The notes below the pieces were generated by a model that did no database searches, was not told where the DNA came from, and worked only from the letters and a program-made list of their open reading frames with translations. From the NCBI GenBank assembly GCA_947462335.1, contig OX381714.1, positions 58,883,800 through 58,947,799 on the forward strand: DNA of 64,000 bases, read 5' to 3'. A program made the translations under genes and the position numbers. Source of the DNA: Harmothoe impar (Eukaryota > Annelida > Polychaeta > Phyllodocida > Polynoidae). Below are positions 1 through 64,000 of the stretch, one piece after another (within the stretch, counting starts at the first letter, position 1; each line of letters opens with the position of its first letter).

Positions 1-367
1 TTGTACCATACTGCAAAGTAGACAACAATTTATGCTTATTTAAGGGAATTTCAGACCTTTTAAATAAATTTGCAACATGAATAATAATTGCTAATTATTG
101 GCAAATGTTCACTTAAGTTAATTGTATAATTAGACACAGGTGTATAGCAAAAGCATGGAGGATTTTGAGCACATCAGACAAACAGAACTAGGTCTGCCGC
201 AGCATTTAAGCAAAAACAGCCAGGGGACACAGAAGTTGGAAAAAAAAGTTTTAACTACTGCCAATACACCTTACTGGCTCTTTAGATATATAGTAGGGGC
301 ATGCTGTCTAAAAATATGGAGAGGTTGGGTGCAGGGGAACTACTATTTCCATTCGATTAACTGCTTT
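1..367. other. Non-coding, nothing recognised
   Basis: AT-rich sequence. A 90-codon open frame at 140-412 has no recognisable motif and runs into the first copy of the 20-bp dispersed word, so I treat it as chance. Confidence 0.6.
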
Positions 368-387
368 CGAGGCGTCTGTGACGTTAA
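368..387 (+). repeat. 20-bp dispersed word, copy 1
   Basis: Reads CGAGGCGTCTGTGACGTTAA, one mismatch from the word GGAGGCGTCTGTGACGTTAA defined by the copies at 537 and 894. Confidence 0.85.
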
Positions 388-536
388 TGAAATGACCTAT
401 AAAAATATGTAAACTTTGATAAATAAAAACATTTCTTGGTCAGGGCATTAGCTTACATGCCCCTGAAGCATGGTACGAAGTTACATTGTTCAAATCGATC
501 AAATAGTCACTGTACAGTGACAATTTCATTTTCGTC

Positions 537-556
537 GGAGGCGTCTGTGACGTTAA
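537..556 (+). repeat. 20-bp dispersed word, copy 2
   Basis: Exact GGAGGCGTCTGTGACGTTAA. Starts 169 bp after copy 1. Confidence 0.9.
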
Positions 557-893
557 CCCGAAAATGCATAAATTGGCTTGCAGTGGCCAGAAAAGGAGTA
601 CCAGCTTAAATGTAGCCCACCAACATGATGAGGGGACTTAGTAGGAAGAGAATTAACCATAATATATTAAGTTGAGATAGCTTTCAGCTGAGTGAGAGTA
701 CATTTTCTGACTGAAAATCCAAAAAATTTCCAAAATATTTTTTTAAAAGGCATGAAACATAGGCTCAGATACATGGGATTGCTACTAAACTGCATAGAGG
801 CATAGAGGAACATCTATTCTATTGAATCAAGTTGATATGTACCCTCAGGGAAAGATAGAACGATAGCCAGAATGATTTTTCGCCGAGCCCGCA

Positions 894-913
894 TTAACGT
901 CACAGACGCCTCC
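894..913 (-). repeat. 20-bp dispersed word, copy 3 (inverted)
   Basis: Exact reverse complement of the word. Starts 357 bp after copy 2, about twice the basic spacing. Confidence 0.9.
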
Positions 914-1267
914 GCTGAGGGTGCACCGGTTAGAAATTGCGAAAACTAACATGGCGGCGTCCATGACATTAATAAGCGAGCACTCGAACGAAAATAATCA
1001 ATCAAGTCTACCTAAAATAGACCGTTCTAAATGAAAATAAATGTATCTGCGCGGGCCTTGGTGCAAAATGAATCAAAATATAACATATTTTAGTCTGATC
1101 CCTTACCTTTCTCGGTGGAAATAGCTGAAAAAGAACTCTGAATTGTTAGTTTGGGAGTCGCTCCAGCAAGATCAGATGCTTCTTTGCTCGCCGAAATGGT
1201 ACCCGGATGTGTGCCACTTTCGGTGGGTAACAGGAACGCCGACCTCATTCCCACGCCAAATTTTGGG

Positions 1268-1287
1268 TTAACGTCACGGACGCCTCC
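1268..1287 (-). repeat. 20-bp dispersed word, copy 4 (inverted)
   Basis: Reverse complement with one mismatch (CACGGA for CACAGA). Starts 374 bp after copy 3. Confidence 0.85.
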
Positions 1288-1437
1288 GCAAAGTATAAAT
1301 ACCCCTCCCGCGGTGCCTGTTCCGTACATATCGAATCAAATGCTGTTGAGGATCCTCAAATACAACCCAATAGAGTACACAGGGTACAAGAAATATATAT
1401 AAAAACATAATTAAACGCTGGAAAGGCTATAATGCTT

Positions 1438-1457
1438 GGAGGCGTCTGTGACGATAA
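1438..1457 (+). repeat. 20-bp dispersed word, copy 5
   Basis: One mismatch (GACGATAA for GACGTTAA). Starts 170 bp after copy 4. Confidence 0.85.
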
Positions 1458-1612
1458 CTCGAGTTCCAATACACTATATTGCCCATAAGGGAGAGTAAAA
1501 GTGGGCGTGGCTCAAATTTTTTTTTGCCATGAGCTCACCCATTGGGAGGCTCTAGATTGCTGGTAGTAAGGATATTTAGTGAATACTATTAATAAAGATA
1601 TAGGCCCTTTTA

Positions 1613-1632
1613 TTAACGTCACAGACGCCTCC
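1613..1632 (-). repeat. 20-bp dispersed word, copy 6 (inverted)
   Basis: Exact reverse complement. Starts 175 bp after copy 5. Confidence 0.9.
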
Positions 1633-4600
1633 GAAACATGTACTTGCTACATTTGAAGGTCACTGTTGACAAATTTGCGTGGGATATGAAAGTGTAGCAA
1701 GCTGATTTGTTCACATAACATATATAGCTACTAGGAAATGCTGTTTAGTGATAGTTTTTGATGTGTCAGTTGACATGAGGGCCTTGTTAAACATGGATAA
1801 TTAGCTAAAAAACATGGATTTTAGCCATTTTTCTACTTTGGAGGCTCATAAATCAGCAAAAAATCATCGTATATGCAAAATTATAATTTTTTCCGAAAGC
1901 CTAGAGTATGCCCTCTTATGAAAAACCAACAAAGACCATACTGGTGTATGTATTTTTATTCTGTGGCTCTTGCAAAGTAGAAAATCCCCCGAAACCCAGA
2001 TCAGCATCTTTTTTCGATCCGACCCATCAATGTAGCACTGGTGAATCAGGGCTGCATTCATCTACAATATAATTTAAGAAGGGTTATGTGCACAGAAATA
2101 CTATTCTGCCATTAAAGAGATTTACTTGCAGTGTGAGAGATCAGTACCTGCACAGAGAAGGGACATATGGAGACAGATATTGTAGAAATGAATGTGAATT
2201 AGTGTCAGGGCTGTGTAAGGGACCTGTGTGTTGTCCCCTACCTGACTGTTCCTTTAGTACGTTATTATAGTCTCGGCCCCTGTTCTCTGCCTGTCATTTT
2301 ATCTTTATCTATTGCCCTTTATGGACAATGAATGGTGCTACTTCCTCTCTCCTTTTTGTATATGCCCCTCTCTCTCAATCACCTCCTCTCTATTTCTCTC
2401 TCTGTCTTTATCTGCCTCTTTATGGGTCACTATGTGTGTTTGTCTGTCTGTCTCTCTTTCTCAGTCACTCCCTCTCTCTGTTCCAAGTGTTTACCTGTCC
2501 TCTCTATAACCCTGTCCATATCATTTCCTTGCTCATATTCTCTTCATGGCCAATCGTTGATGGATTTGTTTATTCATTACCCTATTTTGATCATGATTCT
2601 TTCTCATTCCATGCTTGCTCCCATTACCTCATTCCCTCAACTGCTTCAGCATTCTCGTCTCACTTCTCTTCTTTCCCCATTTTGCCACCCACTCCCCTAT
2701 TAGTGGCGCCTTTAGTGTCAGTCTCAGGTGCCTCATAGAGCTGCTGCTCATATTTCTATTCATTCTTGCATTCCCCCACAGCTGCGAGTAAGGACACACA
2801 AGTGATGGTTTTGCTCTCCATATAGGGAGTTGTTTTCTGTTGCATTTTTTCTTGTCTTCATTTTTAGCTAAAAGAATTTTACTTCCAAAGGGTGAGAGTT
2901 TTTTTTCCTTTAGAAAATTAGAAAAAGAAAAAGAGGTGTGTGAGAGATATTCTCCTTTTTCAATTTATCAAATTAATATAATAATAAAGTTATGAGCAAA
3001 AATCATACTTTTCGGTAATGGCGTATAAGGTAAAAACATTCCAGTAGGAATGAGGTCAATTTATGAGGCAGCCAATGGATATTGGATGTAAAGATATTAT
3101 TACAAATGGGCTATTGATCGATATCAAAATAATTGTGATTTATTGGGAATGAGATTATCAGCAATATGGGTTATATAGAGAGACAGAGAGAAGGAGATTG
3201 GTCTGTATTAAAGCTTATGTCTCTGCTTAATATAGTCTCCCTTAATTTTGTCTGGTCAAATTATTGCATAGGGACTGCAGCTTAAAAAGGGAAATGGAGG
3301 GAAAAAACTGATCATTAATCTTCTAGTGAAAAACTGTCTGGAGCTAATCCAAATTGAAATTGAAACTTGATCCAGTTTTTTCTATTCTGAATTCTTGATT
3401 CTTTTCTGAATTCTGACAGGTAAATGAAAGTGAACCTAAAAACGATGTTTTTCGTAATCTCTTGACGAATCATACAGGCTAGTGCCAAAGAAGTCTTTGA
3501 CTTACCTTTATGATATGCTAGGCTATCTTATCCAATCATTTGATATCCCTTGGGTCAAGTTGACAAACAAATTTCTTTAATTTATGAGATATTGAAGATA
3601 CTGTTAACTTAACGTCAGTGTGGCATCAAGGCTATTATCCTTATGTTCATCAAATTGCACCTACAGATGGATAGATAATACATACCATTAAGTTATAATT
3701 AAAACTGTGAATTTGATGACATTTCCAAAGATTGAATTTTTCCATTTACACCTCATTTCCAGCTGACTTTGGGGTCCTCATGCTCCTACAAGTTAATAGA
3801 TATCCAAAAGTCTTGTCCCCTGTCTGTATATATACAGGATTTGGTTATAATAGTTCTGTGTTTTCTAGTTAACAGAGTTTTCATATAAGAAATGCCTAAA
3901 AATGGACTCCTTAAGATGAGCTCACTCCTTCTTCACTGAACAAGACATCATTTCTAAACCTGGTTTAAAATTTTGAGCCCATATTTACATATGATATACA
4001 GGACACACTGGGCTATCAGCAAACTTAGTGAGGATAGAATCTGAGATGGTCTCCCAGGAGCCGTTGGTCCAATCTAAATGGGCCAAGCCATTTTGACTTA
4101 CATTTGGACGTTCTAGTATTGACCTCAACTTCTGTAGTCTGCAAATAATAATGGTCCAATATTGTATTGAGGGTTGGCTAATTTCTAGACACTTATATCT
4201 ATTTAGCATCAGGTTTCTACAAATTGTGTCATAAACCAAACTCTAATATCTGAATCGCTCTCCAGCCTACTAGTGAAGGTTTTAACTGGCTCAACCTCCA
4301 TGACCACCTCCAGTGATAGAAATGCATTCATACATATGGATTTAGAATTACTATTGTATTATATCCTGTTACGGGCTAAGCCGTGTCTTGCAGGCAACTT
4401 TTCACGGCAATCATCTATTATATATGTCATGCGCAATATCGGAATTTGCGCAATATCGCAACTCCTACATGGTCATAAAATATGTACTAAAGTGTATCAG
4501 TATACCCCTCAAACAGAAAGGTAGGGCAAGAAATCTATCCGCCAGGAGGTTATTTTTTATCATCGAGGGCTCAGGTAGCCAATGCCCCAATGTTTTATCA

Positions 4601-4779
4601 TAGCAGAGGCATTTCTGCCACACCTTATTCACAGCTATATACAGGTGTGACTTGCATGCAGGTTCTCCCTGACTGTTATTTACACCTCCAATATCTACAG
4701 TGCAGCCCCCTCAAACATCACTGAAATATATATTTATATTCTATATCTGTACCCTACAATAAAAACAGAAAGGAATTCT
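1633..4779. other. Non-coding spacer with one pyrimidine-rich tract
   Basis: No recognisable protein. Stretch 2339-2720 is strongly pyrimidine-rich (CTCTCTCC/TCTGTC runs). It yields several overlapping open frames in different phases made of Ser, Leu, Pro and Phe, which is expected of low-complexity sequence rather than a gene. The rest is AT-rich with no clear structure. Confidence 0.6.
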
Positions 4780-4920
4780 ATAATACTGCTCGTCCCTACT
4801 CTCACACGAGCGTATAGCAATTATAAGAATTAATACTTGATTACCGGTAGTTATTATAAATACACATAAGAATGAATACAAGACAGTGATTGGGCTTAGG
4901 CTGGGCTCACAAACCCGCCA
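4780..4920 (-). repeat. Ngaro B2 split direct repeat (3' end)
   Basis: 141 bp, matching 5163-5303 at a constant offset of 383. Ends in CACAAACCCGCCA on the plus strand. Forms the outer 3' end of the element. Confidence 0.92.
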
Positions 4921-4981
4921 TATTTATTAACAAATATAATAAGATAATAATAACAAATAACAAGAAAAAAAATTATTACAT

Positions 4982-5162
4982 CAATCCCTGATTTACACGC
5001 TGGCTTGTGCTACCTTCTCTGCCATAAACAACAATGGCCGATCTTCGATCCGAGAAGACGGAAATGATACCCGCGCATGCGCAAAGAACCTGGTTAACCG
5101 GTGGTTCCCGCCAAGGTCTGGCTGGATTATACTCCAGAAATACCTCCTCTATTTCTTGTACC
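4982..5162 (-). repeat. Ngaro A2 split direct repeat
   Basis: 181 bp, matching 10145-10325 at a constant offset of 5163. It abuts B1 exactly at 5162/5163, as expected for the internal B1-A2 junction used to regenerate the circle template. Confidence 0.92.
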
Positions 5163-5303
5163 ATAATACTGCTCGTCCCTACTCTCACACGAGCGTATAG
5201 CAATTATAAGAATTAATACTTGATTACCGGTAGTTATTATAAATACACATAAGAATGAATACAAGACAGTGATTGGGCTTAGGCTGGGCTCACAAACCCG
5301 CCA
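5163..5303 (-). repeat. Ngaro B1 split direct repeat
   Basis: 141-bp copy of B2 lying 29 bp downstream of the recombinase stop codon. Confidence 0.92.
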
Positions 5304-5332
5304 AACCACCAAACCCAAAACCTGCAAGTGAG

Positions 5333-6295
5333 TTACAGTCTGAAATCCAACACCTTCTTGCTCCACAACTGTTCCTCCAAAACCAAATTAGATAATGGTC
5401 TATTTAAATAACGCAAAACACACATACTTTTCCAATCGCCTCGCTTAGAAATCTCAGATAAATCCATACCAATCATTGCTAAAGTCGTCGCACCCCCATG
5501 TCTAAAACTGTGGGTGCCAAATTTACCTTTCATACCCAATTTAACACATAATTTTTTCAATTTATCTACAAACCAATCATATTTCGCTGGATGAAACTTC
5601 CCTTTCTTTAACCAACCCAGCAAAGGCTTGCCTTTACCGGTACCACTGTATTCCATAATAAATCTCAAACACTTCATAAAACATAAAGGATGGCCTTTTA
5701 CTTCAGCCACAGGAATGTCCAACACACGTTCCTTATATTGAATAGTCTTAGTTCTCTTTACTTTAAACACGACACCCCAATCATACCAAATCACATCATC
5801 AAAACCAATCACCATCTCCGACAAAAATACATTTGATCCTCTCAACAGGGTTCTGAACATCAATAAACACGCAGTCCAGAAAACCATATCTTCCATCACA
5901 TGTAATTCCAATAAACCTTTAAATCTACACAATTGCTCTGGAAAAATACAAGTTGACGAATCCACAAAAGTACCTTTAAATCTTTTCACCCCTCCAAGTA
6001 CCCACAACAAACCTAGGGTAGTCCTGGATTCATCCTTATGACCCAGCATTCTAGCATGCACTAGTACAGCTGACACATACTGCTGAATAGACAAATAACT
6101 AATTTCAAAACTCAAAAACGCCACATATTTACGCATTACCAACGAATCCAAAGGATAACAATTAAATCCTTTAATCCGACAAAAATTCTCATAACGTCTA
6201 ATCTGCACTGAACGCGTTCTCTTAGTGTTCTCAGAATAATACAAATCCTCCAGTCGTCTAACCTCGAGAAGCAGATCATCACCTTTAAAAAACAA
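5333..6295 (-). CDS. Ngaro-type tyrosine recombinase (integrase)
   Basis: 320-residue protein that would catalyse DNA cleavage and rejoining when the circular cDNA integrates. The tyrosine recombinase signature is visible: an arginine in LLRGSN (about Arg152), the HSFRHGG box (His262, Arg265), a GDW where many relatives have His or Trp (about Trp288), and the nucleophile candidate in RYLN (about Tyr296). The length fits a compact YR domain with an N-terminal core-binding region. It is the last of three same-strand ORFs, 26 bp after the RT-RNase H stop, and is followed at once by B1-A2-B2. No frameshift or lost catalytic residue was found. The first ATG (6295) is used; a nested ATG in another frame at 6321 is a shadow. 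Confidence 0.92.
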   Translation of the reverse strand: MFFKGDDLLLEVRRLEDLYYSENTKRTRSVQIRRYENFCRIKGFNCYPLDSLVMRKYVAFLSFEISYLSIQQYVSAVLVHARMLGHKDESRTTLGLLWVLGGVKRFKGTFVDSSTCIFPEQLCRFKGLLELHVMEDMVFWTACLLMFRTLLRGSNVFLSEMVIGFDDVIWYDWGVVFKVKRTKTIQYKERVLDIPVAEVKGHPLCFMKCLRFIMEYSGTGKGKPLLGWLKKGKFHPAKYDWFVDKLKKLCVKLGMKGKFGTHSFRHGGATTLAMIGMDLSEISKRGDWKSMCVLRYLNRPLSNLVLEEQLWSKKVLDFRL

Positions 6296-6321
6296 AACAA
6301 AAAAAAACTATATAATAACAT

Positions 6322-8418
6322 TCATGAATGTACACATTTAGACTTATTACTCAGACAACAAAAGTCCCGACTTCTTGCATAATCCAAAGCTATGTCTCTA
6401 GCTTTCACACCAATAACCCTCGACAGTGCATCACAAAATACATTTTGCACACTTGAAATTCGATGAGGGAAAATCTCAAAATTATGCACAAAAGAACACC
6501 AAAAAATCTCCCTCAACCATTGCATACACAATCTGTTCCTAGACCTACCAGTTCTCAGCATAATTTCAACCGCCACATTGTCAGTAAATATATGAATAGC
6601 TCTATTCTTCCACAATAAACCCCATCTCACACAGGACATCATTATAGGCCACAATTCACGCTCAGCAGAACAATTCAACAACTGAGAAGGCCCCTTCTCA
6701 AAATGATTCACAAACTCAAATTCATCCACCATTTCATTACTCCAAGTACCGTAAAACCAATCATTATCAAAGCACGCTCCAAATCCCAACATTGAAGCGT
6801 CCGCATAAACGGTATAACAATTCACATATTCTACATTAATTACAGCAGCCCTACCATTAAACATCACAGCAAAACTCTTCCACCAATTCAAATCATCTTT
6901 AAAATTAACATCCAGATTTATGAAATCTCTCTGCCTTTGTACCGTATTAACCAAATTTATCGCCCTTCTAGAAAAGGTACGACCTCCCATGATTACCGTA
7001 CTGCAATGTGATAACACGCCTACTAAACTCTGCAGCTGCTCTTTGGTGCACTTATCTAATAACAGAAACTCCCCTACCAAGTGCTTCAGCTCCACTAATT
7101 TATCATCCGGTAAATACAAACTCAAATTAGTAGAGCATAAATCAATGCCCAAATAACGCACTTTACTTGACGGACTAACAAACTTCTTGTAATTAATATA
7201 GAAGCCAAAACGCCTTAGTAATTCCATTAAAACATAACATGCTTCCCAACATTTCATTTCATCGTCTTCCATAATCAAAAAATCGTCCAAATATCCATAT
7301 ATTCTTACAAAACCTCTTAATCTCATACAGTACACAATAAATTCTGTGAATTGTGTAAAAATAAACGGCGCTGACCTCAAACCAAACGCCAAACTGTTAT
7401 TAACCAAATACTCCACCTTACCATCAATTTCCCAGCGAAAACCTTGCAAGGTGCGCTGTTCTCCACATACAGGAATACTACGATACGCCCCTTTAATATC
7501 TAGTACAGCCATTACGCAATCTTTAGACATATCTTTTGCAATATCCTTAATTGCCACATAACAAAAATCTTCTACTACATCCTCCATATAATTATTAATG
7601 CTAACATTTTTCGGTCTACTAGCATCAGTTATACACCTAATAGAAGTACCATTATCTTTATCCACAGCCCCTAAGGCATGTACACACCGCGGTTTAACGT
7701 TTACAATACTCACAATACCCTCTAACAATTCTTCATGAACAATATCATTCATACATTTAAACGCTTTATCTTTTAGAATAGAATTATAATTCATCATCTC
7801 ATAACTCGTATCAATAGTATAATTTGCTATCTGGCAACCCAACAAGCTACTACGAAATATATACTCAAAATTGCCATCAATACTACCGGTAGACACCACT
7901 TCCATAAACATAGCACAGGGCTTCAACAAAATCCTCGTGCCATTAATATAATGCACACATTCACCATTACACAACTTGAAATCACCCCATTTGTCCACAA
8001 AATCTCTCTTTGATACATCTAGCATTAAGGCTTTTTCATCAATCCAATCCGACACCTTTCCGCCCCGAAGTTCCAATACCGTATCATTCACATCACGACC
8101 ATCTCCAACCTGATCCACCTTGGTTTCTACCTCCCCTAAGGCGACAAACTCACGTTTACATTTTTTACTAATAATGCTATCAATTATCCAAAATTCATCT
8201 CTAGATACATATAATCTAGGCAACAAATAACACATGTATATAGAAACTTGACGAAACATGTCTTGCACAGAATCATACCGAATATTATCCCTCAAACATT
8301 GCATCAATATCAACACACAATCCAACCATACATAAGCATTGATAATCCTCATACACAAATATAAACTATCCAACCACAACACACACACATACATACACAC
8401 ACACATACCATCCCTCAC
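6322..8418 (-). CDS. Ngaro/DIRS-type reverse transcriptase-RNase H
   Basis: 698-residue polyprotein. The RT domain (about 225-425) has motif A VLDIKGAY (Asp307), the FGLRSAP box typical of DIRS-like RTs (about 345-351), and the active-site YLDD at 376-379. The RNase H domain (about 533-668) shows the four acidic positions in YADAS (Asp540), RELW (Glu588), FTDN (Asp613) and FCDALSR (Asp663). The role is copying element RNA into DNA and removing the RNA strand. The first 40 or so residues are Cys/Tyr-rich and overlap a (CA)n-like tract, so the true start may lie further in. It begins 18 bp after the gag-like stop. Confidence 0.93.
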   Translation of the reverse strand: MRDGMCVCMYVCVLWLDSLYLCMRIINAYVWLDCVLILMQCLRDNIRYDSVQDMFRQVSIYMCYLLPRLYVSRDEFWIIDSIISKKCKREFVALGEVETKVDQVGDGRDVNDTVLELRGGKVSDWIDEKALMLDVSKRDFVDKWGDFKLCNGECVHYINGTRILLKPCAMFMEVVSTGSIDGNFEYIFRSSLLGCQIANYTIDTSYEMMNYNSILKDKAFKCMNDIVHEELLEGIVSIVNVKPRCVHALGAVDKDNGTSIRCITDASRPKNVSINNYMEDVVEDFCYVAIKDIAKDMSKDCVMAVLDIKGAYRSIPVCGEQRTLQGFRWEIDGKVEYLVNNSLAFGLRSAPFIFTQFTEFIVYCMRLRGFVRIYGYLDDFLIMEDDEMKCWEACYVLMELLRRFGFYINYKKFVSPSSKVRYLGIDLCSTNLSLYLPDDKLVELKHLVGEFLLLDKCTKEQLQSLVGVLSHCSTVIMGGRTFSRRAINLVNTVQRQRDFINLDVNFKDDLNWWKSFAVMFNGRAAVINVEYVNCYTVYADASMLGFGACFDNDWFYGTWSNEMVDEFEFVNHFEKGPSQLLNCSAERELWPIMMSCVRWGLLWKNRAIHIFTDNVAVEIMLRTGRSRNRLCMQWLREIFWCSFVHNFEIFPHRISSVQNVFCDALSRVIGVKARDIALDYARSRDFCCLSNKSKCVHS

Positions 8419-8436
8419 AGAAGCCAGCTGTACCCC

Positions 8437-9948
8437 CTACCTTGGGATCAGCCCCCCCCTTCCCCTACCCACCCCACACTTCCCTGCCACATGATCCTTG
8501 TCCCCACATTCTGCACACACATGCTTCCTATAACACCGATCACCCCACATACATCTCCCATCATTATGCAGGTAACACGCCTGATGACTTACATCAAAAC
8601 CACGACCCAGAGAGCGACCCCCTCTCCCCCTCCAGGTCCCCCTCCCTCTACCCCTCCCCCCCCCCATCAATGCATCACTCCCCAAATTTTCAAGCACTAC
8701 ATCGGAGCTTCTTTTGCCAAAAGCCACAACACCTTTATTGGCAGCCTTTTCACGTACGACCGCATCATACTGCACTATGCTATCATAATTATATTTCTTC
8801 AGATCCTTCCCTGCCAAAAATCTTAAATGGCCCACATATGGTGCCACTGACTCCCCCTTTTCCAAAAGATTTTCGACATCAAGTAATGAGTAATATAAGG
8901 TCTCTTTATACCCCATTAACTTATTCCTATCCTTTTTTGGCACCAGTTTTTTCAAATCAAAATCACAATCACTACCTGACGAAGATGAACTGTCAGCACT
9001 GCTACCAATCACAGACTTCTTTTTCTTTTTCTTGTTGTGACGAGACTTCTTCGACTTCTCTTTGGCATCTTTCTTTGTCTTAGCCCCCGTCTTGCCCTTC
9101 TTCTTCTTCTTGTGCTTGCTCACCACCTCTTCAACACTACTCGCTTCACTGTCACCACCCAAATTCAGCTCAGAGTCACTGCTGTCGCTATCACTAGACG
9201 TATCCGCAGTACCAGAACCTGCCCCAGCTCCAGCACCTTCGACTTTTTTCTTGGTACCACCAGACTTGTCCTTCTCCTCCTTCTTCCCATCAGCCTCGGC
9301 CTGCTGCCTCGCCAAAACCTCAGCCTGACGATCACGATCCCCTTTCAGGGACTTCCCTATCAGATTCTCACGCTCCTTATCATCACGACCCAACTTGTGA
9401 TAGCACTTATCCACATGCTCATCAAATTTGATTTTTCGGAGTTCCAGTTTGGATGCCTGACGTCTAGCATCCGCCACCTCTGCTCTCAGCCTTGAAATCT
9501 CCTCAGCATTGACATATGCCTGCAGTCTATCCTTCTCATAACTCAACTCATCACGAAGGCTGGCCAACACTGCTTCCTCAGATCCTCTTTCTAAGGCACT
9601 ATCTGGCGAGCCTGAAAGAACGTCCTCTGTTGCTTTTCCAACCAGAATGTCAGTATTGATACTACCTCCTCCTGCACCTGTAGAAGCTCCGGCGACATTG
9701 TCAACTGCATCAGAGGGCGTTTCTCTACCCAGAAGTGACGCACCCTGCCTATCGTTTCCTTTTCGTCTGTCACCACCGAGCATGATATTTGCTCTTGCAT
9801 CTCCACCCTGTCCGGGCGCCGTCTTTCCCCCTGTAGCGTTATCACCGACGTCAATATCTTTCCCATTACATTTCCTACAGATGTCACGGAGTGGGTTTGA
9901 ACGGCCATCGAAGTTTTCTTTACACTCGGTACACTTCTTTGTAGGCAT
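8437..9948 (-). CDS. Gag-like nucleic-acid-binding protein of the Ngaro element
   Basis: 503 residues, first ORF of the element. The N-terminus has two CxxC pairs (Cys6/9 and Cys24/27) that could bind zinc. A charged, probably coiled-coil segment (about 130-225) is followed by a long Ser/Asp- and Lys-rich low-complexity stretch (about 235-320). The C-terminus combines a Gly/Arg-rich segment, a CCCH-type finger (C-x7-C-x5-C-x3-H) and a C-x2-C-x4-H-x4-C zinc knuckle, then a basic GRGRGG tail. Zinc knuckles and basic tails are normal for retroelement Gag proteins that package RNA. I infer the Gag role from position and motifs, since Gag sequences diverge too far for direct recognition. Confidence 0.85.
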   Translation of the reverse strand: MPTKKCTECKENFDGRSNPLRDICRKCNGKDIDVGDNATGGKTAPGQGGDARANIMLGGDRRKGNDRQGASLLGRETPSDAVDNVAGASTGAGGGSINTDILVGKATEDVLSGSPDSALERGSEEAVLASLRDELSYEKDRLQAYVNAEEISRLRAEVADARRQASKLELRKIKFDEHVDKCYHKLGRDDKERENLIGKSLKGDRDRQAEVLARQQAEADGKKEEKDKSGGTKKKVEGAGAGAGSGTADTSSDSDSSDSELNLGGDSEASSVEEVVSKHKKKKKGKTGAKTKKDAKEKSKKSRHNKKKKKKSVIGSSADSSSSSGSDCDFDLKKLVPKKDRNKLMGYKETLYYSLLDVENLLEKGESVAPYVGHLRFLAGKDLKKYNYDSIVQYDAVVREKAANKGVVAFGKRSSDVVLENLGSDALMGGGRGRGRGTWRGRGGRSLGRGFDVSHQACYLHNDGRCMWGDRCYRKHVCAECGDKDHVAGKCGVGRGRGGLIPR

Positions 9949-10144
9949 TTGTGACCGTAGACTTCACCTCTTGAAACAAGATGGCAGCACTGTATGTGCC
10001 GGCAACCACCCGATACGCTCTCAAAACTCACGTAACTGCCTCAAAACTTCTTCACACACGGTCTTCCTCTTCTCAACACACCAAGGACACCTTCCTACGT
10101 CTTCGACACCAAGCATAGACACCACCAGCTTTCTTTAACGAATC

Positions 10145-10325
10145 CAATCCCTGATTTACACGCTGGCTTGTGCTACCTTCTCTGCCATAAACAACAATGG
10201 CCGATCTTCGATCCGAGAAGACGGAAATGATACCCGCGCATGCGCAAAGAACCTGGTTAACCGGTGGTTCCCGCCAAGGTCTGGCTGGATTATACTCCAG
10301 AAATACCTCCTCTATTTCTTGTACC
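10145..10325 (-). repeat. Ngaro A1 split direct repeat (5' end)
   Basis: 181 bp, identical by eye to A2. Forms the 5' end of the element, upstream of the gag-like ORF, and should hold the start of transcription. Confidence 0.92.
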
Positions 10326-12494
10326 GAAACTGTGCAATCTAACTTTGGTGCAATTCCGGAATTGCCCTGCGCAGTTCCAGAATTGAACAGGGGCAATTCC
10401 GGAATTGTGCAGGTTCTGATTCTGCGTCTGACATATATACCAGGACATGTAGTTTTAGGCAATGTGATAATCAATACTTAAATAGCTGCCATCTCATATA
10501 CTATTTAAAAGATATTGAAATTTAGATCTCATGGCCTATTTTATATCATTTTAATAGGGGGCAGAGTAGCCCCCTTCTCATTTCAACCCCCCCCCCCCCC
10601 CCCACGCCCCAAATGCAAAGATCACTCCCTAAGCCTCCCAGTGTCTCACTGACCCAGATCACCATGCACCAGCGCTATAGCAACCCTGCGCAGCTGTAGT
10701 AATCTCACCCTGATAACAAATTCGCTCAGAGCATCGATAAAAGGTTTAGACTTGATTATCTCAATGATTGAAATGTTTTATACTGTGATACTCAGGACAC
10801 GTTTAAATTAACATTTACTCTGGAAATTATTTGCAAACGACCACCATACTTTGATGGATGAGTTATTCTCATGTCCTTTTGATGCAGCAGAAGATGGCGG
10901 AATTTTCAAACTTTCTCTGCTTTTTGTTGCTAGGTCCAGAGTACGTACAAGAGCATTTGTTGTATTTATGTTGTTTTGCCTTTAGACACAATGAAAATCT
11001 GAAAATTGGAACAATAGAAAGAACATTTGTGACATATAAAGGAATCAAAATATCAATTAAAGTCAATTTGGAAAGAAACATTGAGTCAACTTTGAAAAAA
11101 ATCACATAGGTATAGGTAGCATCTTCAGGTTTACCCGTACCAGCGAACCAACCAATGCCGTTTTATATATTGGGGAACAACCCCTCCATGAAAGGCAATG
11201 AGTTCTGTGTTTTAAAAATTGAGATACATTGAACCCATAAAAGACTATAAAATAACAAACCCACCTTGTGTGGAGGTTACTCCAGCAGACTAAAGTAGAT
11301 AATGAGATCAGGACCTAACAGAGAAACCCAACCTACCAATCCCCTAATGCACCTCCCTTTGATAAAGCTGTAAGCTAACCACTTCAAAATATAAATATTT
11401 AACATCGTGGGAGGATCTGTTGATGCCTCTAGTCATTTGACGACATATAGACCACATTCAATATGGGAGTTCATTTTTTTTGGACTATGATGCTTATGGT
11501 GTTCTTTTTGCACCTGTCATTTTGACTTTGTCTTCTCATCTACCTCAGGGTAGAGTGCTTCAAATATTTTATTTACAGATGGATGGCAGTTGCTCATGTG
11601 TTACCCAAACCTCAAAGATGCATATCTATCGGATGTCTGCATCAAAATGCATAATTCCCCCTTATTTTTTCTTAGCAGTCAAGCAACTTCATTTGTTACG
11701 TTTACCGTACAGTATAATCTATTGTAGATGTACAGTAGAATGTACTGTAGAATAGAAAAAAAAGTAGATCAAAGGAAGCCTGACCATTATATAGCCCGCA
11801 TGTACATATGGAATAACTGTTGTATAAATATATATGTAATATGTAATATGAACATATAACGATACAAGGTAGTATTGTGTGCATATAGCATATGGCTGGA
11901 TATACCTGCCCTCTTTGTTAACATATATACAACAGTAAATTTTGAATTCCAACTGTGTCGGGCTCAGACGTGTCCTTGCCGACCAACCACCTCACCCTCT
12001 GGTGTGTGGAAGCAGTATGAATACGAACCCTGCGCCGCGGCTTTCTAGTTAAGGGTGTGTGCTCAATGAAACATAGCAATATACACATATAACTGCAAGC
12101 CCTTATATAGACAGTCAATTTCAATAGAAAAGGCATAAAGCTTGCATTGTCAATTCCAGCAAGTTCAGCACCTATTGCCAACCTATGTTGAATGAAGCAC
12201 TAGAAATAGGACAAACCAGGTGTTTGAATTGCCAACAAACGGGAATTTCTTCCTTTGATTAATAGGAAATAGTGAACTTGATTTGAATTAATCTAGTTCC
12301 TATAATGACTGATTCTCACGAACGTGATGCAACTCGGGTGGGGGGGGGGTGGATAGCAAATTCCGGTATATGGTCAAATCCTTTTATATTTGTGTACTAG
12401 AGGTGTTGGTGGACAAAACTGGATGGGTGGTAGCAGTTAAATATGGTTGCGGTAGCCATGGCAACCGTTGAAATCTGACATGTTGAAATCCCGG
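10326..12494. other. Non-coding spacer with short palindromes and a C tract
   Basis: Immediately right of the Ngaro element, the palindrome CAATTCCGGAATTG occurs twice (10351-10364, 10394-10407). A run of 17 C lies at 10587-10603, and a TGTACAGTAGAATGTACTGT minisatellite-like patch lies near 11725-11755. No credible protein or RNA gene was seen. Confidence 0.6.
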
Positions 12495-12514
12495 GCACAT
12501 ACAGACCGGGTTAA
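12495..12514 (-). repeat. CGGTCTGTATGTGC motif, solo inverted copy
   Basis: Reads GCACATACAGACCGGGTTAA, the reverse complement of the motif that repeats twice per satellite unit. It lies about 740 bp left of the array. Confidence 0.85.
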
Positions 12515-12869
12515 GATGAACAGAGCTATAGAACTGAAAAAGGTAGTATATACATGTGACAGCATTTTTGTATTTTTTGTATATTGAGCGCATATTAACA
12601 CAGTTTCAATAAAAAGAACTAGTTTACCCATCATGCATTTCATTATATGATGCCAGGACGTTCTATTTTTGGCATTTTCTCCATTTTCTCACTTTTCAGC
12701 GGTTGTAAATATTCATAAACTTTGCAGTTCTGTACTGACAAACCTGTGATACATGTAATGACAGTTTTTGCTTTATTATATTAGCTTATTCCCTCATCTT
12801 ATCAGCTGTAAAACGCATTACACTATTATATTTGATACTATTTCAGTATTAACTTTTTCCCAAAGTGTG

Positions 12870-12890
12870 TTAAAGCGGTCTGTATGTTCC
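12870..12890 (+). repeat. CGGTCTGTATGTGC motif, solo copy
   Basis: TTAAAGCGGTCTGTATGTTC, one mismatch in the core. It lies 350 bp outside the satellite. Confidence 0.8.
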
Positions 12891-13236
12891 TAATATATAA
12901 AACTGTATTGTGCACTATTGTATTGTAATAAAGACAAGATACTTGTGTCATATTCCTGAATAAAACTTTATTATTTGTTATTTTTCAACAAGCTGTACAA
13001 TGGGCTGTATCTTATTACCATTCAGGCATACATGGGGTATAATAAATTGATGTAGTACGACTGGAAAAATGGAATTTTTTTTTTTTTCTCCCGCTTTCCA
13101 ACCTCTCCTTCTCAAATTTAACCTATATAACTATGTATGGCAGGATTAAATAATACACTTATATGTCATGTATCAGTACCCTTTTGTACCACCCTTAAAT
13201 GCTATAAAAAGTACAGTAGAGAGACCAAAAACTGCC

Positions 13237-14386
13237 TAAACCGGTCTGTATGTGCTTTCAGCTGCCTTAACCCGGTCTGTATGTGCCGAAATATACAACC
13301 CAATGGAAAAAGGTCCATTTCATTTATTTTGGAACTATTATAACACAAAATTCATTACTTATACTAACACAAGGCTCTGGGCTATAACACAAACCACTTT
13401 TCACATACAAGGCACTACTTTTATACCCATTGGGGGCATTAGGAGACCCAAAAACAGCAAATTCAACTATTTCATCAGCCACACAGATCAATTTTGCCAC
13501 AATTAACTATTTGTAATTCATTCACATAGTGCACAGACATTATAGCAAAAAGATACCAACGGTTGAAAAATCATTTCCAACTCCTAGGACTTCACTATGG
13601 CGACAGGGGACCATTTCACTAAAGCGGTCTGTATGCGCCTAAAGCGGTCTGTATGTGCCAAACACACATATGTATGGAAATAGGCCCATTTCATCAATTT
13701 TTCAACTATTATTACTCAAAATTCATTTTTTATAGTAACGCAAGGCTCGGGCCCGTCACACAAACCACTTTTCACATACAGGGCAAGTACTATTCTACCC
13801 GTTTGGGCCAATACAAACCCAAAAACACAAATTTCAACTATTTTTTCAGCCACACTGATCAATTTTTGCACAATTAACTATCACTAATTCACTCAGGTCC
13901 TTCTTAAATGTGCAAAAATCGAGTTCAAGTGACTCAAATCAACATTTACATCACGGAAATACCTCACTATGGCAACTGGGGACCATTTCACTAAACCGGT
14001 CTGTATGTGCTTAAAGTGGTCTGTATGTGCCAAACACACATATGTATGGAAATAGGCCAATTTCATCAATTTTTCAACTATTATTACTCAAAATTCATTT
14101 TTTATAGTAACGCAAGGCTCAGGCCCGTCACACAAACCACTTTTCACATACAAGGCAAGTACTATTCTACCCGTTTGGGCCAATACAAACCCAAAAACAC
14201 AAATTTCAACTATTTTTTCAGCCACACTGATCAATTTTTGCACAATTAACTATCACTAATTCACTCAGGTCCTTCTAAAATGTGCAAAAATCGAGTTCAA
14301 GTGACTCAAATCAACATTTACATCACGGAAATACCTCACTATGGCAACTGGGGACCATTTCACTAAACCGGTCTGTATGTGCTTAA
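13237..14386 (+). repeat. 372-bp satellite array, left segment with diverged edge
   Basis: Tandem unit of 372 bp. Each unit carries a paired motif (ACCGGTCTGTATGTGC directly followed by TTAAAGTGGTCTGTATGTGC), a CACATATGTATGG box and AT-rich sequence. The leftmost unit (13237-13650) is clearly diverged from the core type. An 80-codon frame stays open in most units because 372 is divisible by three, but unit-to-unit changes include replacements and no domain is recognisable, so I do not call it a gene. Confidence 0.95.
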
Positions 14387-15129
14387 GGATAGGCTTTCCC
14401 CTCCTCTTTCCATGAAGAAACTAAATATTTAATGGACTATAATTTGATGAGTTTTCATCAGAGAATTACATAATGAACACCATTATGACCGTATATTATG
14501 CCCCTTTCAAATTCCTTGCATTAGAATGACCGTTGCTAGGGATGGAATGTGAATGGAACAAAAACGTTCTTTTTTGGGTTATTTTTCTTTCAACAGCCCT
14601 TTCGGGTGGATTATCATCAAAAATAATATTTTTGATGGATTGGCTGTTTTCTAGACATGATTTGCCAAAGAACGGTCCCTCAGTTTATGGAAATTCTTGT
14701 TATCAAGGCCTGCAGAGCTATTCAAAGTAAGAAAATCGGGAAAAAATCAATAAAATCGAAAAATCTCAATTTTTCCCCAATTTTCTTACTTTGAACAGCT
14801 CTGCAGACCTTAATAATGGAAATATCCATTAACTGAGGGACCGTTCTCTAGCAAATCATGTCTAGAAAACAGCCAAATCATCAGAAATGTTAATTCTGAA
14901 GATTTTCCATCCCATATGGCTGTTAAAAGAAAAGTAACCTAAAAAAGAACGTTTTGGTTCCATTCACATTCCATCCCTAGCAACGGCTCTTAAAATCCAA
15001 TTAATTTGAAAGGGGCATAATATATGGTCATAATGGTATATATAATGTGATGTTCTGACAAAAACTCATTAAATTAGAGTTCATTGAAAGTGTAGTTTCT
15101 GCAAAGAAAGGGGAGGGGAAAGCCTATCC
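14387..15129. mobile_element. 743-bp foldback MITE inserted at TTAA
   Basis: The ends are inverted (GGATAGGCTTTCCCC... and ...GGGGAAAGCCTATCC), and most of the element folds back on itself around a centre near 14750. It is flanked by TTAA at 14383-14386 and 15130-15133. Uninterrupted satellite units have one TTAA at exactly this place, so the TTAA is the duplicated target. TTAA targets are typical of piggyBac and Kolobok superfamilies. Internal open frames are not convincing. Confidence 0.9.
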
Positions 15130-18100
15130 TTAAAGTGGTCTGCATGTGCCAAACACACATATGTATGGAAATAGGCCCATTTCATCAATTTTTCAACTAT
15201 TATTACTCAAAATTCATTTTTTATAGTAACACAAGGCTCGGGCCCATCACACAAACCACTTTTCACATACAGGGCAAGTACTATTCTACCCGTTTGGGCC
15301 AATACAAACCCAAAAACACAAATTTCAACTATTTTTTCAGCCACACTGATCAATTTTTGCACAATTAACTATCACTAATTCACTCAGGTCCTTCTAAAAT
15401 GTGCAAAAATCGAGTTCAAGTGACTCAAATCAACATTTACATCACGGAAATACCTCACTATGGCAACTGGGGACCATTTCACTAAACCGGTCTGTATGTG
15501 CTTAAAGTGGTCTGTATGTGCCAAACACACATATGTATGGAAATAGGCCCATTTCATCAATTTTTCAACTATTATTACTCAAAATTCATTTTTTATAGTA
15601 ACACAAGGCTCGGGCCCGTCACACAAACCACTTTTCACATACAGGGCAAGTACTATTTTACCCGTTTGGGCCAATACAAACCCAAAAACACAAATTTCAA
15701 CTATTTTTTCAGCCACACTGATCAATTTTTGCACAATTAACTATCACTAATTCACTCAGGTCCTTCTAAAATGTGCAAAAATCGAGTTCAAGTGACTCAA
15801 ATCAACATTTACATCACGGAAATACCTCACTATGGCAACTGGGGACCATTTCACTAAACCGGTCTGTATGTGCTTAAAGTGGTCTGCATGTGCCAAACAC
15901 ACATATGTATGGAAATAGGCCCATTTCATCAATTTTTCAACTATTATTACTCAAAATTCATTTTTTATAGTAACACAAGGCTCGGGCCCATCACACAAAC
16001 CACTTTTCACATACAGGGCAAGTACTATTCTACCCGTTTGGGCCAATACAAACCCAAAAACACAAATTTCAACTATTTTTTCAGCCACACTGATCAATTT
16101 TTGCACAATTAACTATCACTAATTCACTCAGGTCCTTCTAAAATGTGCAAAAATCGAGTTCAAGTGACTCAAATCAACATTTACATCACGGAAATACCTC
16201 ACTATGGCAACTGGGGACCATTTCACTAAACCGGTCTGTATGTGCTTAAAGTGGTCTGTATGTGCCAAACACACATATGTATGGAAATAGGCCCATTTCA
16301 TCAATTTTTCAACTATTATTACTCAAAATTCATTTTTTATAGTAACACAAGGCTCGGGCCCGTCACACAAACCACTTTTCACATACAGGGCAAGTACTAT
16401 TTTACCCGTTTGGGCCAATACAAACCCAAAAACACAAATTTCAACTATTTTTTCAGCCACACTGATCAATTTTTGCACAATTAACTATCACTAATTCACT
16501 CAGGTCCTTCTAAAATGTGCAAAAATCGAGTTCAAGTGACTCAAATCAACATTTACATCACGGAAATACCTCACTATGGCAACTGGGGACCATTTCACTA
16601 AACCGGTCTGTATGTGCTTAAAGTGGTCTGTATGTGCCAAACACACATATGTATGGAAATAGGCCCATTTCATCAATTTTTCAACTATTATTACTCAAAA
16701 TTCATTTTTTATAGTAACGCAAGGCTCGGGCCCGTCACACAAACCACTTTTCACATACAAGGCAAGTACTATTCTACCCGTTTGGGCCAATACAAACCCA
16801 AAAACACAAATTTCAACTATTTTTTCAGCCACACTGATCAATTTTTGCACAATTAAATATCACTAATTCACTCAGGTTCTTCTAAAATGTGCAAAAATCG
16901 AGTTCAAGTGACTCAAATCAACATTTACATCACGGAAATACCTCACTATGGCAACTGGGGACCATTTCACTAAACCGGTCTGTATGTGCTTAAAGTGGTC
17001 TGTATGTGCCAAACACACATATGTATGGAAATAGGCCCATTTCATCAATTTTTCAACTATTATTACTCAAAATTCATTTTTTATAGTAACGCAAGGCTCG
17101 GGCCCGTCACACAAACCACTTTTCACATACAAGGCAAGTACTATTCTACCCGTTTGGGCCAATACAAACCCAAAAACACAAATTTCAACTATTTTTTCAG
17201 CCACACTGATCAATTTTTGCACAATTAACTATCACTAATTCACTCAGGTTCTTCTAAAATGTGCAAAAATCGAGTTCAAGTGACTCAAATCAACATTTAC
17301 ATCACGGAAATACCTCACTATGGCAACTGGGGACCATTTCACTAAACCGGTCTGTATGTGCTTAAAGTGGTCTGTATGTGCCAAACACACATATGTATGG
17401 AAATAGGCCCATTTCATCAATTTTTCAACTATTATTACTCAAAATTCATTTTTTATAGTAACGCAAGGCTCGGGCCCGTCACACAAACCACTTTTCACAT
17501 ACAAGGCAAGTACTATTCTACCCGTTTGGGCCAATACAAACCCAAAAACACAAATTTCAACTATTTTTTCAGCCACACTGATCAATTTTTGCACAATTAA
17601 CTATCACTAATTCACTCAGGTCCTTCTAAAATGTGCAAAAATCGAGTTCAAGTGACTCAAATCAACATTTACATCACGGAAATACCTCACTATGGTAACT
17701 GGGGACCATTTCACTAAACCGGTCTGTATGTGCTTAAAGTGGTCTGTATGTGCCAAACACACATATGTATGGAAATAGGCCCATTTCATCAATTTTTCAA
17801 CTATTATTACTCAAAATTCATTTTTTATAGTAACGCAAGGCTCGGGCCCGTCACACAAACCACTTTTCACATACAAGGCAAGTACTATTCTACCCGTTTG
17901 GGCCAATACAAACCCAAAAACACAAATTTCAACTATTTTTTCAGCCACACTGATCAATTTTTGCACAATTAACTATCACTAATTCACTCAGGTCCTTCTA
18001 AAATGTGCAAAAATCGAGTTCAAGTGACTCAAATCAACATTTACATCACGGAAATACCTCACTATGGTAACTGGGGACCATTTCACTAAACCGGTCTGTA

Positions 18101-18702
18101 TGTGCTTAAAGTGGTCTGTATGTGCCAAACACACATATGTATGGAAATAGGCCCATTTCATCAATTTTTCAACTATTATTACTCAAAATTCATTTTTTAT
18201 AGTAACGCAAGGCTCGGGCCCGTCACACAAACCACTTTTCACATACAAGGCAAGTACTATTCTACCCGTTTGGGCCAATACAAACCCAAAAACACAAATT
18301 TCAACTATTTTTTCAGCCACACTGATCAATTTTTGCACAATTAACTATCACTAATTCACTCAGGTCCTTCTAAAATGTGCAAAAATCGAGTTCAAGTGAC
18401 TCAAATCAACATTTACATCACGGAAATACCTCACTATGGCAACTGGGGACCATTTCACTAAACCGGTCTGTATGTGCTTAAAGTGGTCTGTATGTGCCAA
18501 ACACACATATGTATGGAAATAGGCCCATTTCATCAGTTTTTCAACTATTATTACTCAAAATTCATTTTTTATAGTAACGCAAGGCTCGGGCCCGTCACAC
18601 AAACCACTTTTCACATACAAGGCAAGTACTATTCTACCCGTTTGGGCCAATACAAACCCAAAAACACAAATTTCAACTATTTTTTCAGCCACACTGATCA
18701 AT
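15130..18702 (+). repeat. 372-bp satellite array, middle segment
   Basis: Nine complete units and one truncated unit at strict 372-bp spacing (motif pairs near 15498, 15870, 16242 and so on to 18474). The first four units alternate two variants, which points to a duplicated 744-bp dimer. Later units are nearly identical. The last unit is cut by the Academ-like insertion after GATCAAT. Confidence 0.97.
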
Positions 18703-19433
18703 TAGACTGGTGGCAGAATTCTGAAATTTTACCCTAGGAGGAACGGAATGTTACAGGGTGGCATCCATGCCAGACTTGAAGTATAACACCTACTGAACAT
18801 ATTTAGGGTGGATGCCACGCACAGAAATGGATTTTCAGGTAATTAGGGCTCGATATAGGCGGCCATTAGCCAAATTTACTATTTTTGCAATATCATTAGG
18901 AATAATGATGGTAGACATGTAATTAGGGTGTCTAAATCCACATTTTCTGGGTCAAGGAACACACTGGAAGCATTATCTTTAGTCTCCTCAGCTTATTTTA
19001 CCCCTTATAGGCTTAGGGTAGGCCTAAATGAACCAAATTCTCAGTTTTCTTTACGTGTGCCATTCTTATTATCACACTTTTATTAATGCAGCAGGAAAAC
19101 ACTTCCAACCAGGGTCTTTATATTCATCTTTGTCTTTGTAGATATCTAGCTTGATAGTTTATTAAAATAGCTATAATAAGAATAAAGGCTAGACGTGCCT
19201 AACACATACTTGGGGATACATTATTGGAAGCCATCACAAAGTAAAATGATGAAAGTTTATTCACAATGCTTTTATTCAGCATACCTGGTCTATTTAACAA
19301 TTGTGATATTGTGAAAGGCTTATATCAAGATCCATCTAAGTCTATAACTTATCCAAAGTTCTAAAACCTGTAGCACCATAATGTTTCAATTCTGTGAGGG
19401 TTATCAGCAAATGATTTGGACACTGTCTGACAC
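18703..19433 (+). repeat. Left long terminal inverted repeat of the Academ-like element
   Basis: About 731 bp matching the right arm in inverse orientation with scattered differences and small indels. It stops close to the stop codon of the coding region. Confidence 0.88.
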
Positions 19434-19439
19434 ATAATG

Positions 19440-22400
19440 TCAATCAATGATGTTAGGGTTTTTGCAATTACCATTGTTGTATTCACAAGCTACAGTACAG
19501 GGTAGCTTCTTTTGCCTACAACTGCACCTGCGGGTGGCACAACTCTTGCACTTGCAGTAGGTAAATTCAGGTACGATGTCTGGAACTGCATCTTGTGTCA
19601 TCAACATTGGCAAGATATTGCTGTCTGTTGATTCATACCAGCCATTGCCTATAGGTGACAGGACATCTGGTTGGGGTGTCATTGCAGTATACCAGATGTA
19701 ATGCGCACGTTTGATGTGTTCAATCAAAGCATTCTGGGTAGGAGGGAGTCTTTCTGGCTGTTTTGCTCCCTTGAGAAACAGGTGCAACCTCACATCATTT
19801 ACATTATGGTATGAGTTTCCTACATATAAATGATTCTATGTTCTTTAATGTCTGTGCAGTGACACAATCACCAGAGCCCAGGCCACCAAGCAAACGTGCT
19901 TCATCTCTGTAGACCTGCAAAATACATGTGATCAACATCTTTCAGATTTATATGGTACTAGAAATGCAATACATTAGTAATGAAGTAGCAGAGCAAAAAT
20001 GAGGGGAAAAGATTTGTCATGCATCAACAGCTTCACACAAATTATAGATTCTATAATGTCCTACCTTCCATGTCGTCTTCTTCCCAAGGCCACAGAACTG
20101 GCTCACTACATCGCAGCCAGTCAAGGCATGGTAGCCTAGCAGGTTCGCACGGATCTGTTCCTCCAGAGGAATGCGATGGACTGCCACAAACCGTCTTTGT
20201 TTTTGATGTCCCAGTGCGAAGCCACACTTCCTGACAGAGGAGTGGTGCAAAGTGGATCAGGAGCACAAGGACATCAGTGTCCCGGGCAGCTACGATGATT
20301 CTTTCAAACCCCTCTTTTGATAGGGCTGCTGAATGCATAATGATCCGTGTATCTGCCTCATGATGATCAGACTGCAGATCAGTAACATCAGTTCCATGTG
20401 CTGATTTCACTGTCAGTGTATCCTTGAATCCCCCAGATACAACAACCTCATGGTTCGGTGGTCCTTTTTTTGCCCTAGAAATTAATGTTGAGCTCAGGAA
20501 GTCTGCCAAATCAGCTTTATTCTCTGGATGATGAATGAAGCCCTCCCAGTTACTTGGCAGTGGTACTTCTTCGTTTGTTATCTCTCGACGGATCAGTTTC
20601 ATTCCTCCTGCCCTGATGTTCTGGGTGGCATCTTTGACAGTGTGTCCATCATATCTGTCAAAAACTATATCTATCCGAGAAGAGACACCACCAAGATGAC
20701 TCAGAGCACACTTGACAAATGCATCTGATAAGTCACCAAATGTTTTTGCTCCAGTTGGCTTCCCAATAGCCCTGACCAAGGCTTGACCATCTATGATTGT
20801 TGCAGTTTTCAGACTCGATGTTGGGAGGTATGACAATGTTTGAGAATCTCCTAGCAGTGTACCAAGTGCAGCTTTGTTTGTTGGTCTTAACGAGCCATCT
20901 GTAGCTGCTAACGCTAGAGGTACTGGGGAAAGTTCATGGCTCAACACTATCTTCAAGTCAACATCTCTGCCAGAGTCTTTGCATACTAGGACGCGCTGGA
21001 ACAGAGTTCTGTCTGCTCTTATAGTCTGTTCTTTCTGTTTTGCTGTTGACTTTGATTTCCTTTCATATATCACTTGGAGTGTTTGGGCTTTTGTTTTGAG
21101 GATTTTGGAGTGGAATTCTGATGGTGGTTAAGAGCAAAAAGCCAACATTTTTTCCTCACCACATGATTGAGCATTGAGAAGTGCAGATGTGATGTCACTG
21201 GATGCTACATCGTGGGTTGCTAAACACACCACACAGGTTTCATTTTTCACTTGAAATACTTCAAACTTGGTTAATTGCTCTTTTATCTTCTCCACATCAG
21301 ACCTATCTCGTTCCATTCTTTTTGGACCCAACTCCTTTATGGTAGGTTCAGCATCTTTATCACCAGTCCTGTCTAAACCAAACATAGTGTAGGTTTCATT
21401 TGCAAGATGACTGCGCACATTGAAGGTTAAGCACCATTGGTCACGTGCATTCTCCTTTCTAGTAATCCCCAGGAGGCCTCCGGCAACTTTTGACACCTTA
21501 TTCACGTGTTCAAGAGCCTGATCAGTGGAGATCTGGTTAAATTTGTTCCCAGTCTCTTTTACCACAAAGTTTCCTTGTTGGAACTCTTCAAACACCTCTG
21601 GATGGGTTGTTGGAAGTGCCATACAGTCGGCTATGTAAACCGTTCCCCACCTGTGGTAATTTACACGATCATACCGTGCAAACCAGGGGAGCATGGCAAT
21701 GAAGGATGTTACATGCAACCTCCAGTTTCCTGTACGCTCTGCCCTGATGAACTGTAGGAGGATCATAACCAGTTTCAAGTAAGTCAGGGCTTGACAAATC
21801 GCTGTGTCCAGTGCCCTTGGTACAGAAAAAATCCACTTGACACAGAAAAATTTGAAAGTTGTGCCCAATGGGCACAACTGAAACTGCAAACTCTGGTCAA
21901 TTTTTCCAGTGGCAAATTCACCAGGCAAAGAATGAGTGTTATACACCGTTGGAAAGCTTGTATTATTAGGATTCTAAATATGCAAGTCAATATCTCAATA
22001 CAAGATCTTGATGAAAATGATTCTATCATCAAAGAAAAAGTACATATCTAAATTCAGAACGATTTGTCGAGCCCTGTAAGTAATCCAATAGTTAGTTGTT
22101 GGGGCCTGGGCTTTCTGAAACTCATCCAAAAGGCTGAGTATTGAAGTATGGTTTCTGCAACATGCTTTAGAGTTGCAGCTCTCAACTCATTTTTGTCTTC
22201 ATCTGTGAATGTTTCGATCAATAACCTCACTGCTTCTTCGATGTGATTGGTTATGCCTCTGTAACCCAGCCAAGCCTTGAACTGAGGCCATAAAATGTGC
22301 CACAATGCCTCGAAGGTCAACGTATGGGCTCGCAGTGCTCTGTTGTATGATTTTGCTTGCATGTTGTTGTGAGCAGTGTTTTCACCATGCTTTCCCTCCA

Positions 22401-22890
22401 CACCTCTTCTATACCAGAGTCTGCCATATGGTGACCAATCACCTGCATGAAGTTTTTGATGATGTGAAACCCTCCTAGCCTGATGAATATAGTGCTACAT
22501 TGCTCTGCATTGGCCCACTGGAGCTCTTTTGCCCTGCAGTAGAGTTGTTGGTCAAATGTGATCACAGTGGACTGACCAGGATTTACAGCATTGGAGATAT
22601 TGACACACCTCATCATGGCTCTCCACAGTGTGTCAGTTTCATGTGCTGCAGCATTTATGAGTGGGAGATACCCAACTGCAACAGTTTCCTCGTCGCTAGT
22701 TGAAGTCAGTTGGTTGAACCTAGTCCATGCTGGTTCTCTAGCCCCGTCAAGGATATAGAATCGTGCAAGGACCCATGCTAGGTCTTTGGCATTAGATTTG
22801 TAAGCAAGCTCCTTATTTGGAGAGTACCACTGCTCATCAATCTCATGGGAGAACACTGGCTGACACCCCTTACCAGCTATCGGAGGCGAC
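19440..22890 (-). pseudogene. Degenerate Academ-like transposase with XPG-type nuclease and CXC-like Cys-rich tail
   Basis: Several overlapping minus-strand frames together give one protein. The N-terminal part (22856-22083) contains KSYNRALRAH. After the nested MITE comes a segment with FIRAERTGNW and ALPTTHPEVFEEF (21784-21128). A nuclease-like part (21073-20017) has an acidic HEADTRI box, a DTDVLVLL strand and a GLGKKTTWK helix-hairpin-helix-like loop after GYHALTGCD, resembling the XPG-I region. The C-terminal Cys-rich part (19793-19440) resembles CXC domains. Breaks: frame changes near 22395, 22105, 20230 and 19825, a stop near 21128, and the MITE. A probable acceptor at about 19920 suggests at least one real intron. 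The family call rests on motif memory. Confidence 0.75.
21785..22076. mobile_element. 292-bp hAT-like MITE nested in the transposase
   Basis: Ends CAGGGCTTGACAAATCG and CGATTTGTCGAGCCCTG are inverted with one mismatch. TAAGT is duplicated on both sides (21780-21784, 22077-22081). CAGGG ends are common in hAT elements, and a 5-bp target is less usual for that superfamily. The insertion splits the transposase, whose frame resumes on the other side, so it came after the Academ-like element arose. Confidence 0.85.
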
Positions 22891-22891
22891 T

Positions 22892-23643
22892 GTGTCAGAC
22901 CGTGTCCAAATCATTTGCTAATAACCCTCGCAGAATTGAAACATTATGGTGCTACAGGTTTTAGAACTTTGGATAAGTTATAGACTTAGATGGATCTTGA
23001 TATAAGCCTTTCACAATATCACAATTGTTAAATAGACCAGGTATGCTGAATAAAAGCATTGTGAATAAACTTTCATCATTTTACACCACATTCATTTTGT
23101 GATGGCTTCCAATAATGTATCCCCAAGTATGTGTTAGGCACGTCTAGCCTATATTCTTATTATAGCTATTTTAATAAACTATCAAGCTAGATATCTACAA
23201 AGACAAAGACGAATATAAAGACCCTGGTTGGAAGTGTTTTCCTGCTGCATTAATAAAAGTGTGATAATAAGAATGGCACACGTAAAGAAAACTGAGAATT
23301 TGGTTCATTTAGGCCTGACCTAAGCCTATAAGGGGCAAAATAAGCTGAGGAGACTAAAGATAATGCTTCCAGTGTGTTCCTTGACCCAGAAAATGTGGAT
23401 TTAGACACCCTAATTACATGTCTACCATCATTATTCCTAATGATATTGCAAAAATAGTAAATTTGGCTAATGGCCGCCTTTATCGAGCCCTAATTACCTG
23501 AAAATCCATTTCTGTGCGTGGCATCCACCCTAAATATGTTCAGTAGGTGTTATACTTCAAGTCTGGCATGGATGCCACCCTGTAACATTCCGTTCCTCCT
23601 AAAGTGATTTCTGGGCTTCATTTGAGATTCCGCCTCCAGTCTA
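22892..23643 (-). repeat. Right long terminal inverted repeat of the Academ-like element
   Basis: About 752 bp, inverted copy of 18703-19433. The coding region begins right at its inner edge, so the N-terminus of the transposase may be missing. Confidence 0.88.
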
Positions 23644-26600
23644 AATTTTTGCACAATTAACTATCACTAATTCACTCAGGTCCTTCTAAAATGTGCAAAA
23701 ATCGAGTTCAAGTGACTCAAATCAACATTTACATCACGGAAATACCTCACTATGGCAACTGGGGACCATTTCACTAAACCGGTCTGTATGTGCTTAAAGT
23801 GGTCTGTATGTGCCAAACACACATATGTATGGAAATAGGCCAATTTCATCAATTTTTCAACTATTATTACTCAAAATTCATTTTTTATAGTAACGCAAGG
23901 CTCGGGCCCGTCACACAAACCACTTTTCACATACAAGGCAAGTACTATTCTACCCGTTTGGGCCAATACAAACCCAAAAACACAAATTTCAACTATTTTT
24001 TCAGCCACACTGATCAATTTTTGCACAATTAACTATCACTAATTCACTCAGGTCCTTCTAAAATGTGCAAAAATCGAGTTCAAGTGACTCAAATCAACAT
24101 TTACATCACGGAAATACCTCACTATGGTAACTGGGGACCATTTCACTAAACCGGTCTGTATGTGCTTAAAGTGGTCTGTATGTGCCAAACACACATATGT
24201 ATGGAAATAGGCCCATTTCATCAATTTTTCAACTATTATTACTCAAAATTCATTTTTTATAGTAACGCAAGGCTCGGGCCCGTCACACAAACCACTTTTC
24301 ACATACAAGGCAAGTACTATTCTACCCGTTTGGGCCAATACAAACCCAAAAACACAAATTTCAACTATTTTTTCAGCCACACTGATCAATTTTTGCACAA
24401 TTAACTATCACTAATTCACTCAGGTCCTTCTAAAATGTGCAAAAATCGAGTTCAAGTGACTCAAATCAACATTTACATCACGGAAATACCTCACTATGGC
24501 AACTGGGGACCATTTCACTAAACCGGTCTGTATGTGCTTAAAGTGGTCTGTATGTGCCAAACACACATATGTATGGAAATAGGCCCATTTCATCAATTTT
24601 TCAACTATTATTACTCAAAATTCATTTTTTATAGTAACGCAAGGCTCGGGCCCGTCACACAAACCACTTTTCACATACAAGGCAAGTACTATTCTACCCG
24701 TTTGGGCCAATACAAACCCAAAAACACAAATTTCAACTATTTTTTCAGCCACACTGATCAATTTTTGCACAATTAACTATCACTAATTCACTCAGGTCCT
24801 TCTAAAATGTGCAAAATTCGAGTTCAAGTGACTCAAATCAACATTTACATCACGGAAATACCTCACTATGGCAACTGGGGACCATTTCACTAAACCGGTC
24901 TGTATGTGCTTAAAGTGGTCTGTATGTGCCAAACACACATATGTATGGAAATAGGCCCATTTCATCAATTTTTCAACTATTAGTACTCAAAATTCATTTT
25001 TTATAGTAACGCAAGGCTCGGGCCCGTCACACAAACCACTTTTCACATACAAGGCAAGTACTATTCTACCCGTTTGGGCCAATACAAACCCAAAAACACA
25101 AATTTCAACTATTTTTTCAGCCACACTGATCAATTTTTGCACAATTAACTATCACTAATTCACTCAGGTCCTTCTAAAATGTGCAAAAATCGAGTTCAAG
25201 TGACTCAAATCAACATTTACATCACGGAAATACCTCACTATGGCAACTGGGGACCATTTCACTAAACCGGTCTGTATGTGCTTAAAGTGGTCTGTATGTG
25301 CCAAACACACATATGTATGGAAATAGGCCCATTTCATCAATTTTTCAACTATTATTACTCAAAATTCATTTTTTATAGTAACACAAGGCTCGGGCCCGTC
25401 ACACAAACCACTTTTCACATACAAGGCAAGTACTATTCTACCCGTTTGGGCCAATACAAACCCAAAAACACAAATTTCAACTATTTTTTCAGCCACACTG
25501 ATCAATTTTTGCACAATTAACTATCACTAATTCACTCAGGTCCTTCTAAAATGTGCAAAATTCGAGTTCAAGTGACTCAAATCAACATTTACATCACGGA
25601 AATACCTCACTATAGCAACTGGGGACCATTTCACTAAACCGGTCTGTATGTGCTTAAAGTGGTCTGTATGTGCCAAACACACATATGTATGGAAATAGGC
25701 CCATTTCATCAATTTTTCAACTATTATTACTCAAAATTCATTTTTTATAGTAACGCAAGGCTCGGGCCCGTCACACAAACCACTTTTCACATACAAGGCA
25801 AGTACTATTCTACCCGTTTGGGCCAATACAAACCCAAAAACACAAATTTCAACTATTTTTTCAGCCACACTGATCAATTTTTGCACAATTAACTATCACT
25901 AATTCACTCAGGTCCTTCTAAAATGTGCAAAAATCGAGTTCAAGTGACTCAAATCAACATTTACATCACGGAAATACCTCACTATGGCAACTGGGGACCA
26001 TTTCACTAAACCAGTCTGTATGTGCTTAAAGTGGTCTGTATGTGCCAAACACACATATGTATGGAAATAGGCCCATTTTATCAGTTTTTCAACTATTATT
26101 ACTCAAAATTCATTTTTTATAGTAACGCAAGGCTCGGGCCCGTCACACAAACCACTTTTCACATACAAGGCAAGTACTATTCTACCCGTTTGGGCCAATA
26201 CAAACCCAAAAACACAAATTTCAACTATTTTTTCAGCCACACTGATCAATTTTTGCACAATTAACTATCACTAATTCACTCAGGTCCTTCTAAAATGTGC
26301 AAAAATCGAGTTCAAGTGACTCAAATCAACATTTACATCACGGAAATACCTCACTATGGCAACTGGGGACCATTTCACTAAACCAGTCTGTATGTGCTTA
26401 AAGTGGTCTGTATGTGCCAAACACACATATGTATGGAAATAGGCCCATTTCATCAATTTTTCAACTATTATTACTCAAAATTCATTTTTTATAGTAACGC
26501 AAGGCTCGGGCCCGTCACACAAACCACTTTTCACATACAAGGCAAGTACTATTCTACCCGTTTGGGCCAATACAAACCCAAAAACACAAATTTCAACTAT

Positions 26601-27161
26601 TTTTTCAGCCACACTGATCAATTTTTGCACAATTAACTATCACTAATTCACTCAGGTCCTTCTAAAATGTGCAAAAATCGAGTTCAAGTGACTCAAATCA
26701 ACATTTACATCACGGAAATACCTCACTATGGCAACATGGGACCATTTCACTAAACCGGTCTGTATGTGCTTAAAGTGGTCTGTATGTGCCAAACACACAT
26801 ATGTATGGAAATAGGCCCATTTCATCAATTTTTCAACTATTATTACTCAAAATTCATTTTTTATAGTAACGCAAGGCTCGGGCCCGTCACACAAACCACT
26901 TTTCACATACAAGGCAAGTACTATTCTACCCGTTTGGGCCAATACAAACCCAAAAACACAAATTTCAACTATTTCATCGGTCACACTGATCAATTTTGCC
27001 ACAATAAACTATTTGTAATTCATTCACATAGTGCACAGACATTATACCTACAAGATACAGACGGTTGAAAAATCATTTCCAACTCCTAGGACTTCACTAT
27101 GGCAACTGGGGACCATTTCATTAAACCGGTCTGTATGTGCCTAAAGCGGTCTGTATGTGCC
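23644..27161 (+). repeat. 372-bp satellite array, right segment with diverged edge
   Basis: Resumes the interrupted unit at AATTTTTGCAC and continues for about nine 372-bp units. The last one (26970-27161) switches to the variant seen at the left edge (GTGCACAGACATTATA and CAACTCCTAGGACTTCACTA) instead of the core version. Confidence 0.96.
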
Positions 27162-28384
27162 AAACACACATATATGTGTATGGAAGTAGGCCCAGTTCAT
27201 GAATTATTGAAGTATTATTACTCTAAATTCATTTCTTTATGGTAGCAGAAGGGTAGGGCCTCTCACACTGACCACTTTTTCTCTTACCATGCACTAAACT
27301 TGTACTATTCTAGCCATGTAATTAAAGCGGGCAAAATAACAAGAGGGAAGCTAGCCCATGTTCAGACCAATATACGAGATTTGGAGGAGACCACAAGGTG
27401 TGAAATGAAATTAAACAGGCATCTCGTCAAGAACACGGGACTTGCTTCCAATGGTACATCTTTTGCAATCGGCTATATACCACATCATGCAGCTCAGTAC
27501 ACAGAAAAGGTGTGCTGTGGACATTGGGATGTAAAAATACCTGTTTGTTCCAATTATTGGTTTCTCCCCTTTCTCCCAATTAAATTCCTTGGCAATATAA
27601 CAACAGGTGAACATTTTGCTAATATCTATGCTATGTCACAAACAGTGGTAAGGTCGTAATGCAGTTGAAAAGGTGACAGGAATGCCATACAGCTCTATCT
27701 TTCTGGATAGTATGCTTCCATCTTGTGTTAAGTTGCGGAACTTCTACCCTTAAACCGGTATGTATGTGCAGCATTCATGTATAGATCTCTATATATATAT
27801 AATAATATTATTAGTGAACGCGACTGATTTCCACAAATGATGCAGATGCTAAGTACTTGTACACAATTTCCTTTACCCGTTATAACAAAAGGGTTGATCG
27901 CTGACTGTCCGGCCCTAGTTCCTCATGTTGTATACACCACATGCACATCTCCAGTTAGCTGGAGAACACAACAGGCTGTCAAATTGAAATCCGTAAGGAG
28001 GAAGGCAATGGGAGTCAGCGAAGCCCTTGTGAGACCTAGAATTGCAGCGGTTTATATAGTATGTCATCTAGCTGGTACACAGAAAAGGTGTGCAAGAGCC
28101 TGTCAAACTGTACTACATGTTTTGCTGGGTGTTTCCTATGCAATATTACATTATTTTTGATACAGGTTATAAGAAGTCAAAAAGTACTACATTTTCATGT
28201 TAGGCATTCGGTGTATTACACCCATCTTTACGCATATATATGAACAAATTAGAACAGGGGCAAGGAGTTCATGTACGTTGTATAAACGTACCCTATTGCG
28301 GCCGCTTAATACCGGCGTTACAAGACAGATGGCGCCACAGTACGGCCCTTCTTCCCTTCTTCCCGCCACCCTTTGGGCCACAGG
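27162..28384. other. Non-coding spacer right of the satellite
   Basis: The first 130 bp continue as a decayed satellite-like sequence. One motif copy, TTAAACCGGTATGTATGTGC, lies at 27750-27769. Open frames of 60-119 codons have no recognisable features. Confidence 0.55.
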
Positions 28385-28687
28385 TTTTAACTAGATGTCA
28401 GCTTGGCGAGTGAGTAGCCCATATGGGGTAACATGGGAAGGTGTGCAACTAGAAGTCCACCCTGGTCTAAGGACGTGACATTTAGACTAGTACAGACCAG
28501 TAGTGTACACAACATGCACTATATGGTGCTAATGCATGCCCTAACTAATTTAATGCATGTTGTGTACACTACTGGTCTGTACTAGTCTAATTGTCACGTC
28601 CTTAGACCAGGGTGGACTTCTAGTTGCACACCTTCCCATATTACCCAATACAGTTTACACACTCGCCAAGCTGATATCTTGTTAAAA
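28385..28687. mobile_element. 303-bp foldback (hairpin) element
   Basis: Inverted arms from TTTTAAC...CAGCTTGGCGAG on the left to CTCGCCAAGCTG...GTTAAAA on the right. The inner parts (AGAAGTCCACCCTGGTCTAA and its complement) match almost perfectly around a short centre near 28540. I found no clear target duplication. Probably a MITE of unassigned superfamily. Confidence 0.85.
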
Positions 28688-28847
28688 TCTGTGCTTTGGG
28701 CAATGTGGAGAGCGGGTTGGATCACCTTTGTACACAGAATATACCTATTTAAAGTACAATACTAGTATGGGGAAGCTTTTCTTGGTTTTGTTCATTGTTC
28801 AGGGGATGTCGAGGGACGGTTACAATTGTGTGGGTTTGGTTGGAAAG

Positions 28848-30086
28848 TTATTCTTTTGGTTCTTTCAGCTCTAGCATACGCTGTATGGGGATGATGTAGG
28901 ACAAGGGCCATTCATCACTGGATGTGTCTCCATCCTCAGAGGGCATGTAGAGTTCATTTACAAGCTGACCTCCCCGCCGCCGCTCAGTTATGTTGGCGTA
29001 TCGTGCAGCTTGCTCTTCTGTTTCTGTTTGGGGGGTGTAGTCAGGGTCATCATCTGAATCAGACTCTTCCGGCTCTAGTTCTGGCTGCTGTAATGTTTTC
29101 GGTGTACTAGATGGGGTTGCCCTGCTCTGCTTCGCAGATGTGGTAGACCTGGTTTGCCTCCTCCTCTCACGGTCTGCTGCTCTGACCGAAGCAATGTCTA
29201 TGCTGTCGTCGTCGCTTGAGAAGACTGGGTCTTGTACATTGGCCTCATTGCCACCGTCCTCATCCTCCGAAAGGTCAGACTCAGACTCACTGTCTGACTC
29301 GCTGTCAGAGTCAGTGTCATCTGGGAGGACCGGTGGTTGTTGTATCTTTGTGTCAGTCGGTGTCTTGGTCTTAGTGCTGTGCCGAGCAGACCGTGCAGAG
29401 ACAGTGGGAGTGTCAGAAGGTGCTGCAGGGACCATGGGAGCCTCTGTCTCCTCACACTGGGCAAGAGGTGCTGTGTCGCAATCCATGGTAGCTGGAGCAG
29501 TTGTCTTGGTCTTGGTGCTGTGCCGAGCAGGTGCAGAGACAGTTGGAGTGTCAGAAGGTGCTGCAGGGACCATGGGAGCCTCTGTCTCCTCACACTGGGC
29601 AAGAGGTGCTGTGTCGCAATCCATGGTAGCTGGAGCAGTTGTCTTGGTCTTGGTGCTGTGCCGAGCAGACCGTGCAGAGACAGTGGGAGTGTCAGAAGGT
29701 GCTGCAGGGACCATGGGAGCCTCTGTCTCCTCACACTGGGCAAGAGGTGCTGTGTCGCAATCCATGGTAGCTGGAGCAGTTGTCTTGGTCTTGGTGCTGT
29801 GCCGAGCAGGTGCTGAGACAGTGGGAGTGTCTGAAGGTGCTGCAGGGACCATGGGAGCCTCTGAAGTGGTAGCTGGAGCGGGTAGATGCGGATGGTGATA
29901 CTCGCAGTGCGCACTGATGTTCCACACCACATCCTTGCAGTGGGGGCAGTGGTGTGGTACTGGTTCTGCAGTACGAGGGGCAGTAGGTGGTTTGGTGGTT
30001 TTGCCTTTGCTTGCTTTGTTGCCCTCCTTCGCTGCCTCCTTTTCTGCCTTCTTTGCTGCCTTCTTCTCAGCCTTACGTTTTGCTTC
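28848..30086 (-). CDS. Repeat-rich acidic protein segment, unknown function
   Basis: Minus-strand open frame in the same phase as 31097-30087 but separated from it by an in-frame TAA. After the stop it starts with a Lys/Ala/Glu-rich run, then a possible zinc-binding HCPHC...HCEYHH patch. Next come four copies of a 46/47-residue repeat (EAPMVPAAPSDTPTVSA... to ...TAPLAQCEE), then strongly acidic Ser/Asp/Glu runs and a Ser/Thr/Arg-rich segment, ending in PLSYIIPIQRMLELKEPKE. I do not recognise the family. Either the TAA marks decay, or it lies in an intron: GGA|GTAAGA at the stop fits a splice donor, with a possible acceptor about 115 bp on. No ATG opens this part, so it is not an independent gene as it stands. 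Confidence 0.55.
   Translation of the reverse strand, partial: EAKRKAEKKAAKKAEKEAAKEGNKASKGKTTKPPTAPRTAEPVPHHCPHCKDVVWNISAHCEYHHPHLPAPATTSEAPMVPAAPSDTPTVSAPARHSTKTKTTAPATMDCDTAPLAQCEETEAPMVPAAPSDTPTVSARSARHSTKTKTTAPATMDCDTAPLAQCEETEAPMVPAAPSDTPTVSAPARHSTKTKTTAPATMDCDTAPLAQCEETEAPMVPAAPSDTPTVSARSARHSTKTKTPTDTKIQQPPVLPDDTDSDSESDSESESDLSEDEDGGNEANVQDPVFSSDDDSIDIASVRAADRERRRQTRSTTSAKQSRATPSSTPKTLQQPELEPEESDSDDDPDYTPQTETEEQAARYANITERRRGGQLVNELYMPSEDGDTSSDEWPLSYIIPIQRMLELKEPKE
29362..29880 (-). repeat. Coding minisatellite with alternating 141/138-bp units
   Basis: Four copies begin near 29362, 29503, 29641 and 29782, spaced 141, 138 and 141 bp. Copies 1 and 3 carry a short insertion (GACCGTGCAG) that is absent from copies 2 and 4, so the array looks like a duplicated dimer. 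The unit stays in frame. Confidence 0.9.
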
Positions 30087-31097
30087 TTACTCCTTTGGTG
30101 TGCACCAGGAAGCACACTGGGGACGCAGATCTTCCTCCATGCAGCACTCCTGGTAACAGGACGTTTTTCTCATGAGCAGCTCACCCTTGAAGAACGTTGC
30201 TTGGTGTTGGGTTGTGATGCCAGGCACCGTACCACATTTCCAAGAGTCAACGGTGTCTTCAGCCGCGTTAACTTCTGCTTTGGTCGCATGGAGGAGTTTG
30301 ATTTTCCGAGTCTGAGGAGCGACGTGCTCCACAAACTCTTCAGCGGTCTGGATAGAACCTACAGCCTTTACGACCCGGTCCGCCAGACCCTTCAAAGCAC
30401 CTCCTACGCCATCGCACGGTCCCTTCCCATGCCCGGCCTCCAACCAGTTCCACTTGGCTATGCTGGTGCGCAAGTTGCGTTTAACACGGACCTTAGCTGG
30501 GAGAACACTGTTGCGGCACATTCCAAGGGCCCGGGCCAGTGCCGACTTCTGGCCATAACGCGGGACAGCCCCTTCACAGTGCTTTGCAAGCAACAGGTTT
30601 TGGACGTGGGGTGGAGCGCCTCTCACAAGCTCAGCGATCTCATGTAGTGTGATGATTTCGCCTCTTGCTTGTGGAGTCACTTGGCAACCCCCGTCCAGAG
30701 TCCGTGCCGTCTTCTGAGTAGCAGTCAGTTTAAGTATAGGATGATCAGAGGGGTTTTCCGGGGATATAGCTTGGTTAGTCGGGGGGTTTGTCTGGTCGGT
30801 TCTTGCAGGGGGTACGTCGCCATCTACCGGTATGGGTAAAGGCGGTGTGGGTGTGACAGGGACAGGGACACGCAGACGGACACGCTCTGCGTTACGCCTC
30901 CGTTTCGATGAAAGCAGAAGCTTCTTCCAGCGTGACCATTTCTTCCTCCTTTTCCTTTCTTCCGGTAAGGGGTTATACTTATGTACCGGAGTGGGATGGG
31001 AGCGTAGACCTTGACGTGGTACAGCCTTCACGGGCGGGGTGTTATGTTTTCCGGCTGCCTCTGTCACACAGCGAGGTACCTCCTGGTCCTCACCTCG
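30087..31097 (-). CDS. Protein segment with HGKGPCDGVGG motif, unknown function
   Basis: Open frame of about 336 codons between two in-frame stops (TGA at 31098-31100 and TAA just above 30084), in phase with both neighbours. It has a basic Arg/Lys-rich region (about 30860-30970), a Pro-rich linker, then a better-ordered half with HEIAELVRG, a possible helix-turn-helix stretch (KSALARALGMCRNSV) and WLEAGHGKGPCDGVGGALKG. The last motif is one I associate, from memory only, with uncharacterised transposon-linked proteins in animals. The C-terminus has several Cys (CYQECC...). It begins without an ATG. It could be the middle exon of a spliced gene or part of a decaying one. Confidence 0.5.
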   Translation of the reverse strand, partial: RGEDQEVPRCVTEAAGKHNTPPVKAVPRQGLRSHPTPVHKYNPLPEERKRRKKWSRWKKLLLSSKRRRNAERVRLRVPVPVTPTPPLPIPVDGDVPPARTDQTNPPTNQAISPENPSDHPILKLTATQKTARTLDGGCQVTPQARGEIITLHEIAELVRGAPPHVQNLLLAKHCEGAVPRYGQKSALARALGMCRNSVLPAKVRVKRNLRTSIAKWNWLEAGHGKGPCDGVGGALKGLADRVVKAVGSIQTAEEFVEHVAPQTRKIKLLHATKAEVNAAEDTVDSWKCGTVPGITTQHQATFFKGELLMRKTSCYQECCMEEDLRPQCASWCTPKE

Positions 31098-31775
31098 TCA
31101 TGCAGAGTCATTACAGGAGTCATCAGGGGAGTCATCAGATGACTCACTCCCTTGGCTTGCATGAGGAATAGATGTGGGAGTGCTATGTGCCTCGGGCACT
31201 AGCTGGAAACCTGGTGCAGGATCTTCCACTATGGGGTCCACACTGAATAATTGAGGGTCGATGTGGGCCATCCAGGCATCAACGTCTGGCTTAAACTCCT
31301 CACATGGAGCACCACGGGATGGAGTGGTATCCAGGGACTCATCCAGAGTCCCCTCTGATTGCGTGCCGTGAGACAGTGCACTGTCGTCATCCACTACTGA
31401 CTCGCCGAATGGGAGAAGGCAATCTGTCTGAGTCTGGTCCAGACATGACACACTAGGGTGCGTCTCTTCTAGGCTGCCGTTCTCGGCAGCTGGCAGTGCA
31501 GTGAGGCTGACATTCTCAGCGGCCGGCAATGCAGTGAGGCTGACGTACTCAGCGGCCGGCAGTGCAGACAGGCTGACGTTTTCAGCGGCCGGCAGTGCAG
31601 ACAGGCTGACGTTTTCAGCGGCCGGCAGTGCAGACAGGCTGATGTTGTCACTAGGGACAGGATCGTCTGTTGACTTGAGTGCAGAGGGTACATCATTGCG
31701 TTTGGGGAACAGCCTTGTACCACGCATGCCCAGTCTCCACCTCTTTCTGCGGCTGGAAGAAGTTGCAAAGTACAA
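31098..31775 (-). CDS. SLSALPAAENV-repeat protein segment, unknown function
   Basis: 225-codon frame starting with ATG at 31775. A basic N-terminus is followed by five to six 11-residue repeats of the type SLSALPAAENV, then an acidic Ser/Asp-rich tail ending at TGA. A plausible splice acceptor (CAACTTCTTCCAG before 31752) suggests the coding part may begin there as an exon. It is in phase with the two frames downstream, so 31775-28848 looks like one long coding tract broken by two stops. Composition is clearly richer in GC than the flanks, which supports coding history. Confidence 0.5.
   Translation of the reverse strand: MYFATSSSRRKRWRLGMRGTRLFPKRNDVPSALKSTDDPVPSDNISLSALPAAENVSLSALPAAENVSLSALPAAEYVSLTALPAAENVSLTALPAAENGSLEETHPSVSCLDQTQTDCLLPFGESVVDDDSALSHGTQSEGTLDESLDTTPSRGAPCEEFKPDVDAWMAHIDPQLFSVDPIVEDPAPGFQLVPEAHSTPTSIPHASQGSESSDDSPDDSCNDSA
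31473..31648 (-). repeat. 33-bp coding tandem repeat
   Basis: Five near-identical 33-bp units plus partials containing TCAGCGGCCGGCAGTGCAG, encoding the 11-residue repeat of the surrounding frame. Confidence 0.92.
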
Positions 31776-31826
31776 GCCATTTATGAGTTGTGAATTTACA
31801 AAAGCACTGTCTGCCTGGAAATATTA

Positions 31827-32090
31827 TACCAGTCTGTATGTGTACTTTTTAGTAGAAAAGGCTATAGATTCATGTATACCGGTATGTATTTTCCTAAAGT
31901 GGTCTGTATGTGCCAAAATTGAAAGGCTGGTTGAACAGGCCTATTTATATATACCGGTATGTAAGTTCCTAAAGTGGTCTGTATGTGCCAAAATTGAAAG
32001 ACTGGTAGAACAGGCCTATTCATATACCGGTATGTAAGTTCCAAAAGCGGTCTGTATGTGCCAAATTGATGAAGACCGGTCGAATAGGCC
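31827..32090 (+). repeat. 73-75-bp tandem repeat built on the CGGTCTGTATGTGC motif
   Basis: Starts with a partial motif (CCAGTCTGTATGTG at 31829), then three units beginning ATACCGGTATGTA at about 31876, 31951 and 32024. Each is followed 15-20 bp later by AAAGTGGTCTGTATGTGC (or AAAGCGG) and GAACAGGCCTATT. The period differs from the 372-bp satellite but the paired-motif layout is the same. Confidence 0.9.
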
Positions 32091-32210
32091 ATCATAATTT
32101 TGTTGCCCATGTTTTTTGTTTATAATTTTACAAGTCTAAAACTTGGTGAAGATATTAGCAAAATATAAAAGTTCAAGTGATACAGAACACAAAATAAAGT
32201 ATGAATGAAC

Positions 32211-32465
32211 TGAACCTTTATTTTCACCGCGCCGCAGTACAATGTTAAACACATCAGTACTTAGTTCTAATAATCTAAGATGCTCTACATCGTTAATACA
32301 AGTACCCTTCATGTTCATATATCAAGGACACAGGAAATGAAGCTTTATTTTCACTGCGCCGCAGTATGTACAATGGTAAACACATCAGTACTTAGTTCTA
32401 ATAATCTAAGATGCTCTACATCGTTAATACAAGTACCCTTCATGTAGAAAAATAAAGGACACAGG
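32211..32465. repeat. Two-copy tandem duplication, about 125 bp each
   Basis: Copies at about 32211-32335 and 32339-32465 share CTTTATTTTCACNGCGCCGCAG and a long stretch ending AAGTACCCTTCATGT. On the minus strand each contains AATAAAG, so either could serve as the polyadenylation signal for the spliced gene ending at 32836. That use is inference. Confidence 0.85.
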
Positions 32466-32835
32466 TGTAATGCAGTATGTTATGTTAGTTCTGCTAACTA
32501 ACTAAGTAGTATGAAAACGGCACATTGAAATCAAAATCAGTAAAGAATGGTCAAGGTTATGACTAACTCGTCAAACGCAGTCTCTATTTCTTATAAGGCC
32601 ACTTTAAAAAAACACCGCCCGCACTGGTCAGTTTAAAAGGGCCCTTGGGTGCTTTTCATTTAATTTAGATGGTTGTTTCCAACATTTATGATGGATATAT
32701 GTACGCTTACATGTATAACTTTACCTATCAGGCTTATATATCAATAAACCAACATAACCGTGCTTCTACAGCATTTGTGATAAAAGTTATAAAAAGTTAT
32801 AAAAGTTATAAAAATTATAACAGTTATAAAAACTC

Positions 32836-35800
32836 TCAGGCATCGGAGGGCCCTGATTTCTCTTCCTCCTTGCTGCCTTCCTCCTCCTCTGGCGTAGTGG
32901 TGAAAGGGGTGGTATCTCCCGTGGGTTGGGGGAAAATAAGGGCATCAATGTCCACCGCATAGTGCCTGCAACAAACGTTGTGATTATGATATACATAATA
33001 CAACAATAACATGTAATTCTCGTACAGAAATGTACAATTTTAACATAAACGCAACTTCTACAAGTCCGGGGTTTGTGTTGTTAATGTATGAAGTACTAGT
33101 TAAGATATTTAACCATAAACTGTTTTTGCAAATAGCACATGTTAATAACTGAACTGCAGTTCTAAGGAATTTAATACTGACCTCAGTGACTCGGGCAGCC
33201 ACCATGTCGTCGGCATTCCGAAGACTGCCGGCTCCGGGGAGTGTAGCCGGGAAGCCAGGTGCCCGTATCGTGGTGGCGAGTGTGGTGGGGATGGCGACCC
33301 ACTAGAGGAGGAAGGGGACAGCACCAGTCGTCTGTAGCGCACTGGTGGTGGCATTAGCGCCGCATCTTCCTCTGCCTCAGTGTGGCTTTCAGTGACAGTG
33401 TCACTGTCTGACTCACTGCCACTGCCACTTATGATGAGCGTGCTCTCACTGGAGGAGTCCTGGGTGGAGGTGTGCTCTGACACCGCAGTCCAATCAGGAT
33501 CTGATTGGTGTGAGGACGAGTCAACTGAACTGGTGTCAGATCCGGTTGTGGAACCGTAGGGTTCCTCGTCGGACCCGGTGTGGGGGGGGTCTGAAACGTG
33601 AGAAGTACATGATGTCAGAAATTTATGGCAGACAGCGTTTATGTATGGACAGTAGATAAACAAAGCATGTACAACGCTTAAGATAAATCATATATCAACT
33701 ATTAAAAGGATTCAAAGGTCAAGTAACTGCCATTTTGATCACGTCACATGGGTTATTTAAAAGGTGGGTGTATAGATCTATGCAGTACGACCATGACATG
33801 TCATGTACACATGTGCTGTACTCACCTGTAGCGACGGACGTTTTTGCATCCGGCGTGGTGGAGAACGAGTCCGTGTCGGAGTCGGACCCGTAGCAGACCC
33901 GGGTGGAGGTTGGTCCTGCGGTGGCGGTACCCTCGGGTTTCTCGTCGGACCCAGTGTGGGGGGGGTCTGAAACGTGAGAAGTACATGATGTCAGTAATTG
34001 ATGGCAGACAGCTTTTATGTATGGACAGTAGATAAACAAAGCATGTACAACGCTTAAGATAAATCATATATCAACTATTAAAAGGATTCAAAGGTCAAGT
34101 AACTGCCATTTTTATCACGTCACATGGGTTATTTAAAAGGTGGGTGTATAGATCTATGCAGTACGACCATGACATGTCATGTACACATGTGCTGTACTCA
34201 CCTGTAGCGACGGACGTTTTTGCATCCGGCGTGGTGGACAACGAGTCCGTGTCGGAGTCGGACCCGTAGCAGACCCGGGTGGAGGTTGGTCTTGCGGTGG
34301 CGGTACCCTCGGGTTTCTTGTCGGACCCAGTGTGGGGGGGGTCTGAAACGTGAGAAGTACATGATGTCAGTAATTGATGGCAGACAGCGTTTATGTATGG
34401 ACAGTAGATAAACAAAGCATGTACAACGCTTAAGATAAATCATATATCAACTATTAAAGGGGAAGCCTAAGATAGCGTATTTCTATCCACTTTAGAACTA
34501 CCTGATTTAAAGGTCAAGTAACTGCCATTTTGATCACGTCACATGGGTTATTTAAAAGGTGGGTGTATTGATCTATGCAGTACGACCATGACATGTCATG
34601 TACACATGTGCTGTACTCACCTGCAGCGACGGACGTTTTTGCATCCGGCGTGGGGGACAACGATTCCGTGTCGGAGTCGGACCCATAGGAGACCCCGGTG
34701 GAGGTTTGTCCTGCGGTGGCGGGACCCTCAGGTTCTTCGTCTGACCCAGTGTGGGGGGGGTCTGAAACGTGAGAAGTACATGATGTAATTGATGGCGGAC
34801 AGAGTTTATACATGTATTGACAGTAGATAAACAAAGCATGTGCAAGGCTTAAGATAAATCATATATCAAATATTAAAAGGGAAGCCTAAGATAGCGTGAC
34901 ATGTCATGTACACATGTGCTGTACTCACCTGCAGCGACGGACGTTTTTGCATCCGGCGTGGGGGACAAGGAGTCAGTGTCGGACCCATAGGAGACCCCGG
35001 TGGAGGTTTGTCCTGCGGTGGCGGGACCCTCAGGTTTTTCGTCTGACCCAGTGTGGGGGGGGTCTGAAACGTGAGAAGTACATGATGTAATTGATGGCTG
35101 ACAGAGTTTATACATGTATTGGCAGTAGATAAACAAAGCATGTACAAGGCTTAAGATAAATCATATATCAACTATTAAAAGGGAAGCCTAAGATAGCGTG
35201 ACATGTCATGTACACATGTGCTGTACTCACCTGTAGCGACGGTCGTTTTCGCGTCCGGCGTGGGGGACAAGGAGTCAGTGTTGGACCCGTAGCAGACCCG
35301 GGTGGAGGTTGGTCCTGCGGTGGCGGTACCCTCGGGTTCCTCGTCGGACCCAGTGTGGGGGGGGTCTGAAACGTGAGAAGTACATGATGTCAGTAATTGA
35401 TGGCAGACAGAGTTTATGTATTGGCAGTAGATAAACAAAGCATGTACAACGCTTAAGATAAATCATATATCAACTATTAAAAGGGAAGCCTAAGATAGCG
35501 TATTTCTATCCACTTTAGAACTACCTGATTCAAAGGTCAAGTAACTGCCATTTTGATCACGTCACATAGGTTATTTAAAAGGTGGGTGTATAGATCTATG
35601 CAGTACGACCATGACATGCATGTACACATGTGCTGTACTCACCTGTAGCCACGGGCGTTTTCGCGTCCGGCCGAGCGTGTTCCTCTTGCTTGTAGTGGGG
35701 TATGGAGGTCAACGTGGAGGTCGACGTGGAGGTCGACGTGGAGGTCGACGTGGAGGTGGAGGTCGACGTGGTGCTAGAGGGTGAGGTCAAGGTGGAGGTC

Positions 35801-38800
35801 GAGGCGGAGGTAGAAGCGGAGGTCGACACGGAGGTCGACGCGGAGGTTGACGCGGAGGTCGACGCGGAGGTCGACGTGGAGGTCGACGTGGAGGTCGACG
35901 CGGAGGTCGACGTGGAGGTCGACGCGGAGGTCGACGCGGAGGTCGACGTGGAGGTCGACGCGGAGGTCGACGCGGAGGTCGACGCGGAGGTCGACGCGGA
36001 GGTTGAAGTGGAGGTTGAAGTGGAGGTGGAAGTGGAGGTCTTCCCCTTACGGCCCTTACAACTCTTTCCCTTCCCTTTCTCCTCTGTAACAAAATTTGAT
36101 TGAATAACCACACTCTAATTAATGTCTAACAGACACGCTTATAAATTATACAGCCTATAGTTGATCAAGTTCAAGTTTCAAGTTTGTAAATATTTATTCA
36201 GAATGTAGACTATCATATTATACATCACCAATACCTAGGTATCAGCATACATAAACATGAATGAATAATATATATCTATGCATACATCTATGTGCATTTA
36301 AACATATCAATATAGCAGATATTACCCTTGACACGTAATTGTACCATTGTAATTTGTTATTGTCTACCCTGAAAAGGCTGCCGCTGAGAATTTGCTTCTC
36401 GTTTTCGTTGGCCACCTCTAGTTCATATTCATGTAATCCCAGTTGTATATATAAAAAAACAATGTAATTATTCAAATATGCAATTATCACAACATTTCAA
36501 TTAGTAATATATATTATCTCTAAAATTAGCCTTTAGAGTATTATCAACCTCTAATGATAAATATAACAAGTTAGAATAATATTTCAAATACATATTATTC
36601 AATGTATCTTCAGATGTGTATTTATCACAAAATATTTATCACAAAATCTAGAATAATATTTCAAATACATATTATTCACTATACCGGTTGATATGTAATA
36701 TTTCAAATACATATTATTCACTATACCGGTTGATATGTACACTTCTCTTAATGTATAAATTTACTTGATATTTTCACAATTTTAATGATTAGGACATTAT
36801 ACACAAGATTACATAACGTTACACAACTATACACGACATTACAAGGAATAAGGGTAAGGAATTAAGTTTTGTTCAATAGTTTGTGCAACTCCGTTATACA
36901 TATATGAATATAATTGTGTTTCAGTACAAACAGTAATAAAATATGTATGCACCTTACGTTTAATATATGTGATGGTTCCAAAATTAAGTAAGTTATCATA
37001 AGTTTAAAAGCACCATATTGCAATCATTATACTAACATTTCATTCAAAAGAATAACCCTCTAAAAAAAATATTCATGTTAAATGAATATAAAACTATTGT
37101 TTCAATATTTTACACTACTAAAATTTTTTATCATAACTATATCCCAGCCCTTCCCACTTGTATTATAATTTTCTATTCTATTGTCACCTTGGGAATTAAT
37201 CCTTTCAACTCCTTTTTTAAAAGGAATTTAAAGCAATTTCTATCCCTCACATTTCTTTTTCCCGGATCCAAACCATTCCAAAGAGTAGATACAGTGTACT
37301 CCAGACTTCTTTTATATGACTCACAGTGAGGTAGATGATTTTTTAAAAGTATACCATCAGCACTTCTGGTTGAGACAGTGACCTTTTTTATGTATTTCTC
37401 CTTGCACGACCGTTTATGACCCTCTACATAAACATGTGATAATCTTCTATCAGCCAAGTAGTTGACATTAGACTCATAATGGATTAAGTCCGTATGAGTT
37501 CGCATTGGTTTTTTTAGACAAACTTTTAAGACCCTGTTTTGCGACCTTTGCATTTTTGACAATAAAGTACTCCCAGATCTGACATATAAAATATCACCAT
37601 AATCAAAAATAGGCATTATGTAAACCCTGTAAATTTTGAGCAAACTGTTTTTGCTTAAGAATCTTGATATTTTAGTTAGTTGATAAGTTCTATACGCTAC
37701 TGTTTTCATTTGATTTTTCATGAATACTTCATAATTCAGTCGAGGGTCCAAAATTATTCCTAAATATTTATAAGTAAAAACTCTTTTCAGAGCCTCATTT
37801 CCTATGTACAAATTTGCATTTTTGAAACTTTTTTTCCCACCAAAGCCCATAAATTTGGTTTTACTAATGTTAACTGTGAGTTTGTTTTTCTTACACCAGG
37901 ATACAAAATAATCTATACTAGTCTGCATTTTGGCGCAAGCTATTTGCTGGTCCTTATCAGAAACGTATATAACCGTATCATCTGCAAACAGGCTAACAGC
38001 GGCACCAGTTACTGCAATATTTACATCATTAATATAAATTAAAAACAACAACGGGCCCAAGATTGAGCCTTGTGGCACCCCACATGAAATGTTCATCTCT
38101 GCAGAGCACTTGCCATTAATACATGTCTTTTGTTTTCTATCTGATAAATAATCTGTAATCCAAGATAAAAGGTTTCCAGAAATTCCCATATTTTTCATTT
38201 TTTCCAACAAAATCACATGATCCACAGTGTCAAACGCCTTCTTAAGGTCAAAAAAAGTTGCTATGGTGTCAATACCAACATTCTTATTTGATAGAATGTC
38301 ATCAGTAATATTACCAACAGATGTGATGGTCGACATGTTTTTTCTATAGCCATATTGAAATTTTGACAATAAATTGTTATCCTCTAAGAAACCCATCAAA
38401 TTCTTGTGAACGACTTTCTCCAGTATCTTTCCTGGTAGAGCTAGCAGTGATATAGGCCTATAATTTGAAATTTCCCTCCTATCTCCACCCTTATGTATTG
38501 GGATGATGGTTGCACATTTCCAATCCTTTGGAACAAGACCAGTTTTCAGAGAGGAATTAAATAGATGCACAAGCAAACTTTTTGATGATTGGAAAATTAA
38601 TTTTAAAATATTTGAATTTACATTTTTGATTGCAGATGATTTTGAAATGGCTATGTCGTTTATAAAATCAGATATTTCATCCTCATTAGTTATGATTGAT
38701 GTTAGTGATGTTCCCAAGTTTAATTCACCATCATAAGACCAAGGCTCATTAAGGTTTTCGGCCAACTTTTTACCAATATTAGTAAAATATCTGTTTACAT

Positions 38801-41800
38801 AATCTGGCGTATCCTCCTCTGAAACTTCACCACCATCACTATCCACCAAATTTATTGAAACACAATTTGATTTTTTAGATGGGAGTAATTTTGATATCTC
38901 TCTCCAAAATCTATTGGGGTCGTTTTTACACTCCTCAGTTAATTGATTTATAAATTTTTCTCTTGTTGAATGTACATCAACACTAATTAATTTTCTAGCG
39001 TCAGAAGCAGTCTCTCTGTCCACTACATTTTTTGTTTTGTATGATCTTGCCAAAAGCCTATCCTTTTCTGCTATTTGCTCTAAGAGCTGTGGATCCACCC
39101 ATTCCTCTCTGGGCTTTAGTATTGTAAAGTTTTTAAGAGGGCACATGTCATCTAAAATTAATAAAAGTCTGTCAATATAGATTGACCACAGTTCTTGAGG
39201 ATCTTGTATAGAATAGAAATTATCCCAGTCAGACAACAAAACGTCTTCAACCAGTTTTTCACCATTAAAATTCTTCATCGATCTTCCATTAAATTTGGTT
39301 TTTTCCCTAGATTGAATAGATTTATCTATTGTGCCAGCTACAATACAGTGGTCACTAAGATCAAAGGGTATAACCGTGGAAGAGTCCATGTCAAAGTCAT
39401 TGGTAAATATCAGGTCCAAACACAATTCTTTATCTGATATTCTGGTTGGTTCTTTTATCCAGTTCAGGAGCCCATATTGAAGCATCATATTGGTTAATCT
39501 GGAGGTTAACGTCTTTAATTTTGGATCTAGCAAATCTAAATTAAAATCTCCCAATACATATAATCTTTTTCTAGACTTAGCAACCAATTTTTGTAGAATT
39601 GGTTCAATCAACTCAAAAAATCGTTCTGGATTTCCTTGAGGAGGCCTATATACCGTACACACAACACTAGTCTTTCTATTTTCGTCCAATAAAACTAAAC
39701 ATTGGGTTTCCAAATCTTTACAAGATAAGTTAAGAAAATCTAACTCATCATTATTACAATGTAAACTATTATTAACATATGTACAAATTCCTCCTCCAAC
39801 TTTGGGCATTATACTATTAGGTACATCTCTCCATGTTCTGTCAGATCTATACATATGATACCCCCCAATGTTATACATACTCGTAGAATCCATACTAGTT
39901 AACCATGACTCTGATATTGAAAGAAACTTAAAGTTAGTACCGGTAAATCTCAACTTCAATTCATCAATAGTTTTCTTATTTTTAACACTTCTAGCATTCA
40001 GATGCAAATAATGCTCACCCTCCAACTCATTTAACTCTGAAACCGTAGGTTTAAGTTTGTCATCCATTTGATATAAACTGGAGGATATATGATCTACTAC
40101 ACAACCTAGATAACCTAGATTCCCAGACAAATATTCCTAAACACTTAACACATAAATTAAATCTAATACTTAACACTAATGACATCCTAAACCTCGACCT
40201 TTGTCGTTCTAGCATGTATATATTTAGAGATGGATAAGTTACTGTCGACATTTCCCAGCATAATTTCATACAGATTTTATAATAAATAAATTTGGGTTTT
40301 ACTGATATACCATTGTTCATTGACAATATGGCGTATATAACTATATTATATAGTTATACATGCACGTTAGATTATAAATAATAATATTATTGTTTACATA
40401 TTTAATTCATATAATCAATTCTACATTATATTATAAGTGAACAATCCAATTGATAAACTATGATGTTCCAGCTTACTAAAATGGATTTTTCAAGCACATA
40501 CCCATATAAGAATATGTACAAAATGTATTAAACATTTCACAGACATGTGAATTATTCATGTTTTTTCAGACCAAGTTAATAAATCAGATCAAATTGATGT
40601 TGAAGTTAACAAGGAATGTAAAAGTCTAGTTTCAACGTGTTCAAATCAATAATCATGTTGTACAAAGCTGGTCAACGTAGATATATTGAAGTAGTAGGGT
40701 TGCTGTACAGCACTTGTCGATGCCCTGCCTTGGACGCGAACGGTTGTTGACTGCCACGCCCCCTTCTCATCTGCGCCAACCTCTCAGCTTTGACAACGTC
40801 TCAATTGAAGACTCCATGTGTTAGATAGGCCTATGGAACCAATTGTTTTTGTTAACAGTGATACACAACCACACATGTTCCCAGTATTCTATTGGTAACA
40901 ACCTCAGTAGATCAGACCAGTTAAGGGGGATATGTTTAATTTTAATTCCAGAATAGAAAAGTGCCACTGAATTATGATATAAATGGAAATATTTTAGTAG
41001 GAAGATTTTGATGATATAACACTATAATGCAGTGCAACAGTCCATTGATATTAGTTACCTTAGTAGTGTGACTTCATATGGTTGAGCAATTCCAGAGCCC
41101 AATACTTCTGACACTCCAATGTGCCTGACAGGCTATCATTGAGCAGGTTATAGTTAGGGTTGATCCCTGTGTGGACCACTGAGGCCATGTCTGGTGTTGT
41201 CGTTCCGTAATCTAAGTTAAAACCATCTATAAAATCATTTATTACCCACACCACGTTGTTGAGTACTTTTTGGGGTTGCGGGCCACAAAATTGGGAGCAT
41301 GTTTTAAAAACATCAACCCCGGTTACATTTGTTAAATGAATTAAAGTATTGGGATGCCTGTTCCTGAGGTAGCCTACTGATCCCTCAATCAGTTCCATGA
41401 GCTCTTCACACATATCATCTTCTTCCATTGCCATGAAGGTATATCCATTGGTGTCTTGTACTGAATGTATAATATCAAAGATCCCTGCCGATAAATAGTA
41501 AACAGGTAAAGGGTTCTGGTTGATCAAGTCGTCCACCTCTTGACACAGCCTCTCGATACCTGCTCCAGGCCAGCTGTCCACCAGCACTTCGGTGTTCCAA
41601 AAAGAACAATGTTTATGTAGAAAATACTGTAGCGAGCCCTCATGATCCTCTCTCCCATCAGTATATACGTAGATCTGCTTAAGATGCATGGTTTAGGTGT
41701 AATTTAAAACCTTATTTGATGAAATATGTCCTTTTAAAGCAGTCCGCGACTTCTCGACGTAGTTGTAGATTCAAAACACGCGCTGTTTGTATCTAATGAC

Positions 41801-44800
41801 GCTTTGTCATAGTAACCGTATAGCGGCCAATCCTAAGGCACGCTCAGATCACGTGATGTTATGATTACGTCATCAAAGCACACGCTGTCAGAAGACACGC
41901 GGTTTTGTTTACAAACATAGCGCTGTTTTAAATGTCCATACCGATGAATAGAGAACACATTGACCCGCTAAAGCAATCTTAATTTTAGCGAAATGATGAT
42001 GGCTGATCAATATTATACATAAATACATTACTCTAAATCATCCCGGAGAGATTGAAGTATCAATCCCAGTTGATTTTGTCCCGGTAGATTGTTTTTATTA
42101 ATGTATTTTCTTTGAGTAATGACCATACCGCAGCTCCACAGTTTGTCAAATGAGGATGAAATTAGAGATCCCTTGGTTTTTAGAAGATCTTGTTTTAAGC
42201 TTTCATTCTGACTGAACTTTAACTTCTGAGCAAGCTTCATGGCTTTCATTTTTTGGATCTTGTCCCATTTTTGGGATTTCTTTATCAGAGTAGACAGCTC
42301 TCTAATTTCCCCAATGTCCTTTGCCGTACGGATCTCAAATGCTAGTTGATCATCTCCACTAATTGTCGCCTGTTGTGACTTGAAAAAGCATTCTGCACTC
42401 GAATAATCTAGGCCCTCATGCTTCAAGTCACATTGATATTCAGCGGACAAATAGCTGAATGGACCACCAAACATCACTCCTTGATCTGTGTCAATTGTCT
42501 TTATGTCCATCATTCTGAAGCCTTTAGGGAGGTTGTTTACCTCCTGGTATGAGAACCTTTTTCCCTCAAAGATTAACCCATTGCCTGATAACTTCGCCTC
42601 TTTTCCTTTCGATTTACAAAATCCTACTAAGTTCATAAGATTTCTTCTCTCTTCCTGATCCTTAGGTGCAAGGTCATCACAGACTGAGACATATTCCCAC
42701 TTTTGTTTGTTGGCTTTCAAGTTGGAAATATTTGCGTAAATCTGCTGTTTTTGCCTAATGGTGGCAAATCTCACCATTATAGGCCTAGGCCTCTTTTGAT
42801 GTTCCTTCTTTTCGCCCAGCCTATAACAGGCTTCAGTTTCAGCAGATGTGAAGTTTACTTTTAAGTCTCTAAACAAATCATCCAGTTGAACTCTCAAGTT
42901 TAGGTTGTTGCTCTCCTTGATGCCTTCAATTACTATGTTTTTCCTCTTTTCTTTATTTTCCAAGATGTCTACTCTCTCCGCTAAAGAGATTATCCTTCTC
43001 TCTTGGAAATTGCATTTGGCCGTCAGTACCTTGTTACTTTCCTCTAGCTTGAAGTTGGTATCAGACAGTGTTCCAATCTTGCTCGTAAGATCTTGATTCA
43101 GTTCTTCTAGATAACTTTTGATACCATCTCTAGTTATTTGAGAATCTTCTAGATCAGCAAGCTTTTTGAAAATGACCTTTAGAAAATCTCTATCTGAGAT
43201 ATCATCAGCTTCCAGCATCTCCCGAGTTATCTCCCCATTTAAGATATCAGAACTCTCAGTGACAACATTTTCCTCCTTAGAATCAATCAAGTCCCCCTTA
43301 CCTGTCTCCATGTATGCATTATGTAGGACTTGATCTTCTTCATGTAGGCCATGAGCTGCTCCAACGTCATCTCCGCGAGCTGCTCCTTCAGTTGCCCTCG
43401 ATCCGCCATTTTTAAATTTTAACGGCTTTTCGTTGTTACTCTGCGCTCCAGACTTCTTTGGGGTTTTAACCCTGTTAGATCTTCTTGACATTTTAGTAAA
43501 TTATACCAAAATGATCCTTGATTAATTATCTCCAACTTTGTCGCGAACTTTAGTTTGTAGTAGTAAATTAAACCCAAATAATTTACAAAAGTGTAATGTG
43601 CCGACGTGCACCACTTCTACTCTCGCTGACGCTCCATCTCCATCCCAAGCTATATGAAATTAAGTATTGTATGTAATGTTCCCGTTCCTTACTTGTAACA
43701 AGATTTGTACAGTTGTAAGTGATATACACTGCTTCATACATAGTATAATGCTATATAATTGAAAAGGACGCAATCTAGACATGCCAAGAAATTAGAACTT
43801 TGAGTGGGAAATCATGTGTAAAAAAATTCGATAGTGTATAAAATCCCCTCAGGCATATACATGTACATGTGACTCACTTTTCGTAGGGCGATCCTTTTCA
43901 CAGTCTTCCAACAGGGCTGCGCGCTGCTCCACAGTAAATCGCTCTGCATTCTGCACCCGCAGCCTCTCGGCTGCCTCCACATTAGGGATAGGAACTATGG
44001 AGTGGTCCACCGGCTCCACCGGTTCCTCTCCCCGTATGTGGATCCCCCGTTCTAGTTCCCTGACTGGCTGTTGCTCAGGAGTAACCTGCGTTAAATTATA
44101 TAGTACTATAGATATATATATATATAATAAATATATAATGAATTTTGGTGGCTTATTCTGTCATACATCAACTTGAAGACAGGGATAGAAGGCCAAGATA
44201 GTTCAAGCCCGGGAGTTCAAGATAAATGAAAGCTAATCAAGAATATCAAAGATAACCCAACATTGGGATACTCATTAAAGAAAACATGTAGGCCTAGCTT
44301 GGCCGAGGGATGGTACATGTAGGATTGTAGGTGTAATAAATCTATAGATAGGAAACCTGTATGCTTTGTTGTGCTAGGTATTATAAGTGTAACACATAAC
44401 GCAGTTTGCATACAGTTTGTGGTTTTCATTCAACTGTTGTATGCCACGGGAAGCTACATCTTGGCATGTACACTGGTTGAATTGTGCTATGTGGGCACAT
44501 ACAGACCAAGTTAATGAGTAATTCACAAATATAGTCAAACCTCATCGTGAAGATGGGAGGGGGACCTCGTAGGTGCGGCCGGCTTCCTACGCCGCCTCTT
44601 TGCATCAGGCAGGTCCTGCGTGATGTCGGCTTTCTTTGGTTGAGAGGGGCCCAGCTCAATGTCGTCCGGCTCCTCCTCAGCCTCCTCAATGTGCCGCCCC
44701 CGCTTACTCTTGCGAACCTTAGACGCAGCCTCCGCCTCTTGCTCTGTGGAAATATTTGGAATGAACATTGTATGAAAGAAAAAAGAAAAAAGAAAAGCTA

Positions 44801-47026
44801 AAGGATATAGACAAAGGTGCACAAGTTTCAGTCTGTTGACTGGGTTATTTCACAAGTTGACCTTGGGCCGTATTTCACGAGGCCGTAGGCCGAGTGAAAT
44901 GCGGCCCAAGGGTCAACAAGTGAAATAACCCAGTCAATAGACTGAAATGATGGCAGGGGGGAGCCTAAAAGGGCTAAATTGGTTTCTTTCTACGCAGATA
45001 CGGTATTCACATATACCATGACCTGTGACGTAACATGTGATTTGTTCAAAATATTATGGCCATTTAAATGTAAGAATAATATTATTGAAGGAATACTTGG
45101 TAAGAAGTAAAATGCATGTGTAATGTAGACGTACCTTTCTCCTTCATAGTTTTCTTGTACAGGTTATTCCTGTTGCGGAATTCTATGTATTCATCGGTCC
45201 CTTTGTCAGGAGTGCACTTCTGTTTGGTTAGAAATAAAATTTATCTTATAGCTGCGCACTAAATTGTATGTTACTTTATGGCATATAAATTGTATACATG
45301 TATTTCTATAAAAGGGGGGGTAGGAAAAACGAATGTGTAGTGTATTACAAGTATCTAGGGGTGATAAAATAATACCAAAAGTAATATGAGTGTTATATGA
45401 CAGTTATTCCCATCTATGAGAGAGAAGGTACCTAGGGCCTATATACGGAGTAAGCCCTAGTTAGTCATATCACTTTAAGCTGATGTATACATTTTCAAGT
45501 AGAGAAACTGAAACTGGTTTTAAATCAAGATCTGTGGTACAATTTGACAAATATAGTATGGTTTAAATTTACCTTTTGACTCAGTTGGCGCTTGGCCAAG
45601 AACTCCTTACTCTTCTTGTTCTTGGCGTAGTATGTACTGTTCTTCTTTCGGCCGCGAACAGCTTGGTATATGGCCCGGTCAGCCGCATTGAGGGTCTGGC
45701 ACACTTCTTTCACCCCGTATTTGTCACACCAGGCCTCCAACTCGTGGTAGCCTAATACAATTTTATACAAATTCATTTTGTACATGAATGAATACATCAT
45801 ATATATAGACAAATGCCAACGCCCATAGATATACCGTTTCTGTTGTATTTTACGAGTGGGGGCTGGGTATCCCATGAGGCCTCAGCCCCCATGAGTGAAA
45901 TACATCATGAGCGGTATTGATGTAGTTGGCATTTGTTTTAATTTATTTATTTGAAGCCATAAATATTGAAGGGGAAATTTTTCTTTTCTTAGCACGTTGA
46001 ATACGGCCACATTGTATTGAATGGTACCAATGAATACGGTCACTTAGTGCTTTAAGAGGATAGGAGATATTGTATTTCCTACAAATAAAGAGGGGGGTAC
46101 AGTGTGGGGAGCTAACATATCAATTTAAGGATATCAAGGAGGGGTGAATGGGGGGGGGGGGATTTAGACCGACATATAGAGGGGGGGAGGGGGGGGGGGG
46201 AGGACAGACCACCCCCCCTTGTTTTTTAAAATTTAAATCAAGCAGAAATACGTCAGGGATACGCTGTTAGAATATTGTATATAACACATATAGCCGTCTG
46301 TATGTACACAGCACATACAGACCGGGTTAAGGAAAACCAGAGGAGAGCGAAGATGTTATTTAAAGTGTATTCAAACTGGTTGTATCATGTAATAAAGTAT
46401 GTTATGCAGTGTATCAAGGTAAGGGACTACACAATTTCCCATTTTTTCTGTTCTAAAGCAGGAGAAAATGAGAAATAGGGTGGTATTTACATGTCCAAAA
46501 ATTAACCCGGTCTGTATGTGGAACATACAGACCGGCTTATGGTAAACGAAACCTGACAAAACAATAACTGTATTTAACTTGGTATTAAAATGAAATACAG
46601 TATCTAATTGTGTTATACTACGCCAAGGACTAAGTTTGGACAAAAACAGTACTGACTTTTCATAGATAAGCCACTTATTTTACCCGTAGTACACATGTAT
46701 GACATTTCTTAACCCGGTCTGAATTTCGCAAAACATGAGCCGGGATACTACAGCGAGTGGCGAAATTAGTTACATTGTCCACTGCTTACTTGTAATCTGG
46801 ATGATGATATTCCAGTAGAAGTAGTAACATGTGATGTAAAGATACATATCTACTTCCCTTGCATGTTACAAGGTGGTAGCGCTTTGTTTTGTTTAGTATT
46901 ATGAAGAAATTGTACGAGAAATTGTTGTGCACAAACACACCGACTTACCGTGGAAGACACACTGCACAGCTACATAGCAGTTGTTGTCCGTATCCGAGTG
47001 TCGCAGTGTGTGGTACCGGCAGGAAG
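32836..47026 (-). CDS. 13-exon spliced gene of unknown function (5' end not found)
   Basis: Exons on the minus strand: 47026-46949, 45751-45573, 45219-45135, 44743-44541, 44085-43878, 36083-35643, 35365-35231, 35063-34929, 34761-34621, 34342-34202, 33966-33826, 33590-33182 and 32965-32836 (stop TGA at 32838-32836). Each has an AG acceptor and GT donor, and codon phase matches at all twelve junctions, giving about 807 codons. The N-terminal part includes SCRYHTLRHSD...CYVAVQCVFHG and YHELEAWCDKYGVKEVCQTL, then basic and acidic segments and RLRVQNAERFTVEQRAALL. The rest is repetitive, Ser/Thr/Pro- and acid-rich. I do not recognise a family. The first exon is the least certain, and further 5' exons are expected. 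A host gene or a multi-exon transposon gene are both possible. Confidence 0.75.
33182..33590 (-). other. Penultimate exon of the 13-exon gene
   Basis: 409 bp. Starts like the cassette exons (DPPHTGSDEEP), then continues uniquely with Ser/Asp/Glu-rich sequence and a PPVRYRRLVLSPSSSSGSPS patch, ending WWLPESLR. The donor is CTGAG|GTCAGT. It joins in phase to the last exon, which encodes HYAVDIDALIFPQPTG and an acidic end. Confidence 0.75.
33826..35365 (-). repeat. Five tandem cassette exons with their introns
   Basis: Exons at 35365-35231 and 35063-34929 (135 bp each) and 34761-34621, 34342-34202 and 33966-33826 (141 bp each). All start GAC-CCC-CCC-CAC-ACT (DPPHTGSD), end GCAAAAACG...ACAG|GTGAGTAC, and are phase 1-1, so any can be skipped or added without a frame change. 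Introns share long stretches (ACGTGAGAAGTACATGATGT at the acceptor side; TATTTAAAAGGTGGGTGTAT inside several). The array therefore grew by duplication of exon plus intron. Confidence 0.88.
35643..36083 (-). other. Ser/Thr/Ala low-complexity exon
   Basis: 441-bp exon with AG acceptor (GTTACAG|AGGAG) and GTGAGT donor. It is dominated by about 30 copies of a 12-bp word related to GAGGTCGACGCG on the plus strand, encoding runs of TSTS/TSAS on the minus strand. A Lys-rich start (GKGKSCKGRKGK) and a cassette-like 3' end (TPVATG) flank it. Such stretches are usually disordered and may be glycosylated or phosphorylated; that is inference. Confidence 0.8.
36084..37172. other. Intronic AT-rich stretch with short direct repeats
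   Basis: Contains three copies of AATAATATTTCAAATACATA (near 36570, 36652 and 36690), two of them followed by TTATTCACTATACCGGTTGA. A minus-strand frame at about 36420-36320 (VANENEKQILSGSLFRVDNN) has exon-like composition and a weak donor (AGG|GTAATA), but I could not find a good acceptor, so I leave it unassigned. Confidence 0.5.
37173..40130 (-). CDS. LINE ORF2: endonuclease-reverse transcriptase (CR1/L2-like)
   Basis: 985-codon open frame. An APE-type endonuclease (about 40-275) shows LNARSVKNK, SESWLT, YRPPQGNPE, LGDFNLD and DLSDHCIV. The reverse transcriptase (about 480-760) shows NYRPISLL, a DLKKAFDTVDH motif A, GVPQGSILGPLLF, and the active-site FADD at about 715-718, followed by the LINE thumb region (YKYLGI). 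It would nick target DNA and prime reverse transcription there. The layout and motifs fit the Jockey/CR1/L2 group. The listed first codon is not ATG; the first good ATG is near 40063 (MDDKLKP). The frame is fully open, so this copy may be recent. It lies in the large intron of the spliced gene, same strand. Confidence 0.92.
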   Translation of the reverse strand: MSGNLGYLGCVVDHISSSLYQMDDKLKPTVSELNELEGEHYLHLNARSVKNKKTIDELKLRFTGTNFKFLSISESWLTSMDSTSMYNIGGYHMYRSDRTWRDVPNSIMPKVGGGICTYVNNSLHCNNDELDFLNLSCKDLETQCLVLLDENRKTSVVCTVYRPPQGNPERFFELIEPILQKLVAKSRKRLYVLGDFNLDLLDPKLKTLTSRLTNMMLQYGLLNWIKEPTRISDKELCLDLIFTNDFDMDSSTVIPFDLSDHCIVAGTIDKSIQSREKTKFNGRSMKNFNGEKLVEDVLLSDWDNFYSIQDPQELWSIYIDRLLLILDDMCPLKNFTILKPREEWVDPQLLEQIAEKDRLLARSYKTKNVVDRETASDARKLISVDVHSTREKFINQLTEECKNDPNRFWREISKLLPSKKSNCVSINLVDSDGGEVSEEDTPDYVNRYFTNIGKKLAENLNEPWSYDGELNLGTSLTSIITNEDEISDFINDIAISKSSAIKNVNSNILKLIFQSSKSLLVHLFNSSLKTGLVPKDWKCATIIPIHKGGDRREISNYRPISLLALPGKILEKVVHKNLMGFLEDNNLLSKFQYGYRKNMSTITSVGNITDDILSNKNVGIDTIATFFDLKKAFDTVDHVILLEKMKNMGISGNLLSWITDYLSDRKQKTCINGKCSAEMNISCGVPQGSILGPLLFLIYINDVNIAVTGAAVSLFADDTVIYVSDKDQQIACAKMQTSIDYFVSWCKKNKLTVNISKTKFMGFGGKKSFKNANLYIGNEALKRVFTYKYLGIILDPRLNYEVFMKNQMKTVAYRTYQLTKISRFLSKNSLLKIYRVYIMPIFDYGDILYVRSGSTLLSKMQRSQNRVLKVCLKKPMRTHTDLIHYESNVNYLADRRLSHVYVEGHKRSCKEKYIKKVTVSTRSADGILLKNHLPHCESYKRSLEYTVSTLWNGLDPGKRNVRDRNCFKFLLKKELKGLIPKVTIE
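40131..41059. other. AT-rich spacer between LINE ORF2 and the SGNH-like ORF
   Basis: No clear coding sequence. It includes TATATAGTTATA/TATAATATTATA palindromic patches near 40330-40440. If the three minus-strand ORFs belong to one element, this is an unusually long inter-ORF gap. Confidence 0.5.
41060..41689 (-). CDS. SGNH/GDSL-hydrolase-like protein, degenerate active site
   Basis: 209 residues, ATG at 41689. The order of motifs resembles SGNH folds: an N-terminal strand followed by YTDGRED where a catalytic GDS is usual, WPGAGIERL (block with Gly), YYLSAGIFDI in place of the GxND block, and a late VVHTGINPN that could match the DxxH block. The usual catalytic Ser and Asn are not at the expected positions, so activity is doubtful. 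CR1-type LINEs are known to carry an esterase-like domain in ORF1, which could explain its place between ORF1-like and ORF2 frames. Alternatively it is a small host gene in the intron with its own promoter (41827-41873). Confidence 0.55.
   Translation of the reverse strand: MHLKQIYVYTDGREDHEGSLQYFLHKHCSFWNTEVLVDSWPGAGIERLCQEVDDLINQNPLPVYYLSAGIFDIIHSVQDTNGYTFMAMEEDDMCEELMELIEGSVGYLRNRHPNTLIHLTNVTGVDVFKTCSQFCGPQPQKVLNNVVWVINDFIDGFNLDYGTTTPDMASVVHTGINPNYNLLNDSLSGTLECQKYWALELLNHMKSHY
41827..41873 (-). promoter_or_regulatory. Possible promoter elements upstream of the SGNH-like ORF
   Basis: CCAAT (41827-41831), the palindrome ATCACGTGAT (41848-41857, E-box) and ATTACGTCAT (41864-41873, CRE-like) cluster 140-190 bp upstream of the ATG, in a stretch richer in CpG than its surroundings. 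Function is inferred from motif identity only. Confidence 0.4.
42028..43491 (-). CDS. LINE ORF1-like protein with C-terminal NADAR (YbiA-like) domain
   Basis: 487 residues, ATG at 43491. A basic N-terminus and acidic linker are followed by a predicted coiled coil (about 125-182), an RRM-like region (about 183-262, KNIVIEGIKE...RPRPIMVRF) and a basic C-terminal module (about 265-325), the usual parts of LINE ORF1 RNA chaperones. Residues 341-485 add a NADAR domain: YLSAEYQCDLKHEGLDYSSA, the glutamate matching Glu48 of E. coli YbiA (Glu367), a Lys/Trp-Asp segment, LKFSQNESLKQDLLKT, DKLWSCG (Trp452) and GQNQLGLILQSLRDDL. Known NADAR proteins hydrolyse N-glycosidic bonds in riboflavin intermediates or remove ADP-ribose from guanine. 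The His after the Glu is Cys here. Activity is unproven. Confidence 0.85.
   Translation of the reverse strand: MSRRSNRVKTPKKSGAQSNNEKPLKFKNGGSRATEGAARGDDVGAAHGLHEEDQVLHNAYMETGKGDLIDSKEENVVTESSDILNGEITREMLEADDISDRDFLKVIFKKLADLEDSQITRDGIKSYLEELNQDLTSKIGTLSDTNFKLEESNKVLTAKCNFQERRIISLAERVDILENKEKRKNIVIEGIKESNNLNLRVQLDDLFRDLKVNFTSAETEACYRLGEKKEHQKRPRPIMVRFATIRQKQQIYANISNLKANKQKWEYVSVCDDLAPKDQEERRNLMNLVGFCKSKGKEAKLSGNGLIFEGKRFSYQEVNNLPKGFRMMDIKTIDTDQGVMFGGPFSYLSAEYQCDLKHEGLDYSSAECFFKSQQATISGDDQLAFEIRTAKDIGEIRELSTLIKKSQKWDKIQKMKAMKLAQKLKFSQNESLKQDLLKTKGSLISSSFDKLWSCGMVITQRKYINKNNLPGQNQLGLILQSLRDDLE
43492..43877. other. Probable LINE 5' leader and intron sequence
   Basis: Upstream of the ORF1-like ATG. 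CpG-containing sequence around 43540-43640 may be the element's 5' UTR or internal promoter. The intron donor of exon 44085-43878 is GTGAGT at 43877-43872. The element boundary cannot be placed by eye. Confidence 0.4.
44495..44514 (-). repeat. CGGTCTGTATGTGC motif, solo inverted copy
   Basis: GCACATACAGACCAAGTTAA, two changes from the common form. It lies just 3' of the donor of exon 44743-44541. Confidence 0.75.
44826..44947. repeat. 122-bp near-perfect palindrome in an intron
   Basis: Arms of about 53 bp (TTTCAGTCTGTTGACTGGGT... against ...ACCCAGTCAATAGACTGAAA) around a GGCCGTAGGCC centre. Reads like a small foldback element or a cruciform-forming sequence. Confidence 0.9.
45809..45936. 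repeat. 128-bp imperfect inverted repeat
   Basis: Outer arms ACAAATGCCAAC and GTTGGCATTTGT, inner arms GTGGGGGCTG and CAGCCCCCA. It lies just upstream (minus-strand sense) of the acceptor of exon 45751-45573. Confidence 0.75.
46149..46215. repeat. G-tract cluster
   Basis: Runs of 12 or more G, interrupted by single A, followed by a C run (ACCACCCCCC). Expected to form G-quadruplex or hairpin structures and prone to sequencing error. Confidence 0.85.
46294..46330. repeat. Inverted pair of CGGTCTGTATGTGC motifs
   Basis: CCGTCTGTATGTAC faces GCACATACAGACCGGGTTAA across a 3-bp gap. Confidence 0.85.
46502..46539. repeat. Second inverted pair of CGGTCTGTATGTGC motifs
   Basis: TTAACCCGGTCTGTATGTG faces ACATACAGACCGGCTTA across GA, giving a 38-bp palindrome. 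A partial copy (TTAACCCGGTCTGA) follows at 46709. Confidence 0.88.
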
Positions 47027-47109
47027 CTTTGCAGGAGAAACAGAAGAGGGCGCCACTGGTGCATACACTTCGCTTGCAACTCACCAGTTGTCTTTCTGGT
47101 CGGATTTGT

Positions 47110-47357
47110 TTAAATCGGTCTGTATACGAGCTGTTTACCTTAAAGCGGTCTGTATGTGAAAGAAAAGGACCTGATTTCTTGGAAGGCGCTATGAAACAAA
47201 AGGAGGCACATGTGAGTAGTAAAAACTCTTCTAGAATACGAGGTATGGGTTGAAATACGAGATGTAAAACATAGAAGAGGGCCAGATATGATTGCTTTTG
47301 TGTAGGCAATGCAAAGGTATGGAATTTAATGGAATTTATTAAACCGGTCTGTATGTG
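47110..47357 (+). repeat. Three direct copies of the CGGTCTGTATGTG motif
   Basis: TTAAATCGGTCTGTATACG (47110-47128), TTAAAGCGGTCTGTATGTG (47140-47158) and TTAAACCGGTCTGTATGTG (47339-47357). The first two share the paired layout of the satellite unit. Confidence 0.85.
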
Positions 47358-48430
47358 AAATTTGATTTTTTTCAGGTAATGCTTTATAACAGCAGCTGTA
47401 CCATAGAAATTAATTGCATTTTCACTCAGGGTGATGCAATATAACAATATACAAAAATAAAACACAACAAATAGTCCATGTTAGCTTAATCCATTTTTTT
47501 ATTCATTTTTTCCTTAAAAAAATTGCAAAATACGTCAACTTTTGGGGGGTTTTGGGCCAAAAAATCCCGAAATAAGGGTTAGATAACATGTAAAGTATAC
47601 ATTTTCTGGTAGAACTAAACCCACTCTAACTTTCAGTGAGAGTTATAGACATGTGAACATGATTGGGGTGAAAATATCCTGGAAAAACCCCAAATTAGCA
47701 GTTGCATCACGTTGGTGAGAATCAGTCCTATACTATCTTAGTAAAGGGAAACAAAACATCAATGTGTGAAAATTTAAGCATCTTTGGATTTAAATATTCA
47801 TATGGCATATTCGTCTAAAAAGGGCAGGACAATATTTTGATGAATTGGTTTTATGTTTGCAATTCAGAATGATCTAGAATGTTGCTTTCTCAACCTAAGT
47901 GATGAGAGTATTTTCTCCTCAGATTGAAGAGTAATTTTAGATACATTGAATTACGAAGGCTAGTAACTCAAAACTAGAGGATTCCGTTCTTATAGTGTTG
48001 CAGTAAGACATTTAATCATTACTTTGCACAGAAACAGTCTGATGGATGAGTTTATTTCATTACAAGAAGGAAAAACAAGTGGTCTAAAGAGGCTGTTGTA
48101 GTCACATATATCCCTTTACTCTGTATTTTATGGCACTTTGCGGAGAAGCTCATGGTTTATGCAGTAGGTAGGTCATCTTACCACTATATCAAAATGACAA
48201 GCAACCTCTAACCACCATTTTATAAATTTACTCACAATAATGTGCATATTATAAAGAAAGGGTTAAGATATTGGCATAAGCACTTCACATTTACCCTTCC
48301 AAATTTTTCCCTTTAAGTGATCTTGATTCACCTACATCTTTCACCAGAAATATAAGTTTCACCCTAATTGCCTTATGGCAGCGGTTTCACTTAAGGTATC
48401 ACTATATAGTGTCTTAAGTCTGCAGTAGAC
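47358..48430. other. AT-rich spacer, nothing recognised
   Basis: No gene, RNA or clear repeat visible. Confidence 0.55.
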
Positions 48431-48516
48431 AGGTCCGGTAAATGGAGGAAAACCCTCTCCAGAGCTGTTATTTACACCAGTGTTGGTGTGAAAACACTGC
48501 AGGGCTAAAATTAGCA
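48431..48516 (+). repeat. Dispersed repeat, left copy
   Basis: Matches 58184-58283 in inverse orientation: GGTCCGGTAAATGGAGGAAA and the complement of AACAGCTCTGGGGAGGGTTT. It lies outside the 9.4-kb element. Confidence 0.8.
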
Positions 48517-48674
48517 ACGGTTTTGCTTGTAGCATAAACACTGCAGTGCTAAAATAAGCAATGGTTTTCTTATAACCCATTTGCTGAATTTTCTATCAAT
48601 TTGCTGTTAGTAGTATAGTATGTATCGGAACGGGACTATAGTTAAGTACTGTTTATTACTCAATCGACCTGCAG

Positions 48675-48928
48675 CCAATCAGAGGCCTCCCTTTTGGCGG
48701 GAAATTCAAAAGCAGCCAATGAGAGGCCTCCCTTTTGGCGGGAAATTCAAATAGGTCACGTGACCGGAAGTGACCTACTTCCGGTCACGTGACCTTTGGG
48801 CGGGAAATTCAAATAGGTCACGTGACCGGAAGTGACCTACTTAAGAGGGTCACGTGACCACCATGTTGGCGGGAAATTCAAATAGGTCACGTGACGGGAA
48901 GTGACCTACTTAAGGGGGTCACGTGACT
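48675..48928. promoter_or_regulatory. Dense promoter-like cluster in the left terminal repeat
   Basis: CCAAT at 48675 and 48716. GGCGGGAAA in E2F-like context (TTTTGGCGGGAAA) at 48692, 48733, 48795 and 48865. CACGTG within GGTCACGTGAC at 48754, 48783, 48816, 48849, 48885 and 48918. ETS-like ACCGGAAGTG at 48763 and 48825, with its complement near 48777. The same cluster occurs inverted in the right repeat (about 57704-57957). The words are recognised by NF-Y, E2F, USF/MYC-type bHLH and ETS/GABP factors in animals. That they act here is inference. Confidence 0.7.
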
Positions 48929-49149
48929 ACTAGGTTGGCTTTCAAAATAAGTCACTTGAGATTTTGATGGATAAATAAATTTAAAAAAAGAAAAAAAAAG
49001 CAAGCTGAAAAAAGCTTGCTAAAAAATAATTTAAAAATGTGGCTCTTTTTTTCTAGGGGGAGAGGGGCACTCTGGGGGGCACTCTTTAAGATGCATGGGG
49101 GGGGGAGGGGGGGAGGGGGGGGGGGAGGGGCAGGGTTTTTTAAGAGTGA

Positions 49150-49196
49150 GACTCGCTTCTCTGCCCTCTCTAAAAGAGAGGGCAGAGAGGCGAGTC
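49150..49196. other. 47-bp hairpin in left terminal repeat
   Basis: GACTCGCTTCTCTGCCCTCT pairs with its complement across a TAAAA loop with a single mismatch. A mirror copy lies at 57436-57482. The stem is long enough for small-RNA processing, but nothing else supports a miRNA. Confidence 0.8.
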
Positions 49197-49527
49197 TACT
49201 TACCATGAAAGGTATCATGATCGCGTTTATGATGATGTGCATCATGATGTGACTATCTTACAACCCTATGAGAAATAAGCAAGACATGGGCGTACTTACA
49301 CGGGCTATTTGTAAACTAATTTCTCTTGAATCTATTAACAGCTCACATTTTTTTTCTTAGATGACATCTGACAGCTGCTTGCTAGGCTAAGATATTGTTA
49401 AATAAACAACTTGGAAAGCTAATTACAGTTTTCTGGCTTGAAATATAGTCTTTCAACAGACTTTTTTTCTCATCTTACACAGAGGCAAATATCAGAGACA
49501 CCCAATGGCGCTTAAACTGCTCTCAGC

Positions 49528-49802
49528 CAAGGGTCGGGCACTGCTGGACTATAATAGACGGGTCAAGGACCGTTCTACTGTGGGTCAGGCTAGGTCGGAC
49601 ATTCAATAACGCAACTTTAGCAAAACTTGCTTGAAAGTCTGACCATGCGAGATCCTTATGCCCCAGTCTGTCAATGCTGTCCAGACTTTCAAGCAAGGTT
49701 GTCAAAGACCTACCTGTCATTGAATGTCCGACTTAGCCTGCCTGACCCTCAGTAGAACGGTCCTTGACTCATCTATTATAGTCCAGCAGCGCCCGACCCT
49801 TG
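49528..49802. mobile_element. 275-bp foldback element inside the 9.4-kb element
   Basis: Arms CAAGGGTCGGGC...GGTCAAGGACCGTTCTACTG and their complements match over about 110 bp with a short centre. No target duplication was seen. Confidence 0.8.
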
Positions 49803-49939
49803 TATGAGAGGGGTATTGACACCATTGGCTGACTCTGATAATTCGCCTGTGTGCACGAGGGGAGGAGAGGGTTTACAGCTTGCGCTTATAGAGCACTACT
49901 AGTGGAGGTTTGGATGAGGAGGCTATGACATATGATGTT

Positions 49940-50085
49940 TGTCTTAAAAAATAGCCATGGCGCATGTCGATGTCGCTTAATTATGCTCATATCTCATGTC
50001 GATTTTAAGAATTGCTCATGTCACCTGTCACTGTGTTTTTCAAGCTTCATGTCAAATGTCACTAGGCTTCATCTCGACTTTAGTG
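49940..50085 (+). repeat. ATGTCGATTTTAAGAAT-type repeat, left copy
   Basis: Two to three degenerate copies of CATGTCGATTTTAAGAATTG / CATGTCACCTGTCACT. The same family occurs inverted at 55440-55680, mirroring the element's symmetry. Confidence 0.7.
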
Positions 50086-50447
50086 GTCCACACTGCTGCT
50101 GCTGCTGCTGCTGCTGTCGGTGCTGCTGCTTGTGCTGCTTGTGCTGCTCATGCAGCAGCTGCTGGCTGCTTGTGCTGCTGCTGCTGCTGCTGACAGATGC
50201 TACTGCTTGTGCTACTGCTCGTGCAGCAGCTGCCAGCAGCTGCTGAAGCAGCTGTCAGCAGCTGCTGGCTGCTTGTGCTGCTGACAAGGTCATGGGGGCT
50301 GCTGCTGACGATGTCACGGATGCTGCTGACAAATGCTACAGCTTGTGCTGCTCGTGCTGCTTGTGCTGCTGAAGTCGCTGCCAGCTGCTTGTGCTGCACG
50401 TGCAGCTGCTGCTGAAGCCGCTGCTAGATGCTGCTGCTTGTGCTGCA
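50085..50447. repeat. CTG-rich degenerate trinucleotide tract
   Basis: CTG runs of up to eight units mixed with TTGTGCTGCT and GCAGCAGCTGCTG. The open frames in it (Leu, Cys or Ala runs, both strands) are artefacts of the repeat. Confidence 0.9.
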
Positions 50448-50984
50448 CGAGACTGAGTAGCCGCTATTCGGCGTTTCACTCCTTATGTACCCTGTCCTAG
50501 TTAATCCTCTTAAACGGCTGAAAAGGCTCTCTCAGCACAGAGACTCTACTCAATGTAAGAGATCAGTTAAGTAAGTTTTCACATGCCACCTGACTACTGC
50601 GGGAGGGTTTAGACTTAAGCAGCTTAGTGCACACACGTGTCTGTTAGAAAAGCTACCTGCACACCTGCCTTCCTTTTTCACTAGTATTTACCCCCTGCCG
50701 ACTTATAAGGCACCTATACACGCCTTCTTGCTTCTAGAGCTAAGCTGACTGGCAGCTATTTTAAAAGAGAATACTCGTTACCTGTATAACGGATAAGGGG
50801 GTTATGAGATTAGCGTGTGTATACAAAAAAAAACAAAAAAAAAGCTACAGGGGGCGCGTGTCTGTCTGTGAGGTAGAGACCATGTGGTAAGCGACTCAAG
50901 TGTAAAACAACAGCACCTCCTCTTGTCGCAGTGAGTGGTGTGGACGGCGGCTGGCTAGTTGAATTTAAGCGTCAGCTTGAAAGA

Positions 50985-51250
50985 TAAGGCCAAATAAAAA
51001 AAAAAGGTTTGTTTCAGGTCACCCGACCAACCCTAGCAAAACAGGGTCGACCCTACGTTGTTTTTTTTAAGCAAGTTTGAAGAAAATTTCATATTTTTAT
51101 ACTTTTTGGGTCATTTTTAGAATTTCCACGGAGGATGGCTAGTACTTTCATGTTAAAAAAATAAAATAAAATAAAATAAAAATCCGACCTACCGACTCCA
51201 GTCTTTCTGCCCATGTTACCTGAAACATACCTTTTTTTTTTTTTTTGGCT
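50985..51250. mobile_element. Possible MITE with GCCAAATAAAAAAA ends
   Basis: Left GGCCAAATA(A)nGGTTTGTTTCAGGT is inverted relative to ACCTGAAACATACC(T)nGGCT on the right. The interior is AT-rich with (AAAAT)n. Ends are partly homopolymer, so borders are approximate. Confidence 0.5.
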
Positions 51251-52228
51251 TAATCCGTTCACGGGCTGGCGCGTCACACCTGTCGTTAATCACCCCCTGT
51301 AGTCTTTGTATACACAGGTGACTCGGCTTTATCTCTTCACCAGCTATAATCCCATATACATGTAGCGCACGTTACACTCGTTAATTCTCTTTTCATGCTG
51401 ATGGATTAGGGGTGGAAGGGTTCAGGTGAAAAGCGATTTGATTCTCTCTGGAAGAGGGTTGGAGCTCTAGGTGAAAACAAGCTTAGAACATCCAGATTAG
51501 CTGCTCTCTCGGCTATATAAAGAGCTTCATTTTTTCTAATCTCTGCCCACTTCGTCTTGTTGTACACTATCAGTCACGAGGCAGACGCTGGAAGTAGCAG
51601 ATGTTTGCAGTATGGTTTACACAGAGGTTACCTGCTAATAGGATTTTGTCAGAATAGGGTGAGTTGCTATTAAAATGAACATTTTAAATGGGTTGTTAAT
51701 ATGGTATCTGATGTTAATGAGCTAACACCTAACATTGAGGATTATGACCTCCCAGAGGGGCGTCTCGCCAAATTCTCCAGTCTTGACTATAGTCTTAACT
51801 GTCTAAAGACTGTGGAGCACGTTAATGGGTGGTCTCCTTACTAATTTCACTTGACCAGGCCGGCAGGGTCAACTAGGCTAGGTAATTACAACCACAAGGG
51901 CGGCTACTCAACATGCAAGTAGACCTACTACTACGAGATTGTCTTTTGACCACTCTGCCGCCGCCTGCTAGTCTGGCGATTACATGCTCTAGTATAGTTC
52001 TCCGCTCTTTTCGTCAGATGACGCCACAATAGGGTTTTTGTACATTTCCACGATACTCGCGAACATTTTAAACGCATAATGACCTATAATAAGCAACAAA
52101 GCACACTTCTAATATATTGAATATAAGAAACATGTCAACGTTGTGTATTTCTGATAGAATGAGGCAGATTCTTTGAAATATCAACTAAACTATAGTGAGA
52201 TTGAAAATACTACACCATATCTAAAGCG

Positions 52229-52248
52229 ATATAAAAGCTATATAAAGT
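52229..52248 (+). promoter_or_regulatory. TATA-like element, unit 1
   Basis: GATATAAAAGCTATATAAAG, about 150 bp before a stem-loop with AATAAA. The same 20 bp recur at 52930-52949, and a variant (CTTTATAAAAAACTATAGAA) at 54035. Confidence 0.5.
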
Positions 52249-52397
52249 CAGAACCTCTGACGGATCGGTAGGATCACTCAACCATTCGTCCTCGAAAGCA
52301 ACACACGGTTCCCGTCCAACAGGACTTTGAGCCTTGACGCTTTTGAGGAGGATTGATCTCATGCTGCTTAACATGTGGTGTAATTAATCAACACCGC

Positions 52398-52425
52398 GGC
52401 CCCTCTTTAGGGGCCACACAATAAA
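52398..52425 (+). terminator. Histone-like 3' stem-loop and AATAAA, unit 1
   Basis: GGCCCCTCTTTAGGGGCC (7-bp stem, CTTT loop) followed by ACACAATAAACAAAGAAT. It resembles the animal histone mRNA stem-loop (6-bp stem, 4-nt loop, then ACCCA), but with one more pair and an added polyadenylation signal. Confidence 0.5.
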
Positions 52426-52929
52426 CAAAGAATAAAAAAGGGTAGGACTTAGGTTTAAAGTGAATCTCCCAGGATTTTGGCGAGGTCGACAAAGGAGGAG
52501 ATAACAGATTAAACTGCAGGAGACTATACGCAAACCTTGATACTCTCAGAGGGGGAGCTCCATATTGCGGACCTGTGGTCAAGGTAATTACAACCACAAG
52601 GGTGGCTACTCAACATGCAAGTAGACCTACTACTACGAGATTGTCTTTTGACCACTCTGCTGCCGCCTGCTGGTCTGGCCATTACATGCTCTAGTGTAGT
52701 TCTCCGCTCTTTTCGTCAGATGACGCCACAATAGGGTTTTTGTACATTTCCACGATACTCGCGAACATTTTAAACGCATAATGACCTATAATAAGCAACA
52801 AAGCACACTTCTAATATATTGAATATAAGAAACATGTCAACGCTGTGTATTTCTGATAGAATGAGGCAGATTCTTTGAAATATCAACTAAACTATAGTGA
52901 GATTGAAAATACTACACCATATCTAAAGC

Positions 52930-52949
52930 GATATAAAAGCTATATAAAG
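52930..52949 (+). promoter_or_regulatory. TATA-like element, unit 2
   Basis: Identical to unit 1. Confidence 0.5.
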
Positions 52950-53108
52950 TCAGAACTTCTCACGGAACGGCATCTGCAACAGATCACTCAACCAGGTGTC
53001 TTGAAATGCCACACAGGGTTCCCGTCCAACAGGACTCTGAGCCTTGTCGCTTTTGAGGAAGGTTTGATCTCATGTTGCTTAACATGTGGTGTAATTAATC
53101 AACACCGC

Positions 53109-53136
53109 GGCCCCTCTTTAGGGGCCACACAATAAA
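53109..53136 (+). terminator. Histone-like 3' stem-loop and AATAAA, unit 2
   Basis: Same 18-nt stem-loop and AATAAACAAAGAATAAAA as unit 1. Confidence 0.5.
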
Positions 53137-54258
53137 CAAAGAATAAAAAGGGTAGACCTTAGGTTTAAAGTGAATCTCCCAGGATTTTGGCGAAGTCGAC
53201 AAAGGGGTAGATAACAGATTAACCTGCAAGTGACTATACGCAAACCTTGATACTCTCAGAGGGGGAGTCTCATTTTGCGGACTTGTGGTCAGATCTATCC
53301 CTTCTAGGGGGCAGGTTGCATGTCGTAAATGTCTACTACAGACATTGGGATATATTGTTAATCTTACTCTAGGGTCTCCATAATTAGACCCTGAATCCGT
53401 TGTTAAACGGGTGTGAGGGGGTGGTAACTAATACTTATGAGATGTTAGCTTAGTTCATAGTCTCCTTACCAATTTTCACTTGACCAGGCTGGCAGAGCCA
53501 ACTAGTCTAGGTAATTATAGCCACAAGGGCGGCTACTCAAGATCTAAGTAGACCTACTACTACGAGATTGTCTTTTTGGTCCTTCTGCTGCTTAGTTATT
53601 ACATCCTCCAGTCTAGCTCGCCACACCCTTTGAGCAGCACCACCATTGCCTCGGTAAAAGTGTAGGGTGTGTGCTTTCCACCTTCAGGTATCCATAGATT
53701 CGATCACTATCACCCCCCTTGAAATGACTTCAGCTGTTAATTAGGGCGTAAAGCCACCAACCAAGTCCCTGTCAAAAGATGTGAATAACGAAACGCGCTA
53801 GTATAGTTCTCCGCTCTTTCGTCAGATGGTGCCACAATAGGGGTTTTGTACATTCCTACGATGCTCGCGAACATTTCAACGCATAATGAGCTACATAGGC
53901 AACAAAGCGCGCTTCTAATATATTAAAATATAAAAAACAATTCAATATTGTGTATTTCTGATAGAAATGAGGCGGTTTCCTTAAATACCAACTAAACTAT
54001 AGCGAGATGAAAAATACCACACCATATCTAAGGCTTTATAAAAAACTATAGAAAGTCAGAACCTCACACGGATCAGCATTCTGTTTGCAACGGATCACCC
54101 CTGACCCACTGGTCCTCGCATGCCACACACGGCTCTGCCGTGTTTGAGCTTTGAGGTATCACCCATCAAGTGATCCATGCTGCCCAACATGAAGCGTAAT
54201 TAATAGCTGCTGTTGCATAGCACAGTGGCAGCATCTAACTAACTCTAAAGAGTTAGTC

Positions 54259-54286
54259 GGCCCCTCTTTAGGGGCCACACAATAAA
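54259..54286 (+). terminator. Histone-like 3' stem-loop and AATAAA, unit 3
   Basis: Stem-loop and AATAAACAAAGAAT are conserved although much of the sequence before them differs (an AACTCTAAAGAGTTA palindrome lies just upstream). Confidence 0.5.
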
Positions 54287-54300
54287 CAAAGAATACCCTG

Positions 54301-57300
54301 AATCTGGGACCTGCGGGCGAGGGCCCCAACTGTGAAGTCATTATTGGCCACATTGGTAATATCAATTAAAACTTTAGACAACACCCACCTTAAGTATCAT
54401 TAACGGACAATATCAATGAACTCAGCATCCGCCTGGTTACCACATTTAGCACCAATTTTACAACTCACAGGAGCCACACTAGCCTCACCGCGCTTTTTAT
54501 TGCTCTGCTGATTTCTCCAATCCAAAACATGAGGTATCTAGTCTAGCTGTGAGCTCATTGGGCTAAACAAAAAAATAATCCGTGTTCAGGTAACATGGTC
54601 CAAAAAAAAATAGGGTAGGTCTACGTCGCCTAAGGCGACGAAAGCGCGTCAAAGCGTTTACAGGGTTCGAGCCCGTGAGCTGCTCCTTGGGGCTGCAAAA
54701 AACGCTTAGACACTGAAATCCCATAGGGAAAAAATTTTGGGTTTTTGGACTTTAGGCCTTAATTTGAGGGTGATCCCGGGCTGATAGAAAAATAATTCTT
54801 GGACGAGCGGATAGCTCTGGATCTCTTTTATCTAAAACAGCGAAAAATTGATTATGGTTTCGCCGCAATTCATCCGACGGGGGGTAATCAGCCCCCCCCT
54901 CTGCCAATCAAGGCAGTGAATCTTGGCGACCGTGCGATCACTCACGGCCACCGCGACGAACCGACAGAAGAGATCGGCATCTTAGTATGATTCGTGTGAC
55001 CTACTTAGAGGCTCACACGGTGGAGGTGTGTCCGGCGTTCGGCGCGCTGATTGGCTACTGGTGGGAGGCGCTGTGCCGCGTCAAGAACTTCACCTATTTG
55101 GGGCGGCTGTTAAAGGCGCACTGAGTTGAGGTGCACCTTTAAGCAAGAGCGCGATCCGGCCTAGTCTTGCGGACCTCTGTTTAGAGAGTGTAGCAAGCGG
55201 CTATGTCGCGCTCTCCAACCACAGGCTTAACAGTGGTCCGCAAGACGCGTGCACACACAGACCGAACAGACACACACAGACCCACACACCCACACACTCC
55301 TATCAGTGAGACGTCTAGCAGATTCGGGAGAGGCGACCAGGGAGGTACTCTCGGCTAGCGGCCACTAATTGCCTGTTTAGATAAGGCACAGAAACAAGGG
55401 TGATGACAGACTACGTGTTCAAGCAGCCAACATGCCCTGACACTTGATAATGGATGTGGACCGCTAAATTCGATATGGTGACATGACCATTTCTTATAAT
55501 CGACAAACGACATGAGGTCTAATGACAAGTGACATGAGGCCCAAAAAATCATAGTGACAGGTGACATGAACATTTCTTAAAATCGACATGGGATATGAAC
55601 ATTATTAAGTGACATTGTCATGTGACATGGTCATTTTCTAAGATCGACATTCGACATGGGGACCCCCTATCCAGAGCCCCTTGATAGATGACAGCTGTTG
55701 TGTGTAAGAAAAGTGTATGCCTCACAATCAAAAGATGATAAAAGGCTTTATCCCACTCGATGTGGGTTTTGAATCAAATATCAAGGGATCAAATATCAGA
55801 TCGATATTTGACGTCGTCAAGTGATATCTGACGTTGTCAATCACTTTTACTATGTAGTCAAGGTCGTAAAAACAGAGCCCCCTGATTGGTCAACAGCATG
55901 AATGAAAGTTGCATCTCAAACTTTTAATACTCGGTATGGGGCCCCGTGGGGTTGGGACCAATATTTGCAATTTTCGGAAATACTGTCGAGAATTTCTAGA
56001 TGGAAACACCTTGTCTGGGGTAATTTGACCTCTACTCTTCGATATTCAAGTAATACTCAAGCTATTCTGACTCTAAACATGAGTAAAACGGTCATTTACC
56101 AGCGTTATCGGCAGCGCCGACATCAACAACTGCTGATCTCCCTTGGTTACATGACCCAGCTCCGTTTCTAAGGCCTCATGGATCGGGGCCCTGAAGGGGG
56201 ATCTGCAGAGGCCCTATATCGGGCCCTAGATATGTACATTATATTAATATCTCATAACTTAATTTACTCTAAAATCTTTTGATAGTTCATAACCTTGACC
56301 CTTATCTCCTTTTCTCGCGGGATAAAGATAGAATTTGGTTGTTGGCGTGGCCTCTCGTAGATATCTGCTCTTCTCCACGACACCTCTCGAGCCCCCTGCG
56401 GGGCCTCTAGGGGCTGCTAGACGTCTCTCTGCTATGTAGTGTGGGATGTAAAAGAACCCTTGTCTCGGTAAAAGGGCCAATAGATTCGATCACCATCACC
56501 GCTCTTGAAATGACCATAGCTGTTAACTAAGGCGTAAAGCAACCCACACACCCACACACCCACACACTCACACATTTTTCTGTATGAGCCTTCAGACCTC
56601 AAGCTGCTCAGTGTACGGGACTAGGTTTTGTCATAGGCCCTACGGACGCTACTCAAGGTAAAAATAAGAGAGCTGTCTCACCATGACATTGGGCTGGCTG
56701 TAGTTTTTTATGTTTCGGTACCTACAACCAAAACAGCCAGTACCCGCCTCAGGGCTTCATGTCGCACGCGGGAAAAGTATAACGGTGGCGCTAACTGTCG
56801 GAATAGCGGGTACACTACGTCAGTAGTTCTTTTGTTCTCTGCTGAGTGACTGGGCGAAATGTAGTCGGTAGCTCTATTTTCTGTGCACTGTTCTGTTCAT
56901 TTTCTACACTTAACACTTAAATAGACCGCGTGTTTGTACAAGCTAACCGTTTTTATCAGTGCAAAAATTAAATAAGCATCGGATAGAACACTAAAAAATG
57001 AGAAAGTAATCCGGCGCTTAGTATAAGGCACCAGTTTTATCATGAGACACCGAAAGTCTGGTTTTTTTAAGGTGGATAAGACAGTCGACTGAGAGCTCCC
57101 AACTAACCAAAAACGTACCAGAGGGAGAACGTACCCGACAGGGCAGGGGCCTTCTACACCCCGGCTCTGATTGATGAGCAAGCGACAAGTGCTACAGAGG
57201 GCCTATTCCTCTTTTGAGGTGGGCCCGAAATTGAACAAAAGAATAAACTCAAGAAAAAGCCTTAGGCTTAAAAGAGTTGTAGATACTGATTTTAACGAAG

Positions 57301-57311
57301 AAGTCACATTC
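54301..57311. other. Right interior of the 9.4-kb element, no gene recognised
   Basis: Includes a 55147-55246 segment with two crossing complementary pairs (GAGCGCGA with TCGCGCTC; GTCTTGCGGACC with GGTCCGCAAGAC), the inverted ATGTCGATTTT-type repeats (55440-55680), and (CACACA/CACCCA)n patches near 55260 and 56550. Frames of 60-94 codons show no domain. One at 57171-57374 ends near a GTGTAAGT donor-like site inside the right terminal repeat and could be a relic exon. Confidence 0.5.
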
Positions 57312-58023
57312 ATTAGTTTACAAATAGCCCGTGTAAGTACGCCCATGTCTTGCTTATTTCTCATAGGGTTGTAAGATAGTCACATCATGATGCACATCAT
57401 CATAAACGCGATCATGATACCTTTCATGGTAAGTAGACTCGCCTCTCTGCCCTCTCTTTTAGAGAGGGCAGAGAAGCGAGTCTCACTCTTAAAAAACCCT
57501 GCCCCTCCCCCCCCCCCTCCCCCCCTCCCCCCCCCATGCATCTTAAAGAGTGCCCCCCAGAGTGCCCCTCTCCCCCTAGAAAAAAAGAGCCACATTTTTA
57601 AATTATTTTTTAGCAAGCTTTTTTCAGCTTGCTTTTTTTTTCTTTTTTTAAATTTATTTATCCATCAAAATCTCAAGTGACTTATTTTGAAAGCCAACCT
57701 AGTAGTCACGTGACCCCCTTAAGTAGGTCACTTCCCGTCACGTGACCTATTTGAATTTCCCGCCAACATGGTGGTCACGTGACCCTCTTAAGTAGGTCAC
57801 TTCCGGTCACGTGACCTATTTGAATTTCCCGCCCAAAGGTCACGTGACCGGAAGTAGGTCACTTCCGGTCACGTGACCTATTTGAATTTCCCGCCAAAAG
57901 GGAGGCCTCTCATTGGCTGCTTTTGAATTTCCCGCCAAAAGGGAGGCCTCTGATTGGCTGCAGGTCGATTGAGTAATAAACAGTACTTAACTATAGTCCC
58001 GTTCCGATACATACTATACTACT
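57312..58023 (-). repeat. Right 712-bp terminal inverted repeat
   Basis: Inverted copy of 48609-49320, including the promoter-like cluster, C-tract, hairpin (57436-57482) and donor-like site. Confidence 0.95.
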
Positions 58024-58183
58024 GCTGTTAAATGTATATATCCCATAAGATAGATTAGTGTATGCTCTTGAATCATACATGGGGAATAGTGAATCATACA
58101 GGTGATTGCCATGAAATCACATATAAATAAGCTTTTTCTATAGACTTTCCCTCTGTGCTCCTCCATTTCACACAGTAGGCAGT

Positions 58184-58283
58184 GAGCCCTGCAGTGTTTT
58201 CACACCTACCTGCGTTGTGAAAATTAACACTGGTCTAAATAACAGCTCTGGGGAGGGTTTTCCTCCATTTCCCGGACCTGGTA
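58184..58283 (-). repeat. Dispersed repeat, right copy
   Basis: Inverted match of 48431-48516 with a small insertion (CTACCTGCGTTGTGAAAATT). Confidence 0.8.
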
Positions 58284-60573
58284 GAGGCTGCAGAGGGTGG
58301 TTGGTGAGGCAGTAGGGTCTGTTATTCCTGACATCAGGTAAGTGGGTGATCAGTGACAGCCTAACAGGGGGCACCGCAGGCCCTTAGCGAGCTGCCCACA
58401 GAGCAGTTCCCCTGCTCCATGCCCCAGCAGCAGCAGGCTATACAGGTCCTTATTTTGATGATTACAAGAGACCTTCCTAGTAGAACAGAAAGGTTGAAAC
58501 AAGGAGGGAGTGGGAAGGGAGGAGAGTAGTAGTAGCACACCCAGAAGCTTACAGGCCCATGTATGGACATATGGCTGAACGCAAGCAGGGGCAGCTTGGG
58601 AGAAATGGATAGGCGGATGATGGGCTGAAGATAGAAAAGTACATGCAGGAGGCAAATAACAGTAGGATTAAATGAAGGAATAACTAAGGAAGTGAGAAGA
58701 CAAAGAGGAGGGAAGAAAAACTTAACGTGAGGGAAGAAAGGAAGGGTAGGAGGAAAGTCCATGGCTACTAAAATTGGTAATAATGGAAGAAATAAGTATT
58801 AAAAATTGCCAAAATGATGTGTAACATGTACAACTTTAAAATCTTTCTTTTGAATTAAATACCTCAAACTGTTTTAGTGCTATTTTGGTGCTGAGAGTCC
58901 TAAAGTAGAAAACGTTGCTGTAGTGCACAAAAGAAGGGGAGGTGTGTTATCACTATCACTGGTAAGTGTACTGATCCCATAGGGTCTGCATGATTAGATA
59001 ACTGGCCAGTTACTCAATTTCGCTGCAAACATAATGCAATCAGATAGTAATGCATATCGTTTTAAAGCACTATTCTGCCCCTAAAGGGTTAACAGCCTCC
59101 ATCCGCCACTATTCCCCCATTACCTTCCCCAGTCAGTCTCATCAATGCTTGCTGAATTGTCCTCTTTGGGTTTACAGCTTCACTAGCGGCCATTGATTTG
59201 ATGTGATGCTCCGCTAAAAAATGTGGTCATTATAGAGGGTAGCGCAATACTGATGTAGACAGGATTTTATTGGCAATTGTTCAAATGGAGACATGAGGGG
59301 GTCTCCCTGACTGATTTGATATAGCTGGCTGAGTTAAACCTCTCAGTGGGACATAATGACAATGAATAGGTCTACATGAAGCCTTGAGACTTTGTGTTTT
59401 CATTTAAGGGATATCTATCACTGTCTGATTTATTTAAACGTATTTCTGCTATTAGATTGATTTTTTCCCTTTACATTTGGTACACATGCATTTTTTCTTA
59501 ACTGTCTTCAATTTTCTCTGAAAATCTTTATCAGTCGTAATTCACAAATATGCATGTTTATGTGTTGGGGTATTTCTACTATTAGTATTAAAAAGAACAC
59601 ATTCAGATTCAGTCATGATATTTTGAGGGTGTGTTTTGAAAGTAATATGGCCTTTGTATCATGGGCCCTATCATGTTAGTGTTCACAATGGCTGCTATCA
59701 AATCATACATTACATTAGTATAACTTCTATAAATTCAATACCTGTATGAGTGTCTGCAGGTAATATCACTCTCGGATTATAGACAGTGTATACAATATGC
59801 ATGGTAACCATAGATGTACCTTGGAGCACTGTTTGTGCCCTTTGCACATTTGGAAGAGTGCAGCTCAATTCTCCTACATTGTAGGATGGGGTCACTAGCT
59901 GTGAGAATGGGACTCAAGTTAAACACCCTTAAGTACTACCCTTACTACATTGCTAATATCTCTTTAACTAATGTGAGGCTAGTATTACTGTAGGGGAAGG
60001 CTGCCACCACAATGAATGTGGTTACCCTCAGGACACCACAGGTAAGAACACAGTACTGAGAATGCCATAATACAAAGGTAATGCAGGAGACAGGGACCAC
60101 ACTGATATTCAGAACTTGGTCAGTACTGGCTTATGACTCATTCACTAGTGATTAACCTAGTTAGTCATTTATACACATTCAGGTTAGTCAGTAGTGACCA
60201 ATCTGTCTAAGTCTTTCCATTTATTGAGCAAAGTATTAGTCACATATTGTTTTGTCTTGTCATTTATGCTAGTTTGTCATTCTGACACAAATATCACTAA
60301 CTTTGGATAGACACTACAGACTAGGAGCCACCTTTTATTTGCCTGGACAGAATTTTACTGTATTTTTCTTTTGGTTAAGTTGAACCGTTATCTGAAATGC
60401 CTCAGTGGGTCTCTCTAAAAACACTGTCAGAATTTAGTAACTTCTCAATGGAACCAGCTGCTGCACACTAAACACATTCTGGTAAATGTTTCAAATTTAG
60501 ACACCATCTCCTTTAGCTCTGAAAGACTGCCTGTCAGCAGAATTTATAGTGAACTGTGCTATTTATGGCACCA
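58284..60573. other. Non-coding spacer with a purine-rich tract
   Basis: 58490-58770 is strongly A/G-rich (GGAGGGAGTGGGAAGGGAGG), giving low-complexity frames on the minus strand that I do not accept as genes. Nothing else recognised. Confidence 0.55.
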
Positions 60574-61063
60574 CCTACTTCCAGTGACCTAATTATGGTG
60601 ACCCTAGGGGGCCATTAGCAGTGCCCCCTGATGGTCTGAATGTAAAGCTACACCTTATTAGCTGTGAAAGACAAGTCCATTTGGGGACCAATTGAGTACG
60701 GTGGATGGCAGGCTTGGCTGGACTACTACACAACCTCTCCTAGTCCTGTCTAGACGGGTAAGTGGAGATCGTCATGCTACATGCATGCAGCCCTGGCAAG
60801 TAACTCACCAGTATTGCATTCAAGCATCATGTCGACTTTAGGAGGTTGAGGCACTCCCGAATGCAGAGCCTACTTCCGCTGACCTAATTAAACTGACCCG
60901 AGGGGGCCATCAGCAGCGCCCCCTGATAGCCTGAATGTTAAGTTACACCTTATTAGCTGTGCGATACAAGTCCATTTGGTGACTGATAGAGTAGGGTGGG
61001 TAGTAGGCTTGGCTGAACTACTACCCAACCTCCCCTAGTCCTGTCAGAAGTAAGTGAAGATGC
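60574..61063 (+). repeat. Diverged two-copy direct repeat, about 195 bp each
   Basis: Copies at 60574-60770 and 60870-61063, offset 295-296 bp. Shared blocks include CTTATTAGCTGTG and ACAAGTCCATTTGG. Both keep a G-run/C-run pair (AGGGGGCCATTAGCAGTGCC in copy 1) that can fold into a 7-bp stem. Confidence 0.88.
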
Positions 61064-62381
61064 AGATAGTGTCCAGTCCTTGTGTGCCTCCATCCACAAA
61101 TGTGTAAGGGTCCTGATTATCTGCTTCTTTTTTCGTTTAGAACTGGTGCCTATTGCATAAAAACACTGTCGAGAGTATAAGGTATTCCCATTTATGGGGA
61201 TGGCTAAGGGTGGTTACCTTCAAATGTCAATACATCAATATCTAGCATTATACAACAATATGTTTCTGCCTTTATGACATGATAATATTTAAACCCCAAA
61301 TTATCCAGAGTAATTGTTGGTATATCAGATTTGCACTTGGTAATAAATTTCACCCGGTGGGAGCAAGATTTCAGGGACCCAATATAAAGCCAGGAAAGGG
61401 TTAAACTGTCACCGAGAGTGAATAGAATCAAACAGGAAATGGGTAATGTACTGCCCAATCTTAGCCATGGGGTATAAGTATAAGGTAGTCATTGTACCAT
61501 GCTGTACTCCAATTATAATAAAGCCATATATATGCTCTTATGTAGAGTGGTTATCAGGGGTGTCATTTACAATCTGCAACCATCATCTAGGGATATATAA
61601 TATTGTGCTGACTACCATTCTGGCCTCCAGTGTAATTCGCTAAATTATCCTTGATTTAGGCATCTTCAGTGTTTTCCTAATGATGCTCCAATACATCACT
61701 ATAGGAAACTCCCAAGAGGCTTCTTTACTTCAGGAGTGTGGCTTGGGGCCAAAGTGCTTAACCTTTTAAGGATGCATGTCGCTAAAAGATAATGATTCGC
61801 CAATGCAGCCCCGATGAGTAACTTGTCAACTAGCTCAATGGTGCTGCTTTGGTGCATCATGTCATGTAGAGTGTCTCGATCCAAAGGGTCAGCATGATGC
61901 TTGAATGCTGCCCTGTTGAGAACTTGCCAGGGCTGCTTTCATGAATCATGATAGCCAAGTGCATGATGCATTAATGCATTATGCCATCCTTAAGGGGTTA
62001 AGTGTAAGCATGATGCAGCACTGGTATCATGCTGGATCAGCATGATGCACTCACACTTTGCTGGTCAGTGCCAGTATGACATTGTCGCACAATCATGACA
62101 GATCAAAGTGAATCCTTTTGGAAACATGCCATCCTTAAAGGCTTATGGACCTGCTTAGGTGCATTAACTCAGATAGCTGAATTGGAGGGCAGATGAATCC
62201 TGAATGCCAGAAGTGCGCACTGAAGCATTACGAACTGCCGATGAAAATCTTCTTATCAACCCTATCAATCCTGCCTTACCTAATCATAATTTGAAATTGC
62301 ATAGGATCGATATAAGTTTTAAACTGTAGCTTGAAAAGTAGCAGTTTACAAAATGTGAATCCGATTTTGAAAAAGAAAAAA
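61064..62381. other. Non-coding spacer with a CATGATGC-rich patch
   Basis: About 61850-62070 has repeated CATGATGC, ATGCATTAATGCAT and CAGCATGATGC words in irregular spacing. No gene seen. Confidence 0.55.
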
Positions 62382-62454
62382 CAAGAATTGCGGTTGTTGC
62401 CGCGTAAAAAAATGCCTCAGGCATTTTTATATGCGGCAACAACCACAATTCTTG
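62382..62454. other. 73-bp strong hairpin
   Basis: CAAGAATTGCGGTTGTTGCC...AAAAATGCCT pairs with AGGCATTTTT...GGCAACAACCACAATTCTTG, giving about 35 bp of stem with two or three mismatches and almost no loop. It could be a small foldback element or a small-RNA precursor. Confidence 0.88.
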
Positions 62455-64000
62455 CATTTGAAGAAACATAATGTCTATGGTTGGTATGTTTGAAGGGAAC
62501 CCAGAAGCGCGAAGGGCCTGGGAACTAAGGAACAGACCAAGACAGGTATGGTCCACGCGGTTATAAAAGGGCAAACACAGTCTCTATATGCAACGTAGCT
62601 GAATAGCGGGACGCCCCCCCCTCCCACCCCCATGTACACGGCTGCTAAGTGAGAAAGCTATGTTGAGCAGAGGGGGGGTGGGGGGGTTGGACACTCACAT
62701 ATGCATCCTGTTAGATATACATTTGTACTAGTAGTAGTACAAGGGAGAGAAGGGGGGGGTCCGCAAATACATGTAGAACTTTAACTCCTTTTTTCTGAGG
62801 AATGCAACACAGAATCAACTTGGTACATCCACAAGCCTTTAGAAGGGATATCTACCTATTGGCATACAATAGCAGTTTATTCCACTAATTTATAAGAAAG
62901 ATCACAAATCAGTTATAATTTTAATCGCAATTACTATCCCTCACCCACCACATTATAACAAGACGCCTTGGCAATGTGTCTGTGAGTGTATACTAAATAG
63001 CAATACGACTTGGTCTCCCACACCAACAAGGGAATGCTGGTTAGCTGTCACCTGCAAGACAGATGTATAGAGATATATTAAGATGGGGACATTCACATTA
63101 AGAAGGTAGACATGTAGAAAGGAGAATTTGAAAGAGGGAGGGAGACAGTCAGACAGATAAAGCAAAAGGAGCTTAGGAAGAAAGAGAGGAAGAATATCCA
63201 CAGAATGATAAAACCGAAACAGGAAGACAGATAAAAGAGAGCATGTATTTGAATAAGGCAGATAGGGATAAACGGGAAAAGAGCAGCTCAATTTAAATAA
63301 TCTGCAGTAAGCTTCTGACAAATTGTTAGTTGATGTACTCTATCATACACATGGTGCCACGCATACACCCTTCATCTGGCAACAATGTGACTGGAACTGT
63401 TGACTGAGGGAAAGGCTACCCTCTAAGGTTTACATGGTCTGTCTCAGGTTGTCTGTAGCTACAATCTGACCCCTGGATTTTAATGTCCCTGCTCATTGAG
63501 GAACTTGTTGAAAAAAGTAAAACAATGTATTATACTTTGCTGAATAGTTTAACTTTCTTTATGCATAAACACTCACAAAGACATTTAGATACCCAAGGGG
63601 ACCTTGTCTGTTCAATCAAGACTTATTAAATACAGACTACTGTGTAGGTGAGAAGTACTAGTCACCCCTGCTAGTTCTACATAGAATGATGTCCACAGTA
63701 TCCCCATATCACCCCTTTTTCTTGCCTAATCCCCTTTCTCACCCCTCAAAGTGGCTCCATACATATACCTTCAGTCAACCTTGTACATAGCCAAAAATAA
63801 TTCTTCTCATTCCAAGATAATAAGATAAAGCATTTCATCTAACATACAAATGACTAGTTTAAATTTTTTTCATTTTCTTGACACTAGTCATTTGTCAGCT
63901 AGGCAAGTTAATTCATCTTATATTCCTTAAATGAGATAATGATTTTGGGCTGTATAGGTGGTCCTAATATATGTATATCCCACTTCCAAACATATCTGGG
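62455..64000. other. Non-coding right end
   Basis: A C-tract (62613-62632) and G-tract (62672-62690) face each other and could pair. 63100-63260 is purine-rich with GACAGATAAA words and yields a spurious 122-codon minus frame of Ser/Leu/Phe/Tyr. No gene recognised. Confidence 0.55.

Follow-up and report, generated by a model that had tools for sequence, protein, structure and literature searches.

A NADAR-fold domain lacking two catalytic residues is fused to the ORF1 RNA chaperone of a LINE in the annelid Harmothoe impar

NADAR enzymes strip the guanine bases of DNA and RNA of ADP-ribose but do not remove it from phosphate ends (PMC11833690, PMC11543638); guanosine ADP-ribosylation on RNA is reversed by them (PMC11833690), and a clam enzyme, CARP-1, ADP-ribosylates guanine (PMC11543638). 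The NADAR of P. nicotianae binds ADP-ribose through Glu43, Lys50 and Glu125 (PMC11543638), which are chain residues 45, 52 and 127 of structure 8bau and whose numbering is used throughout. In the NADAR of E. coli C7 the equivalents of the last two, Lys95 and Asp171, are needed for guanine de-ADP-ribosylation: Ala or Asn in place of the acid, or changes at the lysine, cost activity or rescue. The picture is mixed for the Glu43 equivalent of the same protein, where Gln is inactive and Ala is milder in vitro (PMC11543638). Little is clear about what NADARs do in animals (PMC11125620), an exception being SNA-3, a trans-splicing protein of C. elegans. In its domains 2 and 3 the YbiA-type N-glycosidase residues Glu, Trp and Asp-x-x-Trp matter for function, and its domain 1 is without the conserved NADAR residues (PMC9303266). 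Among retroelements, NADAR domains have been noted in the ORF1s of Tx1 LINEs of Crassostrea gigas (PMC12477816). As for the SGNH fold, ZfL2 encodes an active, phospholipid-binding SGNH ORF1, and Oskar is an SGNH protein without catalysis (PMC3905857). All these statements extend as far as the available portions of the cited texts. The mapping of the SNA-3 and YbiA residues to positions 43, 89, 130 and 133 is our own, made from their order and spacing.

The window analysed here is a stretch of 64,000 nucleotides of the Harmothoe impar genome (contig OX381714.1, positions 58,883,800 to 58,947,799). It holds an apparently intact LINE with three ORFs, whose features are the following:

42028..43491, minus strand: ORF1, 487 aa, an L1-type RNA chaperone with a C-terminal NADAR-fold domain
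42946..43131, minus strand: coiled coil, ORF1 residues 121-182 (one long model helix, H121-182; partial alignment with the human L1 ORF1p trimer)
42517..42945, minus strand: RRM and CTD, ORF1 residues 183-325
42031..42498, minus strand: NADAR-fold domain, ORF1 residues 332-487
42391..42393, minus strand: Glu367, the Glu43 equivalent, kept
42370..42372, minus strand: Gln374 at the Lys50 position, lysine lost
42157..42159, minus strand: Ser445 at the Glu125 position, acid lost
41060..41689, minus strand: middle ORF, 209 aa, an SGNH/GDSL fold without catalytic Ser, Asn and His
37173..40130, minus strand: ORF2, 985 aa, endonuclease and reverse transcriptase (RT), from Pfam and motif strings
36163..36185, minus strand: probable 3' end of the element, an (AAACTTG)-like repeat tail, its boundary drawn by inspection

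The initial annotation had read ORF1 as a LINE chaperone made of a coiled coil, an RRM-like and a C-terminal module and fused to a NADAR domain, with Glu367 at the position of the catalytic glutamate, and each of these calls was right. The order coiled coil-RRM-CTD is that of type II (L1-like) ORF1 proteins, and structures 2ykq, 2ykp and 2yko match residues 138-333. The C-terminal domain matches the Pfam profile PF08719 at 77.6 bits, against a curated cut-off of 35.1, and structure comparison finds the YbiA fold across the full NADAR domain. Downstream, on the same strand, the 209-aa middle ORF is separated from ORF1 by 338 nt.

In ORF2, Pfam finds RVT_1 (6.5e-38) and, below its cut-off of 27.4 bits, Exo_endo_phos_2 (2.1e-5, 24.8 bits); RNase H is absent from its Pfam matches. 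Strings that we take to be endonuclease and RT motifs were also found in it. Alignment with human L1 ORF2p (8sxt) yields about 62 bits over residues 380-770 only and leaves the endonuclease uncovered. With no full-length alignment to L1 ORF2p, the window's ORF2 is not of L1 type and falls outside the Tx1/L1 group. We tentatively call it CR1/L2-like, by exclusion and on those presumed motifs.

The surroundings of the element were inspected as well. Exon-like coding pieces with splice-like borders, seen by eye, lie just upstream on the same strand (43875-45875, minus strand), and given these pieces the LINE could be lodged within a host gene. Adjoining its 3' end are minisatellite-like arrays (34000-36064) whose repeat units measure about 300 and 12 bases. 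Elsewhere in the window, a DIRS/Ngaro-like retroelement was recognized by eye (5333-9948, minus strand), with recombinase-like (5333-6295), RT/RNase H-like (6322-8418) and CCHC gag-like (8437-9948) frames.

A search of the genome with ORF1 gave 3493 candidates, from which 88 matches were scored, the window's own included, at 35-100% identity to the window's ORF1. No internal stop was found in 73 of them (15 contain one), and 83 extend to residue 484 or beyond and so include the end of the NADAR domain. The initial annotation had allowed that the segment might give no NADAR match or be missing from related copies; on the contrary, a large family has the fusion. A chance or single-copy fusion is ruled out by these 88 matches and by the LINE RT found downstream of the NADAR at all 20 non-host loci described below. 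Nor do unrelated frames appear to have been joined by the assembly: an SGNH match follows ORF1 on the same strand at 86 of the 88 scored places (window included), with a gap of 91-563 nt, mostly about 350, and P0001 and P0008 lie together on what we take, from its equal length, to be one contig of 2415 bp. Near-identical copies on different contigs (L113/L114, L115/L116 and L117/L118) suggest recent movement. No relatives of ORF1 were confirmed in viral contigs.

NADAR domains were also searched for across the 1.51-Gb genome (3484 first-look candidates, 150 scored), and all 150 scored places exceed the threshold of the family. Judged by score and open-frame length, four appear to be host genes. 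These probable host NADARs (L001-L004, L009-L011) are a copy on C19, adjoined by RT fragments, and a cluster of three on C21, and they keep Glu43, Lys50 and Glu125. Genomic context was read at 23 hand-chosen places, three of them host (L009-L011) and 20 others (L012-L028, L109-L111). A same-strand RT frame lies downstream of the NADAR at 20 of these 20 non-host loci, so that much of the NADAR coding capacity of the genome appears to be in LINEs. In ten of the 20, an SGNH frame stands between the NADAR ORF1 and the RT; eight of these frames served to build a profile, which the two left out, those of L109 and L111, match at 1.3e-27 and 5.6e-21. Clustering at 60% identity with single linkage gives 38 NADAR clusters, 32 of them, the window's included, being non-host clusters of this genome. 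Four clades are common to the RT and NADAR trees (16 elements): L012/L013/L015/L017, L016/L019/L020/L028, L018/L021/L025 and L024/L026. This fits co-inheritance of NADAR and RT within clades, as far as such trees can tell; the window joins L024/L026 in the RT tree (0.89) and not in the NADAR tree, and deep nodes are weak. The ORF2 of L022, which is 61% identical to L110, aligns with human L1 ORF2p (8uw3) at 343.8 bits over residues 6-1170. Because the ORF2s of L022 and L110 are of L1 type and that of the window is only weakly like L1 ORF2p, at least two kinds of LINE in this genome have a NADAR ORF1, an L1 group and a CR1/L2-like group. LINEs with a NADAR form a large radiation here, to which the window's LINE contributes one lineage.

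To compare the active-site positions we used 99 NADARs outside the window's family, namely 97 of the 146 listed non-host places plus P0002 and P0003; context had been read for 20 of the 97. All 99 have Glu43 and Trp89, 98 have Lys or Arg at position 50 and 97 have Glu125, an upper estimate of the intact share since the 97 are the best-scoring places and the window, at 77.6 bits, ranks below that list. Asp occupies position 130 in 60 of the 99. In two of these other NADARs, L092 and L106/L111, Glu125 is replaced by Leu, likely a second loss of the catalytic acid to judge from the residues.

Within the window's family, 28 of the other 87 matches were read (8 whole ORF1s and 20 NADAR pieces, hand-chosen over the identity range from stop-free rows). 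In 23 of the 28 the residues are altered, and with the window and P0001 these make a group of 25. No member has an acid at position 125 (Ser445 in the window), 24 have Gln at 50 (L131 has Lys) and Glu43 is kept in 20, with Thr or Ala in the other five; Trp89 and an Asp or Glu at 130 are present in all 25, and Trp133 in 22. Of the residues that mark a NADAR hydrolase of guanine-ADP-ribose (Glu43, Lys or Arg50, and Glu, Asp or His125), the window therefore has the first and lacks the other two. An alignment artefact at the altered positions is rejected, as the spacing from Glu43 to 50 and from 125 to Trp133 is free of gaps against other LINE NADARs; 8bau has one extra residue between position 125 and Trp133. 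The remaining five pieces, L135-L139, keep Glu43, Lys50 and Glu125. In a tree from which the near-duplicates L114, L116 and L118 were dropped, the 22 altered sequences form one clade (support 0.994) inside a clade that includes L135-L139 (support 0.996), and because of this nesting the loss of Lys50 and Glu125 most likely happened once, as reconstructed from these sequences. New residues have appeared in the 22: Gln replaces Lys50 in 21, Lys replaces Arg93 in 22, and Cys replaces Ala126 in 21, the window having Ser.

Selection on the frame was assessed in nine whole ORF1s of the altered clade, which give 3 near-identical pairs and 33 diverged ones. For the latter, the NADAR has a pS of 0.73-0.93, near saturation, and a dN of 0.108-0.292; only in window-L117 does this dN exceed the value for the remainder of ORF1, and in the other 32 it is equal or lower. 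With dS saturated dN/dS can only be bounded, yet it is far below 1, and the purifying selection across copies that the initial annotation had made a point to check is borne out to that extent. Against L112, a 73% relative, the window's NADAR has a dN of 0.108, and its SGNH frame compared with that of the L112 element has a pN of 0.12 and a pS of 0.82, with 167 of 209 residues identical. Because synonymous change is saturated and amino-acid change limited in diverged pairs, both frames are, on this comparison, evidently maintained in the window lineage. In a family with intact residues (L012, L013 and L015, L014 being left out), dN/dS is 0.100, 0.095 and 0.087 for the NADAR, and 0.113, 0.096 and 0.085, much alike, for ORF2. 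L012 against L014 shows no synonymous change in the NADAR and a value of 0.763 in the rest of ORF1; between L025 and L027, dN/dS is 0.349 in the NADAR against 0.235 in the rest of ORF1, from very few changes. The low dN/dS of the intact family and the limited dN of the altered clade together argue that the NADAR domain is maintained with or without its catalytic residues.

The partner frame carries a comparable change. The model of the window's middle ORF (pTM 0.77, mean pLDDT 75.9) gives 61 PDB matches by Foldseek at E<=1e-3, with SGNH hydrolases at the top (best match E 2.8e-6, prob 1.00), and the 50 listed are mostly SGNH/GDSL; Pfam finds no SGNH family in 11 middle ORFs, the window's included. 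In the alignment, the window has Gly, Phe and Ser in the columns of the nucleophile Ser, the oxyanion Asn and the catalytic His. Of 11 members, only L025/L027 retain the nucleophile and 9 have lost it; in the window lineage its column holds Gly, Ala or Asp in 8 of 8 elements (six short pairs besides the window and the L112 element), and in P0008 it is Gly by eye. The sister lineage keeps the Ser in four of five (L135-L138), the frame of L139 being misaligned; L135, L137 and L138 show the His, which is unreadable in L136. Two variant arrangements were seen in other elements. Between ORF1 and ORF2, L016 (4042-5606) and L020 (4200-5583) have two tandem SGNH-fold frames. L023 (1901-3562), a LINE of another kind, has NADAR followed by SGNH-like sequence in one frame, the SGNH-like part being confirmed neither by the SGNH profile at E<=1e-3 nor by Pfam.

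How these losses may have come about can be proposed as follows. As its structure suggests, ORF1p would use the L1-type coiled coil, RRM and CTD to coat the RNA of the element. To judge from the conserved residues and the biochemistry of other NADARs, the NADAR ancestral to those of the LINEs was most likely a working hydrolase, which would have freed guanines in the RNA or cDNA of the element from ADP-ribose or cleaved a related N-glycosidic linkage; NADARs with the full residue set may still protect element nucleic acid in this way. A single ancestral change in the window lineage would have substituted both the Lys50 that binds phosphate and the acid at 125; the SGNH partner would have lost its nucleophile, and the element still has both folds. 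The NADAR, its old catalysis gone, would now serve the RNP as a module that binds nucleic acid, nucleotide or protein, and the SGNH frame would be a binding scaffold like the non-catalytic SGNH domain of Oskar. That the two domains are retained for binding without their old catalysis is the reading we favour, and we hold it with equal measures of belief and doubt. It is supported by domain 1 of SNA-3, in the available text a NADAR without the conserved residues (PMC9303266), and weakened by the retention of the Glu43, Trp89, Asp130 and Trp133 equivalents, by the fixation of Gln50, Lys93 and Cys126, and by the fact that the clade-wide loss is a single event.

We put forward tentatively a second reading, possible but short of favoured, in which NADAR and SGNH are a linked LINE module for handling ADP-ribose-type marks, both sites having changed together and the NADAR pocket having been rebuilt as a reader or a re-aimed enzyme. 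The two would have been inherited as one unit, and the pocket may have been rebuilt through Gln50 and Cys or Ser126. A second lineage, L106/L111, also seems to have changed both: by eye, L111 has lost both sites (Glu125 to Leu, SGNH Ser to Arg) and L109 keeps both. However, the losses are not strictly coupled, because three families (L016/L020, L019/L028 and L024/L026) keep the NADAR triad and lack the SGNH Ser, and the association rests on few lineages; among the lineages read, small in number, none has kept the SGNH Ser where the NADAR is altered. If true, this reading would be a retrotransposon case of a repurposed enzyme.

Less likely than the favoured reading, though a close rival to it, is a switch of the NADAR pocket to another substrate or chemistry, as an N-glycosidase or a reader of a nucleotide without the ADP-ribose pyrophosphate. 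The near-uniform replacements at 50, 93 and 126 would fit such a switch, as would position 130, Asp or Glu throughout the altered group and Asp in 60 of the 99 NADARs outside the family, the maintenance of the domain in diverged pairs, and the importance of the homologous residues in SNA-3 and YbiA in the portion of that source at hand (PMC9303266). On the other hand, position 125 varies between Ser, Tyr, Asn and Gln and Glu43 is lost in five of 25, which looks like relaxed constraint on the pocket.

The initial annotation had proposed an ADP-ribose N-glycosidase that counters a defence acting on the element's nucleic acid. This remains plausible for NADARs that keep Glu43, Lys50 and Glu125, and the triad mostly kept in the 99 other NADARs fits such a role in sister families. 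For the window itself, an active de-ADP-ribosylase shielding element RNA or cDNA from ADP-ribosylation is improbable: the equivalents of Glu43, Trp89, Asp130 and Trp133 are present and a clam has the guanine-modifying enzyme CARP-1 (PMC11543638), but the window and its clade have other residues in place of Lys50 and Glu125, and equivalent changes in the C7 enzyme are costly in what is available of the same source. As for decaying baggage without function, the loss of two catalytic residues, the lower conservation of the NADAR than of RRM-CTD between the window and P0001 (68% versus 83%) and the internal stops in 15 of 88 matches speak for it, but the small amount of amino-acid change in 33 pairs whose synonymous divergence is saturated, the 73 stop-free matches and the 83 that reach at least residue 484 make it very improbable.

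A testable question is raised by these elements, namely whether retroelements meet and reverse ADP-ribosylation of their own RNA or cDNA, and catalytic roles are set apart from others by comparing a lineage in which the residues are kept with a sister that lacks them and is maintained all the same. The open-licence literature yielded no report of a NADAR in LINEs with a non-L1 ORF2, of its pairing with SGNH, or of these residue losses, and NADAR is unmentioned in the available text of a survey of ORF1s (PMC4120745) and of one of bivalve LINEs (PMC10294476). The fusion had been thought undescribed; this stands for LINEs with a non-L1 ORF2, as far as we found, and fails for LINEs at large, the NADARs of Crassostrea gigas Tx1 ORF1s being in print (PMC12477816, available in part).

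With those oyster elements, as described in the accessible text (PMC12477816), the window's LINE shares a NADAR in ORF1. L022 and L110 of this genome have the L1-type ORF2 expected of Tx1, whereas the window has a non-L1-type ORF2, a separate SGNH frame and two lost catalytic residues, features whose state in the oyster lies outside that text. A brown-alga LTR retrotransposon has likewise captured a NADAR, by the partial account available, but is an LTR element and carries it at another position. The YbiA-type hydrolases (E. coli YbiA, 2b3w; P. nicotianae, 8bau) are alike in whole-domain fold and in the Glu43, Trp89, Asp130 and Trp133 equivalents, and differ in that the window has Lys50 and Glu125 replaced and is fused to an RNA chaperone. 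Nematode SNA-3, with three NADAR domains, is likewise a protein of RNA metabolism in which one domain of three is without the conserved residues, but it is a host protein and no LINE, and the likeness drawn here is one of description (PMC9303266). The esterase ORF1 of CR1/L2 elements such as ZfL2 similarly places an SGNH fold upstream of EN-RT in a LINE (PMC3905857, PMC4120745, each in part). Here, however, SGNH is a separate frame between the NADAR ORF1 and ORF2, and the window is without the Ser and His of a triad that is intact in ZfL2 according to the available text. Finally, human L1 ORF1p (2ykq/2yko) has the same coiled coil-RRM-CTD order and fold, to which the window's protein adds a C-terminal NADAR.
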